Shown: piece by piece, positions 1 to 64,000 of the stretch
Numbering within the stretch: the stretch's first letter is position 1
Layout of the letters: each line of letters opens with the position of its first letter
Assembly: GCA_902825965.1 (NCBI GenBank)
Contig: CADEDA010000003.1
Location: 72,632 to 136,631, forward strand
Direction of reading: 5' to 3'
DNA: 64,000 nt
Source of the DNA: an uncultured Gemmatimonadota bacterium
GTDB lineage: Bacteria; Gemmatimonadota; Gemmatimonadetes; Gemmatimonadales; Gemmatimonadaceae
Notes under the pieces: model-generated
What the model saw: only the letters and a program-made list of their open reading frames with translations
Told to the model about the DNA's origin: nothing
Databases searched by the model: none
Made by a program: the position numbers and the translations under genes

Positions 1-1105
1 GGGGCACGAACGTCGGCAGCGTATCCGGAGCGCCGTAGAGCGCGCGCCACGCGTGGAAGAAGATGCGATTGATCGGGTAGTTGTGCCCGTTGACGACGAT
101 CGCGACGGCAAGCGAATCCTGCGGCTCGTAGCCCACGACGGCGGTGTGTGCGCCGATGGATCCGTCGTGCGAGAATCCCTCGCGACCGGACACGCCGAGC
201 GCGAAGGGACTGAGGCCCTTCCCGTTGCGCACCGTGCCCGTGCTGAAGCCGGTGGTCATCTCGTGCAGCGACCCGGGGGAGATCAGACGGCCGGCGAACA
301 GCGCCGTGAGGAAGGTCGCGAGATCGGCACTCGAGGCCACCACCGCGCCCGCGCCTCCCGCGTTCCCGATCGCGTCGTCCTCCTGGAGCTCCCAGTGGCC
401 ATCGCTGAAGTAGTACGCGCGGGCCTCATTGTGGGCAGCGTCGACGGACCGTCCGAGATAGGTGCGGCGCAGCGCCAGCGGCGCGACGATCCGCTGCTGC
501 AAGCGTCGCTCGAGTGGCGTGCTGCCGAGCTGCTCGACGATGCGGCCGAGAAGGTAGAAGTTGCTGTTGCTGTACTGGCGTCGCGTGCCCGGCGGAAAGT
601 GGAGCGGTCGCGCGGCGATGCGCTGGAGCACCGAGTCCGGCGCGATGGGGACGGTCGAGACGAGCCCTTGGGTGTGGTCCGGCAGTCCACTGGTGTGCCC
701 CAGCAGGTCGCGGATAGTGATCCGGTCGGCCTGGGCGATCGACGGGAAGAAGGTCGCGAGCGAGGTCTCGAGCGTGAGGCGACCTTCGTCGATGAGTTGG
801 TAGATCAGGACGGCGGTGAACGGCTTGGCCACCGACCCGACGCGGTAGGCGGTCGCGCTGTCCGCTCTTACCCACCCATCACCGACGCTGTCGCGATAGC
901 CGAGCGAGCGTTGATAGAGCACCCGGTCGCCGCGGCGGATGGTCACCGACCCCATCATGCGCGCATGTCGGTCGAAGCGTGTGAAGACGCTGTCGAGCCG
1001 CTCACGAAATCCCGGGGCCTGCGCCTCCGCGGCGCGCGCCGGCAGGGCAGCCGCCCCGATGGTGCACAGCAGGAACGTCATCTGGCGGAACGAGTTCGGA
1101 GTCAT
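1..1105 (-). CDS. Serine beta-lactamase-like hydrolase (class C / PBP4* family), partial at left edge
   Basis: The reading frame starts with ATG at 1105 and is still open at base 1, so the C-terminus is missing. Residues 1-29 look like a signal peptide (ending Ala-rich, cleavage near AEAQA), placing the enzyme in the periplasm. The class C signature is visible: S-V-A-K at about residues 91-94 (nucleophile Ser and general base Lys) and a Y-S-N motif near residue 180, followed by the usual beta-lactamase/D-Ala-D-Ala peptidase fold sequence. Family members hydrolyse beta-lactams, D-amino acid peptides or esters; the actual substrate cannot be read from sequence. The gene diverges from a BlaI/BlaR1-like pair with a BlaI-type dyad in the shared 156-base gap, so BlaI repression is a reasonable inference. 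Confidence 0.85.
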   Translation of the reverse strand, partial: MTPNSFRQMTFLLCTIGAAALPARAAEAQAPGFRERLDSVFTRFDRHARMMGSVTIRRGDRVLYQRSLGYRDSVGDGWVRADSATAYRVGSVAKPFTAVLIYQLIDEGRLTLETSLATFFPSIAQADRITIRDLLGHTSGLPDHTQGLVSTVPIAPDSVLQRIAARPLHFPPGTRRQYSNSNFYLLGRIVEQLGSTPLERRLQQRIVAPLALRRTYLGRSVDAAHNEARAYYFSDGHWELQEDDAIGNAGGAGAVVASSADLATFLTALFAGRLISPGSLHEMTTGFSTGTVRNGKGLSPFALGVSGREGFSHDGSIGAHTAVVGYEPQDSLAVAIVVNGHNYPINRIFFHAWRALYGAPDTLPTFVP

Positions 1106-1148
1106 CGGTGACCACGGATTGAGTGGGCGATTGTGCTACAGACAGTAA

Positions 1149-1165
1149 TGCTACAAGTTGTAGCA
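1149..1165. promoter_or_regulatory. Perfect BlaI/MecI-like operator dyad
   Basis: The sequence TGCTACAAGTTGTAGCA is a perfect 8+1+8 palindrome and contains the TACA...TGTA core of BlaI/MecI operators, though the central spacing is 3 bases rather than the 2 of the staphylococcal sites. It sits between the divergent serine hydrolase (start 1105) and the BlaI-like gene (start 1262), about 44 bases upstream of the hydrolase start. It could control both directions. Confidence 0.7.
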
Positions 1166-1242
1166 GTCAATCCCTTTGAATGGCTCCGGAACTCGGTCGG
1201 CCTGTAAGCGCCAACGAAATAACGACTTGCGCAATCGGTCGA

Positions 1243-1259
1243 GCGCTACAGATTGTCAC
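1243..1259. promoter_or_regulatory. Second, imperfect BlaI-like half-dyad at the blaI start
   Basis: CGCTACAGATTGTCACA matches the perfect dyad at 1149-1165 in 11 of the 14 arm positions with the same 3-base centre. It ends 2 bases before the likely ATG of the BlaI-like gene, a position suited to autorepression. A weaker partial repeat, TGCTACA followed by AGTAA, lies at 1134-1148. Confidence 0.45.
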
Positions 1260-1261
1260 AT

Positions 1262-1657
1262 ATGCCCAAGCGTCCACTCCCGAAAGCCGCTGCACTCGGT
1301 GCGCTCGAGGCGGAGGTGCTCCAGTTGCTGTGGCGGGACCAGGAGTCCACCGCCGAGGACGTCCGCGCGAGCCTGACTCGACCGTTGAAGGAGTCCACGG
1401 TGCGCACGGTGCTGCGGCGACTCGAGGAAAAAGGGTACGCGACGCATCGGGTGGATGGGCGCACGTACCTCTATTCCGCGGCGGTTCCGGCCGAGCAGTT
1501 GGCGCTGCGCAGTGCGCGCGGACTCGCGGACTGGTTGTTCCGCGGCTCGATGTCCGATCTCGTGGTCGGCCTGCTCGGTGCCTCGCGACTGAGTCGCGAG
1601 GAACTCGACCGCATCGCGGCCTCGGTGGAGAAGGCCAGCGCGGAGTCGTCCTCGTGA
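1262..1657 (+). CDS. blaI: BlaI/MecI/CopY family winged-helix repressor
   Basis: A 131-residue protein of the usual BlaI length. The N-terminal winged-helix part (residues 10-75: LGALEAEVLQLLW, then STVRTVLRRLEEKGY) is the typical DNA-binding domain, and the C-terminal helices would dimerise. Family members repress beta-lactamase or other operons until cleaved by the partner M56 protease. ATG at 1262 is preferred; a TTG at 1253 would add three residues but would place the start inside the putative operator. The stop overlaps the GTG of the M56 gene (GTGA), so the two are co-transcribed. Two BlaI-like dyads lie upstream. Confidence 0.9.
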   Translation: MPKRPLPKAAALGALEAEVLQLLWRDQESTAEDVRASLTRPLKESTVRTVLRRLEEKGYATHRVDGRTYLYSAAVPAEQLALRSARGLADWLFRGSMSDLVVGLLGASRLSREELDRIAASVEKASAESSS

Positions 1658-2673
1658 CGGCGCTCTGGATCGAGGCGAGTCTGCGCACGCTGGTGTTGTT
1701 GGTGTGCGGCGAGCTCTGCTTGCGCTTGCTCGCGGATCGGGGGCTTCGCCTGGAACTGCGGATCCGCCGATTGCTCCTGCTCGTCGCGACCGCAATGCCG
1801 CTGCTGGTCTGGGCGTGGTCGCGCGATGGGATGCCGGCCGCGGTGTCGGCCGCGATGCCGGCGCGGGACGGGCAGCTCGGCAGCGTCATCGCGGAAGGCC
1901 TGTTGGTCGCGTCGCCGTGGTGGCTCTCGCTGGTCTACCTCGCGGGGGTGGCCCTGCTGCTGGTGCGGCTGCTGGTCGGCGTCGTCTTCGTGTCGCGGCT
2001 CTGGGCCGACGCGAGTCCGGTTGGCGTGGGAAGCGGTACGCTGGTCGGCCGGGTGCGCGAGAGCCGCCGTGTCTCGTCGCCCATCTGCGTGGGGGGAGGC
2101 GTGATCCTGCCCATGCACTGGCGGGCCTGGGGCGCCGAGGAGCTGCGGATGGTGCTCGCACACGAGCGATCGCATCTGGATCGGCGGGACTATCAGTGGG
2201 CGCTGCTGGCGCGCGTGCAGCGTGCGCTGTTCTGGTTCAACCCGCTGAGCTGGACCTCCGTACGGCGGCTGCTGCTGGTCGGCGAGCGGCTGAGCGACCG
2301 TGCGGCGGTCGAGGCGTCGGGTCAACGCGAGCGTTACATCGCGCTGTTGCTGGCCTGCGCAGCCGCCGAGGTGCGTCCGTCGCTCAGTGCGGCGATGGCG
2401 CGGCGGTCGGAACTCGCCGAACGCATCGCGCAGCTCGGCGCGCTCCGGCGACCCGCGCGCGTGAGCTGGGTGCGCAAGGCGGTGGTGGCGTCAGCCGCCC
2501 TGCTGCTCGCGATGGTGAGTGCGACGGCCTCGGCGCTGCAGGTTCCTGCGCTTGGCGCCCCGCGCGATGGCGGGGCACTGGGACCTGCACCGTCGCGTCC
2601 GTTGGCGGTGCAGGGCACGCTGCGGCCGTTGTCGACGCTCGCACCGCTGTCCGGGTTGGGTGCCGCGCGCTAG
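1654..2673 (+). CDS. BlaR1-like M56 family membrane metalloprotease without a sensor domain
   Basis: The frame starts with GTG at 1654, overlapping the blaI stop. The protein has 339 residues with about four predicted membrane segments: near residues 12-27, 38-54, 84-115 and 275-295. The zinc site H-E-R-S-H is at about residues 170-174 and is followed by FWFNPLSW and a Glu-rich helix (GERLSDRAAVEA) that supplies the third ligand, as in M56. Classical BlaR1 continues for some 250 residues as an extracytoplasmic penicillin-binding domain; here only about 45 residues follow the last membrane segment. It probably cleaves the neighbouring BlaI in response to a signal sensed another way. Confidence 0.88.
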   Translation: MTALWIEASLRTLVLLVCGELCLRLLADRGLRLELRIRRLLLLVATAMPLLVWAWSRDGMPAAVSAAMPARDGQLGSVIAEGLLVASPWWLSLVYLAGVALLLVRLLVGVVFVSRLWADASPVGVGSGTLVGRVRESRRVSSPICVGGGVILPMHWRAWGAEELRMVLAHERSHLDRRDYQWALLARVQRALFWFNPLSWTSVRRLLLVGERLSDRAAVEASGQRERYIALLLACAAAEVRPSLSAAMARRSELAERIAQLGALRRPARVSWVRKAVVASAALLLAMVSATASALQVPALGAPRDGGALGPAPSRPLAVQGTLRPLSTLAPLSGLGAAR

Positions 2674-2746
2674 GGATCGGCAGGTGGGGTCAGCCGGATG
2701 AACGCACGGGTGGAATCGGCGATCGCTGAACCGCCGCGCGCCCGAC

Positions 2747-2980
2747 TCAACCTTGCGGCTGTAGCTCCGTCCGTTTCGCCGCGATCGCCTCGAGCACGAT
2801 CGGATCCAACCCCGCCCCACCCGTCGCATCGATGTGCGCGAGCAGTTCGCGCCGCATGCGTGGCTCCCAGAAGCGCCGGATGTGCATCGCCGTCCCCGTC
2901 AGCGCCTCGGCGCGGTCGGGGAGGGCGTCGTGGTAGCGGCCGATCTGGTTCGCCATCTCGATCAGCTTCCCGAGATTCAC
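2747..2980 (-). CDS. fdsD: Formate dehydrogenase delta subunit (FdsD family)
   Basis: This is the last gene of the fds operon. It encodes a 77-residue helical protein beginning VNLGKLIEMANQIGRYH, typical of FdsD, which is small (about 70-80 residues) and needed for assembly or stability of cytosolic NAD-dependent formate dehydrogenases. The GTG start at 2980 overlaps the fdsA stop (GTGA), which decides the start. A longer in-frame reading from 3061 would overlap fdsA by 85 bases and is unlikely. It converges with the M56 gene across a 73-base gap in which I see nothing definite. Confidence 0.85.
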   Translation of the reverse strand: MNLGKLIEMANQIGRYHDALPDRAEALTGTAMHIRRFWEPRMRRELLAHIDATGGAGLDPIVLEAIAAKRTELQPQG

Positions 2981-5850
2981 GGCTTGGGACTCCGCACGCC
3001 CACGGCGCGCTCGAGCAGGCCGAGTTGCTCGCTGGTGAAGCTCTGGAAGCGCTCCTGCCACTCGCTGCCCTTGAGCGCGGGTGTCACCTGCACGGCCGTC
3101 ACCTTGTACTCGGGGCAGTTGGTGGCCCAGTCGGAGTTCTCGGTGGTGATCACGTTGGCGCCGGACTCGGGATGGTGGAACGTGGTGTAGACGATCCCCG
3201 GCTGCACCCGATCGGTGATGTGGGCGCGCAGACTGGTCTCGCCGGCGCGGCTGCTCACGGTCACCTGATCGCCGTCGTGGATGCCGCGCTCCTCGGCGTC
3301 GTGCGGGTGGATCTCCAGCCGATCCTCATCGTGCCACTCGACGTTCGCGGTGCGGCGCGTCTGCGCGCCCACGTTGTACTGCGAGAGGATGCGGCCGGTG
3401 GTGAGGATGAGCGGATACTTGCGGTTGACCTTCTCGGTGGTCGGCACGTACTGCGTCGGTACGAACTTGCCCTTGCCGCGCACGAACTCGTGCTCGTGCA
3501 TCACGGGAGTGCCGTCCGGGGCCCGGTCGTTGCAGGGCCACTGGATGGACCCGAGTTCCTCGATCCGCGCATAACTCACCCCCGTGAACGTGGGCGTGAG
3601 GCTGGCGATCTCGTCCATGATCTCGGACGGATGGTTGTAGTGCATGGGGTAGCCGAGCGCAGTGGCGAGAGCGACGGTGACTTCCCAGTCCTCCTTGCCG
3701 GCCAGGGGCTCCATCACCTTCCGCACCCGCGAGATGCGACGCTCGGCGTTGGTGAAGGTGCCGTTCTTCTCGAGGAAACTGGAGCCCGGCAGGAACACAT
3801 GCGCGAACTTGGCGGTCTCGTTGAGGAACAGGTCCTGCACCACGATGCACTCCATGGCCTCGAGCGCGGCCGTGACGTGTGTGGTGTCGGGGTCGGACTG
3901 GGCGATGTCCTCCCCCTCGAGGTAGAGGCCCTTGAAGCTCCCGTCGAGTGCGGCGTCGAACATGTTGGGGATGCGGAGGCCCGGCTCCTTCTCGAGCGAG
4001 ACCTTCCAGCGACCCTCGAACAGTGCCCGCACGGAGTCGTCGAGCACGTGGCGGTAGCCCGGCAGTTCATGCGGGAACGAGCCCATGTCGCAGGAGCCCT
4101 GCACGTTGTTCTGCCCGCGGAGCGGGTTCACACCCACGCCGGGGCGGCCGAGGTTGCCGGTGGCCATGGCGAGATTGGCGATGCCGAGCACGGCGGTGGA
4201 GCCCTGGCTGTGTTCGGTGACGCCAAGCCCGTAGTAGATCGCCGCGTTGCCGCCCGTGGCGTAGAGCCGGGCGGCGCCCCGCACGACGCTGGCCGGTACC
4301 CACGTCTCCGCTTCGAGCGCCTCGGGGGAGTTCTCGGGCCTCGAGACGAAGTCCTTCCACTGCGCGTAGCTGGCCGGCTCGCAGCGCGCGAGGGCGAAGG
4401 CATCGTCGCTCAGGCCCTCGGTGACGATCACGTGGGCGAGGGCATTGAGCACGGCGACATTGGTACCGGGTCGCAGCTGCAGGTGGTACGAGGCCTCCAC
4501 GTGCGGCGAGCGCACGATGTCGGTGCGGCGCGGATCGATGACGATGAGCTTGGCGCCCTCGCGGATGCGCCGCTTCATCGCACTCGCGAACACCGGATGC
4601 CCGTCGGTCGGGTTCGCGCCGATCACGACGATCACATCGGCGTGCTGCACGGAGTCGAAGTTCTGCGTGCCGGCTGATTCGCCGAGCGTGGTCTTGAGTC
4701 CGAAGCCCGTGGGCGAGTGACAGACGCGCGCGCAGGTGTCGATGTTGTTGTTGCCGAACGCCGCGCGCACGAGCTTCTGCATGAGGTAGGTCTCCTCGTT
4801 TGTGCAGCGCGACGAGGAGATGGCACCCACGGAGCCGCGCCCGTATTGCGACTGCAGGCGCTTGAACTCGGAGGCGGCGTAGGTGATCGCTTCGTCCCAC
4901 GAGACCGGCGTCCACGGATCGCTGATCTTCTTGCGGATCATCGGCGTGGTGATGCGGTCCTTGTGGGTGGCGTAGCCCCAGGCGAAGCGGCCCTTCACGC
5001 AGGAGTGGCCGTGGTTCGCCATGCCGTCCTTGTACGGCGTCATGCGCACTACCTCGCGCCCCTTCATCTCGGCCTTGAACGAGCAGCCGACGCCGCAGTA
5101 GGCGCAGGTGGTGACCACGTCGTAGTCCGGCGTGCCGGCATCGACGACGGTCTTCTCGATGAGCGTGGCCGTGGGGCAGGCCTGGACGCAGGCGCCGCAG
5201 CTCACGCACTCCGATTCCATGAACGCCTCCATCTGCCCCGGCGAGATCTTGGACGCGAAGCCGCGGCCATCGACGGTGAGCGCGAAGGTGCCTTGCACCT
5301 CCTCGCAGGCGCGCACGCAGCGCTGGCAGACGATGCACTTGGCGGGGTCGAACTCGAAGTACGGGTTGGAGGCGTCCTTGGTCGCGTCGAGGTGGTTCTC
5401 GCCCTCGTAGCCGTAGCGCACCTCGCGCAGGCCCACGGCGCCGGCCATGTCCTGCAGCTCGCAATCGCCGTTGGCGGAGCAGGTGAGGCAGTCGAGCGGA
5501 TGGTCGGAGATGTAGAGCTCCATCACGCCGCGGCGCAGGTCCCCGAGCTTCTTGGACTGGGTGCGCACCTGCATGCCTGCTTCCGCCGGCGTGGTGCAGC
5601 TCGCGGGATATCCCTTGCGCCCGTCGATCTCCACCAGGCAGAGCCGGCAGGAGCCGAAGGACTTGAGCGAGTCGGTGGCGCAGAGCTTGGGCACCATCAC
5701 GCCGGCCGTGGCGGCGGCGCGCATCACCGAGCTGCCCTTGGGCACGGTCACCTCGACGCCGTCGACGCGGAGCGTGACGGTCTCGGTGCTGGCCGGCAGG
5801 GGCGTGCCGTAGTCGATGTCCTGGCGCGTGTTGATCGGAATGGTCGTCAT
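2977..5850 (-). CDS. fdsA: NAD-dependent formate dehydrogenase alpha (catalytic) subunit
   Basis: A 957-residue molybdopterin enzyme that oxidises formate to CO2 in the cytosolic FdsABG complex. Domains in order: an N-terminal 2Fe-2S ferredoxin domain (residues about 25-110, FGSCRLCLVEI), a NuoG-like His/Cys 4Fe-4S segment (about 115-150), two 4Fe-4S clusters (KCIVCQRCVRAC and ECVSCGACVQACPTA), the 4Fe-4S CxxCxxxC motif (CAYCGVGC) at the start of the bis-MGD catalytic domain, and a C-terminal molybdopterin dinucleotide-binding domain. The active-site segment reads VCHSPT, so the metal ligand is Cys, not selenocysteine. ATG at 5850 is chosen because MTTIPINTRQDIDYGTP matches family N-termini; upstream residues in the open frame do not. 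It lies 25 bases after fdsB. Confidence 0.95.
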   Translation of the reverse strand: MTTIPINTRQDIDYGTPLPASTETVTLRVDGVEVTVPKGSSVMRAAATAGVMVPKLCATDSLKSFGSCRLCLVEIDGRKGYPASCTTPAEAGMQVRTQSKKLGDLRRGVMELYISDHPLDCLTCSANGDCELQDMAGAVGLREVRYGYEGENHLDATKDASNPYFEFDPAKCIVCQRCVRACEEVQGTFALTVDGRGFASKISPGQMEAFMESECVSCGACVQACPTATLIEKTVVDAGTPDYDVVTTCAYCGVGCSFKAEMKGREVVRMTPYKDGMANHGHSCVKGRFAWGYATHKDRITTPMIRKKISDPWTPVSWDEAITYAASEFKRLQSQYGRGSVGAISSSRCTNEETYLMQKLVRAAFGNNNIDTCARVCHSPTGFGLKTTLGESAGTQNFDSVQHADVIVVIGANPTDGHPVFASAMKRRIREGAKLIVIDPRRTDIVRSPHVEASYHLQLRPGTNVAVLNALAHVIVTEGLSDDAFALARCEPASYAQWKDFVSRPENSPEALEAETWVPASVVRGAARLYATGGNAAIYYGLGVTEHSQGSTAVLGIANLAMATGNLGRPGVGVNPLRGQNNVQGSCDMGSFPHELPGYRHVLDDSVRALFEGRWKVSLEKEPGLRIPNMFDAALDGSFKGLYLEGEDIAQSDPDTTHVTAALEAMECIVVQDLFLNETAKFAHVFLPGSSFLEKNGTFTNAERRISRVRKVMEPLAGKEDWEVTVALATALGYPMHYNHPSEIMDEIASLTPTFTGVSYARIEELGSIQWPCNDRAPDGTPVMHEHEFVRGKGKFVPTQYVPTTEKVNRKYPLILTTGRILSQYNVGAQTRRTANVEWHDEDRLEIHPHDAEERGIHDGDQVTVSSRAGETSLRAHITDRVQPGIVYTTFHHPESGANVITTENSDWATNCPEYKVTAVQVTPALKGSEWQERFQSFTSEQLGLLERAVGVRSPKP

Positions 5851-5875
5851 GGCGGGTCTCTCCAATCCTCGAGGA

Positions 5876-7444
5876 TCAGGACTTGGCGAAGTCCTCGGGG
5901 AAGTGATTGAGCGCACTGAGCACGGGGTACGGCGTCATGCCGCCGAGGGCGCAGAGCGAGCCCCCGACCATGGTGTCGCAGAGGTCGCGGAGCAGCGCGG
6001 TGTTGGCCGCGCGCTCCTTCCCAGCGACGATCTTGTCGACCACTTCGACACCGCGCGTGGACCCGATGCGGCAGGGTGTACACTTGCCGCAGGACTCGAT
6101 GGCGCAGAACTCCATGGCGTAGCGGGCCATCCGCGCCATGTCCACCGTGTCGTCGAACACGACGATGCCGCCGTGGCCGAGCATGGCGTCGATCCCGAGG
6201 AATGCCTCGTAGTCGATCGGCGTGTCGAACTGCGCCGCCGGCAGGTACGCGCCCAGCGGGCCACCGACCTGCACGGCGCGGATCGGACGGCCGGAGCGTG
6301 ACCCTCCACCGTAGTCATACAGCAGCTCCCGCAGCGTGATCCCGAATGCGCGCTCCACGAGGCCGCCGTGCTTGATGTTGCCGGCGAGCTGCAGGGGGAG
6401 CGTGCCGCGCGAGCGGCCCTCGCCGTAGTCGCGGTACGCGGCACCGCCCTCCCCGAGGATGAACGGCACCGATGCCAGCGTGATGACGTTGTTGACGACC
6501 GTCGGGCGGCCGAACAGTCCCTCGATGGCCGGCAGCGGGGGCTTGGGTCGCACCATGCCGCGTTTGCCTTCGAGGCTCTCGAGCAGCGCCGTCTCCTCGC
6601 CGCAGATGTAGGCGCCCGCGCCGAGCCGGACCTCGAGATGGAAGTCGCGGCCGCTGCCCAGAATGTTGCCGCCGAGGTAGCCCTTCACGGTGGCCGCGGC
6701 GATGGCCTGGTTGAGCACGGCGTGCGCGTGCGGATACTCGGAGCGCAGGTAGATGTAGCCCTGCGTGGCACCGACGGCGAGTCCGGCGATGATCATGCCC
6801 TCGATGAGCATGAACGGGTCACCCTCCATCACCATGCGGTCGGAGAAGGTGCCGGAGTCCCCTTCGTCGGCGTTGGCGACGATGTACTTCTGCGGACCCG
6901 ACGCGCCCGCGACGGTGCGCCACTTGATGCCGGTGGGGAAGGCCGCCCCGCCTCGCCCGCGCAGCCCGGAGGTGACCACGTGCTCGACGATGGCCATCGG
7001 GTCGAGCGAGAGCGCGGCCTGGAGCCCACGCCATCCGCCGTGCGCCTCGTAGTCCGCGACGGACACCGGATCGACGATACCCACACGCGCGAACGTCAGC
7101 CGCTGCTGCGATGCGAGGTAGGGGATCTGGTCCACGGGACCGAGCGCCAGCGGATGCGATGAGGCGCCTGCGGCAGTGGCGGCGCCGGTGTGGAAGCCGG
7201 CCTCGAAGAGCGAGGCGACGTCATCGCGGCGCACGGGGCCGAAGCCGTCGCGTCGGCCGCCCGGAGTGAGTGCCACCTCGACCAGCGGCTCGAGCCAATA
7301 CATGCCGCGCGATCCGTTGCGCACGAGCTGGATCTCGATGCCGCGCAGCAGTGCCTCGGCCGCGATGGCCTGCGCGACCGACTCGGCGCCGACGGACAGC
7401 GCACCCGAGTCGCGGGGGACGTAGATGATCGGGCCGCGTTTCAC
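5876..7444 (-). CDS. fdsB: NAD-dependent formate dehydrogenase beta subunit (NADH/FMN)
   Basis: A 522-residue NuoF-type flavoprotein passing electrons from FdsA to NAD. The N-terminal 140 residues form a NuoE-like thioredoxin-fold domain without obvious cluster cysteines. They are followed by the FMN/NADH domain with GLRGRGGAAFPTG and GAGAYICGEETALLES, then the C-terminal 4Fe-4S motif ESCGKCTPCRIG. The GTG start at 7444 overlaps the fdsG stop (GTGA); longer in-frame readings would run antisense-like through fdsG and are rejected. Tight coupling with fdsG and fdsA indicates one operon. Confidence 0.94.
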   Translation of the reverse strand: MKRGPIIYVPRDSGALSVGAESVAQAIAAEALLRGIEIQLVRNGSRGMYWLEPLVEVALTPGGRRDGFGPVRRDDVASLFEAGFHTGAATAAGASSHPLALGPVDQIPYLASQQRLTFARVGIVDPVSVADYEAHGGWRGLQAALSLDPMAIVEHVVTSGLRGRGGAAFPTGIKWRTVAGASGPQKYIVANADEGDSGTFSDRMVMEGDPFMLIEGMIIAGLAVGATQGYIYLRSEYPHAHAVLNQAIAAATVKGYLGGNILGSGRDFHLEVRLGAGAYICGEETALLESLEGKRGMVRPKPPLPAIEGLFGRPTVVNNVITLASVPFILGEGGAAYRDYGEGRSRGTLPLQLAGNIKHGGLVERAFGITLRELLYDYGGGSRSGRPIRAVQVGGPLGAYLPAAQFDTPIDYEAFLGIDAMLGHGGIVVFDDTVDMARMARYAMEFCAIESCGKCTPCRIGSTRGVEVVDKIVAGKERAANTALLRDLCDTMVGGSLCALGGMTPYPVLSALNHFPEDFAKS

Positions 7445-7962
7445 GCCGACCCCCGCGCGGCCTGCAGCAGCGCATCGAGCCGTTCGGGCGTGACGCGACC
7501 GTGGATCTCGCCGCCGATCACCAGCGCCGGCGAGAGCGCGCAGTTGCCGAGGCAGTAGACGGGTTCGAGCGAGAAGTGGCCGTCCGCGGTGGTGCCGTGG
7601 AAGTCCACCCCGAGTCGCTGCTTGATGTGGGCGACGAGCGCGTCGCCGCCGACGGCCTGGCAGGACTCGGCGCGGCAGACCTTGATCACCACGCGACCGG
7701 GCGGGGTGCTGCGGAAGTCGTGGTAGAACGTGACGACCCCGTGCACCTCGGCGCGCGAGAGATTCAGCGCCTGCGCGATCTCGGGCACGGCGTCCTCCGG
7801 CACGTGGCCGAGCGCCTGCTGCACGTCGTGCAGGATGGGGAGCAACGCGCCGGGTCGATCCTTGTGCCGATCCACGGCCGAGGCCACCGCAGCCGTGACG
7901 CTGGCGGTCGCCGGTTCCTGTCGCACGGGCATCTTGGTACCGGGGGGCAGTAGCCTCGGCAT
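7441..7962 (-). CDS. fdsG: NAD-dependent formate dehydrogenase gamma subunit (NuoE-like 2Fe-2S)
   Basis: A 173-residue NuoE/HoxE-type thioredoxin-fold 2Fe-2S protein, first gene of the operon. The four cluster ligands are visible as KVCRAESCQAVGG and YCLGNCALSP. The protein transfers electrons within the formate dehydrogenase diaphorase module. The start is uncertain: ATG 7962 follows directly on a short C/G hairpin, while ATG 7932 (MPVRQEPATASV) gives 163 residues, closer to the usual family length. Neither has a clear ribosome binding site. Confidence 0.9.
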   Translation of the reverse strand: MPRLLPPGTKMPVRQEPATASVTAAVASAVDRHKDRPGALLPILHDVQQALGHVPEDAVPEIAQALNLSRAEVHGVVTFYHDFRSTPPGRVVIKVCRAESCQAVGGDALVAHIKQRLGVDFHGTTADGHFSLEPVYCLGNCALSPALVIGGEIHGRVTPERLDALLQAARGSA

Positions 7963-8106
7963 CCCCCGTCCGGGGGGACGGGTTCGACAAGGCCTTCTAT
8001 AGCTATAACTTCGTCCAGCGCGGTCGCTGCCGCAAATGCGAGGCGGCGCCGTGGCGGGACGTCACAGGATCTTACACGTACTACGGACCGACCGAGGGAA
8101 AGCGCT
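7963..8106. promoter_or_regulatory. Divergent control region of the fds operon and fdhD
   Basis: This 144-base gap separates two divergent formate dehydrogenase units. It contains the only AT-rich block nearby, the perfect palindrome TATAGCTATA at 7998-8007, which could serve as a -10 element in both directions or as an operator. A small dyad, ccgtcc/ggacgg, lies at about 7966-7979 just before the first possible fdsG start. No known regulator site was recognised. Confidence 0.4.
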
Positions 8107-9015
8107 GTGAACGACCACAAGGACGCGTTGGGCATGCACCGGCTCGGGTACGCCGCCGAGTCACTCGGTGTCGAGGGGCTGCGGTTCGCGGTCGGGCCAG
8201 GGGCCGGCGCAGCGGACCCGGGGCCCGAACACGTCTCGGAGACGATCGTCGAGGAGGTCCCGGTCGGCCTGATCTACAACGGCGTCCCACACGTGGTCAT
8301 GATGGCCACGCCGCAGGATCTGGAGGACTTCGCGACGGGGTTCAGCGTGACGGAAGGCATCGTCGGCGCGGCAACGGAGCTGCGCGGCGTGGACGTGGTG
8401 CGCTACAGCAAGGGCATCGAGCTGCAGTGTACGGTGGCCGCCGAGGTGAGCGAGGCCGTGGCGGCGCGGGCGCGCCGCATGGGGGGCCGCACCGGCTGCG
8501 GCATCTGCGGCGCCGAGAGCTTCGATGCGGTGATCCGCACCATCCCTCCGGTCGCGGACGCCGTCCCGACGGGCGCGGTGGGTACGGTGTCCGCTGCCGC
8601 GGTGGCGCGCGCGATGCGCGAGCTCGGCAGCGGCCAGCGGCTGAATCAGGTCACCGGCGCCGTCCATGCGGCCGGCTGGGCCTCGATGGACGGCAGCCTG
8701 GTGATGCTGCGCGAGGATGTGGGTCGGCACAACGCACTCGACAAGCTGATCGGTGCGCTGTTGCGGGCCGGCGAGCGCCCGGGCGACGGGTTCGTCGTGG
8801 TCACATCGCGGGCAAGCTTCGAGATGGTGCAAAAGGTCGCGGTCTTCGGCGCGCCGCTGCTGGCCGCCATCAGCGGACCCACGGGGCTCGCGGTGCGCCT
8901 GGCGACCGAGGCGGGGCTGACGTTGGTGGGGTTCGTGCGCGAGGGTCGGCTCACCGCGTACAGTCACGCGACGCGACTCGAGGGTGGCGCGGCCGGTTCC
9001 GAGCCGCGGGGCTGA
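8107..9015 (+). CDS. fdhD: FdhD sulfurtransferase for formate dehydrogenase
   Basis: A 302-residue FdhD-family protein (GTG start at 8107, GAGGGA upstream). FdhD moves sulfur from IscS to the molybdenum cofactor and is required for active formate dehydrogenase. The two conserved sulfur-carrying cysteines are present in GRTGCGICGAESF (near residue 130). LREDVGRHNALDKLIG and VTSRASFEMVQK are also typical, and the latter region binds the cofactor. It is transcribed away from fdsGBAD, so enzyme and maturation factor share a control region. Confidence 0.95.
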   Translation: MNDHKDALGMHRLGYAAESLGVEGLRFAVGPGAGAADPGPEHVSETIVEEVPVGLIYNGVPHVVMMATPQDLEDFATGFSVTEGIVGAATELRGVDVVRYSKGIELQCTVAAEVSEAVAARARRMGGRTGCGICGAESFDAVIRTIPPVADAVPTGAVGTVSAAAVARAMRELGSGQRLNQVTGAVHAAGWASMDGSLVMLREDVGRHNALDKLIGALLRAGERPGDGFVVVTSRASFEMVQKVAVFGAPLLAAISGPTGLAVRLATEAGLTLVGFVREGRLTAYSHATRLEGGAAGSEPRG

Positions 9016-9100
9016 GGCAACCCTCTCCGGACGCGGCGGTACGAATGCGGTGTCCGACCGCGCACGCCAACGGAAGTCCACGGCATCTTCGGGAGGTTCG

Positions 9101-9871
9101 ATGCACGTCCCCACCTTGGCACGGGGCACGGTGTTGGTGGCGATGCTGCCACTCGCGCTCGCCTGCGATCGTACGCCCACCGGGCTCGACCGCAACGATC
9201 CGTCGCTCACGCTGCAACTCAACCTGAACCACCAGGACGGCGTGCTCGACTCGGCGCTCTCCTATGCCGGGGCCTTCGTGCTGGACTACCGGCTGCCGTT
9301 CGCGATCAACTACCGCGCGGTGGAGCAGTTGTACATGACGCGGCGCGGCGACGACGCGATGCTCGACTGGTATCCCGCCGGCGACTCGCGTCGCAACCTG
9401 CTGCTTTCGTCCACCTTGCAGATCGAGCCGAACTGGCGGCTACGCTTCACCGGGCACAACGGCCGCCTCGGACTCCGCGACCTGCGGCCCGGCGACACGC
9501 TCGATCTCGCGGTCACGACCGGGGGGAGGCTCGTCACCGCGACGGTGGTGCTGCCCGGGCTCGCACGCCTCACCCGCGTCCCGCGCGCCGACGCGATGGA
9601 ACTGCAGTGGCGCCGGGTGCCGGGCGCGCGGTACTACGAAGTGACCGCACCGAGCACCGACGCACCGTTCCACGTGACCAGCGACTCGAGCTACACACTG
9701 AGCGCCTCCACACTCGCCGCCTCGCCGGCGGGTGCGTTCCTGGAGGTGCGCGTGTGGGACACCGCCCACGCCGGGCGAGTGTTCCAAACGTTCGGCGGCG
9801 TGCCGATGGTCAACGGGATCCGCACACAGGTGGCGGCGTCGCTGGCCGACCGGGTGACGCTCGCGCCCTGA
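9101..9871 (+). CDS. Putative lipoprotein with a fibronectin-III-like C-terminal part
   Basis: A 256-residue protein with no family I recognise over its full length. The ATG at 9101 is fixed by a good ribosome binding site (GGGAGG at 9091-9096) and by the lipoprotein signal peptide ending L-A-L-A-C at about residue 20. After Cys the mature chain is beta-rich. Residues about 165-200 (LTRVPRADAMELQWRRVPGA, then YYEVT) resemble a fibronectin type III strand pattern. No catalytic motif is visible. It follows fdhD by 85 bases but a functional link to formate metabolism is not evident. Confidence 0.75.
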   Translation: MHVPTLARGTVLVAMLPLALACDRTPTGLDRNDPSLTLQLNLNHQDGVLDSALSYAGAFVLDYRLPFAINYRAVEQLYMTRRGDDAMLDWYPAGDSRRNLLLSSTLQIEPNWRLRFTGHNGRLGLRDLRPGDTLDLAVTTGGRLVTATVVLPGLARLTRVPRADAMELQWRRVPGARYYEVTAPSTDAPFHVTSDSSYTLSASTLAASPAGAFLEVRVWDTAHAGRVFQTFGGVPMVNGIRTQVAASLADRVTLAP

Positions 9872-9888
9872 GGGGCATCGACGACGGC

Positions 9889-12641
9889 TCACCCGGCGCG
9901 CATGGCCTCCACGGGTTCGATGCGTGAGGCGCGCCGGGCCGGTGCCCAGCTGGCGAGTGTCACCGTCGCCAGCAGCAACAGCGCGACCCCGACGAGCACG
10001 ACGGGATCCCCGGCACGCACGTCGAACAACATCGCCTGGAGCGCGCGGTTGGTGACGAGCGCGCCGCCGAGCCCGAGCAGCACACCCACGAGCCCGAGCA
10101 CGAGCGATTGGCCGAGCACGAGGCGGAGCACGCCGCGCGAGGTGGCACCGAGGGCGAGGCGCACCCCGAGCTCACCGCGTCGCTGCTGCACGAGGTAGGA
10201 CACGACGCCGTAGAGCCCGACGGCACTGAGCACCAGGCCGAGCACGCCGGCAAAACCGAGCAACGCGAGCGTGAACGTGGTGCGTGCGGTGGAGCGTGCG
10301 GCGACCGCCTCGAGCGTCCGCGGCCCCACCACCGGGATGCTGGGGTCGATCGTGCGTACGATCTCGCGCACGGCCGGGACGATCGCGAGCGGGTCCCCGC
10401 GCTCCACCTGCACGACGAGCGAGAGGTCGTTGATGGCGTCGCTGCGCTGGTTGGGGATGAGTCCGGTGGCGGGATAGAACACGGCTTCGGTGGGTGGGAG
10501 GTCGAGGGACTCCGCGCGCAGCTCCGGCACCACGCCGACCACGCGGTACCACACGTGGGAGTCACTGCCGTTGCTGCCGATGCCCTTGCCGATGGGATCC
10601 TCCCCGGGCCACAGCCGGTCGGCCAACGCGCGCGTGACCACGGCAGGCTGCGAGCCGGCGTCGAGGTCGCGCCAGACGGGCAGGCTGCCCTCGACGCGCA
10701 CGTCCAGTGCCTCGAACCACCCCGGGAGCGCGACGGCGTGGGCACGCAGGGCACCTGGCCGCTCGCGTCAGCGCTGCCGCGTTCGATGAAGACACTGGTG
10801 CAGCCGGTGCCGAAGTCGCGCAACGGGATCGGGCCCGCGCTCGCGGCGCGCACGCCGGGCAGCGCTCGCAGCCGGTCGAGCAGGTCGCGATACACCACGA
10901 GGGCCTTCTCCCGCGTGTCGTACGCGGTGAACGGCAGCGACACGTCGAACGTGAGCCGCTGCGCCGTGGAGAAGCCGGGTTCGACTTCCCGCAACGCCGA
11001 GAAGCTGCGCCACATGAGGCCCGTAGCGGCGAGCAGCATCACGGTGAGCGCCACCTGGCCGACCACCAGCGCGCCGCGGGTGGCCCGCTGGCGCAGCGAG
11101 CCCGTCATGCCGCGACCGCCGTCTCGCAACGAGCCGAGGTCGAGTCCGCGCCGCAGCAGTGGCACCAGCCCGAGCACGATCCCGAGACCCACGGCGATGC
11201 CGAGCGCCACCAGGGCGGCTTGGGGCGTGAGGGCGACCGTACTGAGGCGCGGCACGTCGGTGGGCGCGACGGCGAGCAGGCCGCGCAGCGTGCCCCACGC
11301 CACCGCCACCGCGGCCAGTCCGGCCGCGCCGCAGAGCAGCAGTGACTCCGAGAGGTGATGTGCGGCGAGGTGCACGCGGTCGGCGCCGAGTGCCGCGCGG
11401 ACCGCGACCTCGCGGCGCCGGCCTTCCATGCGCACGAGGAAGAGGTTGCCCACGTTCGCTGCGGCGATCACCAGCACAAGGAGCACGGAGCCGAACAGCA
11501 TCCACAGCGCGCGCGGGACCTTGGGTCCCAGCACGGCCTCGCGGAGCGGCGCGACGCGCACGCGGAAGTTGTACGTCGACAGGAACTTCGTCGTGTACGC
11601 GTTGGGCATCTGGTCCGGGAATCGCGCGAGCAGGGTCGCGAACTCCGCCTGCGCGGCATCGGCCGTCACACCGGGCTTGAGCCGGCCCACGCCGACGTTG
11701 GGATGGGTGTTCCAGAACGGGCCCGCAGGGTTGATGCGCTGCGGCAGCCAGAGGTCGACACCGAAGCCGGCGAGGTCGCTGCCGTCGGCGAAGGGGCCGG
11801 GTGTGGGCAGCGTCACGCCGGGCGTGGTCACCCCGATGATCTCGTACGAGCCGTACGACGTGACGAGTTGGCTGCCGATGACGCCAGGATCCCCGCCGAA
11901 GCGGCGTTGGTGGTACTCGTGACTCAGCACCACGAGCCGCGGCTTGCCGGGCAGGTCGTCATCGGCGCCGAGCAGGCGGCCGTGCTCCGCGCGGGCCCCG
12001 AGCACGTCGAAGATCGTATGGGTCGCATCCGCGACGCGGGCGAGCTCGGCGTCGCCGCCGCTGGTCACCGTGGTGCTGAAGGTGCGGTAGATGGCGAAGG
12101 CCTCGAGCGTCCGGCTGTCGCGCGCGAAGTGGATGTATCCGCCGGGCGAGATGCCCCAGATGCGTTCGCCGCTGCCGGGTACGGTGGCGGGATGCGCCAC
12201 GGCGACGAGCCGGTCCGCCTCGGGATACGGCAGCGGGCGGAGCAGCACGGCGTCGAGCACGGCGAACATCGCCGTAGTGGCGCCGATGCCCAGCGCGAGC
12301 GTCGCGAACGCGACCAGCGAAAACGCCCGCTGGCGCCGCAGGACACGTACCGAGTGCCGCGTCTCGCGCCAGAGCGCGCCGAGGAACTCCGCACGTGCCG
12401 ATTGCCGCAGCGTGTCCTCGTCGATGCGGCGTGTGGTGCGGCGGTAGTGCTCGATGTCGCCGAACCGTCGCGCGACCTCCGCCTCGGCCTCAGCCGGTGA
12501 CATGCCGCCGGCGATCAGCTCGGCGCGGCGTTCCTCCACATGGAAGGCGAACTCGTCGCGAAGCTCGGCGTCGATCCGCGCGCGCGACGGTGGGAGTGAG
12601 AAGTCGCGTTTGGGTCCGGGGCTGCGGTTCCACCAGCTCAT
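9889..12641 (-). pseudogene. ADOP-family FtsX/MacB-like permease, interrupted by a one-base frameshift
   Basis: The gene starts at 12641 (ATGA overlap with padR) and would give about 917 residues. The N-terminal 80 residues are the PadR-linked helical domain (DAELRDEFAFHVEERRAELIAGG). They are followed by the first membrane helix (VAFATLALGIGATTAMFAVLDAV), a MacB-type periplasmic domain, FtsX helices (VIAAANVGNLFLVRMEGRRREVAVRAALGA) and the duplicated second half ending APARRASRIEPVEAMRAG. The frame breaks at about 10740: upstream reads GQVPCVPT, then nonsense. Restoring one base in the G-run at 10740-10742 joins it to AVALPGWFEALDVRVEGSLP in the other frame. The total of 2753 bases is one short of a multiple of three. 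It may be a real inactivation or an assembly error in a homopolymer. Confidence 0.88.
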
Positions 12642-12979
12642 CGGCCACCCTCCGCCGCGAGGATGCGTCCCATGGCCGCCGTGTAGCGCGCCCAGCGGGA
12701 GACTTCATTGGCGAGCTGGCGGCGGCCGCGTTCGGTGAGGCGATAGTACTTCGCGCGCCGATTCTGCTCCGTGAGGCCCCACTCGGCGCTCAGCAGGCGT
12801 TTCTGCTCGAGCCGGTGCAGGGCGGGGTAGAGTGCGCCCTCCTCGATCTGCAGCTGCCGATCGGTGGTGGCTTCGATCCAGCGCAGCACGCCGAGCCCAT
12901 GCATGGGTCCCCAGGAGAGGGCCTTGAGGACGATGAGGTCGAAGGTGCCGCGGACGAGTTCGAGGTCTTCGGACGGCAT
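12638..12979 (-). CDS. PadR family transcriptional regulator
   Basis: A 113-residue PadR-type winged-helix protein, starting MPSEDLELVRGTFDLIVLKAL with the characteristic GPMHGLGVLRWIE and EEGALYPALHRLEQKRLL segments. Such small PadR genes commonly precede ADOP permease genes and are thought to control them. Here the stop overlaps the ADOP start (ATGA). A perfect 7+3+7 dyad lies 22 bases upstream of the start and is a good candidate operator for autoregulation. It diverges from the serine hydrolase gene at 13076. Confidence 0.92.
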   Translation of the reverse strand: MPSEDLELVRGTFDLIVLKALSWGPMHGLGVLRWIEATTDRQLQIEEGALYPALHRLEQKRLLSAEWGLTEQNRRAKYYRLTERGRRQLANEVSRWARYTAAMGRILAAEGGR

Positions 12980-13001
12980 GGGACCGGGGTTGGGGTGGCT
13001 T

Positions 13002-13018
13002 ACCTAAGGTTCTTAGGT
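13002..13018. promoter_or_regulatory. Inverted repeat upstream of padR
   Basis: ACCTAAGGTTCTTAGGT is a perfect palindrome with 7-base arms and a GTT centre, AT-rich against a GC-rich background. It lies between padR (start 12979) and the divergent serine hydrolase (start 13076). Its place suggests a PadR operator, although it is not the ATGT/ACAT type described for some PadR proteins. Confidence 0.55.
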
Positions 13019-13075
13019 TTGACACGGCCATCCCGCGAAGGGTTGCGCGGTGCGTCGGCCCTTCGTCCCCGGGGC

Positions 13076-14362
13076 ATGCCCAACACGATCCGTCCCCGCC
13101 TGTGCGGACCACTGCGCCGGGCCCGCACGTGCGCCGTCGTGGTCGTGGCGGCGGTCGCCTGTGACCAACCGGTGCTCGGCGCGCGCCATGACTATCCGCA
13201 TGCCCGGGACTCCATCGGCACGGTGCGCGAGATCTACGACGGCACCCTCACGCCGGCGATGGCGGTGAACACGTTCCGCAACATCGATCGGCTCTTCCCC
13301 ACGCGCGCCATCCGCCCCGCCGACACGCCGCGCACGCTCCCTCCGGCGTCCCGCACGCTGTCCACGCTGCGTTTCACGAGCGGCGGACACCACTACACGC
13401 TCGACGAGTACTTCGAACGCAACCGCGTCGCGGCGATGCTCGTGCTGCTCGACGGACGGGTGGTGCTCGAGCGTTACCGCTACGGCAACGGCCCGCGGAC
13501 GCGCTGGATGTCCATGAGCGTGGCCAAGTCGATCACCTCCACGCTGATCGGCGCGGCACTCAAGGACGGCCACATCCGCTCGCTCGACGACACGGTCACC
13601 ACGTACGTGCCGGCGCTGCGCGGCTCCGCGTACGACGTCGTGACGGTGCGGCAGGTGCTGCAGATGAGCTCCGGGGTGCGCTGGAGCGAACGCTACACCG
13701 ATCCCACGAGCGACCGTCGTCGCCTGCTGGAGGCGCAGATCGCGCAGACGCCGGGGGCGGTGCTCGAGGTGCTGCGCGGCCTGCCGCGTGCCGCCGCACC
13801 GGGGTCCGTGAACACCTACAGCACGGGCGAGACGCAGGTCGCGGGCGAGATCGTGCGCGGTGCGGTCGGGCGCGCGCTCGCCGACTACGCGTCAGACCGG
13901 ATCTGGCGACCGGCGGGCATGCAGGACGAGGCGCGCTGGTGGCTCGACGCACCGGACGGTGCCGAGATCGGCGGCAGCGGCATCAGCGCGACGTTGCGGG
14001 ACTACGCGCGCTTCGGGCAGTTCATCCTCGAAGAGGGCGTCACCGCGCGCGGGACCATTCTGCCCAGCGGCTGGGTGGCCGAGGCGACGGGGCCGACCGT
14101 GCTCAGCACCGGCGAGCGGGTGGACTACGGCTACCTGTGGTGGCCCAGCACGAGCGAACGCGGCCGACGTGACCGCGCGTTCTCGGCGATCGGCATCCAC
14201 GGCCAGCTGATCCATATCAACCCGGCGGTCGGCGCGGTGGTGGTGGCCTGGGGCGCACAACCGCGACCGACCGGCGGGGACGAGGTGGACGATCAGGCCT
14301 TCCTGGATGCGCTGATGGCGGCGCTGCGGGCGCTCAAGGCACGAGGTCCAGCCGGAACGTGA
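13076..14362 (+). CDS. Serine beta-lactamase-like hydrolase, putative lipoprotein
   Basis: A 428-residue class C-type serine hydrolase (EstB/6-aminohexanoate-dimer hydrolase-like). The N-terminus is Arg-rich followed by VVVVAAVAC, so Cys 29 is a probable lipidation site. The nucleophile motif S-V-A-K is at residues 148-151 (MSMSVAKSIT). The second motif is Y-S-T rather than Y-x-N (NTYSTGE, about residue 255), which favours an esterase or amidase over a beta-lactamase. The ATG at 13076 is chosen because the upstream open frame is antisense to padR. The 3' end overlaps the convergent receptor gene by 29 bases. Confidence 0.87.
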   Translation: MPNTIRPRLCGPLRRARTCAVVVVAAVACDQPVLGARHDYPHARDSIGTVREIYDGTLTPAMAVNTFRNIDRLFPTRAIRPADTPRTLPPASRTLSTLRFTSGGHHYTLDEYFERNRVAAMLVLLDGRVVLERYRYGNGPRTRWMSMSVAKSITSTLIGAALKDGHIRSLDDTVTTYVPALRGSAYDVVTVRQVLQMSSGVRWSERYTDPTSDRRRLLEAQIAQTPGAVLEVLRGLPRAAAPGSVNTYSTGETQVAGEIVRGAVGRALADYASDRIWRPAGMQDEARWWLDAPDGAEIGGSGISATLRDYARFGQFILEEGVTARGTILPSGWVAEATGPTVLSTGERVDYGYLWWPSTSERGRRDRAFSAIGIHGQLIHINPAVGAVVVAWGAQPRPTGGDEVDDQAFLDALMAALRALKARGPAGT

Positions 14363-16913
14363 AGCTGCGCGGCAGCGCAGGCGAGTAGATGTCGCCGCGC
14401 TGGATGGTGGGACTCGCGAAGCTGCCGGTCTCGGGATCGCCGTTGGGGTAGCGGGTCCAGGTCGCGAGATGCTGCGCGGCGACGGTGATGCGAGCCGACT
14501 GAAGGGCTGCCGGCACGAACCGCGCGGGGAGGTCGTAGCGCAGCCACAGCTCGCGCACCCGCAGGAAGTCGGCGTCGAACACCGGGCCCGTGTTGCCGGG
14601 GCCGTAGCCCGACACCACCGCGCGGGCCTGCCGGGCGAGGCTGCTGCGATCGTAGAGGTCCGCGCAGACCAGCCAGACGCAGGTGAGTGAGCCCGTCTGG
14701 TCGATCTTGATCTGCCCGGTCTTGGCATCGAGGGCCATGCCGACGCTCAGGCCGTTGCGCCAGCCGGCGTCCACGGCGAGACCGTACACCTCACGCGGCT
14801 GTGTCACGCCGCGTCGCGTCGCGGCGGCGTCGAGGTCGATCTCGGTGACGTCGATGATGCCGTCGCCGTTGGTGTCGTTGAACGTGTAGCCGCTCGTGAA
14901 CACCGCACCGAACGGCAGGCCCGGCTCGAAGCGCGCGCGGGCGGCGACGAACAACGCGCGCACGCTCGGCCCCTCGACCATACGCGTCACCTTGGAGCGG
15001 GTGCGCGAGAACGACCCGCGCAGCGCCCAGCGGGCACCCAGCCACTCGCGGTCGCGCAGCGCGAGCGTCCACTCCTCGCCCACCGTGGACCAGGCATTGC
15101 GGCCGAACACGTCGCCGCCATCGGGCGAGGCGACGAGCAGCAGCCCGTCGCGCACGTAGCGACCGTAGCCGGTGCCCGAGAGCGTGAGGGCACCGTCGAG
15201 CCAGCCGAGGTCGGCCCCGAAGCTGCGCTCCATCGTGCGCTCGAACTTCTCCGGCACGGCATTCGGGCTCACCTGCGTGGACGGCCCGAACCGGGCGATT
15301 TCGAGCATCGGCTGCAGGTCGTTGCTCTCGCCGTACGCGGCACGCACGCGGAGCGCACCGAGCCAGCGGCTGGGCCGCAGGAAGCGTTCGCGCGTGAGCT
15401 CCCAGGAGACATCGCCGGTCACCAGCGGATCCGCACCCAGCTTCACGGAGCTCAGGTCGGTCCGTTCCTTGCGCAGTCCCCCACCGATGGACCGGCCCGC
15501 GCCGAGCGACAGGCGGCTCGCGAGGTACACCGAGCGTGCACGGACGTCGGGCCGCAGGTTGGCGGTGAACAACGTCGTGTCGCCGCTCACCACGCGATCG
15601 TCGCGTGAGCGCTCGTTCTGGTCGAGGTTCTCCAGCAGGGCGCCGGCCTCCGCCTCCACGGAGAGGTTCGCGAAGACGCGTCGCGCGCCACGGAGGGCCA
15701 GCGATGCCGAGGTCGCGCCCTGCTTGAGATCGGTGCGGGCGTCCCGTGCGCCGACGAGTGCGTCGGTGGTGTTGCTGTAGAGCGCTTCCTGGATGGCCGT
15801 GCTGCGCAGCGTGCGGTCATGCGATACGCGGGCGAGCAGGCTCAGTCCCAGCGGCAACGTGGCGCGGGCGCCGATCCCGGCCGTCACGCGGTCACTCGTG
15901 TACGGCCGGGTACGAGCCAGCAGCGAGTCGACGTTGCGCTGGATGATCGGCACCGTGGTGTCGCTCGGTGAATAGGCGAGGTACCCGGTCTGCAGGATGC
16001 CGTTCTCGGACCAGCGCGCGTAGGCGCCGTCGGCCCGCGCGAAGCGCGCATCGAGGTCGAAGGTGACGCCCCACTGCGGGCGGCTCACCGCGCTGAAGGC
16101 GAGGTCGATGCGCTGGATGCCGGTGGTGCGGATGGTGCCCGCCCCTTCGTCCAGCACCGCACTCGCGCGGTACGCCGCGAGGGGGCCGGCGCCTGCGCCG
16201 GTGGCCTGCATCTGCGCGCGGGTGCTCAGCGCGGTACGGAACGGATCGACACCGCCGTACGGCCGGAACTCGGCGGTCCCGGTCGCCGTGCAGAAACCGG
16301 TCGCTTGGTCGGTGAGCGGACAGTACTCGGTGGCCCCGGCGAGCGTGGTGCCAGTGACGGTGACGCGCGTGGGCAGCGTGGCGGGTGCGTCCGTGCGCAT
16401 CATGTCGAACGAGGCCGTCACCCGGCGCCGCGCCGTCGGGCGGCGCGTGCGCACGGACACCAGTCCACGCGACGCGCCGAAGGCGCCGAGCGTCGCCGAC
16501 GACGGGCCGAGGTACACGTCGATCGATTCGACCTCGTCGAGCGGCAGCAGCCAGGGATGCGACGGGCGCAGACGATCGAACTCGGGGCCGAGCTGCTGGG
16601 CGTCCTCGCGCTGCAGGACACCATCGACGAAGAGCAGCGGACGGCTGCTGCCGAGTGCGCCGGCGGCGCCACGGGCACTCACATCGGGCGCGAAGCCGGC
16701 GGCACCCGTGGCGTAGCTGACGTTGAGCCCCGCGACCCGCCCCGCAAGGAACTCCGCGAGCGTGCGTGCGGCGCTGGCCCGCACGACGGCGGAATCGAGG
16801 ACGATGGGCGCCGCCCCTGCGAGGCCTTCCCCCGGTCGTTGCGCCGCCGTGCGGCTTGAGAGCACGGCGAGCAGGAACAGCACGGACCTGACGGTCCTCA
16901 GCGACAACGGCAT
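14334..16913 (-). CDS. SusC/RagA-like TonB-dependent outer-membrane receptor
   Basis: An 859-residue protein with signal peptide (residues 1-24, ending RTAAQ), a plug domain (about 40-150, containing FLAGRVAGLNVSYATGAAG and SSRPLLFVDGVLQREDAQQLGP) and a long beta-barrel ending in FTFRLDLVP. The DTNGDGIIDVTEID segment near residue 700 is typical of SusC-type barrels. It lacks the N-terminal carboxypeptidase-like domain of many SusC proteins, and no SusD partner is encoded nearby. It probably imports an oligomeric nutrient; the substrate is unknown. It follows the 2-hydroxyacid dehydrogenase by 40 bases on the same strand and may be co-transcribed. Confidence 0.85.
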   Translation of the reverse strand: MPLSLRTVRSVLFLLAVLSSRTAAQRPGEGLAGAAPIVLDSAVVRASAARTLAEFLAGRVAGLNVSYATGAAGFAPDVSARGAAGALGSSRPLLFVDGVLQREDAQQLGPEFDRLRPSHPWLLPLDEVESIDVYLGPSSATLGAFGASRGLVSVRTRRPTARRRVTASFDMMRTDAPATLPTRVTVTGTTLAGATEYCPLTDQATGFCTATGTAEFRPYGGVDPFRTALSTRAQMQATGAGAGPLAAYRASAVLDEGAGTIRTTGIQRIDLAFSAVSRPQWGVTFDLDARFARADGAYARWSENGILQTGYLAYSPSDTTVPIIQRNVDSLLARTRPYTSDRVTAGIGARATLPLGLSLLARVSHDRTLRSTAIQEALYSNTTDALVGARDARTDLKQGATSASLALRGARRVFANLSVEAEAGALLENLDQNERSRDDRVVSGDTTLFTANLRPDVRARSVYLASRLSLGAGRSIGGGLRKERTDLSSVKLGADPLVTGDVSWELTRERFLRPSRWLGALRVRAAYGESNDLQPMLEIARFGPSTQVSPNAVPEKFERTMERSFGADLGWLDGALTLSGTGYGRYVRDGLLLVASPDGGDVFGRNAWSTVGEEWTLALRDREWLGARWALRGSFSRTRSKVTRMVEGPSVRALFVAARARFEPGLPFGAVFTSGYTFNDTNGDGIIDVTEIDLDAAATRRGVTQPREVYGLAVDAGWRNGLSVGMALDAKTGQIKIDQTGSLTCVWLVCADLYDRSSLARQARAVVSGYGPGNTGPVFDADFLRVRELWLRYDLPARFVPAALQSARITVAAQHLATWTRYPNGDPETGSFASPTIQRGDIYSPALPRSFTFRLDLVP

Positions 16914-16953
16914 GGCGATGGGAAAGGAGGAGCGGACGGGGACAGCGACTCGT

Positions 16954-17922
16954 TCAATACCCCGCGAGTCGATCCACCTGCCACCGCGGGAGCTCGCCCG
17001 CGGCGAGCGCGTCGAGGCAACCGAGGAATCCGGTCACCGCGCCCTCCACCGTGGTGGGTCCCGAGCAGTGCGGCGAAACCATGACGCGCGCGTCACGCCA
17101 GAGCGGTGAACTCGCGGGCAGGGGCTCCACCTCGAACACGTCGAGTGCGGCGCCGCGCAGCCAGCCCGCGTCGAGCGCCTCGGGGATCGCGGACTCGTCC
17201 ACCACGGCCCCCCGCCCAACGTTGAGCAGCACGGCGCCCCGGCAGCGCGCCAGGATGTCGCGGGAGACCACCCGCCGCGAGGCCGCCGTCGCGGGCAGTG
17301 CCAGCACCAGCCAATCGGCGGTGGGCACCAGCTCGGCGAGACTCGCCACCGTGTGGACCGCCGCAAAGGCCGGCTCCGCCGCCGTCCCGGATCGCGAGAT
17401 CCCGGTCACGCGCACGCCGAGGCCCTGCAGCACACGCGCGATGGCACTGCCGATGTCGCCGGTGCCGAGGACCAGGGCGCGGGTGCCCGCCAGCCGCTGC
17501 GGGTCGCCGGCGATCCACTGGCCGGCCCGCTGCGCCTCGTCCAACACCCGCAGGCGCTGTTGGAACGCCAGCATCCGCGAGAGCACCCACTCGGCGATCG
17601 CCGGACCGAACGACTCGCTGGTGCGGGTGAGCAGGATCGACTCGTGCAGCGCCGGGCCACTCAACCAGGCGTCCACGCCGGCGCCGGTGCAATGCACCCA
17701 GCGCACCGCGCCCATGGTGTCCGCGCGGCGCGGCGGCTTGAACCCGACGTAGCAATCGGCCCAGTCGAGGTCCGCCTCGCTGCATTCGGTGTGCGGGGCG
17801 CCGCGCAGTTGCAGCTCCGGTCGTGCGGCGTGGATCGCTGCCACCAGGCGGGCGTGGTCGCCGGCACCGACCAGCACACGGCGGGGGCTGAACGGGAGCG
17901 TGAAAGTTGGATTACGAACCAT
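16954..17922 (-). CDS. D-isomer-specific 2-hydroxyacid dehydrogenase family protein
   Basis: A 322-residue cytosolic NAD(P)-dependent dehydrogenase. The Rossmann motif is VLGTGDIGSAIARVLQGLG (about residues 155-173). The catalytic trio is present: Arg in LLNVGRGAVVDE, Glu in DVFEVEPLP and His in VSPHCSG. The closest subtypes are glyoxylate/hydroxypyruvate reductase-like enzymes; the exact 2-keto acid is not readable. The start at 17922 (MVRNPTFTLPFSP) is the first sensible ATG; a longer frame would overlap the divergent hydrolase. Only 44 bases separate the two divergent starts. Confidence 0.9.
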   Translation of the reverse strand: MVRNPTFTLPFSPRRVLVGAGDHARLVAAIHAARPELQLRGAPHTECSEADLDWADCYVGFKPPRRADTMGAVRWVHCTGAGVDAWLSGPALHESILLTRTSESFGPAIAEWVLSRMLAFQQRLRVLDEAQRAGQWIAGDPQRLAGTRALVLGTGDIGSAIARVLQGLGVRVTGISRSGTAAEPAFAAVHTVASLAELVPTADWLVLALPATAASRRVVSRDILARCRGAVLLNVGRGAVVDESAIPEALDAGWLRGAALDVFEVEPLPASSPLWRDARVMVSPHCSGPTTVEGAVTGFLGCLDALAAGELPRWQVDRLAGY

Positions 17923-17966
17923 GTCGAAAGGTGTCGGCGCCTCGGCCCCGACGCTACGTTCGTGCC

Positions 17967-18935
17967 ATGCCCCAGAGCCGCCGGGACTTCGTCCGCGCCT
18001 CCGTGAGTTGTGCGGCCCACCTCTCGGCGACCGCCGCGATGCTGCCCGCGGGACTCCGCGCCGCCTGGCGGGACCGCTGGCGACAGGGCGCGCGCTTTCC
18101 CGTCGTCGCGCAGGAGCCGTGGGGCCGGCTCGAACGCATCGCCGACGGCGTCTGGGCTCTCGTGTCAACGCCGCTCGATGGGGATTGGACCACGCTGTGC
18201 AACGGCGGCATCGTCGCGGGACGCCAGGGCACGCTGGTGATCGAGGCCTTCAACACCGACAACGGTGCGCGCTGGATGGCCGCACAAGCGCGCGCCCTCA
18301 CCGGGCGTGCGCCCACGCACGTGGTGGTCACGCACTACCACGGCGATCACGCCGCCGGCCTGCGCGGGGCGTTCGACTCGGCCGATGTCGTGTTGCACGC
18401 GACCGCGACGACCCGCGACCTCGCAGCGGCCAAGAACCGCAACGCGCCCACCGAGCTGCTGGCACGCGCGAGGCCGATCGACAAAACCACGCCCACGCGC
18501 CTCGACCTCGGCGGGCGCCACGTGACCCTCACGCCGCGGTCGGGGCACACGGCGTCGGACGTGTCGCTCAGCGTCGATGACCCGCATACCGTGTTCTGCG
18601 GCGACCTCGTCTGGAACGGCATGTTCCCCAACTTCGTCGATGCGCGCCCGGCAACGCTCTCCGGCAGCGTGCGTGCGCTGCGCGACCTGCGCGCGGGCAG
18701 CTACGTGCCCGGTCACGGCACACTCGCGACGCCCGCCGACCTCGACCGCTACATCAGCGTGCTCGACCTCGTGGAGGCGGCTGCACGACGTGCGGTGGAG
18801 CAGGGCACAAGCGCGCAGGCCGCCGCCGACGCGTTCCGCATCCCGGAGGCGCTGGGCGAATGGCGCCGATTCAGCGAGTCGTACTACCTGCGCGCGATCG
18901 GTGCGTGGATGCGGGACCTCGGCGGGCGGAGCTGA
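17967..18935 (+). CDS. Tat-exported metallo-beta-lactamase-fold hydrolase
   Basis: A 322-residue protein. The N-terminus MPQSRRDFVRA is a twin-arginine signal, so the folded enzyme is exported. The zinc ligands are recognisable: H-x-H-x-D-H in THYHGDHAAG (about residue 118), His in SGHTASDVS, Asp in FCGDLVWNG and His in VPGHGTL. The family includes B3-type lactamases, lactonases and relatives of quinoprotein relay hydrolases; substrate unknown. The ATG at 17967 is preferred because it places RR near the N-terminus. The next gene begins 2 bases after the stop. Confidence 0.88.
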   Translation: MPQSRRDFVRASVSCAAHLSATAAMLPAGLRAAWRDRWRQGARFPVVAQEPWGRLERIADGVWALVSTPLDGDWTTLCNGGIVAGRQGTLVIEAFNTDNGARWMAAQARALTGRAPTHVVVTHYHGDHAAGLRGAFDSADVVLHATATTRDLAAAKNRNAPTELLARARPIDKTTPTRLDLGGRHVTLTPRSGHTASDVSLSVDDPHTVFCGDLVWNGMFPNFVDARPATLSGSVRALRDLRAGSYVPGHGTLATPADLDRYISVLDLVEAAARRAVEQGTSAQAAADAFRIPEALGEWRRFSESYYLRAIGAWMRDLGGRS

Positions 18936-18937
18936 CG

Positions 18938-20131
18938 ATGCGGATCGCAGGATGGATCGGCGCGCTGCTCGGTGCCGTGGCGGCACTGCCGCTCGGCACC
19001 GCGGCACAGTCTGCACCCACGCGCCGCATCGCGGCCCCCACCGTGGTATTCACGGCGTCGTTCTCGGGGGTGGCCGATGTGCGTGAGCAGTCGGACGGGC
19101 AGGTCATGGTGCTCGACCGCAGCGAGGGGCGGATCCTGCGGCTCGATCCGAGCAGCGGCCGGAGCGTGGCACTCTCGCGCAGCGGCATGGGACCGGGCGA
19201 GTACGTGTCACCGCAGCGACTGCTCGCACTCCCCGGCGACACGACCCTCGTGTTGGACATGGTCGGCCGCGGACGCGCCGTGATGATCACCCGCGACGGT
19301 GTCGCAACGACGATGATCCGCGCGAAGGGGATCGAGCAGACGGCGCCCCTGTTCATGGGTACCGACGTGCTGACGGACGCGCGCGGGCGACTGTACGAGC
19401 TCGCCGAGCGCGTGCGCGTCCAGGGCGGTCGCGCCATGCGCACGGACTCCTCGGCGGTGCGACGCCTCGATCGAGTCAGCGGGCGCGCCGACACCCTCGC
19501 GACATACAGTCGGAAGCTCCGCTCGCCGCTCGGGCGGAGTCCCAGCGGCGCGGCCGGCTCCGCGGCGGCGTCCGCGAGCGATGCCGCGCGGGCCGGCGGA
19601 CCGCCGCCGCCGTATGCGAGCGTGGACCAGTGGTCCGTCGCGCCGGACGGCCGCATCGCCATCGCGGGCGTCGACCCCTATCGCGTGACCTACATCCTGC
19701 CGGACGGATCCGTCGGCGCGGCAGCGGACATCGCGTACGATCCGATCCCGCTGCGCGAGCAGCATCGGACTGCCTGGCGCGAACGGATGCGCCGGCCGGT
19801 GCCGGCCGTGATGTTCGGGCCCAATGGGCAGATGACCGGCGGACGCAGCACGCCGCGGTACATCGAGCCGCGCGAGTGGCCCGACCTGCTGCCGGCCTTC
19901 GGCATGCGCGCCTTGCGATTCGCGCCCGATGGCACGTTGTGGGTGGAGCGCGAACTCGGCGGCGACGAACCGCAGACCTTCGACCTCATCGACCGGACCG
20001 CGCGTCGCGTCGCGCGTGTGGAGATGCCCCCGAGGACGCGGCTGGTGGGATTCGGCGTGCGCAGCCTGTACCTGGTCAAGATCTCCACCGACGACGAGCT
20101 GGAAACACTGCAGCGGCACCCGATGCCCTGA
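18938..20131 (+). CDS. Secreted 6-bladed beta-propeller protein
   Basis: A 397-residue protein with a signal peptide (residues 1-24, ending GTAAQS). It has repeated propeller strands such as VADVREQSDGQVMVLD, LRLDPSSGRS and MGPGEYVSPQRLLALPG; the GPGEY element is common in 6-bladed propeller proteins of this kind. A low-complexity Ala/Ser/Pro stretch (residues about 205-230) separates two halves. No catalytic residues are evident; it may be a binding or scaffold protein. It is separated from the hydrolase by 2 bases and so is translationally linked. Confidence 0.75.
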   Translation: MRIAGWIGALLGAVAALPLGTAAQSAPTRRIAAPTVVFTASFSGVADVREQSDGQVMVLDRSEGRILRLDPSSGRSVALSRSGMGPGEYVSPQRLLALPGDTTLVLDMVGRGRAVMITRDGVATTMIRAKGIEQTAPLFMGTDVLTDARGRLYELAERVRVQGGRAMRTDSSAVRRLDRVSGRADTLATYSRKLRSPLGRSPSGAAGSAAASASDAARAGGPPPPYASVDQWSVAPDGRIAIAGVDPYRVTYILPDGSVGAAADIAYDPIPLREQHRTAWRERMRRPVPAVMFGPNGQMTGGRSTPRYIEPREWPDLLPAFGMRALRFAPDGTLWVERELGGDEPQTFDLIDRTARRVARVEMPPRTRLVGFGVRSLYLVKISTDDELETLQRHPMP

Positions 20132-20208
20132 GTGCCGCTGCGGTGCCGCCGCGCTGCTGCTTCGGTGCCGCGGCGTTGTGCGGCGTCGCGCCGTGCCTCG
20201 CGTGGACC
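20132..20208. other. Short convergent gap, no clear terminator
   Basis: The 77 bases between the convergent propeller and sugar dehydrogenase genes are GC-rich with several overlapping GCCGC repeats. No clean hairpin could be assigned. Confidence 0.4.
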
Positions 20209-21417
20209 TCAGCGCCGTGCGACCGGCTCCAGGCGCACGATCCGGCCGGACTCCTCGAGCGCGAGGTAGATGAAGCCATCCGGCCCCTGGCGCAGCGCGC
20301 GCACGCGGCCCTGACCCTGCACCATGTTCTCGACGTTCGCCACCTTGTCGCCATCCATGGTGAGGCGCACGAGACGCTGGCCCACCATCCCACCGACGAA
20401 GAAGTTGCCCGCCCAGTTGGGGAACTTGTCGCCGGTGTAGATCACGAGGCCCGAGATGCCGATCGAGGGCACCCAGATGTTCACCGGCTGCTCCATGCCG
20501 CGCCGTGTGGTGCCGGCATGGATCGCCGTACCCGAGCCATAGTTCACGCCGAACCCGATCACCGGCCAGCCGTAGTTCTTGCCGGCCTGCGTGAGGTTGA
20601 GCTCGTCGCCGCCCTGCGGGCCGTGCTCGTCCGTCCACACGGCATTGGTGCTGGGATGGATCGCGATGCCCTGCACGCTGCGGTGCCCGTAGCTCCAGAT
20701 CTCCGGCAGCGCCCCGGCGGTGCTGAGGAACGGATTGTCGCTCGGCACGCTGCCGTCGTCCTTCAGGCGCACCACCTTGCCGTGGTGCGTGGTGAGGTCC
20801 TGCGCCGGATGCTTCTCGAGGTCACCCGTGGACGGCACCTGACGGTCGCCGAGCGTGATGAACAGGAAGCCCTCCTTGTCGAACGCCATGCGCGAGCCGT
20901 AGTGGCCGCGCCCCGTGGACCACATCTTCGCCTCGAAGATCTCCTTCACGTCCGTGAGGCGGTCGTTCTCGAGCTTCGCGCGCACCACCGCCGTGGTGCT
21001 CTGCGTGCCGTCGGCGTTGGGCTTGGAGAACGAGAGGTAGATGAAGCGATTGCTCGCGAACTGCGGATGCGGGATCACATCGAGCAACCCGCCCTGGCCG
21101 GCGGCGCGCACGGCCGGGACACCGGCGACCGGCGTCGGCAGCAGCTTGCCGCCGCGTACGATGCGCAGGGCCCCGCCGCGTTCGGTGACGAGCAGGTCCC
21201 CGTTCGGCAGGAACGACATGCCCCACGGGCTCGTGAGGCCCTGGGTGACGGTGACGACGCGGAAGTCATGCATGGCGCTGCGCTGCACGGCATCCGGCAT
21301 GGCACCCTGCGTAGCGCCCTGCGTAGCGCCCTGCGCGGCGAGCGGGCGAGCGACAGGAGCGGAGGCCGCGACCAGCGCCGTGACGGCGAGCAGCGCGGCA
21401 GGAGAACGGACGTTCAT
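20209..21417 (-). CDS. PQQ-dependent soluble aldose sugar dehydrogenase
   Basis: A 402-residue periplasmic quinoprotein (Asd/YliI family) that oxidises aldoses at C1 using PQQ and calcium. The signal peptide covers residues 1-29 and is followed by a short GATQ/GATQ repeat made by a 12-base tandem duplication. Family motifs: GLTSPWGMSFLPNGDLLVTER (blade 1), GGLLDVIPHPQF, GHRSVQGIAIHP (catalytic His region), DEHGPQGGDELN and KNYGWP. Electrons would pass to a cytochrome. No PQQ biosynthesis genes are in the window. Confidence 0.9.
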   Translation of the reverse strand: MNVRSPAALLAVTALVAASAPVARPLAAQGATQGATQGAMPDAVQRSAMHDFRVVTVTQGLTSPWGMSFLPNGDLLVTERGGALRIVRGGKLLPTPVAGVPAVRAAGQGGLLDVIPHPQFASNRFIYLSFSKPNADGTQSTTAVVRAKLENDRLTDVKEIFEAKMWSTGRGHYGSRMAFDKEGFLFITLGDRQVPSTGDLEKHPAQDLTTHHGKVVRLKDDGSVPSDNPFLSTAGALPEIWSYGHRSVQGIAIHPSTNAVWTDEHGPQGGDELNLTQAGKNYGWPVIGFGVNYGSGTAIHAGTTRRGMEQPVNIWVPSIGISGLVIYTGDKFPNWAGNFFVGGMVGQRLVRLTMDGDKVANVENMVQGQGRVRALRQGPDGFIYLALEESGRIVRLEPVARR

Positions 21418-21445
21418 GGGAAACCTTGGGGAGAGGTGAACACCA

Positions 21446-21462
21446 CAACTATGTAGAAGTTG
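21446..21462. promoter_or_regulatory. Weak inverted repeat in a divergent promoter region
   Basis: CAACTATGTAGAAGTTG has 5-base arms around 7 bases and is AT-rich for this genome. It lies between the divergent sugar dehydrogenase (start 21417) and M20D genes (start 21525). A chance occurrence is possible. Confidence 0.25.
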
Positions 21463-21524
21463 GCCGGGATGCTGCGTTCGGCGCAAATTGCTCACCACAT
21501 CCTGACCGGACCACGCACCGCACC

Positions 21525-22832
21525 ATGCCCACGCTCCCACTCGCCGCACTCGCCGCCGCCCTGATCCTCGTCGCGCCCACGGCGCGTGCCCAGCGTCCGG
21601 ACGCCCTGCTCGCCGAGATCGATCGACGCAACGAGCAGATCACGCAGAAGGTCATTGCGTGGCGCCACGACATCCACCGGAACCCCGAGCTCTCGTTCCA
21701 GGAGACGCGGACGGCGGCGTTGGTCGCCACGCACCTGCGGAGCCTGGGGCTGGAGGTCCGCACCGGCGTGGGCGGCAACGGCGTCGTGGGCGTGCTGCGC
21801 GGTGGGCGCCCCGGGCCCGTGGTCGCGCTGCGCGCCGACATGGACGCGTTGCCGGTGACGGAACTGGCCGACGTGCCGTTCAAGAGCACCGTCCGCACGG
21901 TCTACAACGGCGCCGAGACCGGTGTCATGCACGCCTGCGGGCACGACATGCATGTCGCGATCCTGATGGGCACCGCCGAGGTGCTCGCGGGCATGCGCGA
22001 ACGGATCCCCGGCACGGTGAAGTTCGTGTTCCAGCCCGCGGAGGAAGGCTCGCCGGTGGGCGGCGCGGGGCCGATGATCCGCGACGGCGTGCTCGAGTCG
22101 CCGGCCGTGGATGCGATCTTCGCGCTGCACGTCGGTCCGGGGCCGCTGGGGAGCGTGGACTATCGGGGAGGGCCGACGCAGGCGAGCACCGACAACTTCC
22201 GCATCGTCGTTCGCGGCAAGCAGACGCACGGCGCGATGCCGGCCGGCGGCGTGGACCCGCTCGTGGTCGGCGCGCAGATCCTGCTCGGGTTGCAGACGAT
22301 CGTCAGCCGCCAAGTGGACCTCGCCACGGCGCCGCTGGTGGTCACGGTGGGGGCGTTCCACGGCGGACTGCGCGAGAACATCATCCCCGACACAGCGGTC
22401 ATGATCGGTACCATCCGGGCACTCAGCCCGACCATGCGCACGGACGTGCACGCGCGATTGCGGCGCACGGCGGAGCACATCGCGGCGGCGGCCGGCGCCA
22501 CGGCCGAGGTCACGATCGTCGAAGGGTATCCCGTGACGGTGAATGACGTAGGCCTCGCCGAGTTCATCGGGCCCGTGCTGCGTCGCGTGGTCGGGGCGGA
22601 CAAGGTCGGCATCGCCGAGCCCTCGATGCCGGCCGAGGACTTCTCGCGCTTCCAGGAGAAGGTGCCCGGGTTGATGTTCGGCCTGAGCGTCACGCCGCCG
22701 GGATTGGACCCCAGCAGGGTCGCGGGCAATCACTCGCCGTTGTTCCAGGGGGATGACGCCGCGCTCGGCATCGGCGTGCGCCTGATGGCGAACGTCGCGA
22801 TCGAATACCTGCGCTCGGGGAAGACGCCATGA
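21525..22832 (+). CDS. Secreted M20D family amidohydrolase / aminoacylase
   Basis: A 435-residue metal-dependent hydrolase of the hippuricase/IAA-amino acid hydrolase type, with a signal peptide ending TARAQ at about residue 23. Metal ligands: ALRADMDALPVTE, HACGHDMHVAI, QPAEEGSPVGGAG, then the dimerisation domain and the C-terminal SMPAEDFSRFQ and NHSPLF motifs. It cleaves N-acyl amino acids. The ATG at 21525 gives the signal peptide directly. The stop overlaps the next gene (ATGA). Confidence 0.92.
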   Translation: MPTLPLAALAAALILVAPTARAQRPDALLAEIDRRNEQITQKVIAWRHDIHRNPELSFQETRTAALVATHLRSLGLEVRTGVGGNGVVGVLRGGRPGPVVALRADMDALPVTELADVPFKSTVRTVYNGAETGVMHACGHDMHVAILMGTAEVLAGMRERIPGTVKFVFQPAEEGSPVGGAGPMIRDGVLESPAVDAIFALHVGPGPLGSVDYRGGPTQASTDNFRIVVRGKQTHGAMPAGGVDPLVVGAQILLGLQTIVSRQVDLATAPLVVTVGAFHGGLRENIIPDTAVMIGTIRALSPTMRTDVHARLRRTAEHIAAAAGATAEVTIVEGYPVTVNDVGLAEFIGPVLRRVVGADKVGIAEPSMPAEDFSRFQEKVPGLMFGLSVTPPGLDPSRVAGNHSPLFQGDDAALGIGVRLMANVAIEYLRSGKTP

Positions 22833-23731
22833 GCTTCACGTACACACACACGTGGACCTTCGACGCGACGCGGGACGCGCTCTTCGCGGCGCTGCTCGAT
22901 GCCGCGCAACTGCAGCGCTGGTTCGCCGAGTCGGTGCGGATCGACCCGCGGGTGGGCGGGACCTACCACTTCTGGGGCCGGCACACGCTCGGCGCGCCGA
23001 GCGAGGCGGAGGCGGGGCAACGCATCCTCGCACTCGAGCCGCCCGAGCGACTGCTGTTCACCTGGCGCCTCCTCGGAGTGGACACGCAGGTGGAGATGGT
23101 CCTCGGCAACTCGCCCAAGGGTGCGACGCTGGCGCTCACCCACAGCGTACCCGCATCGCTGGGCCAGCCGCGGGAGCGCGAGCTCATCGACGACCACTGG
23201 CGCTTCCACCTGGGCAACCTGGCGATGCACTTGGCCGGCGGGGACGGCATCGTGCGACCGGACTTCACCGATCCCCAGCCGGACGTGCGGCTATCGGTGG
23301 AGGTGGACGCACCGGTGGCGGTCGTGTGGCGCACACTCACCGATCCGGCGCAGGTGGGCAAGTGGTTCGGGTCGTCGAAGGTGCGGATCGACCTGCGCCC
23401 TGGCGGCGCGTACGAGGTGATCTGGGAGTACAAGGTCGACGGTCGCGACGTGATCGGCGGCACCACGCGTATCCTCGAGCTCGAGCACGAGCGACAGCTC
23501 ACACTCGATTGGCGCGAGTGGCGCGGCGACTCCACAATGCCACCGCAGTTCATCCGCTTCACGCTCGAACCCCGGACGGCCTCGACCACGCTACACTTCG
23601 TGCACGGTGGCTTCACGCGCACGGCGGATCTCTCCGATTTCCCGTTCGGCTGGGCGTACTTCCTCGGGGCACTGCGCACCATGGCCGGTCCGCCTCCCCC
23701 CTCGGGTTCACGCGCGACTGGACACGGGTGA
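22829..23731 (+). CDS. Tandem AHSA1/SRPBCC domain protein
   Basis: A 300-residue cytosolic protein with two START-like SRPBCC domains. Domain 1 (about residues 1-145) begins YTHTWTFDATRDALFAALLDA with WFAESVRIDPRVGGTYHFWG. Domain 2 (about 150-290) begins SVEVDAPVAVVWRTLTDPAQVGKWFG with DLRPGGAYEVIWEY. Both carry the AHSA1 hallmark of a W-F-x(n)-G-G turn. Such proteins bind hydrophobic ligands, and function is usually unknown. It is translationally coupled to the exported M20D amidohydrolase, although the two would act in different compartments. Confidence 0.85.
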   Translation: MSFTYTHTWTFDATRDALFAALLDAAQLQRWFAESVRIDPRVGGTYHFWGRHTLGAPSEAEAGQRILALEPPERLLFTWRLLGVDTQVEMVLGNSPKGATLALTHSVPASLGQPRERELIDDHWRFHLGNLAMHLAGGDGIVRPDFTDPQPDVRLSVEVDAPVAVVWRTLTDPAQVGKWFGSSKVRIDLRPGGAYEVIWEYKVDGRDVIGGTTRILELEHERQLTLDWREWRGDSTMPPQFIRFTLEPRTASTTLHFVHGGFTRTADLSDFPFGWAYFLGALRTMAGPPPPSGSRATGHG

Positions 23732-23834
23732 ATGCGGCTCGCCACGACGCTGCCGCTGTACGGTCCCGGACGCGACATCGTCAGGGGTAGTCGGCGGAGG
23801 AGACGCCGTTCGTGCTGGGGGGTGCGTGAAGGGC

Positions 23835-25199
23835 ATGCGAAGTCGAAGCGGCCGATGGGGAGTAGTCCTCCTGGCGCTGACGCTGCTGGGCGCGCGTACG
23901 GTCTTGGCTCAGGCGGCGAGCATTCCGCTCAGCGACGCCCGCGCGGCCTTCGCGTTGGCCGAGCGTCTGGCGGGCCTCGACGCCGACCAGCTGTGGGGTC
24001 GTTCGCTCTATGGGCCGACACTGTTCGTGCACCCCGAGAGCCGCCAAGTCGTCGCGAACGCGCGCGATGCCGAGGGTCGCCTCCGGGCGCAGGACGGTCT
24101 GTTCGTCGGGACGCTCGATTCGTCCGTCGCGATCGCCAACACCAGCGTGCATTGGGCGGGGACGGACTGGACCATGCTGACCTGGCCGCTGCCCCAGGAT
24201 CGGTATGCGCGTGGTCGGTTGCTCATGCATGAGAGCTTCCATCGCGTGCAGCCGGCACTCGGCATCCCGCTGGCCAGCCCCGTCACGCCGCATCTCGATT
24301 CGGCGGAGGCCCGCCGCTTGCTCCGCCTCGAATGGCGCGCATTGCGCGAGGCGCTCATTCACACCGGTGCGGCTCGTGCCGCAGCCGTCGCGGACGCGCT
24401 CCGATTCCGACGGGAACGGCACAGCCGGTTTCCTGAGGGGGCTCGGGCCGAACGCGCCCTCGAACTCAACGAGGGCCTGGCGGAGTATACCGGCATCCGA
24501 CTGTCGGGCTGGCCCGCATCGATCTGGGCTGATCGCGCCGCCGTGCGTCTCGAGTCTGAGGAGCGGGAGCCGGGCGTCCGAACGTTCGCCTACGCCGCGG
24601 GCGCCGCTTGGGCACTGCTGCTGGACGCCTACGATCTCGACTGGCGCACACGCCTGAGCGCCGAAGCCGATCTTGCGGCGTTGCTCGCCGCGCGTCTCGA
24701 CCCGAAGCGAGACGGGCACGCCGACGTGGTGTCACTCGATGATCGTGCCTCCCACTATGACGATGCGCTCGTCCGCGCCGATGAAGCGCGCCGCGAGTCC
24801 GCGCGGCGAGAGACACTCGCCCGGCTCCGCCGTCGTTTCGTCGATGGCCCCGTGCTCCGGCTGCCGCTCAGCGATGCGTTCAGCTACGCGTTCGGAATGC
24901 GCGGGAACGAGACGCTTGCCGGCGAGGGAAGTATCCTCGGGTCGGCATCCCTGCACGACTCGTGGGGCGCGCTCGAGGTCCGCGGCGGCGTCCTGCTGGT
25001 GCGTGACGCGCGCGGCGTGCCCATCGAGGCCCGCGTCAGTCTCGTCGATGCGGCGGCCGTCGACTGGCGTACACTGACGGCTCCACTGCGGACATCCGCC
25101 ACCGCGACGACCGAGGCATGGGCGCTCACCCTCGCGCCCGGCTGGGTCGTGCAGGATGGCGAGCGCGCCGGTGACCGCAGGCTGCGCCGGACTCCATGA
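23835..25199 (+). CDS. Putative secreted HExxH zinc metallopeptidase, unrecognised family
   Basis: A 454-residue protein with a signal peptide (residues 1-25, ending TVLAQ). A zinc-binding motif H-E-S-F-H occurs at about residue 135 (LLMHESFHRVQPALG), and LNEGLAEYTGIRLSG about 85 residues later offers the third Glu ligand of a gluzincin. The C-terminal 120 residues look like a beta domain. I do not recognise a named family. The start is ATG 23835; GTG 23826 is an alternative three residues upstream. It stands 103 bases after the AHSA1 gene and 51 before the DUF5916 gene. Confidence 0.7.
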   Translation: MRSRSGRWGVVLLALTLLGARTVLAQAASIPLSDARAAFALAERLAGLDADQLWGRSLYGPTLFVHPESRQVVANARDAEGRLRAQDGLFVGTLDSSVAIANTSVHWAGTDWTMLTWPLPQDRYARGRLLMHESFHRVQPALGIPLASPVTPHLDSAEARRLLRLEWRALREALIHTGAARAAAVADALRFRRERHSRFPEGARAERALELNEGLAEYTGIRLSGWPASIWADRAAVRLESEEREPGVRTFAYAAGAAWALLLDAYDLDWRTRLSAEADLAALLAARLDPKRDGHADVVSLDDRASHYDDALVRADEARRESARRETLARLRRRFVDGPVLRLPLSDAFSYAFGMRGNETLAGEGSILGSASLHDSWGALEVRGGVLLVRDARGVPIEARVSLVDAAAVDWRTLTAPLRTSATATTEAWALTLAPGWVVQDGERAGDRRLRRTP

Positions 25200-25250
25200 G
25201 GGAATGCCCACCGCTCTGGTGAGTCGGCCGATCCCGCGTAGTTTCTCCCC

Positions 25251-27443
25251 ATGCTTCGACGTCACGCATTGGGGTGGATGCTGTTGTGCGGTCTCGCCCC
25301 CTCGCTCTCTGCGCAGGGTGCCGACCATCGCAACGTCGACGCGCTGCCTAGTGCTCGCGCCACCGCTTCCCGCATCCGCCTCGACGGCGTGCTCGACGAG
25401 CCCGACTGGGCACTGGCCGACTCGATCACGGACTTCCACCAGAAGGAACCGGTGGAGGGCGGCACGCCGAGCGAACGCACCGTCGTGCGGCTCCTCGCCA
25501 CGCCGGCGGGACTCGCGATCGGCTGGTGGAACTACGACCGCCACGTCGACGCCCGCGTGCGCACACAGCTCCGTCGCGACGCCACGCTGCGCTCGGACGA
25601 CTACGTGAGCCTGATGATCGACGGGCTCTCCGACCAGCGCAGCGCGTTCTACTTCCGCACCAACTCCAATGGCGCGCTGTGGGACGGTGAGCACGTCAAC
25701 ATCGAGAACGGGAACGAGGAGTGGGACGGCATCTGGGATGCGCGGACGTCGGTCTCCGCCGACGGCTGGTTCGTCGAGATGCTGATCCCCTGGGCGACGC
25801 TGCGCTACCGGCGCGACGTGGCGTCCATGGGCATGAACTTCCGGCGATTCCTGCCGCGCACCAACGAGGAGATCCTCTGGCGCGCGTGGAAGCGGACGCA
25901 GGGTCTTCGATTCCTCGAGGAAGAGGGCATCGTCAATGGCTTCCGCGACCTGCCGCCCCGCGCGCGGGCGGAGTTCCGCCCGTACCTGCTGGCCGAGGCG
26001 GCGGCGCCGGAGCGTGCCTACCAGCCCAACGGCGATTCCGACGTGCTGAGCGCAGCCCGTGGCGACGCCGCGGTGGGGCTCGACGTGAAGCTGCCCGTGA
26101 CGCCGACGTTGACCGCGGATCTCACCGCATTCCCCGACTTCGCGCAGGCCGAGGTCGATCGCCAGGTGGTGAACCTCTCGCGCTTCCCGCTGTTCTTCCC
26201 CGAGCAGCGCCCGTTCTTCACCGAAGGGGCGTCGATCTTCCACTTCGGGCGGCTCGAGCAGGCCCAGCTGTTCTACTCGCGCCGCATCGGTCTGGGGCGC
26301 GACGGCACTCCCGTGGAAATCCCCGTCGGTGCGCGTATGCAGGGGCGCGCGGGGGCGTACCAGCTCGGGTTCCTCGCCGTGCGCACCGGTGATGAGGAAC
26401 AGGCCACCGACCTCGTGGCGCGGGTGCGCCGCGACGTGCTCGGCCGCGGCTTCGTCGGAGCCATGAGCAGCTTCAGCGACAGCCGCGCGCGGCCGGGGTC
26501 GCTGGCCGGTGGCCTCGACTTCGAGATCCCCTTCATCCTCGGCGACCGAGACAATCTCGCGTTCCTCGGCAACGCGGCCTGGAGTCGCGACAGCGTCGGC
26601 GGGGCGACCGGGGCGCACTACCGTTTCGTCGTGGACTACCCCAACGACCACGCCGACATCGTGGCGCGGTTCGATCGCGTCGACGCCGCGTACGATCCCG
26701 CACTCGGGTTCGTGTCGCAGCGCGGCATCCAGCGCGTCAGCGGTGCGACGCGCATCACGCCGCGTCCAGCGCGCACGTCGCGCATCCGGCGCTGGGAGTT
26801 CGACCTGCTCACCTACGACGTCGTATGGGACCTCGACGGACGGCTCGACAACGCCGCCTACACCGTGCGCCCGTTCGGCGCGCAGTTCCAGACCGGCGAT
26901 CGCGTCGAGGTGAACCTGATCCGGCGCGAGGACCGACCGAGCAGCGACTTCGACATCGTGCCCGGCTCCACGATCACGGCCGGCGACTACGCCTGGAACC
27001 GCGCGCAGCTGCGCTATGTGGGCGCGAACGTGCGGCGCTTCGTGCTGGAAGCGAGTGCGGAAGCCGGCGAGTTCTACGATGGCGATCGACGCGATGCCTC
27101 GCTCGGGATGCTGCTGCGCTTGCAGCCACACCTCGAGCTGCGCCTCGACGCCATCCGCAACGATGTGCGGTTGCCCGCGACGGCGTTCGTGGTGAACACG
27201 CTGCGCTTCCGCGGCGACTACGCGTTCACGCCGCGTCTCACCGCGACCATGTTCGCGCAGATGGACGATCAGTCGGATCGGGCCGCGCTCAATGCGCGCC
27301 TCCGCTGGACCACCTCGCCGGGCAGCGACCTGTATGTCGTGTGGAACTCCGCCTGGCCGTTGGGCCTCGACCGGGGCATCCCCTGGGAGCGCCCCATCCG
27401 CGGTGGCCTCGTCGCGAAATACGTGCGATTCTTCCGGATGTGA
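25251..27443 (+). CDS. DUF5916 family outer-membrane-like protein with CBM9-like N-terminus
   Basis: A 730-residue protein with a signal peptide (about residues 1-22, ending SLSAQG). Residues 35-210 form a CBM9-like carbohydrate-binding-type domain (RIRLDGVLDEPDWALADSI, FVEMLIPWATLRY). The rest is the DUF5916 beta-barrel-like part, with the typical LSRFPLFFPEQRPFFTEGASIF and FYSRRIGL motifs. It is probably an outer-membrane protein often found near peptidases; its role is unknown. The next gene starts on its stop (GTGA). Confidence 0.87.
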   Translation: MLRRHALGWMLLCGLAPSLSAQGADHRNVDALPSARATASRIRLDGVLDEPDWALADSITDFHQKEPVEGGTPSERTVVRLLATPAGLAIGWWNYDRHVDARVRTQLRRDATLRSDDYVSLMIDGLSDQRSAFYFRTNSNGALWDGEHVNIENGNEEWDGIWDARTSVSADGWFVEMLIPWATLRYRRDVASMGMNFRRFLPRTNEEILWRAWKRTQGLRFLEEEGIVNGFRDLPPRARAEFRPYLLAEAAAPERAYQPNGDSDVLSAARGDAAVGLDVKLPVTPTLTADLTAFPDFAQAEVDRQVVNLSRFPLFFPEQRPFFTEGASIFHFGRLEQAQLFYSRRIGLGRDGTPVEIPVGARMQGRAGAYQLGFLAVRTGDEEQATDLVARVRRDVLGRGFVGAMSSFSDSRARPGSLAGGLDFEIPFILGDRDNLAFLGNAAWSRDSVGGATGAHYRFVVDYPNDHADIVARFDRVDAAYDPALGFVSQRGIQRVSGATRITPRPARTSRIRRWEFDLLTYDVVWDLDGRLDNAAYTVRPFGAQFQTGDRVEVNLIRREDRPSSDFDIVPGSTITAGDYAWNRAQLRYVGANVRRFVLEASAEAGEFYDGDRRDASLGMLLRLQPHLELRLDAIRNDVRLPATAFVVNTLRFRGDYAFTPRLTATMFAQMDDQSDRAALNARLRWTTSPGSDLYVVWNSAWPLGLDRGIPWERPIRGGLVAKYVRFFRM

Positions 27444-28090
27444 ACCGTTTCCGCGGCTGGATCGAGAACGGACTGGCCGGCGCCTTCGTGACCGGGGGCG
27501 CCGCTCTGGTGGTGATCATCTTCACCGGCGGACTCGGCGGCCTGGAGCTCGGGGTGTTCGGCGTGGTGGCCGCGGTGCTGCTCGCGGCCGTGTTCGGCGC
27601 CGTCGTGCAGGGCAGCGTGGTCCGCGCCGGCGCTGCGACCGCCCAGACGGTGGTGCAGCCGTCGGGCGACACGACCAAGTACACGCCGACGTTCTCGCAC
27701 ATCGAGGCCCTCGAGATCCGCGGCGACCTGGCGGGCGCCGAGCGGGCCTGGGCGCGCGCCTGCGAAGAACACCCGACCCGGGCGCTCGTGTGGATCAAGG
27801 CGGCCGACTTCCATCTTCGATTGCGGCGCGATGCGGCCGCAGCGCTGCCGATGTATCGCGCCGCGCGCGACTTCCCGTCGACCTCGCCGGACGCTGCGCG
27901 CTACGCGAGCCAGAAGATCATCGACATCCTGCTCGGCCAGGGCGGTGACGCCGCGCTCGCGGACGAAGGCAAGGCCATGGGAGAGCTACGACGGCTGATC
28001 GAGCGGTTCCCCGGCACGCGCGAGGCCGAGGCGGCGCGCGAGAGTCTGGCGCGCCTCAAGGGGGAGCGGCACGGCGGCGAGTCGCGGTGA
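27440..28090 (+). CDS. Membrane-anchored TPR-like protein
   Basis: A 216-residue protein with two adjacent hydrophobic segments (about residues 10-30 and 36-58) followed by a helical TPR-like region (AERAWARACEEHPTRALVWIKAADFHLR and AALPMYRAARDFP) and a C-terminal REAEAARESLARLKGER helix. The GTG start overlaps the DUF5916 stop, which decides the start and implies co-translation. It could scaffold a complex at the inner membrane; there is no catalytic motif. Confidence 0.75.
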   Translation: MNRFRGWIENGLAGAFVTGGAALVVIIFTGGLGGLELGVFGVVAAVLLAAVFGAVVQGSVVRAGAATAQTVVQPSGDTTKYTPTFSHIEALEIRGDLAGAERAWARACEEHPTRALVWIKAADFHLRLRRDAAAALPMYRAARDFPSTSPDAARYASQKIIDILLGQGGDAALADEGKAMGELRRLIERFPGTREAEAARESLARLKGERHGGESR

Positions 28091-28095
28091 AGCCA

Positions 28096-28128
28096 CGCGG
28101 GGGCTGCGACCGAGTCGCAGCCCCCGCG
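28096..28128. terminator. Bidirectional hairpin terminator
   Basis: A perfect 14-base stem (28096-28109 pairing with 28115-28128) with loop CCGAG sits between the convergent TPR (ends 28090) and DUF3300 (ends 28153) genes. There is no T-tract, but the stem is almost pure G/C and the placement is typical. Confidence 0.8.
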
Positions 28129-28152
28129 GTCCCGCGTGATCGCCGTGCGGCG

Positions 28153-29769
28153 CTACTTGCTGCCCTTGGATCCCTTGCCGGACTTGCCGCCACCCCCCCC
28201 ACCGCCGCCACCGCCACGCGGTGCTGAGAAGGAGCCACGCTCAGCGCGTGGTGCCGAGGCGCGTGGTTCCGACGCACGCGGCGAACTGCGCTCTGCCGAA
28301 GCCTTGGGCGACTTCACGCTGCGCGGGGCGTCGTAGCGCGAGGGTGCGCTCCGCGGTGCGTCGCCGCGCGGCACGACGCTGCGCGGGACGTCCGCGCGCG
28401 GCGTGTACTGCCGCGGCGGATTCGCGCGTGGCGCCGACTTCGGCGCGTCGTACGACTCGCGGCGTGTGATCACGTTGCCAAGCTCGCGCGAGCCGCCGCT
28501 GTTGGCAGCTCCGCTGCGACCGCCGCCTGGCGCGTAGCGACCGGCGCCCTTGCCGTCATCCTGCTCGCCGCCGGTGCGTCCGCCGATACGGATCGGCTGC
28601 ACACGATTGCGATCGTCGTCGCGGTTGCGATCCGGGCGATACCCTCCGTTGCCTCCACGGTCACCACCGCGGTCACCACCGCGGTCACCACCGCGATCCG
28701 GCCCGGTGTTGCGGTTCACGACCGGCACCACGCGGTCCACCTCGGGCTTGCCCGGCTTGTTGACGATCGCATTGCGGCCGGAGGGGATGCCATAACGGCT
28801 GCGGTCGTCGTCGCGCTCCCAGCGCTCATAGCCGTAGCGACCGGGGAGGTCACGACGGTCCCAGGACACGCGGCGGTGCACGGTGTTGTAGCGCCCGAAG
28901 TGGTCGTAGTGCACACGACGGCGGGTGACATAGTGGTTCACCGACACGCTCACGTGCCGCCCGACATAGATCGACCGGATGGCGATGTACGGACGCGAGA
29001 CGTGGTACCAGCGGTGCGAATACCCGTAGTGGTTCCAGCCGTGGTAATAGACCACGCGGCGGCCCCAGTCGAAGTCCACGCTCAGCCAGTCGCCGATGGG
29101 GAAGCCCACGCCGAACGACCAGTAGGTGGTGCGCACGCGGTGGTAGTGCACCGGCCGCACGTACACGATCTCGGGGTCATAGACCGGCACGTAGACCACG
29201 CGCGGCTGCGCCGGCACGATCCGGATCTCGTCGGGTTCGATCTCCACGCGCTGCTCGCGGGTGGTCTGCAGGTTGCCCTGGGCGTTGGCCATGCGGCGCA
29301 GCGACTGCACCGAGGCCATCACGTCGCCCGGCTGCATCGCGTAGGCCTGGCCCAGCGCCGTCGCCCAGTCGGGGCGGTCGGCGAGCAGGTTGAGCACCGG
29401 CGCGTAGTGCGCGATCGCGCGTACGCTCAGGTTCCACGGCTGCTCATCGAGGTCGCGGTCGCCGTACGTGCGCACGTAGCGCTGCGCGAGGGCGATCTCG
29501 TCCGGATACGTCGCCGCGACCAGGAGCTGCGCGAGGATCGGGTCCGGATACAGGGCCACCGGCGCGAGGAGGTTGTCGAGTTCCTCGACCGTGTAGAGCG
29601 AGCTCGCGCGGGATTCCGCGCTGGGCAGCTCCACCGGGTCCTGGGCGACGAGCGGTCCGGCAGCGCCGCTGACGACGGCGAGGACGAGCGCCGAACGTCG
29701 GGCGATCGCAGTTGCGATCGCAGTCGCGGTCGCGGCGGTGAAGCGGAGTCCCACCGAGGTGCGGGTCAT
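28153..29769 (-). CDS. DUF3300 family secreted protein with long low-complexity tail
   Basis: A 538-residue protein, ATG at 29769 with CAGGAG upstream. The signal peptide is long and Ala-rich (ending PLVAQ, about residue 43). The conserved DUF3300 domain (residues about 58-230) is recognised by LDNLLAPVALYPDPILAQLLVAATYP, ALGQAYAMQPGDVMASVQSLRR and VYVPVYDPEIVY. After a Tyr/His/Arg-rich middle, residues 350-538 are disordered: RGGD repeats, many Arg-Ser-Ala-Pro units, a run of about 10 Gly and a KSGKGSKGSK end. Function is unknown in the family; the basic tail could bind a polyanion or cell surface. Confidence 0.87.
   Translation of the reverse strand: MTRTSVGLRFTAATATAIATAIARRSALVLAVVSGAAGPLVAQDPVELPSAESRASSLYTVEELDNLLAPVALYPDPILAQLLVAATYPDEIALAQRYVRTYGDRDLDEQPWNLSVRAIAHYAPVLNLLADRPDWATALGQAYAMQPGDVMASVQSLRRMANAQGNLQTTREQRVEIEPDEIRIVPAQPRVVYVPVYDPEIVYVRPVHYHRVRTTYWSFGVGFPIGDWLSVDFDWGRRVVYYHGWNHYGYSHRWYHVSRPYIAIRSIYVGRHVSVSVNHYVTRRRVHYDHFGRYNTVHRRVSWDRRDLPGRYGYERWERDDDRSRYGIPSGRNAIVNKPGKPEVDRVVPVVNRNTGPDRGGDRGGDRGGDRGGNGGYRPDRNRDDDRNRVQPIRIGGRTGGEQDDGKGAGRYAPGGGRSGAANSGGSRELGNVITRRESYDAPKSAPRANPPRQYTPRADVPRSVVPRGDAPRSAPSRYDAPRSVKSPKASAERSSPRASEPRASAPRAERGSFSAPRGGGGGGGGGGKSGKGSKGSK
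28659..28694. repeat. Three tandem copies of a 12-base unit
   Basis: The unit GGTCACCACCGC is repeated three times without error inside the DUF3300 gene and encodes GGDR repeats on the minus strand. Copy number is likely to vary by slippage. Confidence 0.85.
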
Positions 29770-30110
29770 CGTGCACTCCTGCGTGCCGGAACGGGTTCGA
29801 CGTACGTTCCGGAGGGCCTGATGTCGCAGGATCGCGGGGACGTCGACGCGGTCCTGCCCGGTCGTACCGCGAAGTCGGAGGCGGGTTCCGGTCGTCCGCC
29901 CCTGAGGACACTTCGCAGCCGTGGAACATTCGGACTGACACATCCGACACACCCGAATGACCACGGCGAAGGACGAAACTCACCGGAAACAGGGTTCGGG
30001 CGGCCTGATGACACCGTAGGAGTGCATCAAGTGTGCCCGACGTGCAGGTGGGACTTGGGAGGGCCGAGGCGGGAGGGCGCGCCACGACCTCACACCCTCC
30101 ACCATCCACT
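29770..30110. promoter_or_regulatory. 341-base gene-free region with two inverted repeats
   Basis: No convincing gene was found here. It holds an inverted repeat with 8-base arms CCGGAACG (29786-29793) and CGTTCCGG (29805-29812), in the 5' leader of the DUF3300 gene. A second has 7-base arms CATTCGG (29927-29933) and CCGAATG (29953-29959). Either may be an operator or leader hairpin. The aminotransferase ends at 30111, so the region also carries its 3' end. Confidence 0.4.
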
Positions 30111-31037
30111 TCACCTCACATACGTCAACCAGCCGAACGGATCCTCCACCCGCCCGTTCACGATATCCATGAACCGCTTCTGCAGCTTGCGCGTGACGGG
30201 GCCCACCTTGCCGTCGCCCACGTTGAGGCGGTCCACGCTCTTGATCGGCGTCAGCTCACTCGCCGTGCCGCACACGAACGCTTCGTCGCAGGTGTAGAGT
30301 GTCTCGCGCGTCAGCGGCTGCACCATCACGCGGATGCCGGCTTCCTCGGCCAGCGAGATCACCGTGTTGCGCGTGATGCCCGGCAGCAACGTGCCGTCGA
30401 TGGGGGGCGTGTAGAGCACGCCACCGTCCACGATGAAGACGTTCTGGCCCGAACCCTCGCTCAGCATGCCGTCGGGTCCGAGGGCGATCGCTTCCTCGAA
30501 GCCGTTGCGCAGCGCTTCCATCTTGAGCAGCTGCCCGCTCAGGTAGTTGCCGGCGATCTTCGCGGCCGCGGGGATGGTGTTGGGGGCGACGCGGTTCCAG
30601 CTCGAGATGCACGCGTCCACGCCCTTCTCCAGCGCTTCCTCGCCGAGGTACGCGCCCCAAGGCCAGCAGGGCAGGTAGGTCTCGATCGGCGAGTCGAACG
30701 GCACCATGCCGGCCGCACCGTACCCGCGCAGCACCATCGGGCGGATGTAGCAGGACTCGATGTTGTTGCGGCGCACGAGCTCGCGCGTGGCATCGATGAG
30801 TTGCTCCATCGTCCACTTGGGCTCCATGCGGTAGATCTTGCAGGAGTTGAACATCCGCTTGAAGTGTTCCGGCAGCCGGAAGACGGCGGGCCCCTTGGGA
30901 GTCGCATAGCAGCGGATGCCTTCGAACACGGCCGAGCCGAACTGGACGGAGTGCGCCAGCACGTGGATCTGCGCGTCCTGCCACTTGATGAAGGACCCGT
31001 CGCGCCAGATCCATTCGGTTTCGCCGATCTTTGCCAT
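30111..31037 (-). CDS. ilvE: Branched-chain amino acid aminotransferase
   Basis: A 308-residue fold-type IV PLP enzyme that transfers the amino group between glutamate and the keto acids of Leu, Ile and Val. The PLP lysine is K160 (PAAAKIAGNYLSGQL). Other family marks are HVLAHSVQFGSAVFEGIR, YIRPMVLRGYG, SEGSGQNVFIV, LPGITRNTVI and EAFVCGTASELTPI. Length and start (MAKIGETEWIWRDG) agree with IlvE. It is cytosolic and diverges from a DinB-like gene across 89 bases. Confidence 0.95.
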   Translation of the reverse strand: MAKIGETEWIWRDGSFIKWQDAQIHVLAHSVQFGSAVFEGIRCYATPKGPAVFRLPEHFKRMFNSCKIYRMEPKWTMEQLIDATRELVRRNNIESCYIRPMVLRGYGAAGMVPFDSPIETYLPCWPWGAYLGEEALEKGVDACISSWNRVAPNTIPAAAKIAGNYLSGQLLKMEALRNGFEEAIALGPDGMLSEGSGQNVFIVDGGVLYTPPIDGTLLPGITRNTVISLAEEAGIRVMVQPLTRETLYTCDEAFVCGTASELTPIKSVDRLNVGDGKVGPVTRKLQKRFMDIVNGRVEDPFGWLTYVR

Positions 31038-31126
31038 TGGGGAGGGGGAGAGGTGGGATGGGAGGGGTGGCGGTGCGGGGCACCGGCTGGCGAGCTCCAC
31101 TCCCGATCTCGATAACTTACTTCATT

Positions 31127-31624
31127 ATGGACGCGCGTTCACTGGTCAGGCATTTCCTCGCGGCGATCGCATACCGCGCACAGAAGGCGATGCGCGACGC
31201 CCCTGCAGCGTACTGGACGTACGACGCCGGCAACCGCTCGCGTACACCCGCCGCATTGCTCCGACACATGACCAGCGTGCTCGGCTACACGCGCACGTTC
31301 GCCGAGGGCGGCGCGTACCCGATCGATCCGGATCCACTGCCCTCGCCGATGGCGGAGCAGGAGCGCTTTCATGCGATGCTGGAATCCGTGGCGGCCTTGC
31401 TCGATGCCGAGGGCCGCCTGGGCAGTCTCACTGCCCCCCAACTCCTGCAGGGCCCACTCGCCGACGTGATGACGCACGTGGGTCAACTGGCCCTGCTGCG
31501 CCGGTTGTCGGGCAGTCCGATCCCACCCGAGAACTTCATCTTCGCCGAGGTGGACGCCAGGAACCTCTCGCCCTCCCAGCCCGCCCCCGCCCGCCCCGAC
31601 GAGGAGTGGAGGGAGCGCCAGTAA
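31127..31624 (+). CDS. DinB-like family protein
   Basis: A 165-residue four-helix-bundle protein. The conserved parts are LLRHMTSVLGYTRTF (about residues 43-57) and DVMTHVGQLALLRRLSGSPI (about 115-134), with the metal-binding His residues expected in DinB/YfiT-type proteins. Members include thiol transferases and damage-induced proteins; the substrate cannot be stated. The C-terminal 25 residues are Pro/Arg-rich. The ATG at 31127 follows an AT-rich stretch (GATAACTTACTTCATT) that may contain the promoter. Confidence 0.8.
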   Translation: MDARSLVRHFLAAIAYRAQKAMRDAPAAYWTYDAGNRSRTPAALLRHMTSVLGYTRTFAEGGAYPIDPDPLPSPMAEQERFHAMLESVAALLDAEGRLGSLTAPQLLQGPLADVMTHVGQLALLRRLSGSPIPPENFIFAEVDARNLSPSQPAPARPDEEWRERQ

Positions 31625-31707
31625 CTCCCGTACCCCCTCCCGCATCCACCCGCGTGGGTGAATCCTGATGTCCGTCCGGGCGTAGGGGAGCGCAACAGGA
31701 GCCAGTC

Positions 31708-32001
31708 ATGGAAGAGTTCAAGCTCAACGCCTCCGCCGTCCTCTCCAAGCTCAAGGACCTGATCCGCGAAGGCAACGTCCGCCGCGTGATCCTCAAGAAC
31801 CCCGAAGGCCGCGTCCTGCTCGACATGCCGCTCAACGCCGGCATCGCCGGTATCGCCCTCCTGCCGTTCTGGGCGGCCGTGGCCGCCGTGCTCGTCCTCG
31901 CCACCGACTTCACGCTGCTCATCGAGCGGGACCCCCAGCCCGCCGCCGCCGGAACCGGCCCAAGCACACCGAATCCTGACGCCCCGCGCAGCGCCGGCTG
32001 A
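31708..32001 (+). CDS. DUF4342 domain protein
   Basis: A 97-residue protein with a good ribosome binding site (AACAGGAG). Residues 1-45 (MEEFKLNASAVLSKLKDLI, GNVRRVILKNPEGRVLLDMPL) match the DUF4342 pattern. One hydrophobic stretch follows (about 44-70: AGIAGIALLPFWAAVAAVLV), then a disordered Pro/Ala tail. It is probably a small membrane-associated protein of unknown role. Confidence 0.8.
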   Translation: MEEFKLNASAVLSKLKDLIREGNVRRVILKNPEGRVLLDMPLNAGIAGIALLPFWAAVAAVLVLATDFTLLIERDPQPAAAGTGPSTPNPDAPRSAG

Positions 32002-32047
32002 TCCCAGCGGTGTGCGCTTTCCGGCCGAGGGCGGGTAAAGCGGTCAA

Positions 32048-32461
32048 ATGTCCTCGAACGTCGGCTACTCCGGCACGCCCCTCGCCAAGAAACTCGACAT
32101 CCACGAGGGGGATCGCGTCTTCATCTGGGACGGACCCGCGAACTACCGCGACCTCGTCGATCCACTGCCGAGCGGCGTGCGCTTCGCGAAGGGACTCGAT
32201 TCCGACTGCGACATGGTCCACGTGTTCGTGACCGCGCGCGCCATGCTCGAACGGGCCCTCAAGACGCTCCGCAACACGCTGCGCAGCGACGCCATCATCT
32301 GGATCTCCTGGCCCAAGAAGGTCTCCCGCATGCGGACCGACGTGACCGAGGATGTGATCCGCGCCGTCGCCCTCCCCCTCGGGTTCGTCGACATCAAGGT
32401 CTGCGCCGTCGACGAGATCTGGAGTGGCCTCAAGCTCGTCGTCCGCAAATCGGAGCGTTGA
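32048..32461 (+). CDS. DUF3052 family protein
   Basis: A 137-residue cytosolic protein resembling DUF3052: GYSGTPLAKKLDIHEGDRVFI at the start, WISWPKKVSRMRTDVTEDVIR in the middle and VDEIWSGLKLVVRK at the end. The family is widespread, of unknown function, and close in length. One base separates its stop from the next gene's ATG. Confidence 0.85.
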   Translation: MSSNVGYSGTPLAKKLDIHEGDRVFIWDGPANYRDLVDPLPSGVRFAKGLDSDCDMVHVFVTARAMLERALKTLRNTLRSDAIIWISWPKKVSRMRTDVTEDVIRAVALPLGFVDIKVCAVDEIWSGLKLVVRKSER

Positions 32462-32462
32462 C

Positions 32463-32990
32463 ATGCGATCGTCCCGGCTCGGAATCCTCGTCGTCCTCGT
32501 GGCGACCCTGCTCGCAATTCCCGAGGCGGGTGCGCAGCAAGGCCCCCCAGGATGCAAGACGCCCCTGCATCGCCAGTTCGATTTCTGGATCGGCTCCTGG
32601 GTCGTGACCGACAGCGCCGGCACCCGGACGCTGGGTCGGAACGAGATCACGCTTGAGAACGGCGGCTGCACCATTCATGAGCGGTGGACCGCGGCCGGCC
32701 CCAACGGCGGCGACGGCCAGTCGCTGAACGCGTATGATCTCGCGACCAGGCAATGGGGGCAGGACTGGGTCGGCAGTGGCGGCGATGTCCTGCACCTGCG
32801 CGGCGGGTTGGTCGACGGCCGCATGGTGCTCGTGGGCGATGGCATGACGCCCGCCGGCGCCAAGCAGCTCAACCGGGTGACCTGGTCACCGCTCGCTGAC
32901 GGACGCGTGCGTCAGTACTGGGAGACGAGTGCCGACGGCGGGAAGACGTGGAGCGCGAGCTTCGACGGCTGGTACCGCCGCGCACCGTAG
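32463..32990 (+). CDS. Secreted DUF1579-like lipocalin-type protein
   Basis: A 175-residue protein with a signal peptide (residues 1-25, ending EAGAQQ). HRQFDFWIGSWVVTD is the hallmark of the DUF1579-like/nitrobindin-type beta-barrel group, and the strands WSPLADGRVRQYWETSADGGK close the barrel. It may bind a small hydrophobic ligand. It is likely co-transcribed with the DUF3052 gene (1-base gap) despite a different location in the cell. Confidence 0.75.
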   Translation: MRSSRLGILVVLVATLLAIPEAGAQQGPPGCKTPLHRQFDFWIGSWVVTDSAGTRTLGRNEITLENGGCTIHERWTAAGPNGGDGQSLNAYDLATRQWGQDWVGSGGDVLHLRGGLVDGRMVLVGDGMTPAGAKQLNRVTWSPLADGRVRQYWETSADGGKTWSASFDGWYRRAP

Positions 32991-33172
32991 CGCAGGATTG
33001 GCATCCCGCGGGGTGCCGTCCGTGGCATCCCCTGCGGTCCGTGCGGCACCCGGGTGAAACCCGGAATCGGCGCTCGCGGTAGGCCGGGCAGGGACCAAAC
33101 GGTTTCGGGTTTCGGAGTGTCGAAATCCCGTTGTGCCGTTCGACGTCCCAGTGACCCCTTGCCCCGGCCTCG
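32991..33172. promoter_or_regulatory. Leader region of the ADOP export operon
   Basis: This 182-base gap precedes the first ADOP gene. It contains several imperfect GGCATCCC/GGGATG-type repeats near 33000-33040 and an AT-richer patch near 33100-33135. No promoter could be assigned with confidence. Confidence 0.25.
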
Positions 33173-35677
33173 ATGCAGAACGTGAAGCTCGCCGCACGGA
33201 TGTTGTGGAAGACGCCCTTCGTCACGGGCGTCGCCATCCTCTCGCTGGCCCTCGGCATCGGCGCGAACTCGGCGATCTACTCGCTCTTCGACCAGATGCT
33301 CCTCCGCTCGCTGCCGGTGCCTAATCCGCGCGAGCTGGTCAATCTCTCCGCACCCGGGCCCAAGCCTGGCTCGCAGTCCTGCAACCAGGCCGGCGACTGC
33401 GATGTGGTGATGAGCTACAAGATGTTCCGCGACCTCGAGCAGGGGCAGACCGTGCTCACCGGTCTTGCCGCACATCGTGCGTTCGGGGCCAGCGTCGCGA
33501 TCAACAACGAGCCGTCCACCGCGGACGGCATGATGGTGTCCGGGTCCTACTTCCCGACGCTGCAGCTGTCGCCGGTCCGCGGACGCCTGCTCTCGCCCTC
33601 CGATGACGCGGTGATCGGCGCCAACTTCGTCGTGGTGCTCGCGCACCACTTCTGGGAGGACCGCTTCGGGTCGGACGCCGAGGTCGTCGGCCGCACGATG
33701 ATCATCAACGGCCGGAACTTCTCGATCATCGGGGTGGCGCCCGAGGGCTTCACCGGCACCACGCTCGGGTCGCGGGCGGGGTTCTTCGTGCCGATCTCGA
33801 TGCGGGCCGAGCTGTCGCCGGGTTTCCGCGCCACGGAGTTCGACCGTCGCAGCAACTATTGGGTGTACGCCTTCGGCCGTCGCAAGGCCGACGTCACGCT
33901 GGAGCAGGCGCGCGCCGCGCTCAACGGCCTCTACAAGCCGATCATCAACGACGTCGAGGCGCCGCTGCAGAACGGCATGAGCGACCAGACCATGCAGCGC
34001 TTCCGCGCCAAGTCGCTGGTGGTCGAGGCCGGCCCGCAGGGCCAGAGCTCGATCGGCGGCGAGGCACGCACGCCGCTGCTGCTTCTCTTCGGCGTGACGG
34101 GTGTGGTGCTGCTGATCGCCTGCGCGAACATCGCCAACCTGCTGCTCGCGCGCGGGGCGGGCCGGGCGGCGGAGATGGGCGTGCGTCTCGCGCTCGGGGC
34201 CAGCCGCCGGCAGCTGCTCTCGCTGCTGCTCACCGAGTCGCTGCTGCTCGCGCTGCTCGGCGGGCTCGCGAGCCTCGTGGTCGCGCAGTGGACGCTGAGC
34301 TTCATCGGCTCGCTGCTGCCGCCCGATGCCTCGTCGTCGCTGGCGTTCGAACTCCAGCCCTCGGTGATCCTCTTCAGCGGCGGGCTCGCGATCGTCACCG
34401 GCCTGCTCTTCGGACTGTTCCCGGCGTTGCACAGCACGCGCAGCGACCTGATCTCGGTGATCCGGGCCGGGGCCGGCCAGCTCACCGGCGGGACCGGGGC
34501 GGCGCGGTTCCGCGCCTCGCTCGTCACCGCGCAGATCACGCTCTCCATGGCGCTGCTCATCTCGGCCGGGCTCTTCCTCAAGAGCCTGTTCAACGTGAGC
34601 CGCATCGACCTCGGCGTGGACATCGAGCGCTTCGCGACGTTCCAGCTGGCGCCCATCCGGGCCGGGTACGACACCACGCGGTCCATGGTGTACTTCAACC
34701 GCGTCGAGGATGAGCTCAAGACCATCCCCGGTGTCACCGGCGTGACCTCGTCGATGGTGCCACTGCTCGCGGGCAGCAACTGGGGCACCGACGTGGGTGT
34801 GGAAGGGTTCCCCACCGGTCCCGACGTCGACAACAACTCGCGCCTCAACTACATCGGCGCCGGGTACTTCGGGACGCTCGGCGTGGCGCTCACCTCCGGG
34901 CGGGAGTTCACGCAGGCCGACATGCTCGGCAGTGCCAAGGTGGCCGTCGTGAACCAGGCGTTCGCGGACAAGTTCAAGCTCGGTCGCGACGCCGTCGGCA
35001 AGTTCATGAGCCTGAACGGGCGCAACGATTCACTCGACACGCAGATCGTCGGCCTCATCCCCAACATCAAGTACGCCGACGTGAAGGACTCCGTGCCGCC
35101 GGTGTTCTACGCACCGTGGCGGCAGATGTCGCGGCAGGGCGAGCTCGTCTTCTACGTGAGTTCGCCGCTCCCGCCCGAGCAGTTGCTCGCGTCCATCCGC
35201 GAGGTCGTCAAGCGCATCGATCCGACCGTGCCGGTGGAGGAACTCAAGACGATGCCGCAGCAGGTCCGGGAGAACGTCTTCCTCGACCGCGTGATCTCCA
35301 TCCTCTCGGCCGCCTTCGCGATCCTCGCGACCCTGCTGGCCGGGGTGGGGCTCTACGGCGTGCTGGCGTACACCGTGGCGCAGCGCACGCGCGAGATCGG
35401 CGTGCGCATGGCGCTCGGCGCGGCACCGTCACGGGTGCGCAGCCTGGTGATGCGCCAGGTGGGCGTCATGACGCTGATCGGCGGCCTGATCGGCGTGGCC
35501 GCGGCGCTGGGCCTCGGTCGCGCCGCGCGTTCGCTGTTGTTCGGGCTCGAGGGGCACGACGCCCTGGTGTTCTCGATGTCCGTCGTGCTGCTGGCGCTCG
35601 TGGCGCTGACGGCCGGGTTCCTGCCCGCGCGTCGGGCGGCGGCGGTCGATCCGATGCAGGCGCTGCGGTATGACTGA
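33173..35677 (+). CDS. ADOP-family FtsX/MacB-like permease (first of a pair)
   Basis: An 834-residue inner-membrane permease. The first helix (TGVAILSLALGIGANSAIYSLFDQM) is followed by a MacB-type periplasmic domain (residues about 50-270), the first FtsX trio of helices (VLLIACANIANLLLARGAGRAAEMGVRLALGA), a second helix/periplasmic/FtsX repeat and the ADOP end ARRAAAVDPMQALRYD. It lacks the PadR-linked N-terminal domain seen in the permease at 9889-12641. The product probably works with the ATPase at 39438 as a mechanotransmission-type exporter, not a membrane transporter in the strict sense. It overlaps the next gene by 8 bases. Confidence 0.9.
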   Translation: MQNVKLAARMLWKTPFVTGVAILSLALGIGANSAIYSLFDQMLLRSLPVPNPRELVNLSAPGPKPGSQSCNQAGDCDVVMSYKMFRDLEQGQTVLTGLAAHRAFGASVAINNEPSTADGMMVSGSYFPTLQLSPVRGRLLSPSDDAVIGANFVVVLAHHFWEDRFGSDAEVVGRTMIINGRNFSIIGVAPEGFTGTTLGSRAGFFVPISMRAELSPGFRATEFDRRSNYWVYAFGRRKADVTLEQARAALNGLYKPIINDVEAPLQNGMSDQTMQRFRAKSLVVEAGPQGQSSIGGEARTPLLLLFGVTGVVLLIACANIANLLLARGAGRAAEMGVRLALGASRRQLLSLLLTESLLLALLGGLASLVVAQWTLSFIGSLLPPDASSSLAFELQPSVILFSGGLAIVTGLLFGLFPALHSTRSDLISVIRAGAGQLTGGTGAARFRASLVTAQITLSMALLISAGLFLKSLFNVSRIDLGVDIERFATFQLAPIRAGYDTTRSMVYFNRVEDELKTIPGVTGVTSSMVPLLAGSNWGTDVGVEGFPTGPDVDNNSRLNYIGAGYFGTLGVALTSGREFTQADMLGSAKVAVVNQAFADKFKLGRDAVGKFMSLNGRNDSLDTQIVGLIPNIKYADVKDSVPPVFYAPWRQMSRQGELVFYVSSPLPPEQLLASIREVVKRIDPTVPVEELKTMPQQVRENVFLDRVISILSAAFAILATLLAGVGLYGVLAYTVAQRTREIGVRMALGAAPSRVRSLVMRQVGVMTLIGGLIGVAAALGLGRAARSLLFGLEGHDALVFSMSVVLLALVALTAGFLPARRAAAVDPMQALRYD

Positions 35678-38123
35678 GTTGCTCAAGCCGGCGGCCTTGT
35701 GGCAGGACCTGCGGTTCGCGTGGCGGATGCTCCTCAAGAGCCCGCTGTTCACCGCGATGGTGGTCCTGACGCTCGCCCTCGGCATCGGGCTGAACACGGC
35801 GGTGTTCTCCGTCGTTGATGCGTTCCTCCTGCGCCCGACGCCCGGGGTGCGCGACGAAGGTTCGTTGGTCCAGCTCTATCGCAAGTATCCGGGCATGGAC
35901 TACGGCTCCAACTCCATCCCGCACTTCGAGCGCCTCGCGCAGCGCGGTCAGGACGTCTTCGCGGACATCGCCGACGTCTCGTTCCAGACCGTCAACATCA
36001 CCGTGGACGCGCGGCCGATGACGGTGTTCGGCCAGATGGTGTCGGCCAACTACTTCACGCTGCTCGGCGTCACCGCCGCGCGGGGGCGGTTCTTCACGCC
36101 GGACGAGACCGCCCACGGGGCGCACCCCATCGCCGTGCTCAGTGACGGGGCCTGGCGCAGCCTCTTCGGGGCGGACCCGAGTGTGGTCGGCAAGTCGATC
36201 CCGGTGAACGGGCAACCGTACACCATCGTCGGGGTCGCACCGCCGGAGTTCCGCGGCACCATGCAACTGGTCGAGCCGGTGCTCTGGGTGCCGCTGGCGC
36301 AGCTGGAGCAGATCCGGCCCGGGACGGGACCAGCGGTCTGGGAGAGCGGCAACAACTACACCGACGTGATCGCCCGCCTCAAGCCCGGCGTCTCCGTGGC
36401 ACAGGTGGAGGCGCGTATGGCGGCGCTCAGCGCGGAGCTGGCCGCCGAGCTGCCGGATACCTACCGCGAGTCGGCGATCACGGTGTTGCGCAAGTCCGAG
36501 GTCGGCATCCATCCCACCCTGCGCGGCGCACAGGTGGGCATGTCGCTCGCGGTGTTCGCGGTGGTCGCGATCCTGCTCGTCATCGCCTGCGTGAACGTGG
36601 CGAACCTGTTCCTCGCCCGCGCGCGCGACCGCGCGCGGGAGATGGCCATCCGCCTCGCACTCGGGGCGCGCCGCATCGCACTGGTGCGCCAGCTGCTGGT
36701 CGAGAGCCTGCTCTTCGCGCTCGTCGCCGGCGCGGTCGGCGTGCTGGTCGCGAGCTGGACGATCTCGCTGCTCAACGGCATCGCCCTGCCCGTGAACATC
36801 CCGATCCGTCCGGCGCTGTCGATCAGCCCGACGGTGCTGGCGTTCGCCGCGGTCGCGACGGTGCTGACCGGCGTGCTGTTCGGCTTGGCTCCGGCGCTCC
36901 AGGCGACGCGTCCCTCCCTGATCCCGGCCCTCAAGGGCGAGGCACCCGCCGGTGGCGAGCGCTCGCGCATGAGCAAGGGGCTGGTCATCGCGCAGATGTC
37001 CCTGTCGGTGGTGCTGCTCGTGAGCGCGGGGCTGTTCCTGAACAACCTCCGCAACGCGACCACGCTCGACAAGGGCTTCGTCGGCGATCATCTCCTGCTG
37101 GCGGAACTCGATCCCTCGCTCAACGGGTACGCGCGGGCGCGCACCGAGCAGGCATACCGGACGCTGCGGGACCGGCTGGCGCTGGACCCGCAGGTGCGGT
37201 CCGTCGCACTGGTGTCGGACGCGCCACTGGGACTCTCGACGAGTGATCGCGGCGTCGACATCCCCGGCTATGTGCCGGCGGAAGGTGAAGGGATGTCGGT
37301 GCTGTACGTGTCGGCGACGCCCGGCTACTTCGCGACCATGCGCATCCCGATCGTGCACGGCCGCGATTTCACCGCCAGCGACGACAGCGCATCCGTGCCC
37401 GTCCTCATCGTCAACGAACGCTTCGCCGAGCGTTTCTGGCCGGGGCAGGATGCGATCGGCAAGACCGTGCGGACCCGCGGCCGGGACCACACGGTCGTCG
37501 GGGTGGTGCCCACGGGCAAGTACCGGCGGCTCGGCGAGGAGGCCACGGCGTTCATGTGGTTCTCGCATGCGCAGGCCTTCGAGAGCGCGATCACGGTCGT
37601 GGTGCGCAGCAGCGCCGACCCCGAGCAGGTGATCCCGCTCCTGCGCCGCGAGGCACAGCTACTGGACGCGAATCTTCCCGTGAGCAACATTCGTACGATG
37701 GATCGCCACTTGGGGATCGCGCTGATGCCGGCGCGGCTCACCGGAATGGCGCTCGGGCTGTTCGGTGCGTTGGGGCTGCTGCTGGCCTCCGTCGGCATGT
37801 ACGGTGTCATGGCCTACTCCGTCTCGCAGCGGACCCGCGAGATCGGCATCCGCATGGCGATCGGCGCCGCAGCCTCCGATGTGGTCGCCCTCATCATGCG
37901 GCAGGGCCTGTCGTTGGTGGGGATCGGTGCCGTGATCGGCCTGGCCGCCGCGATGGGCGCTGCGAAGTTGCTGGCCGGGGTCCTGTACGGCGGCGGCGGT
38001 CTGGACCCCATGACCTTCACCATCGTGCCGCTGCTCCTCGTGGCCGTGGCGGCGGTGGCGACGTTCGCGCCGGCGCGACGCGCTGCGACCGTCGATCCTG
38101 CCATCACCCTTCGTTCGGACTGA
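35670..38123 (+). CDS. ADOP-family FtsX/MacB-like permease (second of a pair)
   Basis: An 817-residue paralogue of the preceding permease but clearly diverged. It opens with LWQDLRFAWRMLLKSPLFT, then VVLTLALGIGLNTAVFSVVDAF, a MacB-type periplasmic domain, VIACVNVANLFLARARDRAREMAIRLALGA, and repeats the layout to end ARRAATVDPAITLRSD. The ATG overlaps the previous gene by 8 bases, so the two are co-translated and may form a heterodimer. The adaptor gene starts 1 base after its stop. Confidence 0.9.
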   Translation: MTELLKPAALWQDLRFAWRMLLKSPLFTAMVVLTLALGIGLNTAVFSVVDAFLLRPTPGVRDEGSLVQLYRKYPGMDYGSNSIPHFERLAQRGQDVFADIADVSFQTVNITVDARPMTVFGQMVSANYFTLLGVTAARGRFFTPDETAHGAHPIAVLSDGAWRSLFGADPSVVGKSIPVNGQPYTIVGVAPPEFRGTMQLVEPVLWVPLAQLEQIRPGTGPAVWESGNNYTDVIARLKPGVSVAQVEARMAALSAELAAELPDTYRESAITVLRKSEVGIHPTLRGAQVGMSLAVFAVVAILLVIACVNVANLFLARARDRAREMAIRLALGARRIALVRQLLVESLLFALVAGAVGVLVASWTISLLNGIALPVNIPIRPALSISPTVLAFAAVATVLTGVLFGLAPALQATRPSLIPALKGEAPAGGERSRMSKGLVIAQMSLSVVLLVSAGLFLNNLRNATTLDKGFVGDHLLLAELDPSLNGYARARTEQAYRTLRDRLALDPQVRSVALVSDAPLGLSTSDRGVDIPGYVPAEGEGMSVLYVSATPGYFATMRIPIVHGRDFTASDDSASVPVLIVNERFAERFWPGQDAIGKTVRTRGRDHTVVGVVPTGKYRRLGEEATAFMWFSHAQAFESAITVVVRSSADPEQVIPLLRREAQLLDANLPVSNIRTMDRHLGIALMPARLTGMALGLFGALGLLLASVGMYGVMAYSVSQRTREIGIRMAIGAAASDVVALIMRQGLSLVGIGAVIGLAAAMGAAKLLAGVLYGGGGLDPMTFTIVPLLLVAVAAVATFAPARRAATVDPAITLRSD

Positions 38124-38124
38124 G

Positions 38125-39369
38125 ATGGACATCGCACGTGCCCCCCAGAAGAAGACCGGCCGCAACGTCGCCATCGGCGCCGGTGCGGCCGCCGTGATCG
38201 CCGCGACCATCGCGCTCTCCAACCTCGACCCCGCGGCGCCGACGGTGCAGCGCGTCGCGATCCTCATCGACTCCGTCCGGCAGGGCGACGTGGTGCGCGA
38301 GGTGCGTGGGCCGGGCACGTTGGTGCCCGAGCAGATCCGTTGGATCACCGCGCAGGCCTCGGCCCGCGTGGAGCGCAAGTCGGCCGAGTCCGGTGAGCGT
38401 GTGGTCGGCGGGCAGGTGCTGCTGGAGATGTCGAACCCGGACCTGCAGATCCAGACCATGCAGGCGGAGCAGCAGGTGCGGCAGGCGCAGATCGAGCTGC
38501 TCAACCTGAAGACCAGTCTCCGGTCCAGCATCCTCACGCAGGAGGGCGTGGTCGCGACCTCGCGCACCGCGTTCATCAGTGCGCGACAGGAGGCCGAGGC
38601 GGCGGACTCGCTCGTGAAGCTGCGGCTGATCTCGCCGTTCGAGCTCAACAACCGCAAGGCGCAGGCGGAGGAAGCCGCGACGCGCCTGCGGGTGGAGCAG
38701 GAGCGCCTCGAACTGCAGAAGGCCGCGATCGATTCCCAGATCGCCACGCAGGGCTCGCAGGTGGTGCAGCTGGAGGCCATCGCCGAGCGCCAGCGCAACC
38801 GCCTCGCATCGCTCTCGGTGCGGGCGCCGGAGACGGGCGTGCTGCAGGACCTCACGTTGCAGCTCGGACAGTGGGTGCCCGAGGGCACCACGCTGGCCAA
38901 GGTGGTGCAGCCGGGCCGTCTCAAGGCCGTGCTGCGCATCCCGGAGTCGCAGGCGAAGGACGTGGTGCTCGGACAGCGCGCCACGGTCGACACACGCAAC
39001 GGCATCGTGCAGGGCCGCGTCATCCGCAAGGACCCGGCGGCCATCCAGGGCACGGTGACCATCGACGTCTCGCTCGAGGGCACGCTGCCGCCGGGTGCAG
39101 TGCCGGACCTCTCCGTGGACGGCACCATCCAGATCGAGCGGCTCAACAACGTGCTGCACACCGGACGCCCGGCGTTCGGGGCCAGCTCGGGGCGCGTGGG
39201 CCTGTTCAAGCTCGTGGACGGCGGCAGTGCGGCCATCCGCGTGCCAGTGGAGCTCGGGCGTACCTCGGTGAACACGGTCGAGATCCTCAGCGGACTCGCG
39301 ATCGGCGACCAGGTGATCCTGAGCGACATGACCCAGTACGCCAACACCGACCGCGTCCGCATCAAGTAG
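38125..39369 (+). CDS. HlyD/MacA-type periplasmic adaptor protein
   Basis: A 414-residue membrane fusion protein with one N-terminal membrane helix (residues 14-30). Next come a lipoyl/barrel-sandwich half (GPGTLVPEQIRWITAQASARVERK), a long coiled coil (residues about 105-230, rich in QAEQQVRQAQIELLNLK-type heptads), the returning SVRAPETGVLQDL half, and beta-barrel and C-terminal domains. It would link the ADOP permeases to an outer-membrane channel; no TolC gene is in the window. Confidence 0.9.
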   Translation: MDIARAPQKKTGRNVAIGAGAAAVIAATIALSNLDPAAPTVQRVAILIDSVRQGDVVREVRGPGTLVPEQIRWITAQASARVERKSAESGERVVGGQVLLEMSNPDLQIQTMQAEQQVRQAQIELLNLKTSLRSSILTQEGVVATSRTAFISARQEAEAADSLVKLRLISPFELNNRKAQAEEAATRLRVEQERLELQKAAIDSQIATQGSQVVQLEAIAERQRNRLASLSVRAPETGVLQDLTLQLGQWVPEGTTLAKVVQPGRLKAVLRIPESQAKDVVLGQRATVDTRNGIVQGRVIRKDPAAIQGTVTIDVSLEGTLPPGAVPDLSVDGTIQIERLNNVLHTGRPAFGASSGRVGLFKLVDGGSAAIRVPVELGRTSVNTVEILSGLAIGDQVILSDMTQYANTDRVRIK

Positions 39370-39437
39370 CGGCCGTCGGTCCTTCCCGCAGATCCCTTCC
39401 CCTCTCGTTCGACCGCCAACCACCCCGGACCCGACCC

Positions 39438-40127
<690 letters not shown>

Positions 40128-40187
40128 GGCCCGAGGTACGGGAGTCGTCCGCGCCGTAGCGCAGGCGCGCGGATCCAGCGAACGTTC

Positions 40188-40218
40188 AGGGGCGGGGCGC
40201 CATCGGCGCCCCGCCCCT
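40188..40218. terminator. Perfect GC hairpin ending the ADOP export operon
   Basis: A 14-base perfect stem (40188-40201 with 40205-40218) and ATC loop, followed by CTCGTTCCCC. It lies 61 bases after the ATPase stop and only 17 bases before the next ATG. It may terminate the operon or act as an attenuator or leader structure for the UPF0182 gene. Confidence 0.8.
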
Positions 40219-40234
40219 CTCGTTCCCCTGGACC

Positions 40235-42994
40235 ATGCCGCCGACCACCGCCCCTGACCGCCTGCGCCGGCGGATCTTCCTGCTCTTCCTCGCGTTCTTC
40301 ATCGGCGCACTCCTCCTGCGGGCCGGCGCGACCCGGATCACCGACTGGTTCTGGTTCAAGGAGATCGGCTTCGAGCGGGTCTTCCTGCTGCAGATCGGCG
40401 CCCAGTGGTCCCTGGGGCTGTTGGCGGGCCTCGGGGGCTTCGCCGTGCTGTACGGCAACGCCCGCCTCGCGCTGCGGGGCATCGAGCAGGTGCGGGAGTC
40501 GGTCACCGTGCTCGCGCAGGGCGGCATCCAGACGCGCGAACGGCTGTTCGTGCGCCTGGCGGAGCTGCTCGCGCTGCCGGTGTCGGCCCTCGGCGCGCTG
40601 GCGCTGGCCGGCACGGCCGGCGGTCGCTGGCGCACGCTGGTGCAGTTCTGGCACCGCACCCCGTTCGGCGAGGTGGACCCGATCTTCGGGCGCGACGTCG
40701 CGTACTACGTGTTCACGCTGCCCACGATGGAGCTGGGCTTCGACCTCGTCAGTGGCGCGCTCACGTTCGCGCTGATCTTCATCGCACTGCCGATCTACCT
40801 CGCGCGCGGGGACATCTACGTGCGTGCGGCGAGCGTGCGGGCGGAGCCGACGGTGCACCTGCACGTGGCGACGCTGCTCGGGTTGCTGCTGCTCGTGCAG
40901 GCGGCGCGCCTGCTGTTCGTGTCGGGGCCGTCGCTGCTGTTCGGCACCCACGCGCCGTTGCAGGGCGCGAGCCTCACGGACGTCACGATCGTGCTGCCCG
41001 CGCAGCGCGCGCTGGCGGTGCTGCTGCTGCTCGGCGCCGGTTGGGTGCTGGTCAACGCCCGACGCGGCGTGCTGGTGCGCCCGGTGCTGAGCGTCGTCGG
41101 TGGCTACCTCGCGCTCTCGTTGCTGCTCACGGTGCTCGTCCCCGCGCTGTACCAGCGCCTGGTGGTGCAGCCCAACGAACTCGCGCGCGAGACCCCGCAA
41201 ATCATCCACCACATCGCGGCCACCCGCCGGGCCTGGGGGCTCGACAAGGTCGAGCGCCGCGAGCTCGAGGGCGACCAGGTCCTCACGGCGAAGGACCTGG
41301 AGGCCAATCGCGCCACGCTCGACAACGTCCGGCTCTGGGACCGCGGTCCGCTGCTGCGCACCTTCGGGCAGTTGCAGTCCATCCGGACGTACTACGAGTT
41401 CGTGGCCATCGACGACGACCGCTACCAGGTGAACGGCGCGCTGCGGCACGTGCTGCTCTCGGCCCGCGAGCTCGACGTCGCGGCACTGCCCACGCGCACG
41501 TTCGTGAACGAACACCTCACGTTCACCCACGGCATGGGGCTCACCATGGGCCCGACCAACGAGATCACGCCCGAAGGCCTGCCGGTGCTCTGGGTGCAGG
41601 ACCTGCCGCCGGCGTCGAGCGTGGACAAGACGATCACGCGTCCGCAGATCTACTACGGAGAGTTGCAGAGCACCTACGCCCTGGCCCCGTCGCGGCAGCG
41701 CGAGTTCGACCACCCGGCCGCGGAAGGGGACGAAGGCGTCTACTCGAGCTACGCCGGCGCCGGCGGCGTGCCAGCCCGCTCGTTCCTGATGCGCTTGCTG
41801 TTCGCGATGCGCTTCCAGTCGCTGAACATCCTGCTGTCCAGCGACCTCACGGACAGCACCAAGGTGCTGTTCTACCGCAACGTGCGCGAACGCGCGTCCA
41901 AGGCGCTGCCGTTCCTCAAGCTCGACGCGGACCCGTACATCATCGTGACCGACAGCGGCCACCTGGTGTGGATGATCGACGCCTACACCGCCACCGACCG
42001 CTACCCGTACTCGGCGCGGCTCCGTGACGGCACCAACTACCTGCGCAACAGCGTGAAGATCACGGTGGACGCGTACGACGGGACCGTGCGGGCCTACCTC
42101 GCCGATCCCGCGGACCCGATGATCAAGACCCTGGCGCGCATCTATCCCGGCCTGCTGCGGCCGATGGAGGAGATGCCGGCGGACTTGCGGCGCCACGTGC
42201 GGTACCCCGAGACGCTGTTCGATGCGCAGACGGCGCTCTACGCGACGTTCCACATGACCGATCCCGAGACGTTCTACCACCGGGAGGACCAGTGGCAGAT
42301 CCCGCGCGGGAGCGACAATGACGACGCCGTCGGGTTCCAGCGCCACATCGTGATGCGCCTGCCCGGCGAACAGGAGACCGAGTACCTGCTCATGCGGCCG
42401 TTCACGCCGCGGCAGAAGGACAACCTCGCGAGCTGGCTCGTCGCGCGGAACGACGGCGACCACTACGGCGAGCTGATCGCCTACCGCTTCCCGCGGCAGA
42501 GCCTGGTGTTCGGGCCACGACAGGTGGCCAGCCGCATCAGCCAGGACACCGAGGTGTCGCGGCAGGTGTCGCTCTGGGACGCCGGTGGTTCCGAGGTGAT
42601 CCGCGGGGAGTTGCTCGTGATCCCCATCGAGGCCTCACTGCTCTACGTGCAGCCGCTGTATCTGCAGTCGCAGGGTGGCCGCATCCCCGAGCTCAAGCGC
42701 GTGATCGTGGTGCACGAGGGCCGTGTGGTGATGGAGGAGACCTTCGAGCGTGCGCTGCGCGTGATGTTCGGCGGCTCGGGGCCGGAGCGTGCCGCCCCGA
42801 CCGCGGTCGCCTCCACCGGCGCCGCGGCGTCCGCCCGTCCGTCGGCCGACCAACGGGCCGAACTCACGGCGCTGGCCGTGGGGCACTACGAGAAGGCGCG
42901 CGCAGCCCAGCGGGCCGATGACTGGGCTGCCTATGGGCGCGAGATGCAGGCGCTGGGCGAGGTGCTGCGGCGGCTACGGGATCTCCGGCCGTAA
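40235..42994 (+). CDS. UPF0182 family large membrane protein
   Basis: A 919-residue UPF0182 protein. The N-terminal third (residues 1-300) has about seven membrane helices, beginning RIFLLFLAFFIGALLLRAG with the conserved DWFWFKEIGFERVF. The remainder is a large soluble, presumably extracytoplasmic domain (ERRELEGDQVLT, RTYYEFVAIDDDRYQVNG, FTHGMGLTMGP, LGDxNYLRNSVK-type motifs). The family is widespread and its function unknown. The last 60 residues are a helical tail after an Ala/Pro linker. It stands alone after a strong hairpin. Confidence 0.92.
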   Translation: MPPTTAPDRLRRRIFLLFLAFFIGALLLRAGATRITDWFWFKEIGFERVFLLQIGAQWSLGLLAGLGGFAVLYGNARLALRGIEQVRESVTVLAQGGIQTRERLFVRLAELLALPVSALGALALAGTAGGRWRTLVQFWHRTPFGEVDPIFGRDVAYYVFTLPTMELGFDLVSGALTFALIFIALPIYLARGDIYVRAASVRAEPTVHLHVATLLGLLLLVQAARLLFVSGPSLLFGTHAPLQGASLTDVTIVLPAQRALAVLLLLGAGWVLVNARRGVLVRPVLSVVGGYLALSLLLTVLVPALYQRLVVQPNELARETPQIIHHIAATRRAWGLDKVERRELEGDQVLTAKDLEANRATLDNVRLWDRGPLLRTFGQLQSIRTYYEFVAIDDDRYQVNGALRHVLLSARELDVAALPTRTFVNEHLTFTHGMGLTMGPTNEITPEGLPVLWVQDLPPASSVDKTITRPQIYYGELQSTYALAPSRQREFDHPAAEGDEGVYSSYAGAGGVPARSFLMRLLFAMRFQSLNILLSSDLTDSTKVLFYRNVRERASKALPFLKLDADPYIIVTDSGHLVWMIDAYTATDRYPYSARLRDGTNYLRNSVKITVDAYDGTVRAYLADPADPMIKTLARIYPGLLRPMEEMPADLRRHVRYPETLFDAQTALYATFHMTDPETFYHREDQWQIPRGSDNDDAVGFQRHIVMRLPGEQETEYLLMRPFTPRQKDNLASWLVARNDGDHYGELIAYRFPRQSLVFGPRQVASRISQDTEVSRQVSLWDAGGSEVIRGELLVIPIEASLLYVQPLYLQSQGGRIPELKRVIVVHEGRVVMEETFERALRVMFGGSGPERAAPTAVASTGAAASARPSADQRAELTALAVGHYEKARAAQRADDWAAYGREMQALGEVLRRLRDLRP

Positions 42995-43039
42995 GCGCGA
43001 CAGCCCCCGCCGTCCGCGCCGCACGGGGCGTCGCGGCCG

Positions 43040-44491
43040 TCACATGCGGGGTCGCTCGGGACCGGAGACCTTGCGCACGAGGCGGTACATGAACTCCAGG
43101 CCTTCGTAGAAGGCCTGGGCACTCACGTGTTCGTTCATGCCGTGCGCGTTGGGCTGATCGTAGAACAGGCCTGAGACGCCATACACCGGGATGCCGGCCC
43201 GCCGCAGGTAGAGCCCGTCGGTCGCACCGGTGCTCATGGTCGGCACCACCGGCATGCCGGGCCAGACCTCCCGTGTGGTCTCCTCGATCCGCTGCAGCAG
43301 CTCGGCGGTGAGCGGCGACGGCGGACTCTCGCGCGCTCCGCGGGCCACCGTCACCTTGACGCCGGTGTCGCCGACCGCGGCGATGAGGCGCTGGAGCACC
43401 TGCTCGGTGCTCTCGTCGGGCAGGATGCGGCAGTTCACCGTGGCAGTGGCACGCTGCGGCAGCGCGTTGCTCGCGTGACCGCCGCTGAGCATCGTCGCGA
43501 CGCAGGTGGTCCGCATGCGCGAGTTGTGCGCGGGGTCCTTCGCCAGCAATGCCGCCGCAGCGACGTCGCGTTCGTTCGCCACCAACGCGCGCATCGCCGC
43601 GCCCGTCTCGCCGCCGACGATCTCGGCCTGTCGACGGAAGTACGCGCGCGTGACCTCATTGAGCTTCACGGGTTGCGCGTGATTGCCGAGCTTCACCAAG
43701 GCGGCGGCGAGCTGCGTGATGGCGTTGTCCGGGCGCGGTACCGAGCTGTGTCCGCCCGGGTTGGTGGCCTCGACCGTGAAATTGGCGACCTTCTTCTCGC
43801 TCGCCTGCACGTCGTTCGAGATCCGCTTGCCCTCCTCGACGCGACCACCGCCGCCCTCGTTGAACGCGAACTCCGCGCGCAGCAGCTCCGGTCGGTTCTG
43901 CAGCATCCAGTCCACGCCGTTGGAGGTCCCACCTTCCTCATCGGCGGTGAGCGCCACGACGATGTCTCGGTCGGGTACGAGACCCTCGGCCTTCATGCGC
44001 AGCAGGATCGTCAGGTGGATCGCGCTCTCGTCCTTGTCGTCGGCCACGCCGCGTCCATAGAACGTGCCGTCCTTCTCGATGAACTGGAACGGCGGCAACG
44101 TCCAATCCTTGGGATCGGCCTCGACCACGTCGATGTGCGAGAGCAACAGGATGGGTTTCCGCGTCCGGTTGCTGCCGCGGTACCGCACCACGAGGTTGCC
44201 CTTGCGCGGCGCGGTCTCCACCACCACCACGTCCTCCGCGGGGAAGCCGGCGGCCCGCATGTGCTTAGCCATCGCCTCCGCGGCGGTGACCGTGTTGCCG
44301 ACGCTGTGCGTTGTGTTGATCTCGACGAGTTCCCGCAGCAGGGCCCGCGCCTGCTCCTCCCAGCGCGTCAACGCGCGTCCTTGGGCCGCGAGGGGTGGCG
44401 CGGCGGCCAGGAGGAGCAGGAGGAGGAGCGTCGGGAGGGTCCACCGACGCGGGGATGGGGCGATCGGACGGCGCGTGGGACGAGACGGCAT
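43040..44491 (-). CDS. Secreted M20/M28-type metallopeptidase (M20 family)
   Basis: A 483-residue zinc exopeptidase with signal peptide (Leu-rich, ending PPLAAQG at about residue 38). Metal and catalytic residues: LLLSHIDVVEAD, YGRGVADDKDESAI (bridging Asp), ALTADEEGGTSNG (Glu pair), AFNEGGGG and the C-terminal HGMNEHVS. It probably removes amino acids or dipeptides in the periplasm. The start at 44491 is decided by the signal peptide; the upstream open frame is antisense to the divergent gene. Confidence 0.92.
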   Translation of the reverse strand: MPSRPTRRPIAPSPRRWTLPTLLLLLLLAAAPPLAAQGRALTRWEEQARALLRELVEINTTHSVGNTVTAAEAMAKHMRAAGFPAEDVVVVETAPRKGNLVVRYRGSNRTRKPILLLSHIDVVEADPKDWTLPPFQFIEKDGTFYGRGVADDKDESAIHLTILLRMKAEGLVPDRDIVVALTADEEGGTSNGVDWMLQNRPELLRAEFAFNEGGGGRVEEGKRISNDVQASEKKVANFTVEATNPGGHSSVPRPDNAITQLAAALVKLGNHAQPVKLNEVTRAYFRRQAEIVGGETGAAMRALVANERDVAAAALLAKDPAHNSRMRTTCVATMLSGGHASNALPQRATATVNCRILPDESTEQVLQRLIAAVGDTGVKVTVARGARESPPSPLTAELLQRIEETTREVWPGMPVVPTMSTGATDGLYLRRAGIPVYGVSGLFYDQPNAHGMNEHVSAQAFYEGLEFMYRLVRKVSGPERPRM

Positions 44492-44557
44492 GTGAGGATT
44501 GGGTTCGGGAGGCGCAGCCAAGTTGCCGATGTCGGCAGGCAGTCGCAACTTCGAGCC

Positions 44558-45526
44558 ATGCCAGCGCCGCGCCATCTCCTCTCCGTCGCCGGGCTCGCCC
44601 TGCTGGCGACCACCGTGCCCGCCCAGCAGGTGCCGGACCGTGACTTCCGTCCGCCCGTGCCGCACCCGGCGTACGATGGCGACAAGGGCCCGCGCCTCTG
44701 CCTCGACGAGGGGCATCACAACTTCCACACGCTCGACAACCGCTTCTGGGCCTTCGGCGAGCTCGCACGGCGCGACGGCTACCGCGTGCAGCCGCTGCGC
44801 GCCACGTTCACCGATGACGCGCTCGCCGCCTGTGACCTGTTGGTCATCTCCAACGCGCAGCCCAACGACGGTCCCTGGAACAAGTATCCGCGCCCGACGC
44901 CGTCGGCCTTCACGACGGCGGAGACGGCAGCGGTGGAACGTTGGGTGGACAGCGGCGGCGGGCTGCTGCTCATCGCCGACCACATGCCGCTGGCCGGCGC
45001 GGCGGCCCGATTGGCCGCGGCGTTCGGCGCCAAGTTCACCGACGGCTTCGCCTACGCCGGCGCGAGCGAGGCCGAGATCGAGTCCGTGCGCGGGGGTGGC
45101 AGTGCGCGCCCGACGCTCTTCGTGCCGGGCGATGGCTCGCTGCCCAGCCACCCGATCGTCGACGGGCGCCGCGCGACGGAGCGGCTGACCCAGGTCCGCA
45201 GTTTCACCGGACAGGCGTTCCGCTGGGACGCCGAGGGGGTGCGTCCGGTGCTGGTGCTCCCCAACGACTACATCTCGCTCGAACCCAAGATCGCCTGGCA
45301 GTTCGAGAAGGACACGCCGGTGCGTCGCGTGGGGGGCTGGCTGCAAGGTGCCACCCGACGCGTGGGCGCGGGCCGCGTCGGCCTGTTCGGCGAAGCGGCG
45401 ATGTTCAGCGCCCAGGTGGCGGGGCCGGAGAAGCGCCCCATGGGGATGAACGCGCCGATGGCCGAGCAGAATCCGCAGTTCGTCCTCAACGTCCTGCACT
45501 GGCTCACGGGCCTGCTCGAACCCTGA
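44558..45526 (+). CDS. Secreted DUF4350-like (glutamine amidotransferase-fold) protein
   Basis: A 322-residue protein with a signal peptide ending TTVPAQQ (about residue 23). Residues 45-140 (LCLDEGHHNFHTLDNRFWAF, LLVISNAQPND, AAVERWVDSGGGLLLIADHMP) show the alpha/beta pattern of DUF4350/ThuA-like class I amidotransferase folds without an obvious catalytic Cys. It is perhaps a carbohydrate- or peptide-processing accessory. It diverges from the M20 peptidase (66-base gap) and converges on the amidohydrolase. Confidence 0.7.
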   Translation: MPAPRHLLSVAGLALLATTVPAQQVPDRDFRPPVPHPAYDGDKGPRLCLDEGHHNFHTLDNRFWAFGELARRDGYRVQPLRATFTDDALAACDLLVISNAQPNDGPWNKYPRPTPSAFTTAETAAVERWVDSGGGLLLIADHMPLAGAAARLAAAFGAKFTDGFAYAGASEAEIESVRGGGSARPTLFVPGDGSLPSHPIVDGRRATERLTQVRSFTGQAFRWDAEGVRPVLVLPNDYISLEPKIAWQFEKDTPVRRVGGWLQGATRRVGAGRVGLFGEAAMFSAQVAGPEKRPMGMNAPMAEQNPQFVLNVLHWLTGLLEP

Positions 45527-45542
45527 CGCTGGCGCGTCAGGG
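45521..45542. terminator. Hairpin spanning both convergent stop codons
   Basis: CCCTGACGC (45521-45529) and GCGTCAGGG (45534-45542) pair perfectly around a TGGC loop. The TGA of the DUF4350-like gene and the stop of the amidohydrolase both lie within the stem, so one small element can end both transcripts. Confidence 0.65.
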
Positions 45543-47555
45543 GTGCGGATGGCCGTGCGTGTCGCCCTCGGCGCCGCCCGGACCCCGCCCACCGCTCACC
45601 TTCGCCCGCAGCGTCGGCACGTCGTACCGACGTCCCCCGCGCAGCACGGTCTCGATCCCGCTCAGGTCCGCGATGCGTTCGGAGGGCCGGCCGTTCACGA
45701 TGAGGATGTCGGCGACCTTCCCGATGCTCACGCTGCCGTAGTCCTTCGCGTCCTTTATGAAGCGGGCGGCGTCGATGGTCGCGATCTGCAGCACCCGCGC
45801 GGCCGGGATACCCGCCAGCTCATACATCTCGAGTTCGCGCCGGAACGTGGACCCGCTGGAGTTGTCGGTGCCGGCGATGAGCGGGATCCCGTGCGCGTAG
45901 AGCCGCTTGATGAGGTGCAGGTACGCCGAGTCGGCGCGCTGCTGGTCGCTGGAGCCCCCGGCGCCGACGACCGCCCCACCGCCACCGATCCAGAGATTGA
46001 ACGTGCCGTCGACGGCGGTGCCGCGCGCCTTGAGCACGTCCAGCAGCCGCGTCATGCCGGCGGAGTACACGTCGAAGTGCGGCGCGACGGCGGTCGCCAC
46101 CTGAGAGTACGCGCGCATGCGCGGCAGGTACAGCGAGTCCGGGAAGAAGTTGGAGAAGAAGAATGCGGCGTGCTGGATCTCGTCGTACCCGAGTGCGACG
46201 GCGGCCTCGATGCTCATGCCCCGCGGGATGTGCCCGCTCAGGAGCATGCCGTGCTGCCGCGCACGCGCCGCGATCACCGGCACGAGGTCGGGGTGCACGA
46301 CGTTGTACAGCTTGATCTGCCTGTAGCCCAGGGCGGCGTAGCGGTCCACCCAGGCGATCGCCTCGGCTTCATCCTTCACCACCGCCTCCGAGGGGCCGGC
46401 CCAGGCCAGCGGTCCCTCGATGAAGCCGGCGAGGATCAGGCGCGGTGCGGCCAACTTGCCCGCCCGCTCACGGTCGCGCAGCGAGACCGCCACGTCGAGG
46501 TCCGCAGCGAGGTCGCGCACGGTGGTGAGGCCGTTCGCGAGCTGCGTCATGCCGAGCGTGGACTGGCTCGCGACCTGCGCGTGTCCGTGCATGTCCCACA
46601 TGCCCGGCATCAGCGTCTTGCCCTTGGCGTCGATGACCGTCGCGCCGGCCGGGACCGGCACCGCATCACTCGCGCCGACCGCGACGATGCGATCACCGCG
46701 CACGATCACCGTCTGTGCCGGACGCAACACGCCGGCCTCGGCGTCGAAGAGGTCGCCGTTGACGATGGCGATGCTGCCGGCGGTGGCGGTGACGACGGTC
46801 CTCGCCAATGCCTCGGCACTGCGGTCGCGCCAGGCGAGCTCGATGGTGCGGAAGCTCGGGAGCAGCGCCATCACGTCGGGGCGCACGGTGATGAACCACT
46901 CCACGCCGGTGGACAGCAGGCCGCCGCGTTCGTCGAGCCAGACCGCGAACGGCGTGGGGGAGGTGCCGCGATAGACCGCGACGAGGCGTGCCCGCTGGCG
47001 CTTGCCGCCCACCGTGAGTGTGGTGTCGACGACGACCTCGGCCCGGGCGCTGCCGAGCGCCACGGTGGAGCCGCTGCGATCCGGTCGCGCGAGCAGGTGG
47101 CGCGCGAGTGCCGCGTTCTCGTACGGCGTGCCGCTGCGCACGAGGAGGGTGCGGGCGGGGTCTCCCGACAGGACGCGCGCCGCGGTGGCGCCGAGCGTCA
47201 CACGCACCGAGTCGCCCACGACCTCGATCCGCTCGAGCGGGTCACCCGCCGTGCCATCGGGGAGGATGGCGCGCTGCTCGGCGCCGAGGATGCGTCCGTC
47301 TGCCGCCACGCGGTAGCGCGTCTCCACGCGCCCACCCCGGTTGCGGTCCGTATAGATGAAGCGCGCCACCACCGAGTCCGGCGTGCTCCGCACCACGAGC
47401 CGGCCCGCGTCGCGCCCGTGGTTGCTCACGACCCACTCCTCGGTGCCGCTGCGCTGCTGTGCCGCGAGCGGTGTGCGGCCCGGGGTGGCGAGTGGCAGGG
47501 CGGCGGCGCTCAGCAGCAGCATCGCGCGGCGGACGAGGGGCGTGCGGTGGGACAT
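45537..47555 (-). CDS. Secreted metal-dependent amidohydrolase with unusual N-terminal extension
   Basis: A 672-residue protein with signal peptide ending TPLAAQQ (about residue 34). Residues 35-255 form a beta-rich region outside the amidohydrolase fold. The TIM-barrel domain then carries the metal ligands MWDMHGHAQ (HxH), IKLYNVVHP (Lys), SGHIPRGMS (His), EIQHAAFF (His) and IAGTDNSSG (Asp), typical of imidazolonepropionase/prolidase-like secreted amidohydrolases. The C-terminus is His-rich (GDTHGHPHP). Its start is 127 bases from the divergent copper chaperone gene, whose operator lies between them. Confidence 0.88.
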   Translation of the reverse strand: MSHRTPLVRRAMLLLSAAALPLATPGRTPLAAQQRSGTEEWVVSNHGRDAGRLVVRSTPDSVVARFIYTDRNRGGRVETRYRVAADGRILGAEQRAILPDGTAGDPLERIEVVGDSVRVTLGATAARVLSGDPARTLLVRSGTPYENAALARHLLARPDRSGSTVALGSARAEVVVDTTLTVGGKRQRARLVAVYRGTSPTPFAVWLDERGGLLSTGVEWFITVRPDVMALLPSFRTIELAWRDRSAEALARTVVTATAGSIAIVNGDLFDAEAGVLRPAQTVIVRGDRIVAVGASDAVPVPAGATVIDAKGKTLMPGMWDMHGHAQVASQSTLGMTQLANGLTTVRDLAADLDVAVSLRDRERAGKLAAPRLILAGFIEGPLAWAGPSEAVVKDEAEAIAWVDRYAALGYRQIKLYNVVHPDLVPVIAARARQHGMLLSGHIPRGMSIEAAVALGYDEIQHAAFFFSNFFPDSLYLPRMRAYSQVATAVAPHFDVYSAGMTRLLDVLKARGTAVDGTFNLWIGGGGAVVGAGGSSDQQRADSAYLHLIKRLYAHGIPLIAGTDNSSGSTFRRELEMYELAGIPAARVLQIATIDAARFIKDAKDYGSVSIGKVADILIVNGRPSERIADLSGIETVLRGGRRYDVPTLRAKVSGGRGPGGAEGDTHGHPHP

Positions 47556-47629
47556 GGAGGCCTCGGGTGGCGAGTCGCCGCAGAATATGCGGGCGGGCCG
47601 CTCCGGGCGCTCCGGGCGTCGGGTTTGCC

Positions 47630-47650
47630 ATAGGGGGAGGGGGTATATAG
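47630..47650. promoter_or_regulatory. Probable CsoR operator within the copZ-csoR promoter
   Basis: Two runs of five G separated by one A are flanked by ATA on the left and TATATAG on the right. This resembles the A/T-flanked G-tract operators of CsoR/RcnR-family repressors. TTGCCA at 47625-47630 and TAGATT at 47648-47653 (17 bases apart) or TATAGA at 47646-47651 could be -35 and -10, so the operator covers the promoter. A ribosome binding site GAGGA follows at 47670-47674. Confidence 0.65.
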
Positions 47651-47681
47651 ATTCCGGCTGTACCCCTACGAGGAACGGCAC

Positions 47682-47891
47682 ATGTCGAAGCTGACGATGG
47701 AGATCACCGGGATGACCTGCGGCCACTGCGTGGCTGCGGTGCAGCGGACGCTCAAGGGTCTGGACGGCATCACCGCCCAGGACGTGCGGATCGGGAGCGC
47801 CGACGTGGAGTTCGATGAGGGTCGGGTGAATGCGGCGCAGATCGCGGACGCGATCGCGGACGAGGGCTACACCGTCGTGGCGACGCGATGA
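47682..47891 (+). CDS. copZ: HMA-domain copper chaperone
   Basis: A 69-residue CopZ-like protein consisting of one heavy-metal-associated domain, with the metal site M-T-C-G-H-C at residues 11-16. The His between the cysteines is typical of bacterial CopZ. It binds Cu(I) in the cytosol for delivery to an exporter or to the repressor. The stop overlaps the csoR start (ATGA). No CopA ATPase is present in the window. Confidence 0.92.
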   Translation: MSKLTMEITGMTCGHCVAAVQRTLKGLDGITAQDVRIGSADVEFDEGRVNAAQIADAIADEGYTVVATR

Positions 47892-48241
47892 GCCGCGCGG
47901 CGCTGAAGGTCCAGGCCTCGGGCTGCGGATGTGCCGCCCACGCGCAGGATGGGCGCAAGGCGGTCGCGGTGGACGCCGACGTGAAGGACGGCAACCTCAA
48001 GCGCCTGCGCCGCATCGAAGGCCAGGTGCGCGGCCTGCAGAAGATGGTCGAGGAGGACCGCTACTGCGCCGACGTGCTCACGCAGATCTCGAGCGTGCAG
48101 GAGGCGCTGCGCGGCGTGAGCCGCGAGTTGATGCGCAACCACCTGCGGCACTGCGCCACCTCGGCCTTCCGGGCCGGTGACGCCGAGGCCGACGCGATGT
48201 ACGATGAGTTGGTGGACCTGATGTACAAACACAACCGTTGA
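47888..48241 (+). CDS. csoR: CsoR-family copper-sensing repressor
   Basis: A 117-residue metal-sensitive repressor. LKRLRRIEGQVRGLQKMVEEDRYC is the family signature. The Cu(I) ligands Cys60, His85 and Cys89 have exactly the C-x24-H-x3-C spacing of CsoR, which favours copper over nickel or formaldehyde sensing. An N-terminal extension (residues 9-22) carries an extra C-G-C...H cluster that ordinary CsoR proteins lack and that might take metal from CopZ. It is co-translated with copZ and probably autoregulates through the G-tract site upstream. Confidence 0.92.
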   Translation: MSRAALKVQASGCGCAAHAQDGRKAVAVDADVKDGNLKRLRRIEGQVRGLQKMVEEDRYCADVLTQISSVQEALRGVSRELMRNHLRHCATSAFRAGDAEADAMYDELVDLMYKHNR

Positions 48242-48277
48242 CGCCGCACACGCCGCTCCCCCTTCCATCCTCCTGCC

Positions 48278-49261
48278 GTGACGACGCTCCCTCCGGGCTG
48301 GCCGATCTCCTTCGCTGATGTCGTGGCGGCGAGCGAGCGCCTGCAGCCGCACCTCACGCCCACGCCGTTGCGGGCGTACCCGCAGCTCGACGCCCTCGTG
48401 GGGCACGACATCCGTGTGTGGGTGAAGCACGAGAACCACCAACCCACGCAGTCGTTCAAGATCCGCAACGGTCTCAACGCGATCCTCGGGCGCAGCGCCG
48501 AGCAGCGCGGGGCCGGCGTGATCGGGGCGAGTACCGGCAATCACGGGCAGGGGGTGGCCTATGCCGGCCGCCTCACGCGTACGCCGGTGACGATCTGCGT
48601 GCCGCTGGGGAACAATCCGGCGAAGAACGACGCCATCCGCGCCCTCGGCGCGGAGTTGGTGGAGGTCGGGGACACCTACGACGAGACCGTGCGCGCCTGC
48701 CAGCAGATGGGCAAGGAGCGTGGGCTCGCGCTCGCGCACTCGACCAACGATCCGCTGGTGATCGCCGGGGCCGGCACCATGACGATGGAGATCCTCGACC
48801 AGGCCCCGGAGCTCGACGCGCTGGTGATCGCCCTCGGCGGTGGGTCGCAGTCCGTGGGGGCGATGACGGTGGCGGCGGCGCGGAAGCCCGGGCTCAAGGT
48901 CTACGCGGTGGGCGCGGCGGGCGCGCCGGCGCAGTACGAGAGCTGGACGCGCGGGGTGCGGCTGGAGGGCCAGCCGGCGAAGACCTTCGCCGAGGGCATC
49001 GCGACCGGGTCGGCGTACACGCTGACGTTCGACGCGCTGCGCGCGGGACTGGCGGGCTTCGTGACGGTGAGCGAAGCCGAGTTGTATCAGGCGGTGCGGG
49101 ACCTGATCCGCATCACGCGCAACCTGCCGGAGGGCGCCGGAGCCGCCGGCCTCGCCGGACTGCGGCGCCTCGCACCGGACCTGCGGGGGAAGCGCGTGGG
49201 GATCGTGATGTGCGGCGGCAATCTCAGCGACCGCGATCTGGCGATCGCGGTCGCTGGCTAG
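48278..49261 (+). CDS. Threonine/serine dehydratase-like PLP enzyme
   Basis: A 327-residue fold-type II PLP enzyme, GTG start. The Schiff-base lysine is K61 in TQSFKIRNG, with STGNHGQGVAYAG binding the cofactor carboxylate side. The phosphate loop reads GGGSQSVG where threonine dehydratases usually have GGGGL, so the specificity (threonine, serine, 3-hydroxyaspartate or other) is open. There is no C-terminal ACT regulatory domain, making it a catabolic-type or diverged member. It is cytosolic, 36 bases after csoR, and converges with the ridA-like gene (3-base gap). Confidence 0.87.
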   Translation: MTTLPPGWPISFADVVAASERLQPHLTPTPLRAYPQLDALVGHDIRVWVKHENHQPTQSFKIRNGLNAILGRSAEQRGAGVIGASTGNHGQGVAYAGRLTRTPVTICVPLGNNPAKNDAIRALGAELVEVGDTYDETVRACQQMGKERGLALAHSTNDPLVIAGAGTMTMEILDQAPELDALVIALGGGSQSVGAMTVAAARKPGLKVYAVGAAGAPAQYESWTRGVRLEGQPAKTFAEGIATGSAYTLTFDALRAGLAGFVTVSEAELYQAVRDLIRITRNLPEGAGAAGLAGLRRLAPDLRGKRVGIVMCGGNLSDRDLAIAVAG

Positions 49262-49264
49262 CCG

Positions 49265-49699
49265 TCACTTGCTCGGCATCGTCGCGATGCACTCGATCTC
49301 GAGCTTCGCGTTCGGCACCACGAGGGCCTTCACCACCACGGTGGTGCGCGCCGGCGGGGCACTCGGCCAGAACGTCGCATAGGCCTCGTTCATCCCGCGG
49401 AAGTCCGCGCCCTCGACGAGGAACACCGTGCACTTCACCGCGTGCTCCATCGTGGTGCCGGCCATCTCGAGCGTGCGCTTGAGGTTCTCGAGCGTGCTCT
49501 TGGTTTGACCCTGGATGGTGGTGTCGGCGTTGGCGCCGCGCGAGGGCAGGGCGCCCGAGGCGTAGACCATGTTGCCGACGCGGATCGCCGGCGTGAGGAC
49601 GGCGCTCGACTGGCCGATCGCCTCACGGGCCTGCGCAGAGAGCGGGCCAGCCACGACGGCGGTCAGCAGGACGGCACAGCACAGCGACGGGACACGCAT
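49265..49699 (-). CDS. Exported RidA/YjgF/UK114 family protein
   Basis: A 144-residue protein: signal peptide (residues 1-23, ending GPLSAQA) followed by a full RidA domain (VGNMVYASGALPS, TLENLKRTLEMAG, the catalytic Arg in PPARTTVVVKALVVPNAKLEIE). RidA hydrolyses reactive 2-imino/enamino acids to keto acids and ammonia, and most studied members are cytosolic. Here it follows a cytochrome c gene by 13 bases on the same strand, divergent from a Tat-exported FAD oxidoreductase, so its likely substrate is an imine made in the periplasm. Confidence 0.88.
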   Translation of the reverse strand: MRVPSLCCAVLLTAVVAGPLSAQAREAIGQSSAVLTPAIRVGNMVYASGALPSRGANADTTIQGQTKSTLENLKRTLEMAGTTMEHAVKCTVFLVEGADFRGMNEAYATFWPSAPPARTTVVVKALVVPNAKLEIECIATMPSK

Positions 49700-49712
49700 C
49701 AGAGACTCCGGG

Positions 49713-50267
49713 TCAACGAGGAGTGCCGCGCAGCGCGGCGGGGGAAGCGGCAGGGGACAGGGCGGACGCCGCCGGTGAGGCGGCAGGGAACGCGAGGCGG
49801 ATGAGCGCGAGACCGCTCGAGTCGGACGGGACCGCCGATGTACCCACCGGCATCCCGTTGACCTTCATGAGGTACGCAACGATCGATGCGTACGTTCCGA
49901 CCGAGAGCGAGCCCGGTTCATGCTCGGGCATCGTGGAGCGGATGAGCTCGAACAGGTCGAACGCGCTCCGTCCACCCCACTTGAGCCGGAAGTCGGCGTT
50001 GGCGAGCGATCCCACGGCGTGGCACTCGAGGCAGGCGGAGCGGAACCACTGTTCGCCGAGGTCGAGCTGCTTTGCCGCGTCAGCCGCCGCGGCGGCGGGG
50101 TCGGTCGGCGCGGGAGCCTGCGCGCGCAGCGGCGACGACGCGATGGCCGTGCTGAGCGTGACCACCGCGGCGACGGCCGCCGGAGCGCCGAACGCGGCGC
50201 AGTATGCGCGCAGGCCGGCCGTCAGCGGATGACCGGTGCACATCGTAAGAAATCGGAGGGAACGCAT
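49713..50267 (-). CDS. Periplasmic monohaem cytochrome c
   Basis: About 184 residues, with an N-terminal signal/anchor ending near SSPLRAQAP. One haem motif, C-L-E-C-H, lies near residue 81, and a candidate Met ligand in RSTMPEHEPGSLS. KWGGRSAFDLFELIRSTMP and VAYLMKVNGMPVG closely parallel the cytochrome at 58764-59243, showing the two are paralogues. The C-terminus is an Ala/Ser/Pro tail. The start is uncertain: ATG 50267 or ATG 50243; neither has a ribosome binding site. It heads a two-gene unit with the exported RidA and diverges from the FAD oxidoreductase. Confidence 0.85.
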   Translation of the reverse strand: MRSLRFLTMCTGHPLTAGLRAYCAAFGAPAAVAAVVTLSTAIASSPLRAQAPAPTDPAAAAADAAKQLDLGEQWFRSACLECHAVGSLANADFRLKWGGRSAFDLFELIRSTMPEHEPGSLSVGTYASIVAYLMKVNGMPVGTSAVPSDSSGLALIRLAFPAASPAASALSPAASPAALRGTPR

Positions 50268-50414
50268 CGCCGTGGAAGCTGACCGGGGCCCAGAGCGTCG
50301 GCAAGCCCTCTGCGCGATTGCCAAGCCCCGTCCGTGGAGCGAGTTTTTCGCTCGGACGACCACGCCTGCGGGCGTGGCGTGATGCACTCCTTCGACGCCC
50401 TCGCCCCCGCCGGA

Positions 50415-51848
50415 ATGTCGGACGCACCTGACAGCCTCGACGCGACCGTCGCCCGTCGCGATTTCCTCCGCCTCGCCGGACTCGGTACCGGTGCACTGCT
50501 CACCGGTGGTGTGCCGGCCACGGTCTCGGCCGCCGAGTCACTCGCGTCGCCGTCGCCCGTCCGAGCAGGCAAGGCCCGCGCGACCAGCCACATCATCGTC
50601 ATCGGTGCCGGCGCTTGGGGGGCGTTCACCTCCTGGCACCTGCGCAAGGCGGGCCACCGGGTGACGGTGATCGATCAATACGGCGTCGCCAACTCGCGAT
50701 CCACCAGCGGCGACGAGACGCGCGGCATCCGCTCGTCGTACGGCGATCGCACGCTGACGCCGGAGCTCTGGACGGCGTGGGCGCGCAAGAGCATCGAGCG
50801 CTGGCGCGAGTTCGACGCCGAGCACGGCAAGCGGTTCGGCACGCGGTACTTCTTCACCACGGGTGACGTGATCCTGCGCGAGAAGGCGGAGCCGTTCACC
50901 ACCAAGACGCTCGAGTTGTGGACCAAGCTCGGTGTGCGGCACGAGGTGCTGACCACCGACGAGGCCAAGCGCCGATGGCCGCAGATCAACGCGGACGGGC
51001 AGGGCATCGTGGTGTACGAACCCGATGCCGGCGTCGCGCGGGCGCGCGACTCCATCCAGGCAGTGGTCGCGCTGGGGCGGGACGCCGGTGTCGAGTTCCG
51101 GCTCGGCCGCGTGACCCCGGGGGCGATCGCGAACGGCCGGATGCAGGGCGTGACCCTCGGCGACGGTACCCGGCTCGAGGCGGACGCGTATGTGTTCTGC
51201 TGCGGCCCGTGGATGGAGAAGGTCCTGCCGATGGCGCTCAAGAACAAGACGCGCCTCCCGATCGGACACGTGTGCTACTTCGGCACGCCGATGGGCGACG
51301 ATCGGTTCACGTTCCCCAACCTCCCGACCTGGAACGTGCCCGGGGTCACCGGCTGGGCGGCGCTGCCGGTGGACAGCCGCGGGTTCCGCGTGCGCGGCGC
51401 GATCGCGCCGCCGGCGCCGCCGCGCGCCGCGGATGCGCCGCCGCCCCCACCTCCCACACCGGCGCCGGTCGACCCGCGGCAGCAGGACCCGGATCTCAGC
51501 TCGCGCTGGTCGAGCCAGGAGCGCATCGACGGATCGCGGCGTGTGCTCGCCAAGTACTTCCCGGCGCTGGCCGATGCACCGCTGCTGGAGACGCGCTCCT
51601 GCCACTACGAGAGCAGCGTGAACCGGAACTTCATCGTGGACCGCGTGCCCGGGGCGGAGAACGCCTGGATCGCGGGCCTCGGACAGGCCGAGGGGTTCAA
51701 GTTCTCGATCGTGATGGGCGAGTACGCCGCGTGGCGCGTGCTCGGCGACAGCGGCGACGCGACGATCGCCGAGGCGTTCCGGCTGCCGACGCAGGAATAC
51801 GACCCACAACCAGCGGCCACTGCGCCGCGCGGAGAGGACGACGCATGA
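50415..51848 (+). CDS. Tat-exported FAD-dependent amine oxidoreductase (DAO / sarcosine oxidase-like)
   Basis: A 477-residue flavoprotein. The twin-arginine signal ARRDFLRLAG is near residues 14-23, so the holo-enzyme is exported. The FAD dinucleotide motif HIIVIGAGAWGAFTSWHLRKAG follows, then GDETRGIRSSYGD as in monomeric sarcosine/N-methyltryptophan oxidases. Cys396 in ETRSCHYESSVNRNF lies where those enzymes attach FAD covalently, and GLGQAEGFKFSIVMGE matches their C-terminal FAD loop. A Pro/Ala-rich insert (about residues 331-357) is unusual. The start is ATG 50415, with 50382 possible. The stop overlaps the NHL gene (ATGA). Substrates would be secondary amines or amino acids. Confidence 0.87.
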   Translation: MSDAPDSLDATVARRDFLRLAGLGTGALLTGGVPATVSAAESLASPSPVRAGKARATSHIIVIGAGAWGAFTSWHLRKAGHRVTVIDQYGVANSRSTSGDETRGIRSSYGDRTLTPELWTAWARKSIERWREFDAEHGKRFGTRYFFTTGDVILREKAEPFTTKTLELWTKLGVRHEVLTTDEAKRRWPQINADGQGIVVYEPDAGVARARDSIQAVVALGRDAGVEFRLGRVTPGAIANGRMQGVTLGDGTRLEADAYVFCCGPWMEKVLPMALKNKTRLPIGHVCYFGTPMGDDRFTFPNLPTWNVPGVTGWAALPVDSRGFRVRGAIAPPAPPRAADAPPPPPPTPAPVDPRQQDPDLSSRWSSQERIDGSRRVLAKYFPALADAPLLETRSCHYESSVNRNFIVDRVPGAENAWIAGLGQAEGFKFSIVMGEYAAWRVLGDSGDATIAEAFRLPTQEYDPQPAATAPRGEDDA

Positions 51849-52933
51849 TGCGCCGCTCGCATGGCCTCGGATGGACGTTGACGGTGCTGCTCGCCGTCGG
51901 AACGGGTGCGCCGGACCTCGCGGCGCAGGCCGCCCCGGTCAACGACCGACCCAACCCGTACCGCACGGTGGAAGGCTGGGCCAAGCTCCCGGCCGGCCGC
52001 GTGTGGGGCTCGACGAGTGCCGTCGCGATCGACAAGGACGGCGAGAGCGTCTGGGTGGGCGAGCGCTGCGGGCAGAACAGCTGCGTGGGCTCGGACCTCG
52101 ACCCCGTGCTGTTGTTCGACAAGCACGGCACGCTGGTCCGTTCGTTCGGCAAGGGTATGGTGAACTGGCCGCACGGCATCCACGTCGACTTCGAGGGCAA
52201 CGTCTGGATCGTGGACGGCCGCGACAACAAGCCGGTGGTGCCGCGCAACGCGCCGGCGGATGCGCCCCCGCCGCCGATGCCGGCCCGCGTGTTCGGCCAC
52301 CAGGTGCTCAAGTTCTCGCCCACGGGCGAGTTGCTCATGCGGCTCGGCACCGACGGCGGTGCCCGCGAGCCCGGCTTCTTCTACCAGCCCAACGCGGTCT
52401 ACGTGGCGCCCAACGGCGACATCTTCGTGGCGGAGGGTCACGCCTCCGGTGCCGACGCCAACGCGCGCGTGCTCAAGTTCGACAAGTCGGGCAAGCTGCT
52501 CGCCAGCTGGGGCAAGAAGGGCACCGGGCCGGGCGAGTTCGACCAGCCGCACGCCCTGGCGATGGATTCGCAGGGGCGGCTCTTCGTCGGTGACCGCACC
52601 AACAACCGGATCCAGATCTTCTCGCAGGACGGTCGGCTGCTCGACACGTGGTTCCAGTTCTCCCGGGCCAGCGGGATCTTCATCGACAAGCAGGACAACA
52701 TCTACGTCGCGGACTCGGAGTCGGGATCGATCGCCCCGACGCGGCCCGAGTGGCAGCGTGGCATCCGTATCGGCAGCGCGCGCACGGGCGCGGTGACGGC
52801 GTTCATCCCCGACCCCGTGAAGGAGACGCGCAACACGAGCGCGGCCGAGGGCGTCGCCGTGGATGCCAAGGGCGTGATCTACGGGGCCGAGGTCGGTCCG
52901 CGCGCGCTCAAGCGGTACGAGAAGCAGCCCTGA
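51845..52933 (+). CDS. Secreted NHL-repeat beta-propeller protein (PAL-like)
   Basis: A 362-residue protein with a signal peptide ending PDLAAQ (about residue 28). NHL repeats are clear: NWPHGIHVDFEGNVWIVDG, YQPNAVYVAPNGDIFVAEG, DQPHALAMDSQGRLFVGDR and ASGIFIDKQDNIYVADS. The fold resembles peptidyl-hydroxyglycine amidating lyase and similar periplasmic propellers; lyase residues were not verified. Cys residues in GERCGQNSCVG may form a disulfide. It is coupled to the FAD oxidoreductase and is related in sequence to the propeller at 60694-61893. Confidence 0.87.
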   Translation: MMRRSHGLGWTLTVLLAVGTGAPDLAAQAAPVNDRPNPYRTVEGWAKLPAGRVWGSTSAVAIDKDGESVWVGERCGQNSCVGSDLDPVLLFDKHGTLVRSFGKGMVNWPHGIHVDFEGNVWIVDGRDNKPVVPRNAPADAPPPPMPARVFGHQVLKFSPTGELLMRLGTDGGAREPGFFYQPNAVYVAPNGDIFVAEGHASGADANARVLKFDKSGKLLASWGKKGTGPGEFDQPHALAMDSQGRLFVGDRTNNRIQIFSQDGRLLDTWFQFSRASGIFIDKQDNIYVADSESGSIAPTRPEWQRGIRIGSARTGAVTAFIPDPVKETRNTSAAEGVAVDAKGVIYGAEVGPRALKRYEKQP

Positions 52934-52962
52934 GCCGTCCCTTCCCACTCGCCGAGCACTCC

Positions 52963-54723
52963 GTGTCCCCAAGGTCCACCGTCCGCTCCACCCTGCGGCG
53001 CGCCCTCGCGGCGGCCGGTCTGCTGTCGCTCACCGCCTCCGGCGCCGTCGCGCAGCGCCGCATCGGGATGATCCCGGTGGGGGCGAGCGAACTCCGGGAC
53101 TCGGTGGCGCTCTACACCACCGACCGCAGTGCGCTCGGCCGGCGCTGGACGGTGGAGTTCTCGCCGACGCGTCGTGCACGCTTCGCGGCGTTCTACACCG
53201 ACTGGCAGCAGCGGCTGGCGCGGATCGACTTCAACAAGTTGAGCCAGGAAGGCCGCATCGACTACGTGCTGCTGGAGAGCCGCCTCAAGTCGGAACTCGC
53301 GACGCTGCGCCGGGAGGAACGGCTGCTCGGGGAGATGCAGCCGTTGGTACCCTTCGGTGCGGTGGTCACCGAGTTCGAGGAGCGGCGGCGGCGCTTCGAG
53401 AAGGTGGACGCGCAGGGGTCGGCGAAGGCGCTGGCGACCATCGCCGCGCAGGTGGACAGCCTCACACGCGCGGTGCGTGCGCGGCAACCCAACGCGGTCT
53501 CGCGGGCAGACCGCATCGTCGCGTTGCGCGCCATCGGCTACCTGGGCGACCTGCAGACCACGCTGCGCAACTGGAGCCGCTTCTATGCGGGGTACGACCC
53601 GACGTTCACGTGGTGGACGGAGGACCCGTTCCGCCGTGCCAACGACGCGATCGGCCGCTACACCCGCGCCATCCGCGAGGTGATCGTCGGGCAGCGCGAG
53701 GGGCAGGAGGAACCGATCATCGGCGACCCGATCGGGGCGCAGGGGCTGGCCGAGGACCTCGACGCCGAGCTGATCGCGTACACGCCGGCCGAGCTCATCG
53801 CGCTGGCGGAGCGGGAGTTCACCTGGATCGACCAGGAGAAGGCCCGTGCTGCCCGCGACATGGGCTTCGGCAGCGACGTGAAGGCGGCGCTGGAGAAGGT
53901 GAAGCAGGCGTACGTGCCGCCGGGCGAGCAACCCGAGTTGATCCGCCGCCTCGCCCGCGAGGCCGTGGCGTTCATCACGGAGCGGAACCTCGTCACCGTG
54001 CCCCCGCTGGCCGACGAGATCTGGCGCATGGAGATGATGTCGCCGCGCCAGCAGCTCGTCTCGCCGTTCTTCCTCGGGGGCGAGATCATCCAGGTGTCGT
54101 ACCCCACCGACTCCATGGCGCACGACGACAAGCTCATGTCGATGCGCGGGAACAACCCGCACTTCTCCATGGCGACGGTGCACCACGAACTGATCCCCGG
54201 GCATCACCTGCAGGGGTACATGACGTCGCGCTACAACACGCACCGCGGCGCGTTCGGCACGCCGTTCTGGGGCGAGGGCTGGGCCCTGTGGTGGGAGATG
54301 CTGCTGTGGGACCAGGGCTTCCCGCGGACGCCCGAGGACCGGATGGGCATGCTGTTCTGGCGCTCGCACCGGCTGGCCCGGATCATCTTCTCGCTCAAGG
54401 TGCATCTGGGCGAGATGACGCCGCAGGAGGCCATCGACCTGCTGGTGGACCGCGTGGGGCACGAGCGCGCGAACGCGGAGGCCGAGGTGCGCCGCTCGTT
54501 CAACGGGACCTACTCGCCGCTGTACCAGGCGGCCTACATGCTGGGTGGCTTGCAGATCCGTGCCCTCCACCGCGAACTGGTCGGGGGTGGTCGGATGTCC
54601 AATAAGGAGTTCCACGACGCGATCCTGCAGGGCGGCCGCATGCCGATCGAGATGGTGCGGGCGCGGCTGCTGGGGACGCCGCTTTCGCGCGGCTATCGCG
54701 CCCAGTGGAAGTTCATCGACTAG
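52963..54723 (+). CDS. Secreted DUF885 family putative zinc carboxypeptidase-like protein
   Basis: A 586-residue DUF885 protein with a signal peptide (GTG start at 52963, ending GAVAQ). The metal site is HHELIPGHHLQGYM (about residues 406-419), with GEGWALWWEMLLWD downstream giving the Glu ligand, and EIWRMEMM and GGEIIQVSYPTD nearby. The family is distantly related to M32/M3-type peptidases. It starts 29 bases after the NHL gene and is probably in the same transcript. Confidence 0.87.
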   Translation: MSPRSTVRSTLRRALAAAGLLSLTASGAVAQRRIGMIPVGASELRDSVALYTTDRSALGRRWTVEFSPTRRARFAAFYTDWQQRLARIDFNKLSQEGRIDYVLLESRLKSELATLRREERLLGEMQPLVPFGAVVTEFEERRRRFEKVDAQGSAKALATIAAQVDSLTRAVRARQPNAVSRADRIVALRAIGYLGDLQTTLRNWSRFYAGYDPTFTWWTEDPFRRANDAIGRYTRAIREVIVGQREGQEEPIIGDPIGAQGLAEDLDAELIAYTPAELIALAEREFTWIDQEKARAARDMGFGSDVKAALEKVKQAYVPPGEQPELIRRLAREAVAFITERNLVTVPPLADEIWRMEMMSPRQQLVSPFFLGGEIIQVSYPTDSMAHDDKLMSMRGNNPHFSMATVHHELIPGHHLQGYMTSRYNTHRGAFGTPFWGEGWALWWEMLLWDQGFPRTPEDRMGMLFWRSHRLARIIFSLKVHLGEMTPQEAIDLLVDRVGHERANAEAEVRRSFNGTYSPLYQAAYMLGGLQIRALHRELVGGGRMSNKEFHDAILQGGRMPIEMVRARLLGTPLSRGYRAQWKFID

Positions 54724-54746
54724 GGGCGAGGTGTGAGGTGGGAGGT

Positions 54747-56552
54747 GTGAGGTTGCTGCAACGCGCATCCGCCGGGCGGCTGTGCGTGCTGGTGTCGTCG
54801 ATCGCCTCCGGACTGTGTGGGCTGCCGCTGGCGGTGGAGTCCCTGCCGGCGCAGTCGCTGCTGACGCAGACACTGGTGGTCGCGCCGTTCAGTGGCGTGG
54901 GCGATGCGCGGGCCGGGCTGCGGGTGTCGGACGGAATGCGCGACGCGATCCGCCGCCATGCGCGGCGCGGGCTGGAGATCGTCGGCACCGATTCGGTGAC
55001 CCGCATGTTGCGCGGGCAGGGCATCACGCGCCCGGAGACCGCGCGCGAGCTGGACCTGGTGCTCGTCGCGCGCATCGCGCGGGCCGACGAGGTGCTGGTG
55101 GGCGAGGTCCGCGGCAGGGGCGACACCCTCGAGGTGCGGGCGTCGATCGTGCTGCTGCGCGATCCGCGCCAGCGCGAACCCCTTCCGACGGTGCGCGCCG
55201 TGGGCCGCGAGGCGACCGCGGATGCACTCGCCAGGGCCGTCGTCGCCGCACGCGGACAGATGGACCCGCTGCGACGCTGCGAGAACGCGGCCCGCGAAGG
55301 CCGCCGCGCCGACGCGATCGCCGCCGCGACACAGGCCCTCACAGTGTACCCGCGCGGCGTGCTCGGGCGTGTCTGCCTCGCCCGAACCCTGGTCGCCGGC
55401 GGTGCCCCGGCCGATTCCGTCCGCGAACTCGCCGACTACATCCTCTCCCGCGACTCGACCAGCCTCGTCGCGCGCACCATCCGGGCGCAGGCCTTCGAAG
55501 GCCTCAACCGGGTGGACGAGGCGGTGCGGGACTGGACCGTCACACTCGCCATGCGCCCCGACTCGGCCGACTTCGCGACGTTCGCGATCGAACGCCTGCT
55601 GCAGCTCTCGCGGCCGCGCCCTGCACTCACGGCCCTCGACTCCATCGCGCCGCGGCATCCGGGCGACGTGCGGTTCCCACGGCAGCGCTTCCGTGCGCTG
55701 CACGCGCTCGAACGCTGGCCAGCGACGGTGGGACTGGGCGACTCGCTCGACAAGGTGGACCCCGTGTTCAGCGGCGAGCCGGCGTTCGCGTTGCGCTACG
55801 TGGAGGCGATGCTGCGGCACGGTGACACGCTGCGGGCCATCGCCAAGAGTGCGCGCTCGGTCGCGGACCATCCGCAGGACGGGCGCCTGTACGTACAGTA
55901 CGTGCGCCTGATCGCCGGTGAGAACCTCGCGGCGCTCTCCCGCGGCTTGTCGCGCTTCCCGCGGCTCGCGGAGCTGCGCGTGCTGGCTGCGCAGCAGGCA
56001 CGCGCCGCCGGCGATCGCGCCGCCGAGCGTGCGGCGCTGGCCCACGCGCTCGACGCCGATGCGTCGCTGCTCACGAGTCACATGCGCCTGGCCGAGCTCT
56101 GGTTCCAGGACGGGCGACCCGACAGCGCGTACCACGCGTTGCGCCGCGCCCCACGCAGCGGCAGCGGCGCGACCATGCTGCGCTCGTACGCGATGGGCCG
56201 CGGCGTGGAGTTGCTGCGCGCGGCGATCGACTCCGTGCCGCAGACGTACGCGGGCGCACTCGCATTCCTCACGCTGGCCGACAGCGTGGACTCCAAGGAC
56301 GACACGCGCAGCCTCGTGGTGGCGGCGTTGCTGCAGACCTCGCGGGCCGAGCTGGTGGCGGCCGCCAACGCGCCGGACTGCGACGGGCTGCGCCGCTCGC
56401 GCGTACGCCTCGACGAATCCGCGGCGACACTCGAGCGCGGCATCGGCTCGGGTGCCGCCGCGGAGGAACTCCGGGGCGCACAGCAGGCGCTGGAGGCGGC
56501 AGTGGAGGAGTCGTTGCGTCGCTCCTGTCCGGTGGTGCCGCCGCCCCGCTGA
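54747..56552 (+). CDS. Secreted TPR-repeat protein
   Basis: A protein of about 601 residues. A hydrophobic N-terminus (ending ESLPAQS) suggests export. Residues about 45-170 (TLVVAPFSGVGDARAGLRVSDG, IVGTDSVTRMLRGQGI) resemble the TolB-N/adenylate-cyclase-associated CHASE-like domain seen in other TPR proteins of such bacteria; helical TPR repeats follow to the C-terminus. Start codons are ambiguous: GTG 54738, GTG 54747 or TTG 54753, the last being best spaced from GGGAGG at 54740-54745. It follows the DUF885 gene by 23 bases. Confidence 0.7.
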   Translation: MRLLQRASAGRLCVLVSSIASGLCGLPLAVESLPAQSLLTQTLVVAPFSGVGDARAGLRVSDGMRDAIRRHARRGLEIVGTDSVTRMLRGQGITRPETARELDLVLVARIARADEVLVGEVRGRGDTLEVRASIVLLRDPRQREPLPTVRAVGREATADALARAVVAARGQMDPLRRCENAAREGRRADAIAAATQALTVYPRGVLGRVCLARTLVAGGAPADSVRELADYILSRDSTSLVARTIRAQAFEGLNRVDEAVRDWTVTLAMRPDSADFATFAIERLLQLSRPRPALTALDSIAPRHPGDVRFPRQRFRALHALERWPATVGLGDSLDKVDPVFSGEPAFALRYVEAMLRHGDTLRAIAKSARSVADHPQDGRLYVQYVRLIAGENLAALSRGLSRFPRLAELRVLAAQQARAAGDRAAERAALAHALDADASLLTSHMRLAELWFQDGRPDSAYHALRRAPRSGSGATMLRSYAMGRGVELLRAAIDSVPQTYAGALAFLTLADSVDSKDDTRSLVVAALLQTSRAELVAAANAPDCDGLRRSRVRLDESAATLERGIGSGAAAEELRGAQQALEAAVEESLRRSCPVVPPPR

Positions 56553-56559
56553 GTGCCGC

Positions 56560-56584
56560 TAGGGCAGGCGCTTAGGGCAGGCGC
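56560..56584. repeat. 13-base tandem duplication across a stop codon
   Basis: TAGGGCAGGCGC occurs at 56560-56571 and again at 56573-56584, a period of 13. The duplication covers the last codons and stop of the PQQ dehydrogenase gene, leaving a second out-of-frame copy of its end downstream. Confidence 0.8.
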
Positions 56585-58767
56585 AGCGCCACCAGCGACG
56601 TGTTGGCGCCGGCGCCCATCGCGAAGACGATGTACTGCTTGCCCTTGTGCAGGAAGGTCATGGGCGCCGCCGTCGTGCGCGAGGGGATCTCCACCGCCCC
56701 CACCTGGCGCCCCGTGGCCTTGTCCACCGCGAAGAGCTGCGGCTTGGCATTGGGCACGCCACCGGACCGGCCGGTGCCGTAGATCACGAGCGACTTGGTG
56801 ACGATCACCTGGGCCTGACCGCCGGCGGCCCGCGGCGGCAGCTCCACTCCCGCGAACAGCGGGTCCGTGCTGCGCACCGGGATGAAGCCGCCGTTGGGGA
56901 TCCACCACTTCTTGTCCCCGCTGTTCATGTCGTACGCGGTGATGCCGCCGAGCTGCTTGGGCTTGAGGATGGAGACACCGCCGAGCATGGAGGCACTGCC
57001 GCGGCCCTCGAACCCCCCGCCGCGCGAGGCCGGTGGCGTGTAGCCCGGCGGCGGCGCGAGGGCGCCGATCAAGCCGCAGTTGTCGCGCGGCGAGCTGTAG
57101 CGGAACTCGCTGCAGGGATCCTTCTGCAGCGTGATCGTCGAGAGTCCACTGAGCGCGGCCACGTAGAGCATGCCGGTCTCGGGATCGAACGCGGCGCCAC
57201 CGTCGATGTTCACGCCACCCGAGGCACCGGGTGCGTACCAGGCGCAGCGCAGTCCGCCCTGCGACGATCCGTCGGAGGTGGTCGCGGGGATGTAGTACGG
57301 TCCCATGCGGCAGCGCTGCGCCATCTTGAGCGCGCTGTCCTTGATGGCGGGTGTGTAGTCGATGAGGTCCGACTCGAGCAGCCCCTGCTGCGCGTACGGC
57401 GCCGGCCTGGACGGGATGGGCTGCGTCGGCGAGGTCTTCTCCCCGGGCACGTCGCTCTGCAGCACCGGGGTCTCGACGATCGGCCAGATCGGCTCGCCGG
57501 TGACCCGGTCGAAGGTGTAGAGCCAGCCCTGCTTGGTGCTCTGCGTGATCGCCTTGCGGCGCGTGCCGTTCACCGTCACGTCGATCAGGTTGGGCGCCAT
57601 CGGCGTGTCGTAGTCCCAGATGTCGTGGTGCACCATCTGGAAGTGCCACTTCCGCTTGCCGGACTTGGCGTCGAGCGCGACGAGCGAGTTGCCGTAGAGG
57701 TTGTTGCCCGGCCGATGTCCGCCGTACTCGTCCATGAGCGGCATGCCCACGGGGATGTACACGGTGTTGAGTTCCGGGTCGGCCGAGTAGGTGGCCCAGG
57801 CGTCGTTCTTGCCGACGCCCTCGCTGCCGATCTTGGACCCGTTCTCCCACGTCTCCGCGCCGAACTCGCCCGGCTGGGGCACGAGGTTGAACTTCCAGAG
57901 CTGCCGGCCGGTCCGGAGGTCGAAGCCGCGGATGAAGCCGGGGATGTTGCGGACGCGGATGGGATAGTAGCCGTGGATGGACGAGTTGCCGACGACGATC
58001 ACGTCATTCACGACGATCGCCGGTGAGGAGGCGGCGATCTGGCCGTTCACGGGATCGATCCCCACCGTGCCGTCGGCGCCGATCTTCTTCACGGGATCCC
58101 AGGTCTCGCCGGGCTTGGCGCGACGTGCCGGTGCGGCGTCCGAGATGATCAGCGAGCCGGAGTCGTCCACGGCGAGTGGCACCAGCGGGTAGCCCAGTCC
58201 GTCCATCAGGTCGACCACGCCGTTCTTCCCGAACTTGGGATCGGGCACGCCGGTCCTGGCGTCGAGCGACACCATATGGTAGCCCGGCGTGACGACGATC
58301 ACGCGCTCGTCCTTGCCGTCGGTCCAGTAGGTGGGGCCGCGGCCCGCGAACTGCCGTGGGGCCTTCTGCCAGCGGATGCCTTCCTCGAGGCGATACATCC
58401 AGAGCGTCTCGCCCGTCTCGGGGTCGATCGCCATCACCGATCGCCGCGTGGTGGCGACGGTGAAGAGGCGGCCGTTGGCGTAGAGCGGCGTGGTACGGTA
58501 GTACTCGTCGGGTCCGAAGGTCCCGGCATTCCACTGCCAGGCCATCTTGAGCGAGCCGAAGTTGTCGGCGTTGATCTGGTCGAGCGGCGAGTAGCGCGTG
58601 CTGAAGGCATCGCCGCCCCAGTAGCGCCACTCCCCCGGCGCGTTGCCGCGCACGAGGCCGGTCATCACGGGAGCGGCGCCGCCCGGTGCACTCACCGGCC
58701 GCGGGGACTGCGCCGGCACGATCAGCGGCGCGACGAGAAGGGCGAAGGCGAGTGCTCGGCGGATCAT
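56572..58767 (-). CDS. PQQ-dependent membrane-type/periplasmic dehydrogenase (quinoprotein)
   Basis: A 731-residue eight-bladed quinoprotein with signal peptide (residues 1-19, ending IVPAQS). Trp-docking repeats are plain: GNAPGEWRYWGGDAFSTRYS, TTPLYANGRLFTVATTRRSVMAIDPETGETLW, SLVALDAKSGKRKWHFQMVHHDIWDYD and GGVNIDGGAAFDPETGMLYV. It would oxidise an alcohol, aldose or polyol in the periplasm with PQQ. No fused cytochrome domain and no vicinal Cys pair are visible; electrons presumably go to the cytochrome encoded directly upstream, whose stop overlaps this ATG. Confidence 0.92.
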   Translation of the reverse strand: MIRRALAFALLVAPLIVPAQSPRPVSAPGGAAPVMTGLVRGNAPGEWRYWGGDAFSTRYSPLDQINADNFGSLKMAWQWNAGTFGPDEYYRTTPLYANGRLFTVATTRRSVMAIDPETGETLWMYRLEEGIRWQKAPRQFAGRGPTYWTDGKDERVIVVTPGYHMVSLDARTGVPDPKFGKNGVVDLMDGLGYPLVPLAVDDSGSLIISDAAPARRAKPGETWDPVKKIGADGTVGIDPVNGQIAASSPAIVVNDVIVVGNSSIHGYYPIRVRNIPGFIRGFDLRTGRQLWKFNLVPQPGEFGAETWENGSKIGSEGVGKNDAWATYSADPELNTVYIPVGMPLMDEYGGHRPGNNLYGNSLVALDAKSGKRKWHFQMVHHDIWDYDTPMAPNLIDVTVNGTRRKAITQSTKQGWLYTFDRVTGEPIWPIVETPVLQSDVPGEKTSPTQPIPSRPAPYAQQGLLESDLIDYTPAIKDSALKMAQRCRMGPYYIPATTSDGSSQGGLRCAWYAPGASGGVNIDGGAAFDPETGMLYVAALSGLSTITLQKDPCSEFRYSSPRDNCGLIGALAPPPGYTPPASRGGGFEGRGSASMLGGVSILKPKQLGGITAYDMNSGDKKWWIPNGGFIPVRSTDPLFAGVELPPRAAGGQAQVIVTKSLVIYGTGRSGGVPNAKPQLFAVDKATGRQVGAVEIPSRTTAAPMTFLHKGKQYIVFAMGAGANTSLVALRLP

Positions 58768-59243
58768 CGGCGGGGACTCTTGGTGGGAGGGGCGGAGCGG
58801 ACCGAGTCGAGACGGATACTGTGCAACAGACTGGAGTCGGCGGCCAGTGGCTCGTTGCCCGCCGGCATGCCATTGATGCGGAGCAGGTAGGCGAGGGCGA
58901 GGGCGTAGTCCTCGTCGCTCATCGAACCGGGGTCGCTCTTGGGCATCTCGCGGCGGAGATACCCGAACAGCTCGCCGAGCGTGCGCCCGTACCACTTGTT
59001 CTTGAATGGCGGACCGGCGTGTACGGTGGGCGTGTGGCAGTTGCGGCAGTAGGCCGCGAAGATGTCCGCACCGTCCGTGGCCTGCTGGTCGGTGTAGACG
59101 CTGTCCATCGTGGTGCGTGGCGCCGACGGTCGCTGTGCCTGCGACCGCGGGTGCGGCGGGTCCGTGGCGGGAGTGCGGGAGGCGGCTGTCGCGACGAACG
59201 CGGCGAGGCCGAGCGGCAACAGCAGGCGGCGGGAGACAGGCAC
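58764..59243 (-). CDS. Periplasmic monohaem cytochrome c partner of the PQQ dehydrogenase
   Basis: A 159-residue cytochrome (GTG start 59243) with a short signal containing SRRLLLPLGLAAFVATAA. The haem site C-R-N-C-H is at about residue 63, with a likely Met ligand in RREMPKSDPGSMS. KWYGRTLGELFGYLRREMP and LAYLLRINGMPAGNEPLAADSS align with the cytochrome at 49713-50267. Its stop overlaps the quinoprotein start (ATGA), so the two are made together and this is the natural electron acceptor. Confidence 0.9.
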   Translation of the reverse strand: MPVSRRLLLPLGLAAFVATAASRTPATDPPHPRSQAQRPSAPRTTMDSVYTDQQATDGADIFAAYCRNCHTPTVHAGPPFKNKWYGRTLGELFGYLRREMPKSDPGSMSDEDYALALAYLLRINGMPAGNEPLAADSSLLHSIRLDSVRSAPPTKSPRR

Positions 59244-59284
59244 TGGGAAGGGAACAGGGTTCGGCGAACGGTCCGCGGCGCGCG

Positions 59285-60628
59285 TCAGGACCGACGCAGG
59301 ATCTGCAGAATCTGTCGCATGGCGAGGGCGAGGGCCAATGCCACGGCAAGCAACAGCGCCGCACGCATGGCCCCGAGGGCGAAGTGGGCGTCGAGTGCCG
59401 GCCAGGCGAAGTTCGCGCGATGCGCCGCGAGTTCGCTGCCGCGCGCGGTCATCCAGTGCCACGCGGCGTGGGCGACGATGGCCGATCCCACGATGGTGAG
59501 CAGGCGCTCGCGACCCGCACCGACGTAGCGCCGCGCCAGCCAGAGCAGCGGCACGGCGAGCGCGAGCACGGCGAGTTGGCCGGCCTCCACGCCGACGTTG
59601 AACGCGGCCAGCGCGGTGACGAGGTTCCCGCCGGCGAACTGCAAGGTCTCGCCGAGCGCGAACGAGAATCCGAACCCGTGGATCAGGCCGAACGCGAACG
59701 CCAGCGGCCAGCGCGCCGCCAGCCGTTCCTCGCCCAACACGAAGTTCTCGACCGTGAGCCACACGATGGAGGCGGCGATCAGCGTCTCGACCAGGGGCGG
59801 GAACCACAGCGCAGCGGGGGTGAACCCGAGGGCCGCTGCCCCCAGCGTGAGCGAGTGGGCGACCGTGAAGGCCGTGATGATGGTCACCAGCGACTGCCAG
59901 CGGCGCAGGGGCAGCACGAGGCAGAGCACGAACAGCAGGTGGTCGATGCCGCCGAGGATGTGGAAGAAGCCCTCGCGGAGGAACTGTCCGAAGGTCTGGT
60001 ACCAGGCCGGCGCCAACGCGACGGCCTCGGGGTCACCCTGATAGGTCAGCACCCGTGCCGCGCCGTCCGCATCGACGAGGTGCACCACACTCACCGTGCG
60101 CACGCCGAGGTGCGCCAGCGCCGGATGCAACACCAGTCGTGCATCGTCGCGGGGCAGGCGATACTCGAGCGCGACGTCGAACAGCGCCTGTTGCCAGGGC
60201 AGCCGCTCCACCTCGAGCAACGGCGCGGTGAACACCGCGCGGGCGGTCGCCAAGGACTCGAACGCGCGGTCGTTGGGCAGTGCCAGCCGCGCGCCGGTCA
60301 CGCGCGGGGCGTCGAGGGTCTGCCCGTCGGCCGTGATCCGGAGCCCCTCGACGAGCCAGAGCTGCGCGGTCTGCGGCAGCAACGCACGCACGCGGACCAG
60401 GTCGAGCGACCCGTCGTCGCGCAGCGGGAAGTCCACGTCGCGCATGGCCTCCAGCGGCACCCGCAACCACACGCGCAGCACGCCGGCGTCGGGCTGCACG
60501 AAGGCGCGGATGGCCACACGTTCCGGCACCTCGTGCGACGCCAGCGGCGCAGCGCGGCCGAGCAGCAGCACGACGGCGAGGAGCACGGCGCCGAGGGCCC
60601 GACGGGGGGAGCGCGGTCTCTGGTGCAT
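59285..60628 (-). CDS. HupE/UreJ-2-like membrane protein
   Basis: A 447-residue protein: signal or first helix (residues about 13-35), an exported domain of about 180 residues beginning SHEVPERVAIRAFVQPD, then seven or so membrane helices. The helices carry the HupE/UreJ-2 motifs HILGGIDHLLFVLCLVLPL, FTVAHSLTLG and FGLIHGFGFSFALGE, whose His/Asp residues may bind a metal ion. Relatives are associated with nickel, copper or hydrogenase/urease metal supply, but here it heads an operon with a cytochrome c and a PQQ dehydrogenase. The start is ATG 60628; 60649 is also in frame. Confidence 0.85.
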   Translation of the reverse strand: MHQRPRSPRRALGAVLLAVVLLLGRAAPLASHEVPERVAIRAFVQPDAGVLRVWLRVPLEAMRDVDFPLRDDGSLDLVRVRALLPQTAQLWLVEGLRITADGQTLDAPRVTGARLALPNDRAFESLATARAVFTAPLLEVERLPWQQALFDVALEYRLPRDDARLVLHPALAHLGVRTVSVVHLVDADGAARVLTYQGDPEAVALAPAWYQTFGQFLREGFFHILGGIDHLLFVLCLVLPLRRWQSLVTIITAFTVAHSLTLGAAALGFTPAALWFPPLVETLIAASIVWLTVENFVLGEERLAARWPLAFAFGLIHGFGFSFALGETLQFAGGNLVTALAAFNVGVEAGQLAVLALAVPLLWLARRYVGAGRERLLTIVGSAIVAHAAWHWMTARGSELAAHRANFAWPALDAHFALGAMRAALLLAVALALALAMRQILQILRRS

Positions 60629-60693
60629 CAGGGTCGAGAGATATAGCATTGGTCGCAGTTTCGCACGGCCCTACGCCCCCATCGGAGAACGAG

Positions 60694-61893
60694 ATGGCAC
60701 GGAAGAGAACGCTTTGGACCGCCGCGGTGTTGGGTGCGGTGATCGTTTCGCTCGCCGTCGGGCAGCGGCAGTTGGCCGCGGACCTCGAGCGCCAGGCGGT
60801 GATGGCGCCGGTGTTCGAGGTCGATCCCTACTGGCCCAAGCCGCTGCCCAACGGCTGGCTGCTCGGTTCCACCATCGGCGTCGGCGTGGACTCCCGTGAC
60901 CATGTGTTCATCATCCATCGCGGCAATGCGACGCTGAACGCGCGCACCGAGGGCGGATATCCGCTCACCGGACCCTGCTGCAGCGGCGCGCCGCCCGTGC
61001 TGGAGTTCGACCCCGAGGGCAATCTCGTGAACTCCTGGGGCGGCCCGGGCGACGGCTACCAGTGGCCGAGCAGCAATCACGGCATCACGCTCGACCATCT
61101 CGACAACGTGTGGATCGGCGGCAATGGCACGCCCGATTCGACGCGGGGCATCGGGTTCGACTCGCACATCCTCAAGTTCTCGCACGACGGCAAGTTCCTG
61201 CAGCAGATCGGGGTCCCCGGGCGCCGCGCGGACTCCAAGTCGATGGACTCGTTCGGCCGCGTCGCCAAGGTGGCGTTCGATGCGAAGGCCAACGAGGCCT
61301 ACGTCGCCGACGGGTACGGCAACCGTCGCGTCGCGGTGATCGACATGACGAGCGGGGCGATCAAGCGCTTCTGGGGCGCGTACGGCAACGTGCCCAGCGA
61401 CTCCAACTACGGACCGTATCGTCCGGACGCGCCGCTCATCCCGCAGTTCCGCACGCCGGTGCACTGCGCCGAACCCACGACGGATGGGCTCGTGTACGTG
61501 TGCGACCGCGTGAACAACCGGATCCAGGTGTTCAGCAAGGATGGCAAGTTCGTGAAGGAGAAGCAGGTCGCGCCGCGGACGATGGGCGACGGGGCGGTGT
61601 GGGACATCGCGTTCTCGCGGGATGCGGCGCAGCAGTACCTCTACCTCGCCGACGGCAAGAACGAGCGCGTGTACGTGATGGACCGCCAGTCGCTCGAGAT
61701 CCTCACGGCCTTCGGGGACGGGGGACGGCAGCCGGGGCAGTTCTTCGCGGTGCACTCCATCGCGACCGATTCCAAGGGCAACATCTTCACGACCGAGACC
61801 TACGAGGGCAAACGCGTGCAGCGCTTCGTATACAAGGGCATCCGGGCGGTGAGCAAGAAGGATCAGGGCGCGCCGTGGCCGGGGAGACAATGA
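60694..61893 (+). CDS. Secreted NHL/6-bladed beta-propeller protein
   Basis: A 399-residue protein (ATG 60694, GGAGA upstream) with an N-terminal helix (residues 6-22). Propeller strands include PLPNGWLLGSTIGVGVDS, PPVLEFDPEGNLVNSWGG, NHGITLDHLDNVWIGG, NEAYVADGYGNRRVAVID and VCDRVNNRIQVFSKDGKF. A Cys-Cys pair occurs in TGPCCSGAPP. It is related to the propeller at 51845-52933 and diverges from the HupE-cytochrome-PQQ operon across 65 bases. It could be a substrate-binding or lyase partner of the quinoprotein; no catalytic proof. Confidence 0.83.
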   Translation: MARKRTLWTAAVLGAVIVSLAVGQRQLAADLERQAVMAPVFEVDPYWPKPLPNGWLLGSTIGVGVDSRDHVFIIHRGNATLNARTEGGYPLTGPCCSGAPPVLEFDPEGNLVNSWGGPGDGYQWPSSNHGITLDHLDNVWIGGNGTPDSTRGIGFDSHILKFSHDGKFLQQIGVPGRRADSKSMDSFGRVAKVAFDAKANEAYVADGYGNRRVAVIDMTSGAIKRFWGAYGNVPSDSNYGPYRPDAPLIPQFRTPVHCAEPTTDGLVYVCDRVNNRIQVFSKDGKFVKEKQVAPRTMGDGAVWDIAFSRDAAQQYLYLADGKNERVYVMDRQSLEILTAFGDGGRQPGQFFAVHSIATDSKGNIFTTETYEGKRVQRFVYKGIRAVSKKDQGAPWPGRQ

Positions 61894-62087
61894 GCGACGC
61901 ACCGAAGAGCACGCGGAGCCGCGAACGGCGCGGGCCGGATCGCCGGTCCCGTGAGACCCGCGGCCCGGATCGCCGTGGGGAGGACCTTGGTCCCACGGGT
62001 GGCCTCAATCGACGCAAGGGGGACCGGCGGGTGGGGTCGCGGCGGGCGTCCGAGCGACGGCTGGGAGAGCGGCGCACGCGTCCGTGA
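61890..62087 (+). CDS. Small Arg-rich repetitive protein, no known family
   Basis: A 65-residue, strongly basic protein starting on the stop of the propeller gene (ATGA). It is built of short repeats: RRGPDRRSRET, RGPDRRGED, RRKGDRRVGSRRASERR and LGERRTRP. It has no hydrophobic segment, so it is likely cytosolic and could bind nucleic acid or another acidic partner, or be a disordered tag-like product. Similar RRxGxRR strings occur as linkers in bacterial signalling proteins. Expression is uncertain, but coupling and uninterrupted frame support it. Confidence 0.55.
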   Translation: MSDAPKSTRSRERRGPDRRSRETRGPDRRGEDLGPTGGLNRRKGDRRVGSRRASERRLGERRTRP

Positions 62088-62116
62088 GTCGTGGCGCGGT
62101 GGGCGCGCGTCCGCCC

Positions 62117-63163
62117 TCACATCCGGATGACGGTGCGCAGCGGCGCCCGGTACGCATCGAGTGCATCCAACACCGCGTTCACCGCGCCCGCCTCCAACGC
62201 CACCGTGCGCACCACCACGTCGCTCAGGTCGAGGCGCTTCCGCCGCGCCAGCTCCAGCAGCAGCGGCAACTCGGCCAGCAGATGATCGTTCGATCCGATC
62301 AACTCCGTCTCGGGACCGAGCAGTTCGCGGTACGTGTCGAGTGTCATCGCCTCGCGCGAGAGCCCCGCGATGACCGCGCGCCCCTGCACCGCGCAGAGTT
62401 GCACCGCCTGGCGCATCGTGAGCGGTGAGCCCACCACCTCCACCACCACATCCACCCCGCGTCCTCCCGTGAGCGCCCGCACGCGCGCCACGGGGTCGTC
62501 GGTCGACGCGTGCACCGCGATCGCCCCGAACCGCTCGGCCGCCTGCAGCTTCGCCGCGTCGCGATCGATCGCGTACACATCGAGCGCACCCAAGGCCTTC
62601 GCGAGCTGCACGGCCGAGATCCCCAAGCCCCCGATGCCGATCACGGCCACCGTCTCGCCCGGTGCGAGGCGGCCGCGGCGCAAGGCGTGCAGCGAGGTCG
62701 CACTGGAGCACATGAGCGCCGCGCCGTGCTCGAACGGGATCGCATCCGGCAGCGGCACCGCGTTCCGCGCCGGCACCACGATCGCCTCGGCGTAGCCCCC
62801 GTCGCGGTGATGCCCGATCATCTGGCCGCCGGGGCAGAACTGTTCGCGCCCCGCCACGCAGTGTGTGCACCGTCCGCAGGTCACGAGGTAATGCAGGCAG
62901 ACGCGGTCACCCACCTGATGCGTGGTCACGCCGGCCCCGAGCGCTGCGATCTCGCCGGCGACCTCGTGTCCGGGCGTCACCGGCGCCGTGAGCGAGGCGG
63001 AGCGGCCGGCCCGGTAGTGCGCGTCGGAGTGGCAGATGCCGGCCGCGCGCACGCGCACGAGCACGTCGCCCGGGCCGGGCACGGGCAGGGGAAGCTCGAC
63101 GGCCTGCAGCGGCTGGCCGATCTCGGTGATCCGCAGGGCTCGCATGGTTCGCATGGTTCGCAT
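62117..63163 (-). CDS. Zinc-dependent alcohol dehydrogenase family protein
   Basis: A 348-residue medium-chain dehydrogenase. Catalytic zinc ligands: AAGICHSDAHY (Cys), TPGHEVAGEI (His-Glu); structural zinc: TCGRCTHCVAGREQFC. The NAD(P) site is VAVIGIGGLGISAVQLAKALG, followed by DRDAAKLQ; the Asp after the second strand favours NAD. The start lies in a 9-base tandem repeat giving three in-frame ATGs (63163, 63154, 63145); the last, MRALRITEIG, fits family N-termini best. Cytosolic. It converges with the Arg-rich gene and diverges from the peptidase. Confidence 0.93.
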   Translation of the reverse strand: MRTMRTMRALRITEIGQPLQAVELPLPVPGPGDVLVRVRAAGICHSDAHYRAGRSASLTAPVTPGHEVAGEIAALGAGVTTHQVGDRVCLHYLVTCGRCTHCVAGREQFCPGGQMIGHHRDGGYAEAIVVPARNAVPLPDAIPFEHGAALMCSSATSLHALRRGRLAPGETVAVIGIGGLGISAVQLAKALGALDVYAIDRDAAKLQAAERFGAIAVHASTDDPVARVRALTGGRGVDVVVEVVGSPLTMRQAVQLCAVQGRAVIAGLSREAMTLDTYRELLGPETELIGSNDHLLAELPLLLELARRKRLDLSDVVVRTVALEAGAVNAVLDALDAYRAPLRTVIRM

Positions 63164-63165
63164 GG
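63142..63165. repeat. 9-base tandem repeat creating three start codons
   Basis: GCATGGTTC is present twice, followed by GCATGG, so the minus strand reads ATGCGAACC, ATGCGAACC, ATGCGAGCC at the 5' end of the alcohol dehydrogenase gene. Changes in copy number would keep the frame. Confidence 0.8.
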
Positions 63166-63250
63166 CCGAGGAACTACCCAATGCCCGGCTCCCGCGCAAG
63201 ACGATAGATTCTCCCGTCGCTGCGTCCACGTCCCTCCCCGAGGTCCCGAC

Positions 63251-64000
63251 ATGCGTCGTCCGCTCGCCCTGCTCCTGCTCCTTGCGTCCGTGGGTCCCCT
63301 CGCCGGCGCGCAGGACCGGCTCAAGCAACTGCCGGGATACGAGCAGTACATGCGGATGGCGCCCAAGCTCGCGGGCGCCATCAAGTCCGGCGCCGTGGCC
63401 GCGGCGTGGACACCCGACGGCAAGGCCTTCGACTTCACCAAGGACGGCCGCCGGCTCCGCTTCGACGTCGCGACACGCCGCGTGGGGGACGCGCCGGCGA
63501 ACGCGATGAACGCCAACGGCGGCCGGCGCTTCGGTGGGCCTGCGCGTGGCCGGCAGATGGCCGAGGCGTGGACAGCGGACTCGAGCAAGAAGGCCATCTA
63601 CAAGGATCGCAACCTGTACGTTGCGGACCGCGACGGCAGCAACGAGCGCCAGCTCACGACCGACGGTTCCGAGTCGGGCCGCATCAAGTACGGCACCGCG
63701 AGCTGGGTGTACGGCGAGGAACTCGGCCAGACCACCGCGATGTGGTGGTCCCCCGACGGCAGCAAGCTCGCGTTCTATCGCTTCGACGAGCGGCCGGTGA
63801 AGGACTACTGGCTGCAGACCGACCAGACGGCGGTGCAGGGCTCGGTGGAGATCGAGGCGTATCCCAAGGCGGGCACCGAGAATCCCATCGTGGACCTGTT
63901 CGTCCACGACCTCGCGACGGGCAAGACCACGCGGATGGATGCGCGCGACGGCAAGCCGCTGAGCGACGATGTCGTCGGCCACTACGTGTACGGCATCTCC
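63251..64000 (+). CDS. Dipeptidyl peptidase IV (S9B) family protein, N-terminal part
   Basis: The first 250 residues of a secreted peptidase that continues beyond the right edge. The signal peptide covers residues 1-20 (ending GPLAGAQ). The remainder is the DPP-IV beta-propeller: KYGTASWVYGEELGQT carries the double-Glu motif that anchors the substrate amino terminus, followed by MWWSPDGSKLAFYRFDERPVKDYW. The alpha/beta-hydrolase domain with the catalytic Ser, Asp and His lies outside the window. It removes X-Pro/Ala dipeptides from peptides in the periplasm. Confidence 0.9.
   Translation, partial: MRRPLALLLLLASVGPLAGAQDRLKQLPGYEQYMRMAPKLAGAIKSGAVAAAWTPDGKAFDFTKDGRRLRFDVATRRVGDAPANAMNANGGRRFGGPARGRQMAEAWTADSSKKAIYKDRNLYVADRDGSNERQLTTDGSESGRIKYGTASWVYGEELGQTTAMWWSPDGSKLAFYRFDERPVKDYWLQTDQTAVQGSVEIEAYPKAGTENPIVDLFVHDLATGKTTRMDARDGKPLSDDVVGHYVYGIS

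Follow-up and report, generated by a model that had tools for sequence, protein, structure and literature searches.

RidA is a helper protein that destroys reactive imines. Rid genes cluster with FAD amine oxidases, the imine products of which RidA hydrolyses in vitro (PMC4433059); neither signal peptides nor the periplasm are mentioned anywhere in that study. For MAO-type flavoproteins, dehydrogenase activity was predicted well by a Tat signal together with an operonic CytC (PMC12224317). In monomeric sarcosine oxidase (MSOX) and in FsqB, changing the lysine that matches the oxygen-activating Lys265 of MSOX lowered O2 reactivity (PMC7312611, PMC6222107).

The locus analysed here lies within a 64,000-nucleotide stretch of contig CADEDA010000003.1 (the window). 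Its host, which encodes both TatC and COX1, belongs to the Gemmatimonadota, a common, little-studied phylum of soil and freshwater. The relevant features, in window coordinates, are as follows:

49265 to 49699, minus strand: ridA, predicted exported Rid-family imine deaminase of 144 aa; Sec signal MRVPSLCCAVLLTAVVAGPLSAQA; PF01042
49713 to 50267, minus strand: monohaem, class-I-like cytochrome c with signal peptide (PF13442), proposed electron acceptor
50268 to 50414, no strand: divergent intergenic region, presumed from the sequence layout to be a bidirectional promoter for ridA/cytochrome and flavoprotein/NHL
50415 to 51848, plus strand: DAO flavoprotein (PF01266) of MSOX fold, Tat-exported (RRxF), with Arg at the Lys265 position; proposed cytochrome-dependent amine/amino-acid dehydrogenase
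51845 to 52933, plus strand: six-bladed, exported NHL propeller (PF01436)
56572 to 58767, minus strand: PQQ-type quinoprotein dehydrogenase of a conserved neighbouring module (cluster c4; PF01011 on its orthologue)
58764 to 59237, minus strand: paralogous monohaem cytochrome c, paired with the PQQ dehydrogenase in the conserved neighbouring module outside the core

Checking of the coordinates placed the ATG of the cytochrome gene at 50267 and revealed exactly 13 bases between this gene and ridA; with its single CXXCH motif (CLECH), the protein is the monohaem cytochrome, 13 bases from ridA, that had been described in an earlier note on this DNA. The flavoprotein gene starts with an ATG at 50415 (alternative start, 50382), its product carries the Tat motif RRDFLRLAG, and its stop codon is overlapped by the start codon of the NHL gene (ATGATG), the two genes being regarded as translationally coupled. 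On the other side of the locus, a threonine/serine dehydratase gene (48278 to 49261) is convergent with ridA, from whose stop it is separated by 3 bases. The Pfam matches were PF01042 for RidA (92.9 bits; cut-off, 27.3), PF13442 for the cytochrome (27.6 bits, barely above the cut-off of 27.0), PF01266 as the top model for the flavoprotein (139.2 bits) and PF01436 for the NHL protein (72.5 bits). Export signals, assigned from the sequence, a crude hydrophobicity score and conservation among orthologues, were predicted at the N-terminus of all four proteins, namely Tat for the flavoprotein and Sec for RidA, the cytochrome and the NHL protein. The earlier observation of four adjacent genes that all carry export signals was thereby borne out.

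To describe the genomic context, 43 distinct flavoprotein loci were inspected. The cytochrome gene was the immediate neighbour of the flavoprotein gene in 27 loci (the window and 26 more), either divergently or on the same strand, and every neighbouring cytochrome possessed one CXXCH motif and an export signal. In 19 of the 43 loci, ridA adjoined the flavoprotein gene or stood one gene off, again with both divergent and same-strand arrangements. Negative distances in this survey denote adjacency and not overlap, because the tblastn DAO extent runs overlong in extended frames. The flavoprotein-ridA linkage was kept in seven genomes (G209, G008, G201, G138, G221, G093 and G156) as well as in another family. 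Since gene order and export signals are conserved across many genomes, they exceed chance. The 16 loci outside those 27 had no adjoining cytochrome gene, yet Arg was kept at the Lys265 position wherever the proteins could be aligned. All 22 RidA-bearing genomes of the window's family encode the flavoprotein, which was present in 27 of the 60 genomes of that family; the genus-level co-occurrence of the two gave p = 5e-4 in a test that is confounded by phylogeny. Thus, the expectation that these genes are neighbours in related genomes held in more than one gene arrangement. Conserved co-occurrence of RidA, the cytochrome and the Tat DAO protein was found in part, with the linkage kept but ridA absent or located elsewhere in many genomes; the commonest direct neighbour of the flavoprotein is the cytochrome and not RidA. 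All matches in a scan of genome contigs were Gemmatimonadota MAGs, a plasmid search returned a single distant match, and a search of the phylum gave none outside the class among the matches listed.

Superposition of the flavoprotein on MSOX confirmed the fold (Z 42.5, rmsd 2.4, ~366 residues), MSOX being its best solved relative, and TIGR01377 and NF008425 both scored below their cut-offs (96.2 against 479.65 bits and 153.3 against 257 bits, respectively). As in monomeric sarcosine oxidase and N-methyltryptophan oxidase, the equivalents of MSOX Cys315, Arg49, Arg52, Tyr317 and Lys348 are present, as invariant C343, R50, R53, Y345 and K376; from these residues, the FAD is probably cysteinyl and, hence, covalently bound. 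It differs from these enzymes in its Tat export, with the RRxF motif in 41/41 members, in its cytochrome partner, in the alignment of MSOX Tyr254 with an invariant Trp, and in the Lys265 position, which is Arg in 41/41. The view of the protein as sarcosine-oxidase-like with a Tat signal was thus confirmed. In a sister subfamily of the same phylum, the Lys265 position is Lys in 20/20, and a cytochrome neighbour was found in 0/20 loci; the CXXCH matches next to L108, a gene of this subfamily, were dismissed as spurious on translation. The Lys-to-Arg pattern correlates with cytochrome pairing, and at the level of sequence this would support the earlier suggestion that the cytochrome takes the electrons in place of oxygen.

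With NicA2/Pnao-CycN and other CytC-using MAO-type dehydrogenases (PMC9396064, PMC12224317), the locus has in common a Tat-exported flavin amine enzyme, an adjoining Sec-exported cytochrome c and a proposed respiratory use of the electrons. It differs in the MSOX/DAO fold (PF01266) with a probably cysteinyl FAD instead of the MAO type, and in the exported RidA and NHL propeller that accompany the flavoprotein. No MAO-type model was among the Pfam matches listed for the flavoprotein. Although a Tat signal and an adjacent exported cytochrome were both found, the locus was not assigned to the NicA2/Pnao-CycN family, because the fold differs.

A predicted export signal, either Sec or lipoprotein, was found in all 24 RidA orthologues with a readable N-terminus. 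In the window's family, 18 readable orthologues had Sec signals, and a lipobox was present in 6/6 RidA proteins of another family, five of which had the full signal in the modelled protein. The sixth (L072), the start codon of which is uncertain, failed the crude hydrophobicity score and was counted by its lipobox only, and one protein (L056) was left out of the count due to the choice of its start. This conservation agrees with the export of RidA that had been postulated earlier. Among 25 orthologues, R118 (the catalytic Arg, R105 in E. coli) and E134/E136 are invariant. The Tyr of the canonical YxQ active-site motif is replaced by Leu in the window's family and by Phe in the other family, and the TIGR00004 score was 81.9 bits, below the cut-off of 106.25. 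Known clusters that join Rid genes to FAD amine oxidases or dehydrogenases (PMC4433059; the DauA study, PMC5619798) resemble this locus in that the Rid gene adjoins one for an amine-oxidising flavoenzyme and the catalytic Arg is kept; the difference is that both RidA and the flavoprotein are exported here.

We consider it probable, albeit with reservation, that the locus encodes a periplasmic, cytochrome-c-dependent amino-acid (amine) dehydrogenase, the imine product of which is hydrolysed by the exported RidA; the dehydrogenase activity, the electron path and the imine as RidA substrate are what the genes most likely imply. The flavoprotein would fold in the cytoplasm with covalent FAD, followed by Tat export, and would oxidise a carboxylate-bearing amine (an amino acid or N-alkyl amino acid, with N-methyl amino acids as one option among several) to an imine in the periplasm. 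With Arg in place of MSOX Lys265, O2 would re-oxidise the reduced flavin poorly; some O2 reactivity is to be expected, since Arg is still positively charged. Two single electrons would pass from the flavin to the adjacent monohaem cytochrome c and onwards to a haem-copper oxidase, and with RidA the imine would be hydrolysed faster, yielding an oxo-acid and ammonia. What counts against this proposal are the 16/43 loci without a neighbouring cytochrome, the many without ridA, the replaced RidA Tyr and the TIGR00004 score below cut-off.

The same cytochrome-less loci would fit a conventional oxidase that is exported and uses O2, as in MSOX/MTOX (the closest solved family), beside which the cytochrome stands by chance or through general periplasmic regulation and serves, e.g., the PQQ dehydrogenase of the nearby module. 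However, that dehydrogenase has its own paralogous cytochrome, flavoprotein-cytochrome pairs occur in other families where the PQQ gene is missing (L076-L078, L083, L084), and the O2-activating Lys position separates this group from its sister group (Arg and Lys, respectively), which makes such an oxidase unlikely. That RidA instead serves the threonine/serine dehydratase, a classical Rid partner, and is unrelated to the flavoprotein, is suggested by the PLP dehydratase gene directly adjoining ridA and by the clustering of Rid genes with PLP dehydratase-type enzymes (PMC4433059). The dehydratase, however, has no export signal while RidA has one, its gene accompanies ridA, directly or at a short distance, in close relatives only (L048, L087, L088, L090) while the flavoprotein stays with ridA in the seven genomes and the other family given above, and four other Rid genes in the window's genome are signal-less. 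As the compartment differs and the synteny is weaker, this reading was rejected as highly improbable.

Compatible with the proposed dehydrogenase is a narrower version, in which the flavoprotein/RidA pair deaminates small amino acids to an oxo-acid, e.g., pyruvate, for CstA-type uptake, with carbon/nitrogen acquisition rather than detoxification as its role. Six loci of another family have RidA, flavoprotein and CstA in a row on one strand, RidA and CstA are neighbours in G072, the E. coli CstA is a pyruvate importer (PMC5847655, PMC7730263), and Arg52 and Lys348 (MSOX numbering) are kept. CstA takes up peptides too, though, and is unlinked in the window's genome; the CstA-row loci have no neighbouring cytochrome, and MSOX-type enzymes usually prefer secondary amines. 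We regard this version as possible but rather doubtful.

The flavoprotein family is widespread in Gemmatimonadota. More broadly, it is conceivable, though we stop a little short of calling it probable, that cytochrome-c-dependent amine dehydrogenases include a second lineage, independent of the first and with the MSOX fold, in which Lys-to-Arg at the oxygen site goes with cytochrome pairing and a dedicated exported RidA performs periplasmic imine hydrolysis. Some 'amine oxidases' have recently turned out to be dehydrogenases that use a cytochrome, and the present family would add a second flavoprotein fold to these cases; it suggests Rid-type imine hydrolysis also outside the cytosol, and a natural Arg/Lys comparison is available for testing what governs oxygen reactivity.

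The orthologues of the NHL protein are 56-91% identical, and its model matched two structures about equally, peptidyl-alpha-hydroxyglycine amidating lyase (PAL; 3fvz) with Z 33.7 and Thin NHL (6xg7) with Z 33.4. If the NHL protein were a PAL-like lyase, the carbinolamine form of the product could be its substrate.

The four genes described in the earlier note as an exported RidA, a monohaem cytochrome c, a Tat-signal DAO flavoprotein and an NHL propeller were all confirmed in the window; the host genome is a Gemmatimonadota MAG of 4.07 Mb (73 contigs, 95% complete), and the closest loci bearing a name belong to Gemmatimonadaceae or Gemmatimonas.

49265-49699, minus strand: ridA
49713-50267, minus strand: monohaem cytochrome c, with 13 bases between it and ridA
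50415-51848, plus strand: DAO flavoprotein with Tat signal
51845-52933, plus strand: NHL propeller, its start codon overlapping the flavoprotein stop

A threonine/serine dehydratase-like PLP gene (48278-49261), conserved in close relatives only, is convergent with ridA, the stops being separated by 3 bases.

A profile of 39 flavoprotein members (A1) revealed monomeric sarcosine oxidase (MSOX) as the best match (E 5e-41), and the AlphaFold model of the flavoprotein (pLDDT 90) superimposed on MSOX with a Z of 42.5 and an rmsd of 2.4, conforming with a shared fold. By counting along the profile alignment, MSOX Arg49, Arg52, Cys315, Tyr317 and Lys348 were found to correspond to the invariant R50, R53, C343, Y345 and K376; the FAD is accordingly predicted to be cysteinyl-linked and the substrate to bear a carboxylate. 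The position of Tyr254 is taken by an invariant Trp, so that the substrate pocket, as judged from the alignment, is unlike that of sarcosine oxidase. While the fold is shared, the oxygen-activating Lys265 of MSOX is absent, its position being occupied by R272, which is invariant in 41/41 members (motif GFRVR). Structure entry 3m12, among the matches to the flavoprotein, is the MSOX Lys265Arg mutant. This exchange slows the O2 reaction of MSOX about 250-fold. The O2 reaction is likewise reduced by K265M in MSOX and K304A in FsqB (PMC7312611, PMC6222107).

The family search split off a second MSOX-like subfamily of the same phylum (FastTree support 1.0), of which 20 loci (L108-L127) were read. 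All 20 carry Lys at the 265 position, and a cytochrome c gene was found near the flavoprotein gene in none of them (0/20); a single candidate was dismissed on inspection. Arg at the oxygen site thus accompanies a cytochrome neighbour and Lys its absence, a correlation that compares two clades rather than many independent events. Many sister members have a twin-arginine start, and L108-L127 are perhaps exported true oxidases.

To assess conservation, 246 genomes of the class were searched for RidA and the flavoprotein and wide loci were retrieved, yielding 43 distinct flavoprotein loci (L089 being a repeat of L048). In 27/43 the gene directly beside the flavoprotein belongs to the cytochrome family, and RidA adjoins the flavoprotein or lies one gene off in 19/43. 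Two layouts were observed: divergent in the window's family, with RidA-cytochrome on one strand and flavoprotein-NHL on the other, versus same-strand in another family, where the order is RidA-flavoprotein-CstA at six loci, or else cytochrome-flavoprotein. One genus has RidA and the flavoprotein about 14 kb apart on a single contig. As to the co-occurrence check suggested in the earlier note, within the window's family the flavoprotein is present in 22/22 genomes with this RidA orthologue versus 27/60 overall (Fisher p 5e-4 by genus; 6e-12 by genome, inflated through shared ancestry).

With regard to export, a twin-arginine RRxF motif is present in 41/41 aligned flavoproteins, and every cytochrome-family member found has one CXXCH and an export signal, with a lipobox in many members of the second family. 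RidA export, likewise proposed earlier, proved conserved in 24/24 orthologues with a readable N-terminus: a Sec signal in 18/18 from the window's family and its order, and a lipobox in 6/6 of the second family. In five of these, the modelled protein has the full signal; the sixth, L072, was counted by its lipobox only, its start codon being uncertain and the modelled start failing a crude hydrophobicity score. As the predicted export type switches while export itself persists, this is strong evidence that location matters for RidA. The host has six Rid genes; besides the window's RidA, one encodes an exported lipoprotein (L004, G000:C4:176190-176621, lipobox LLVATGC), adjoining a signal peptidase I-like gene, and four look cytosolic.

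In the proposed mechanism, the flavoprotein would work in the periplasm, oxidising an amino acid or an N-alkyl amino acid; electrons would pass singly to the cytochrome encoded next to it and from there to a haem-copper oxidase, and RidA would hydrolyse the resulting imine. COX1 and TatC are present in the host genome. Precedents exist for RidA with flavin amine oxidases (PMC4433059) and, in NicA2/Pnao-CycN, for the electron path (PMC9396064). The window's system is predicted to work like NicA2-CycN, but lies outside that family because its flavoprotein does not have the defining MAO-type fold. For MAO-type enzymes, a 2025 survey found a Tat signal with operonic CytC to be a good predictor of dehydrogenase function; neither 'sarcosine' nor 'RidA' occurs in its text (PMC12224317). 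Caution applies to the predicted RidA catalysis, because the canonical active-site Tyr is replaced by Leu or Phe.

Loci L067-L072 and L064 show RidA, the flavoprotein and the carbon-starvation transporter CstA in one row in another family, and CstA adjoining RidA in genome G072. As CstA imports pyruvate in E. coli (PMC5847655, PMC7730263), this adjacency is a hint at pyruvate or another oxo-acid as the possible product. The NHL protein matched PAL (3fvz) best in fold, tied with Thin, and has several invariant His and Arg; it is a possible carbinolamine lyase.

In several genomes, the cluster is again found next to a PQQ dehydrogenase and its paralogous cytochrome, together with a HupE/UreJ-type membrane protein and a second NHL protein; these bacteria therefore seem to keep periplasmic dehydrogenases together, along with cytochromes of their own. 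At 56572-61893 of the window, the PQQ dehydrogenase, paralogous cytochrome c (ATGA overlap), HupE/UreJ_2-type protein and second NHL protein form a module conserved in many relatives.
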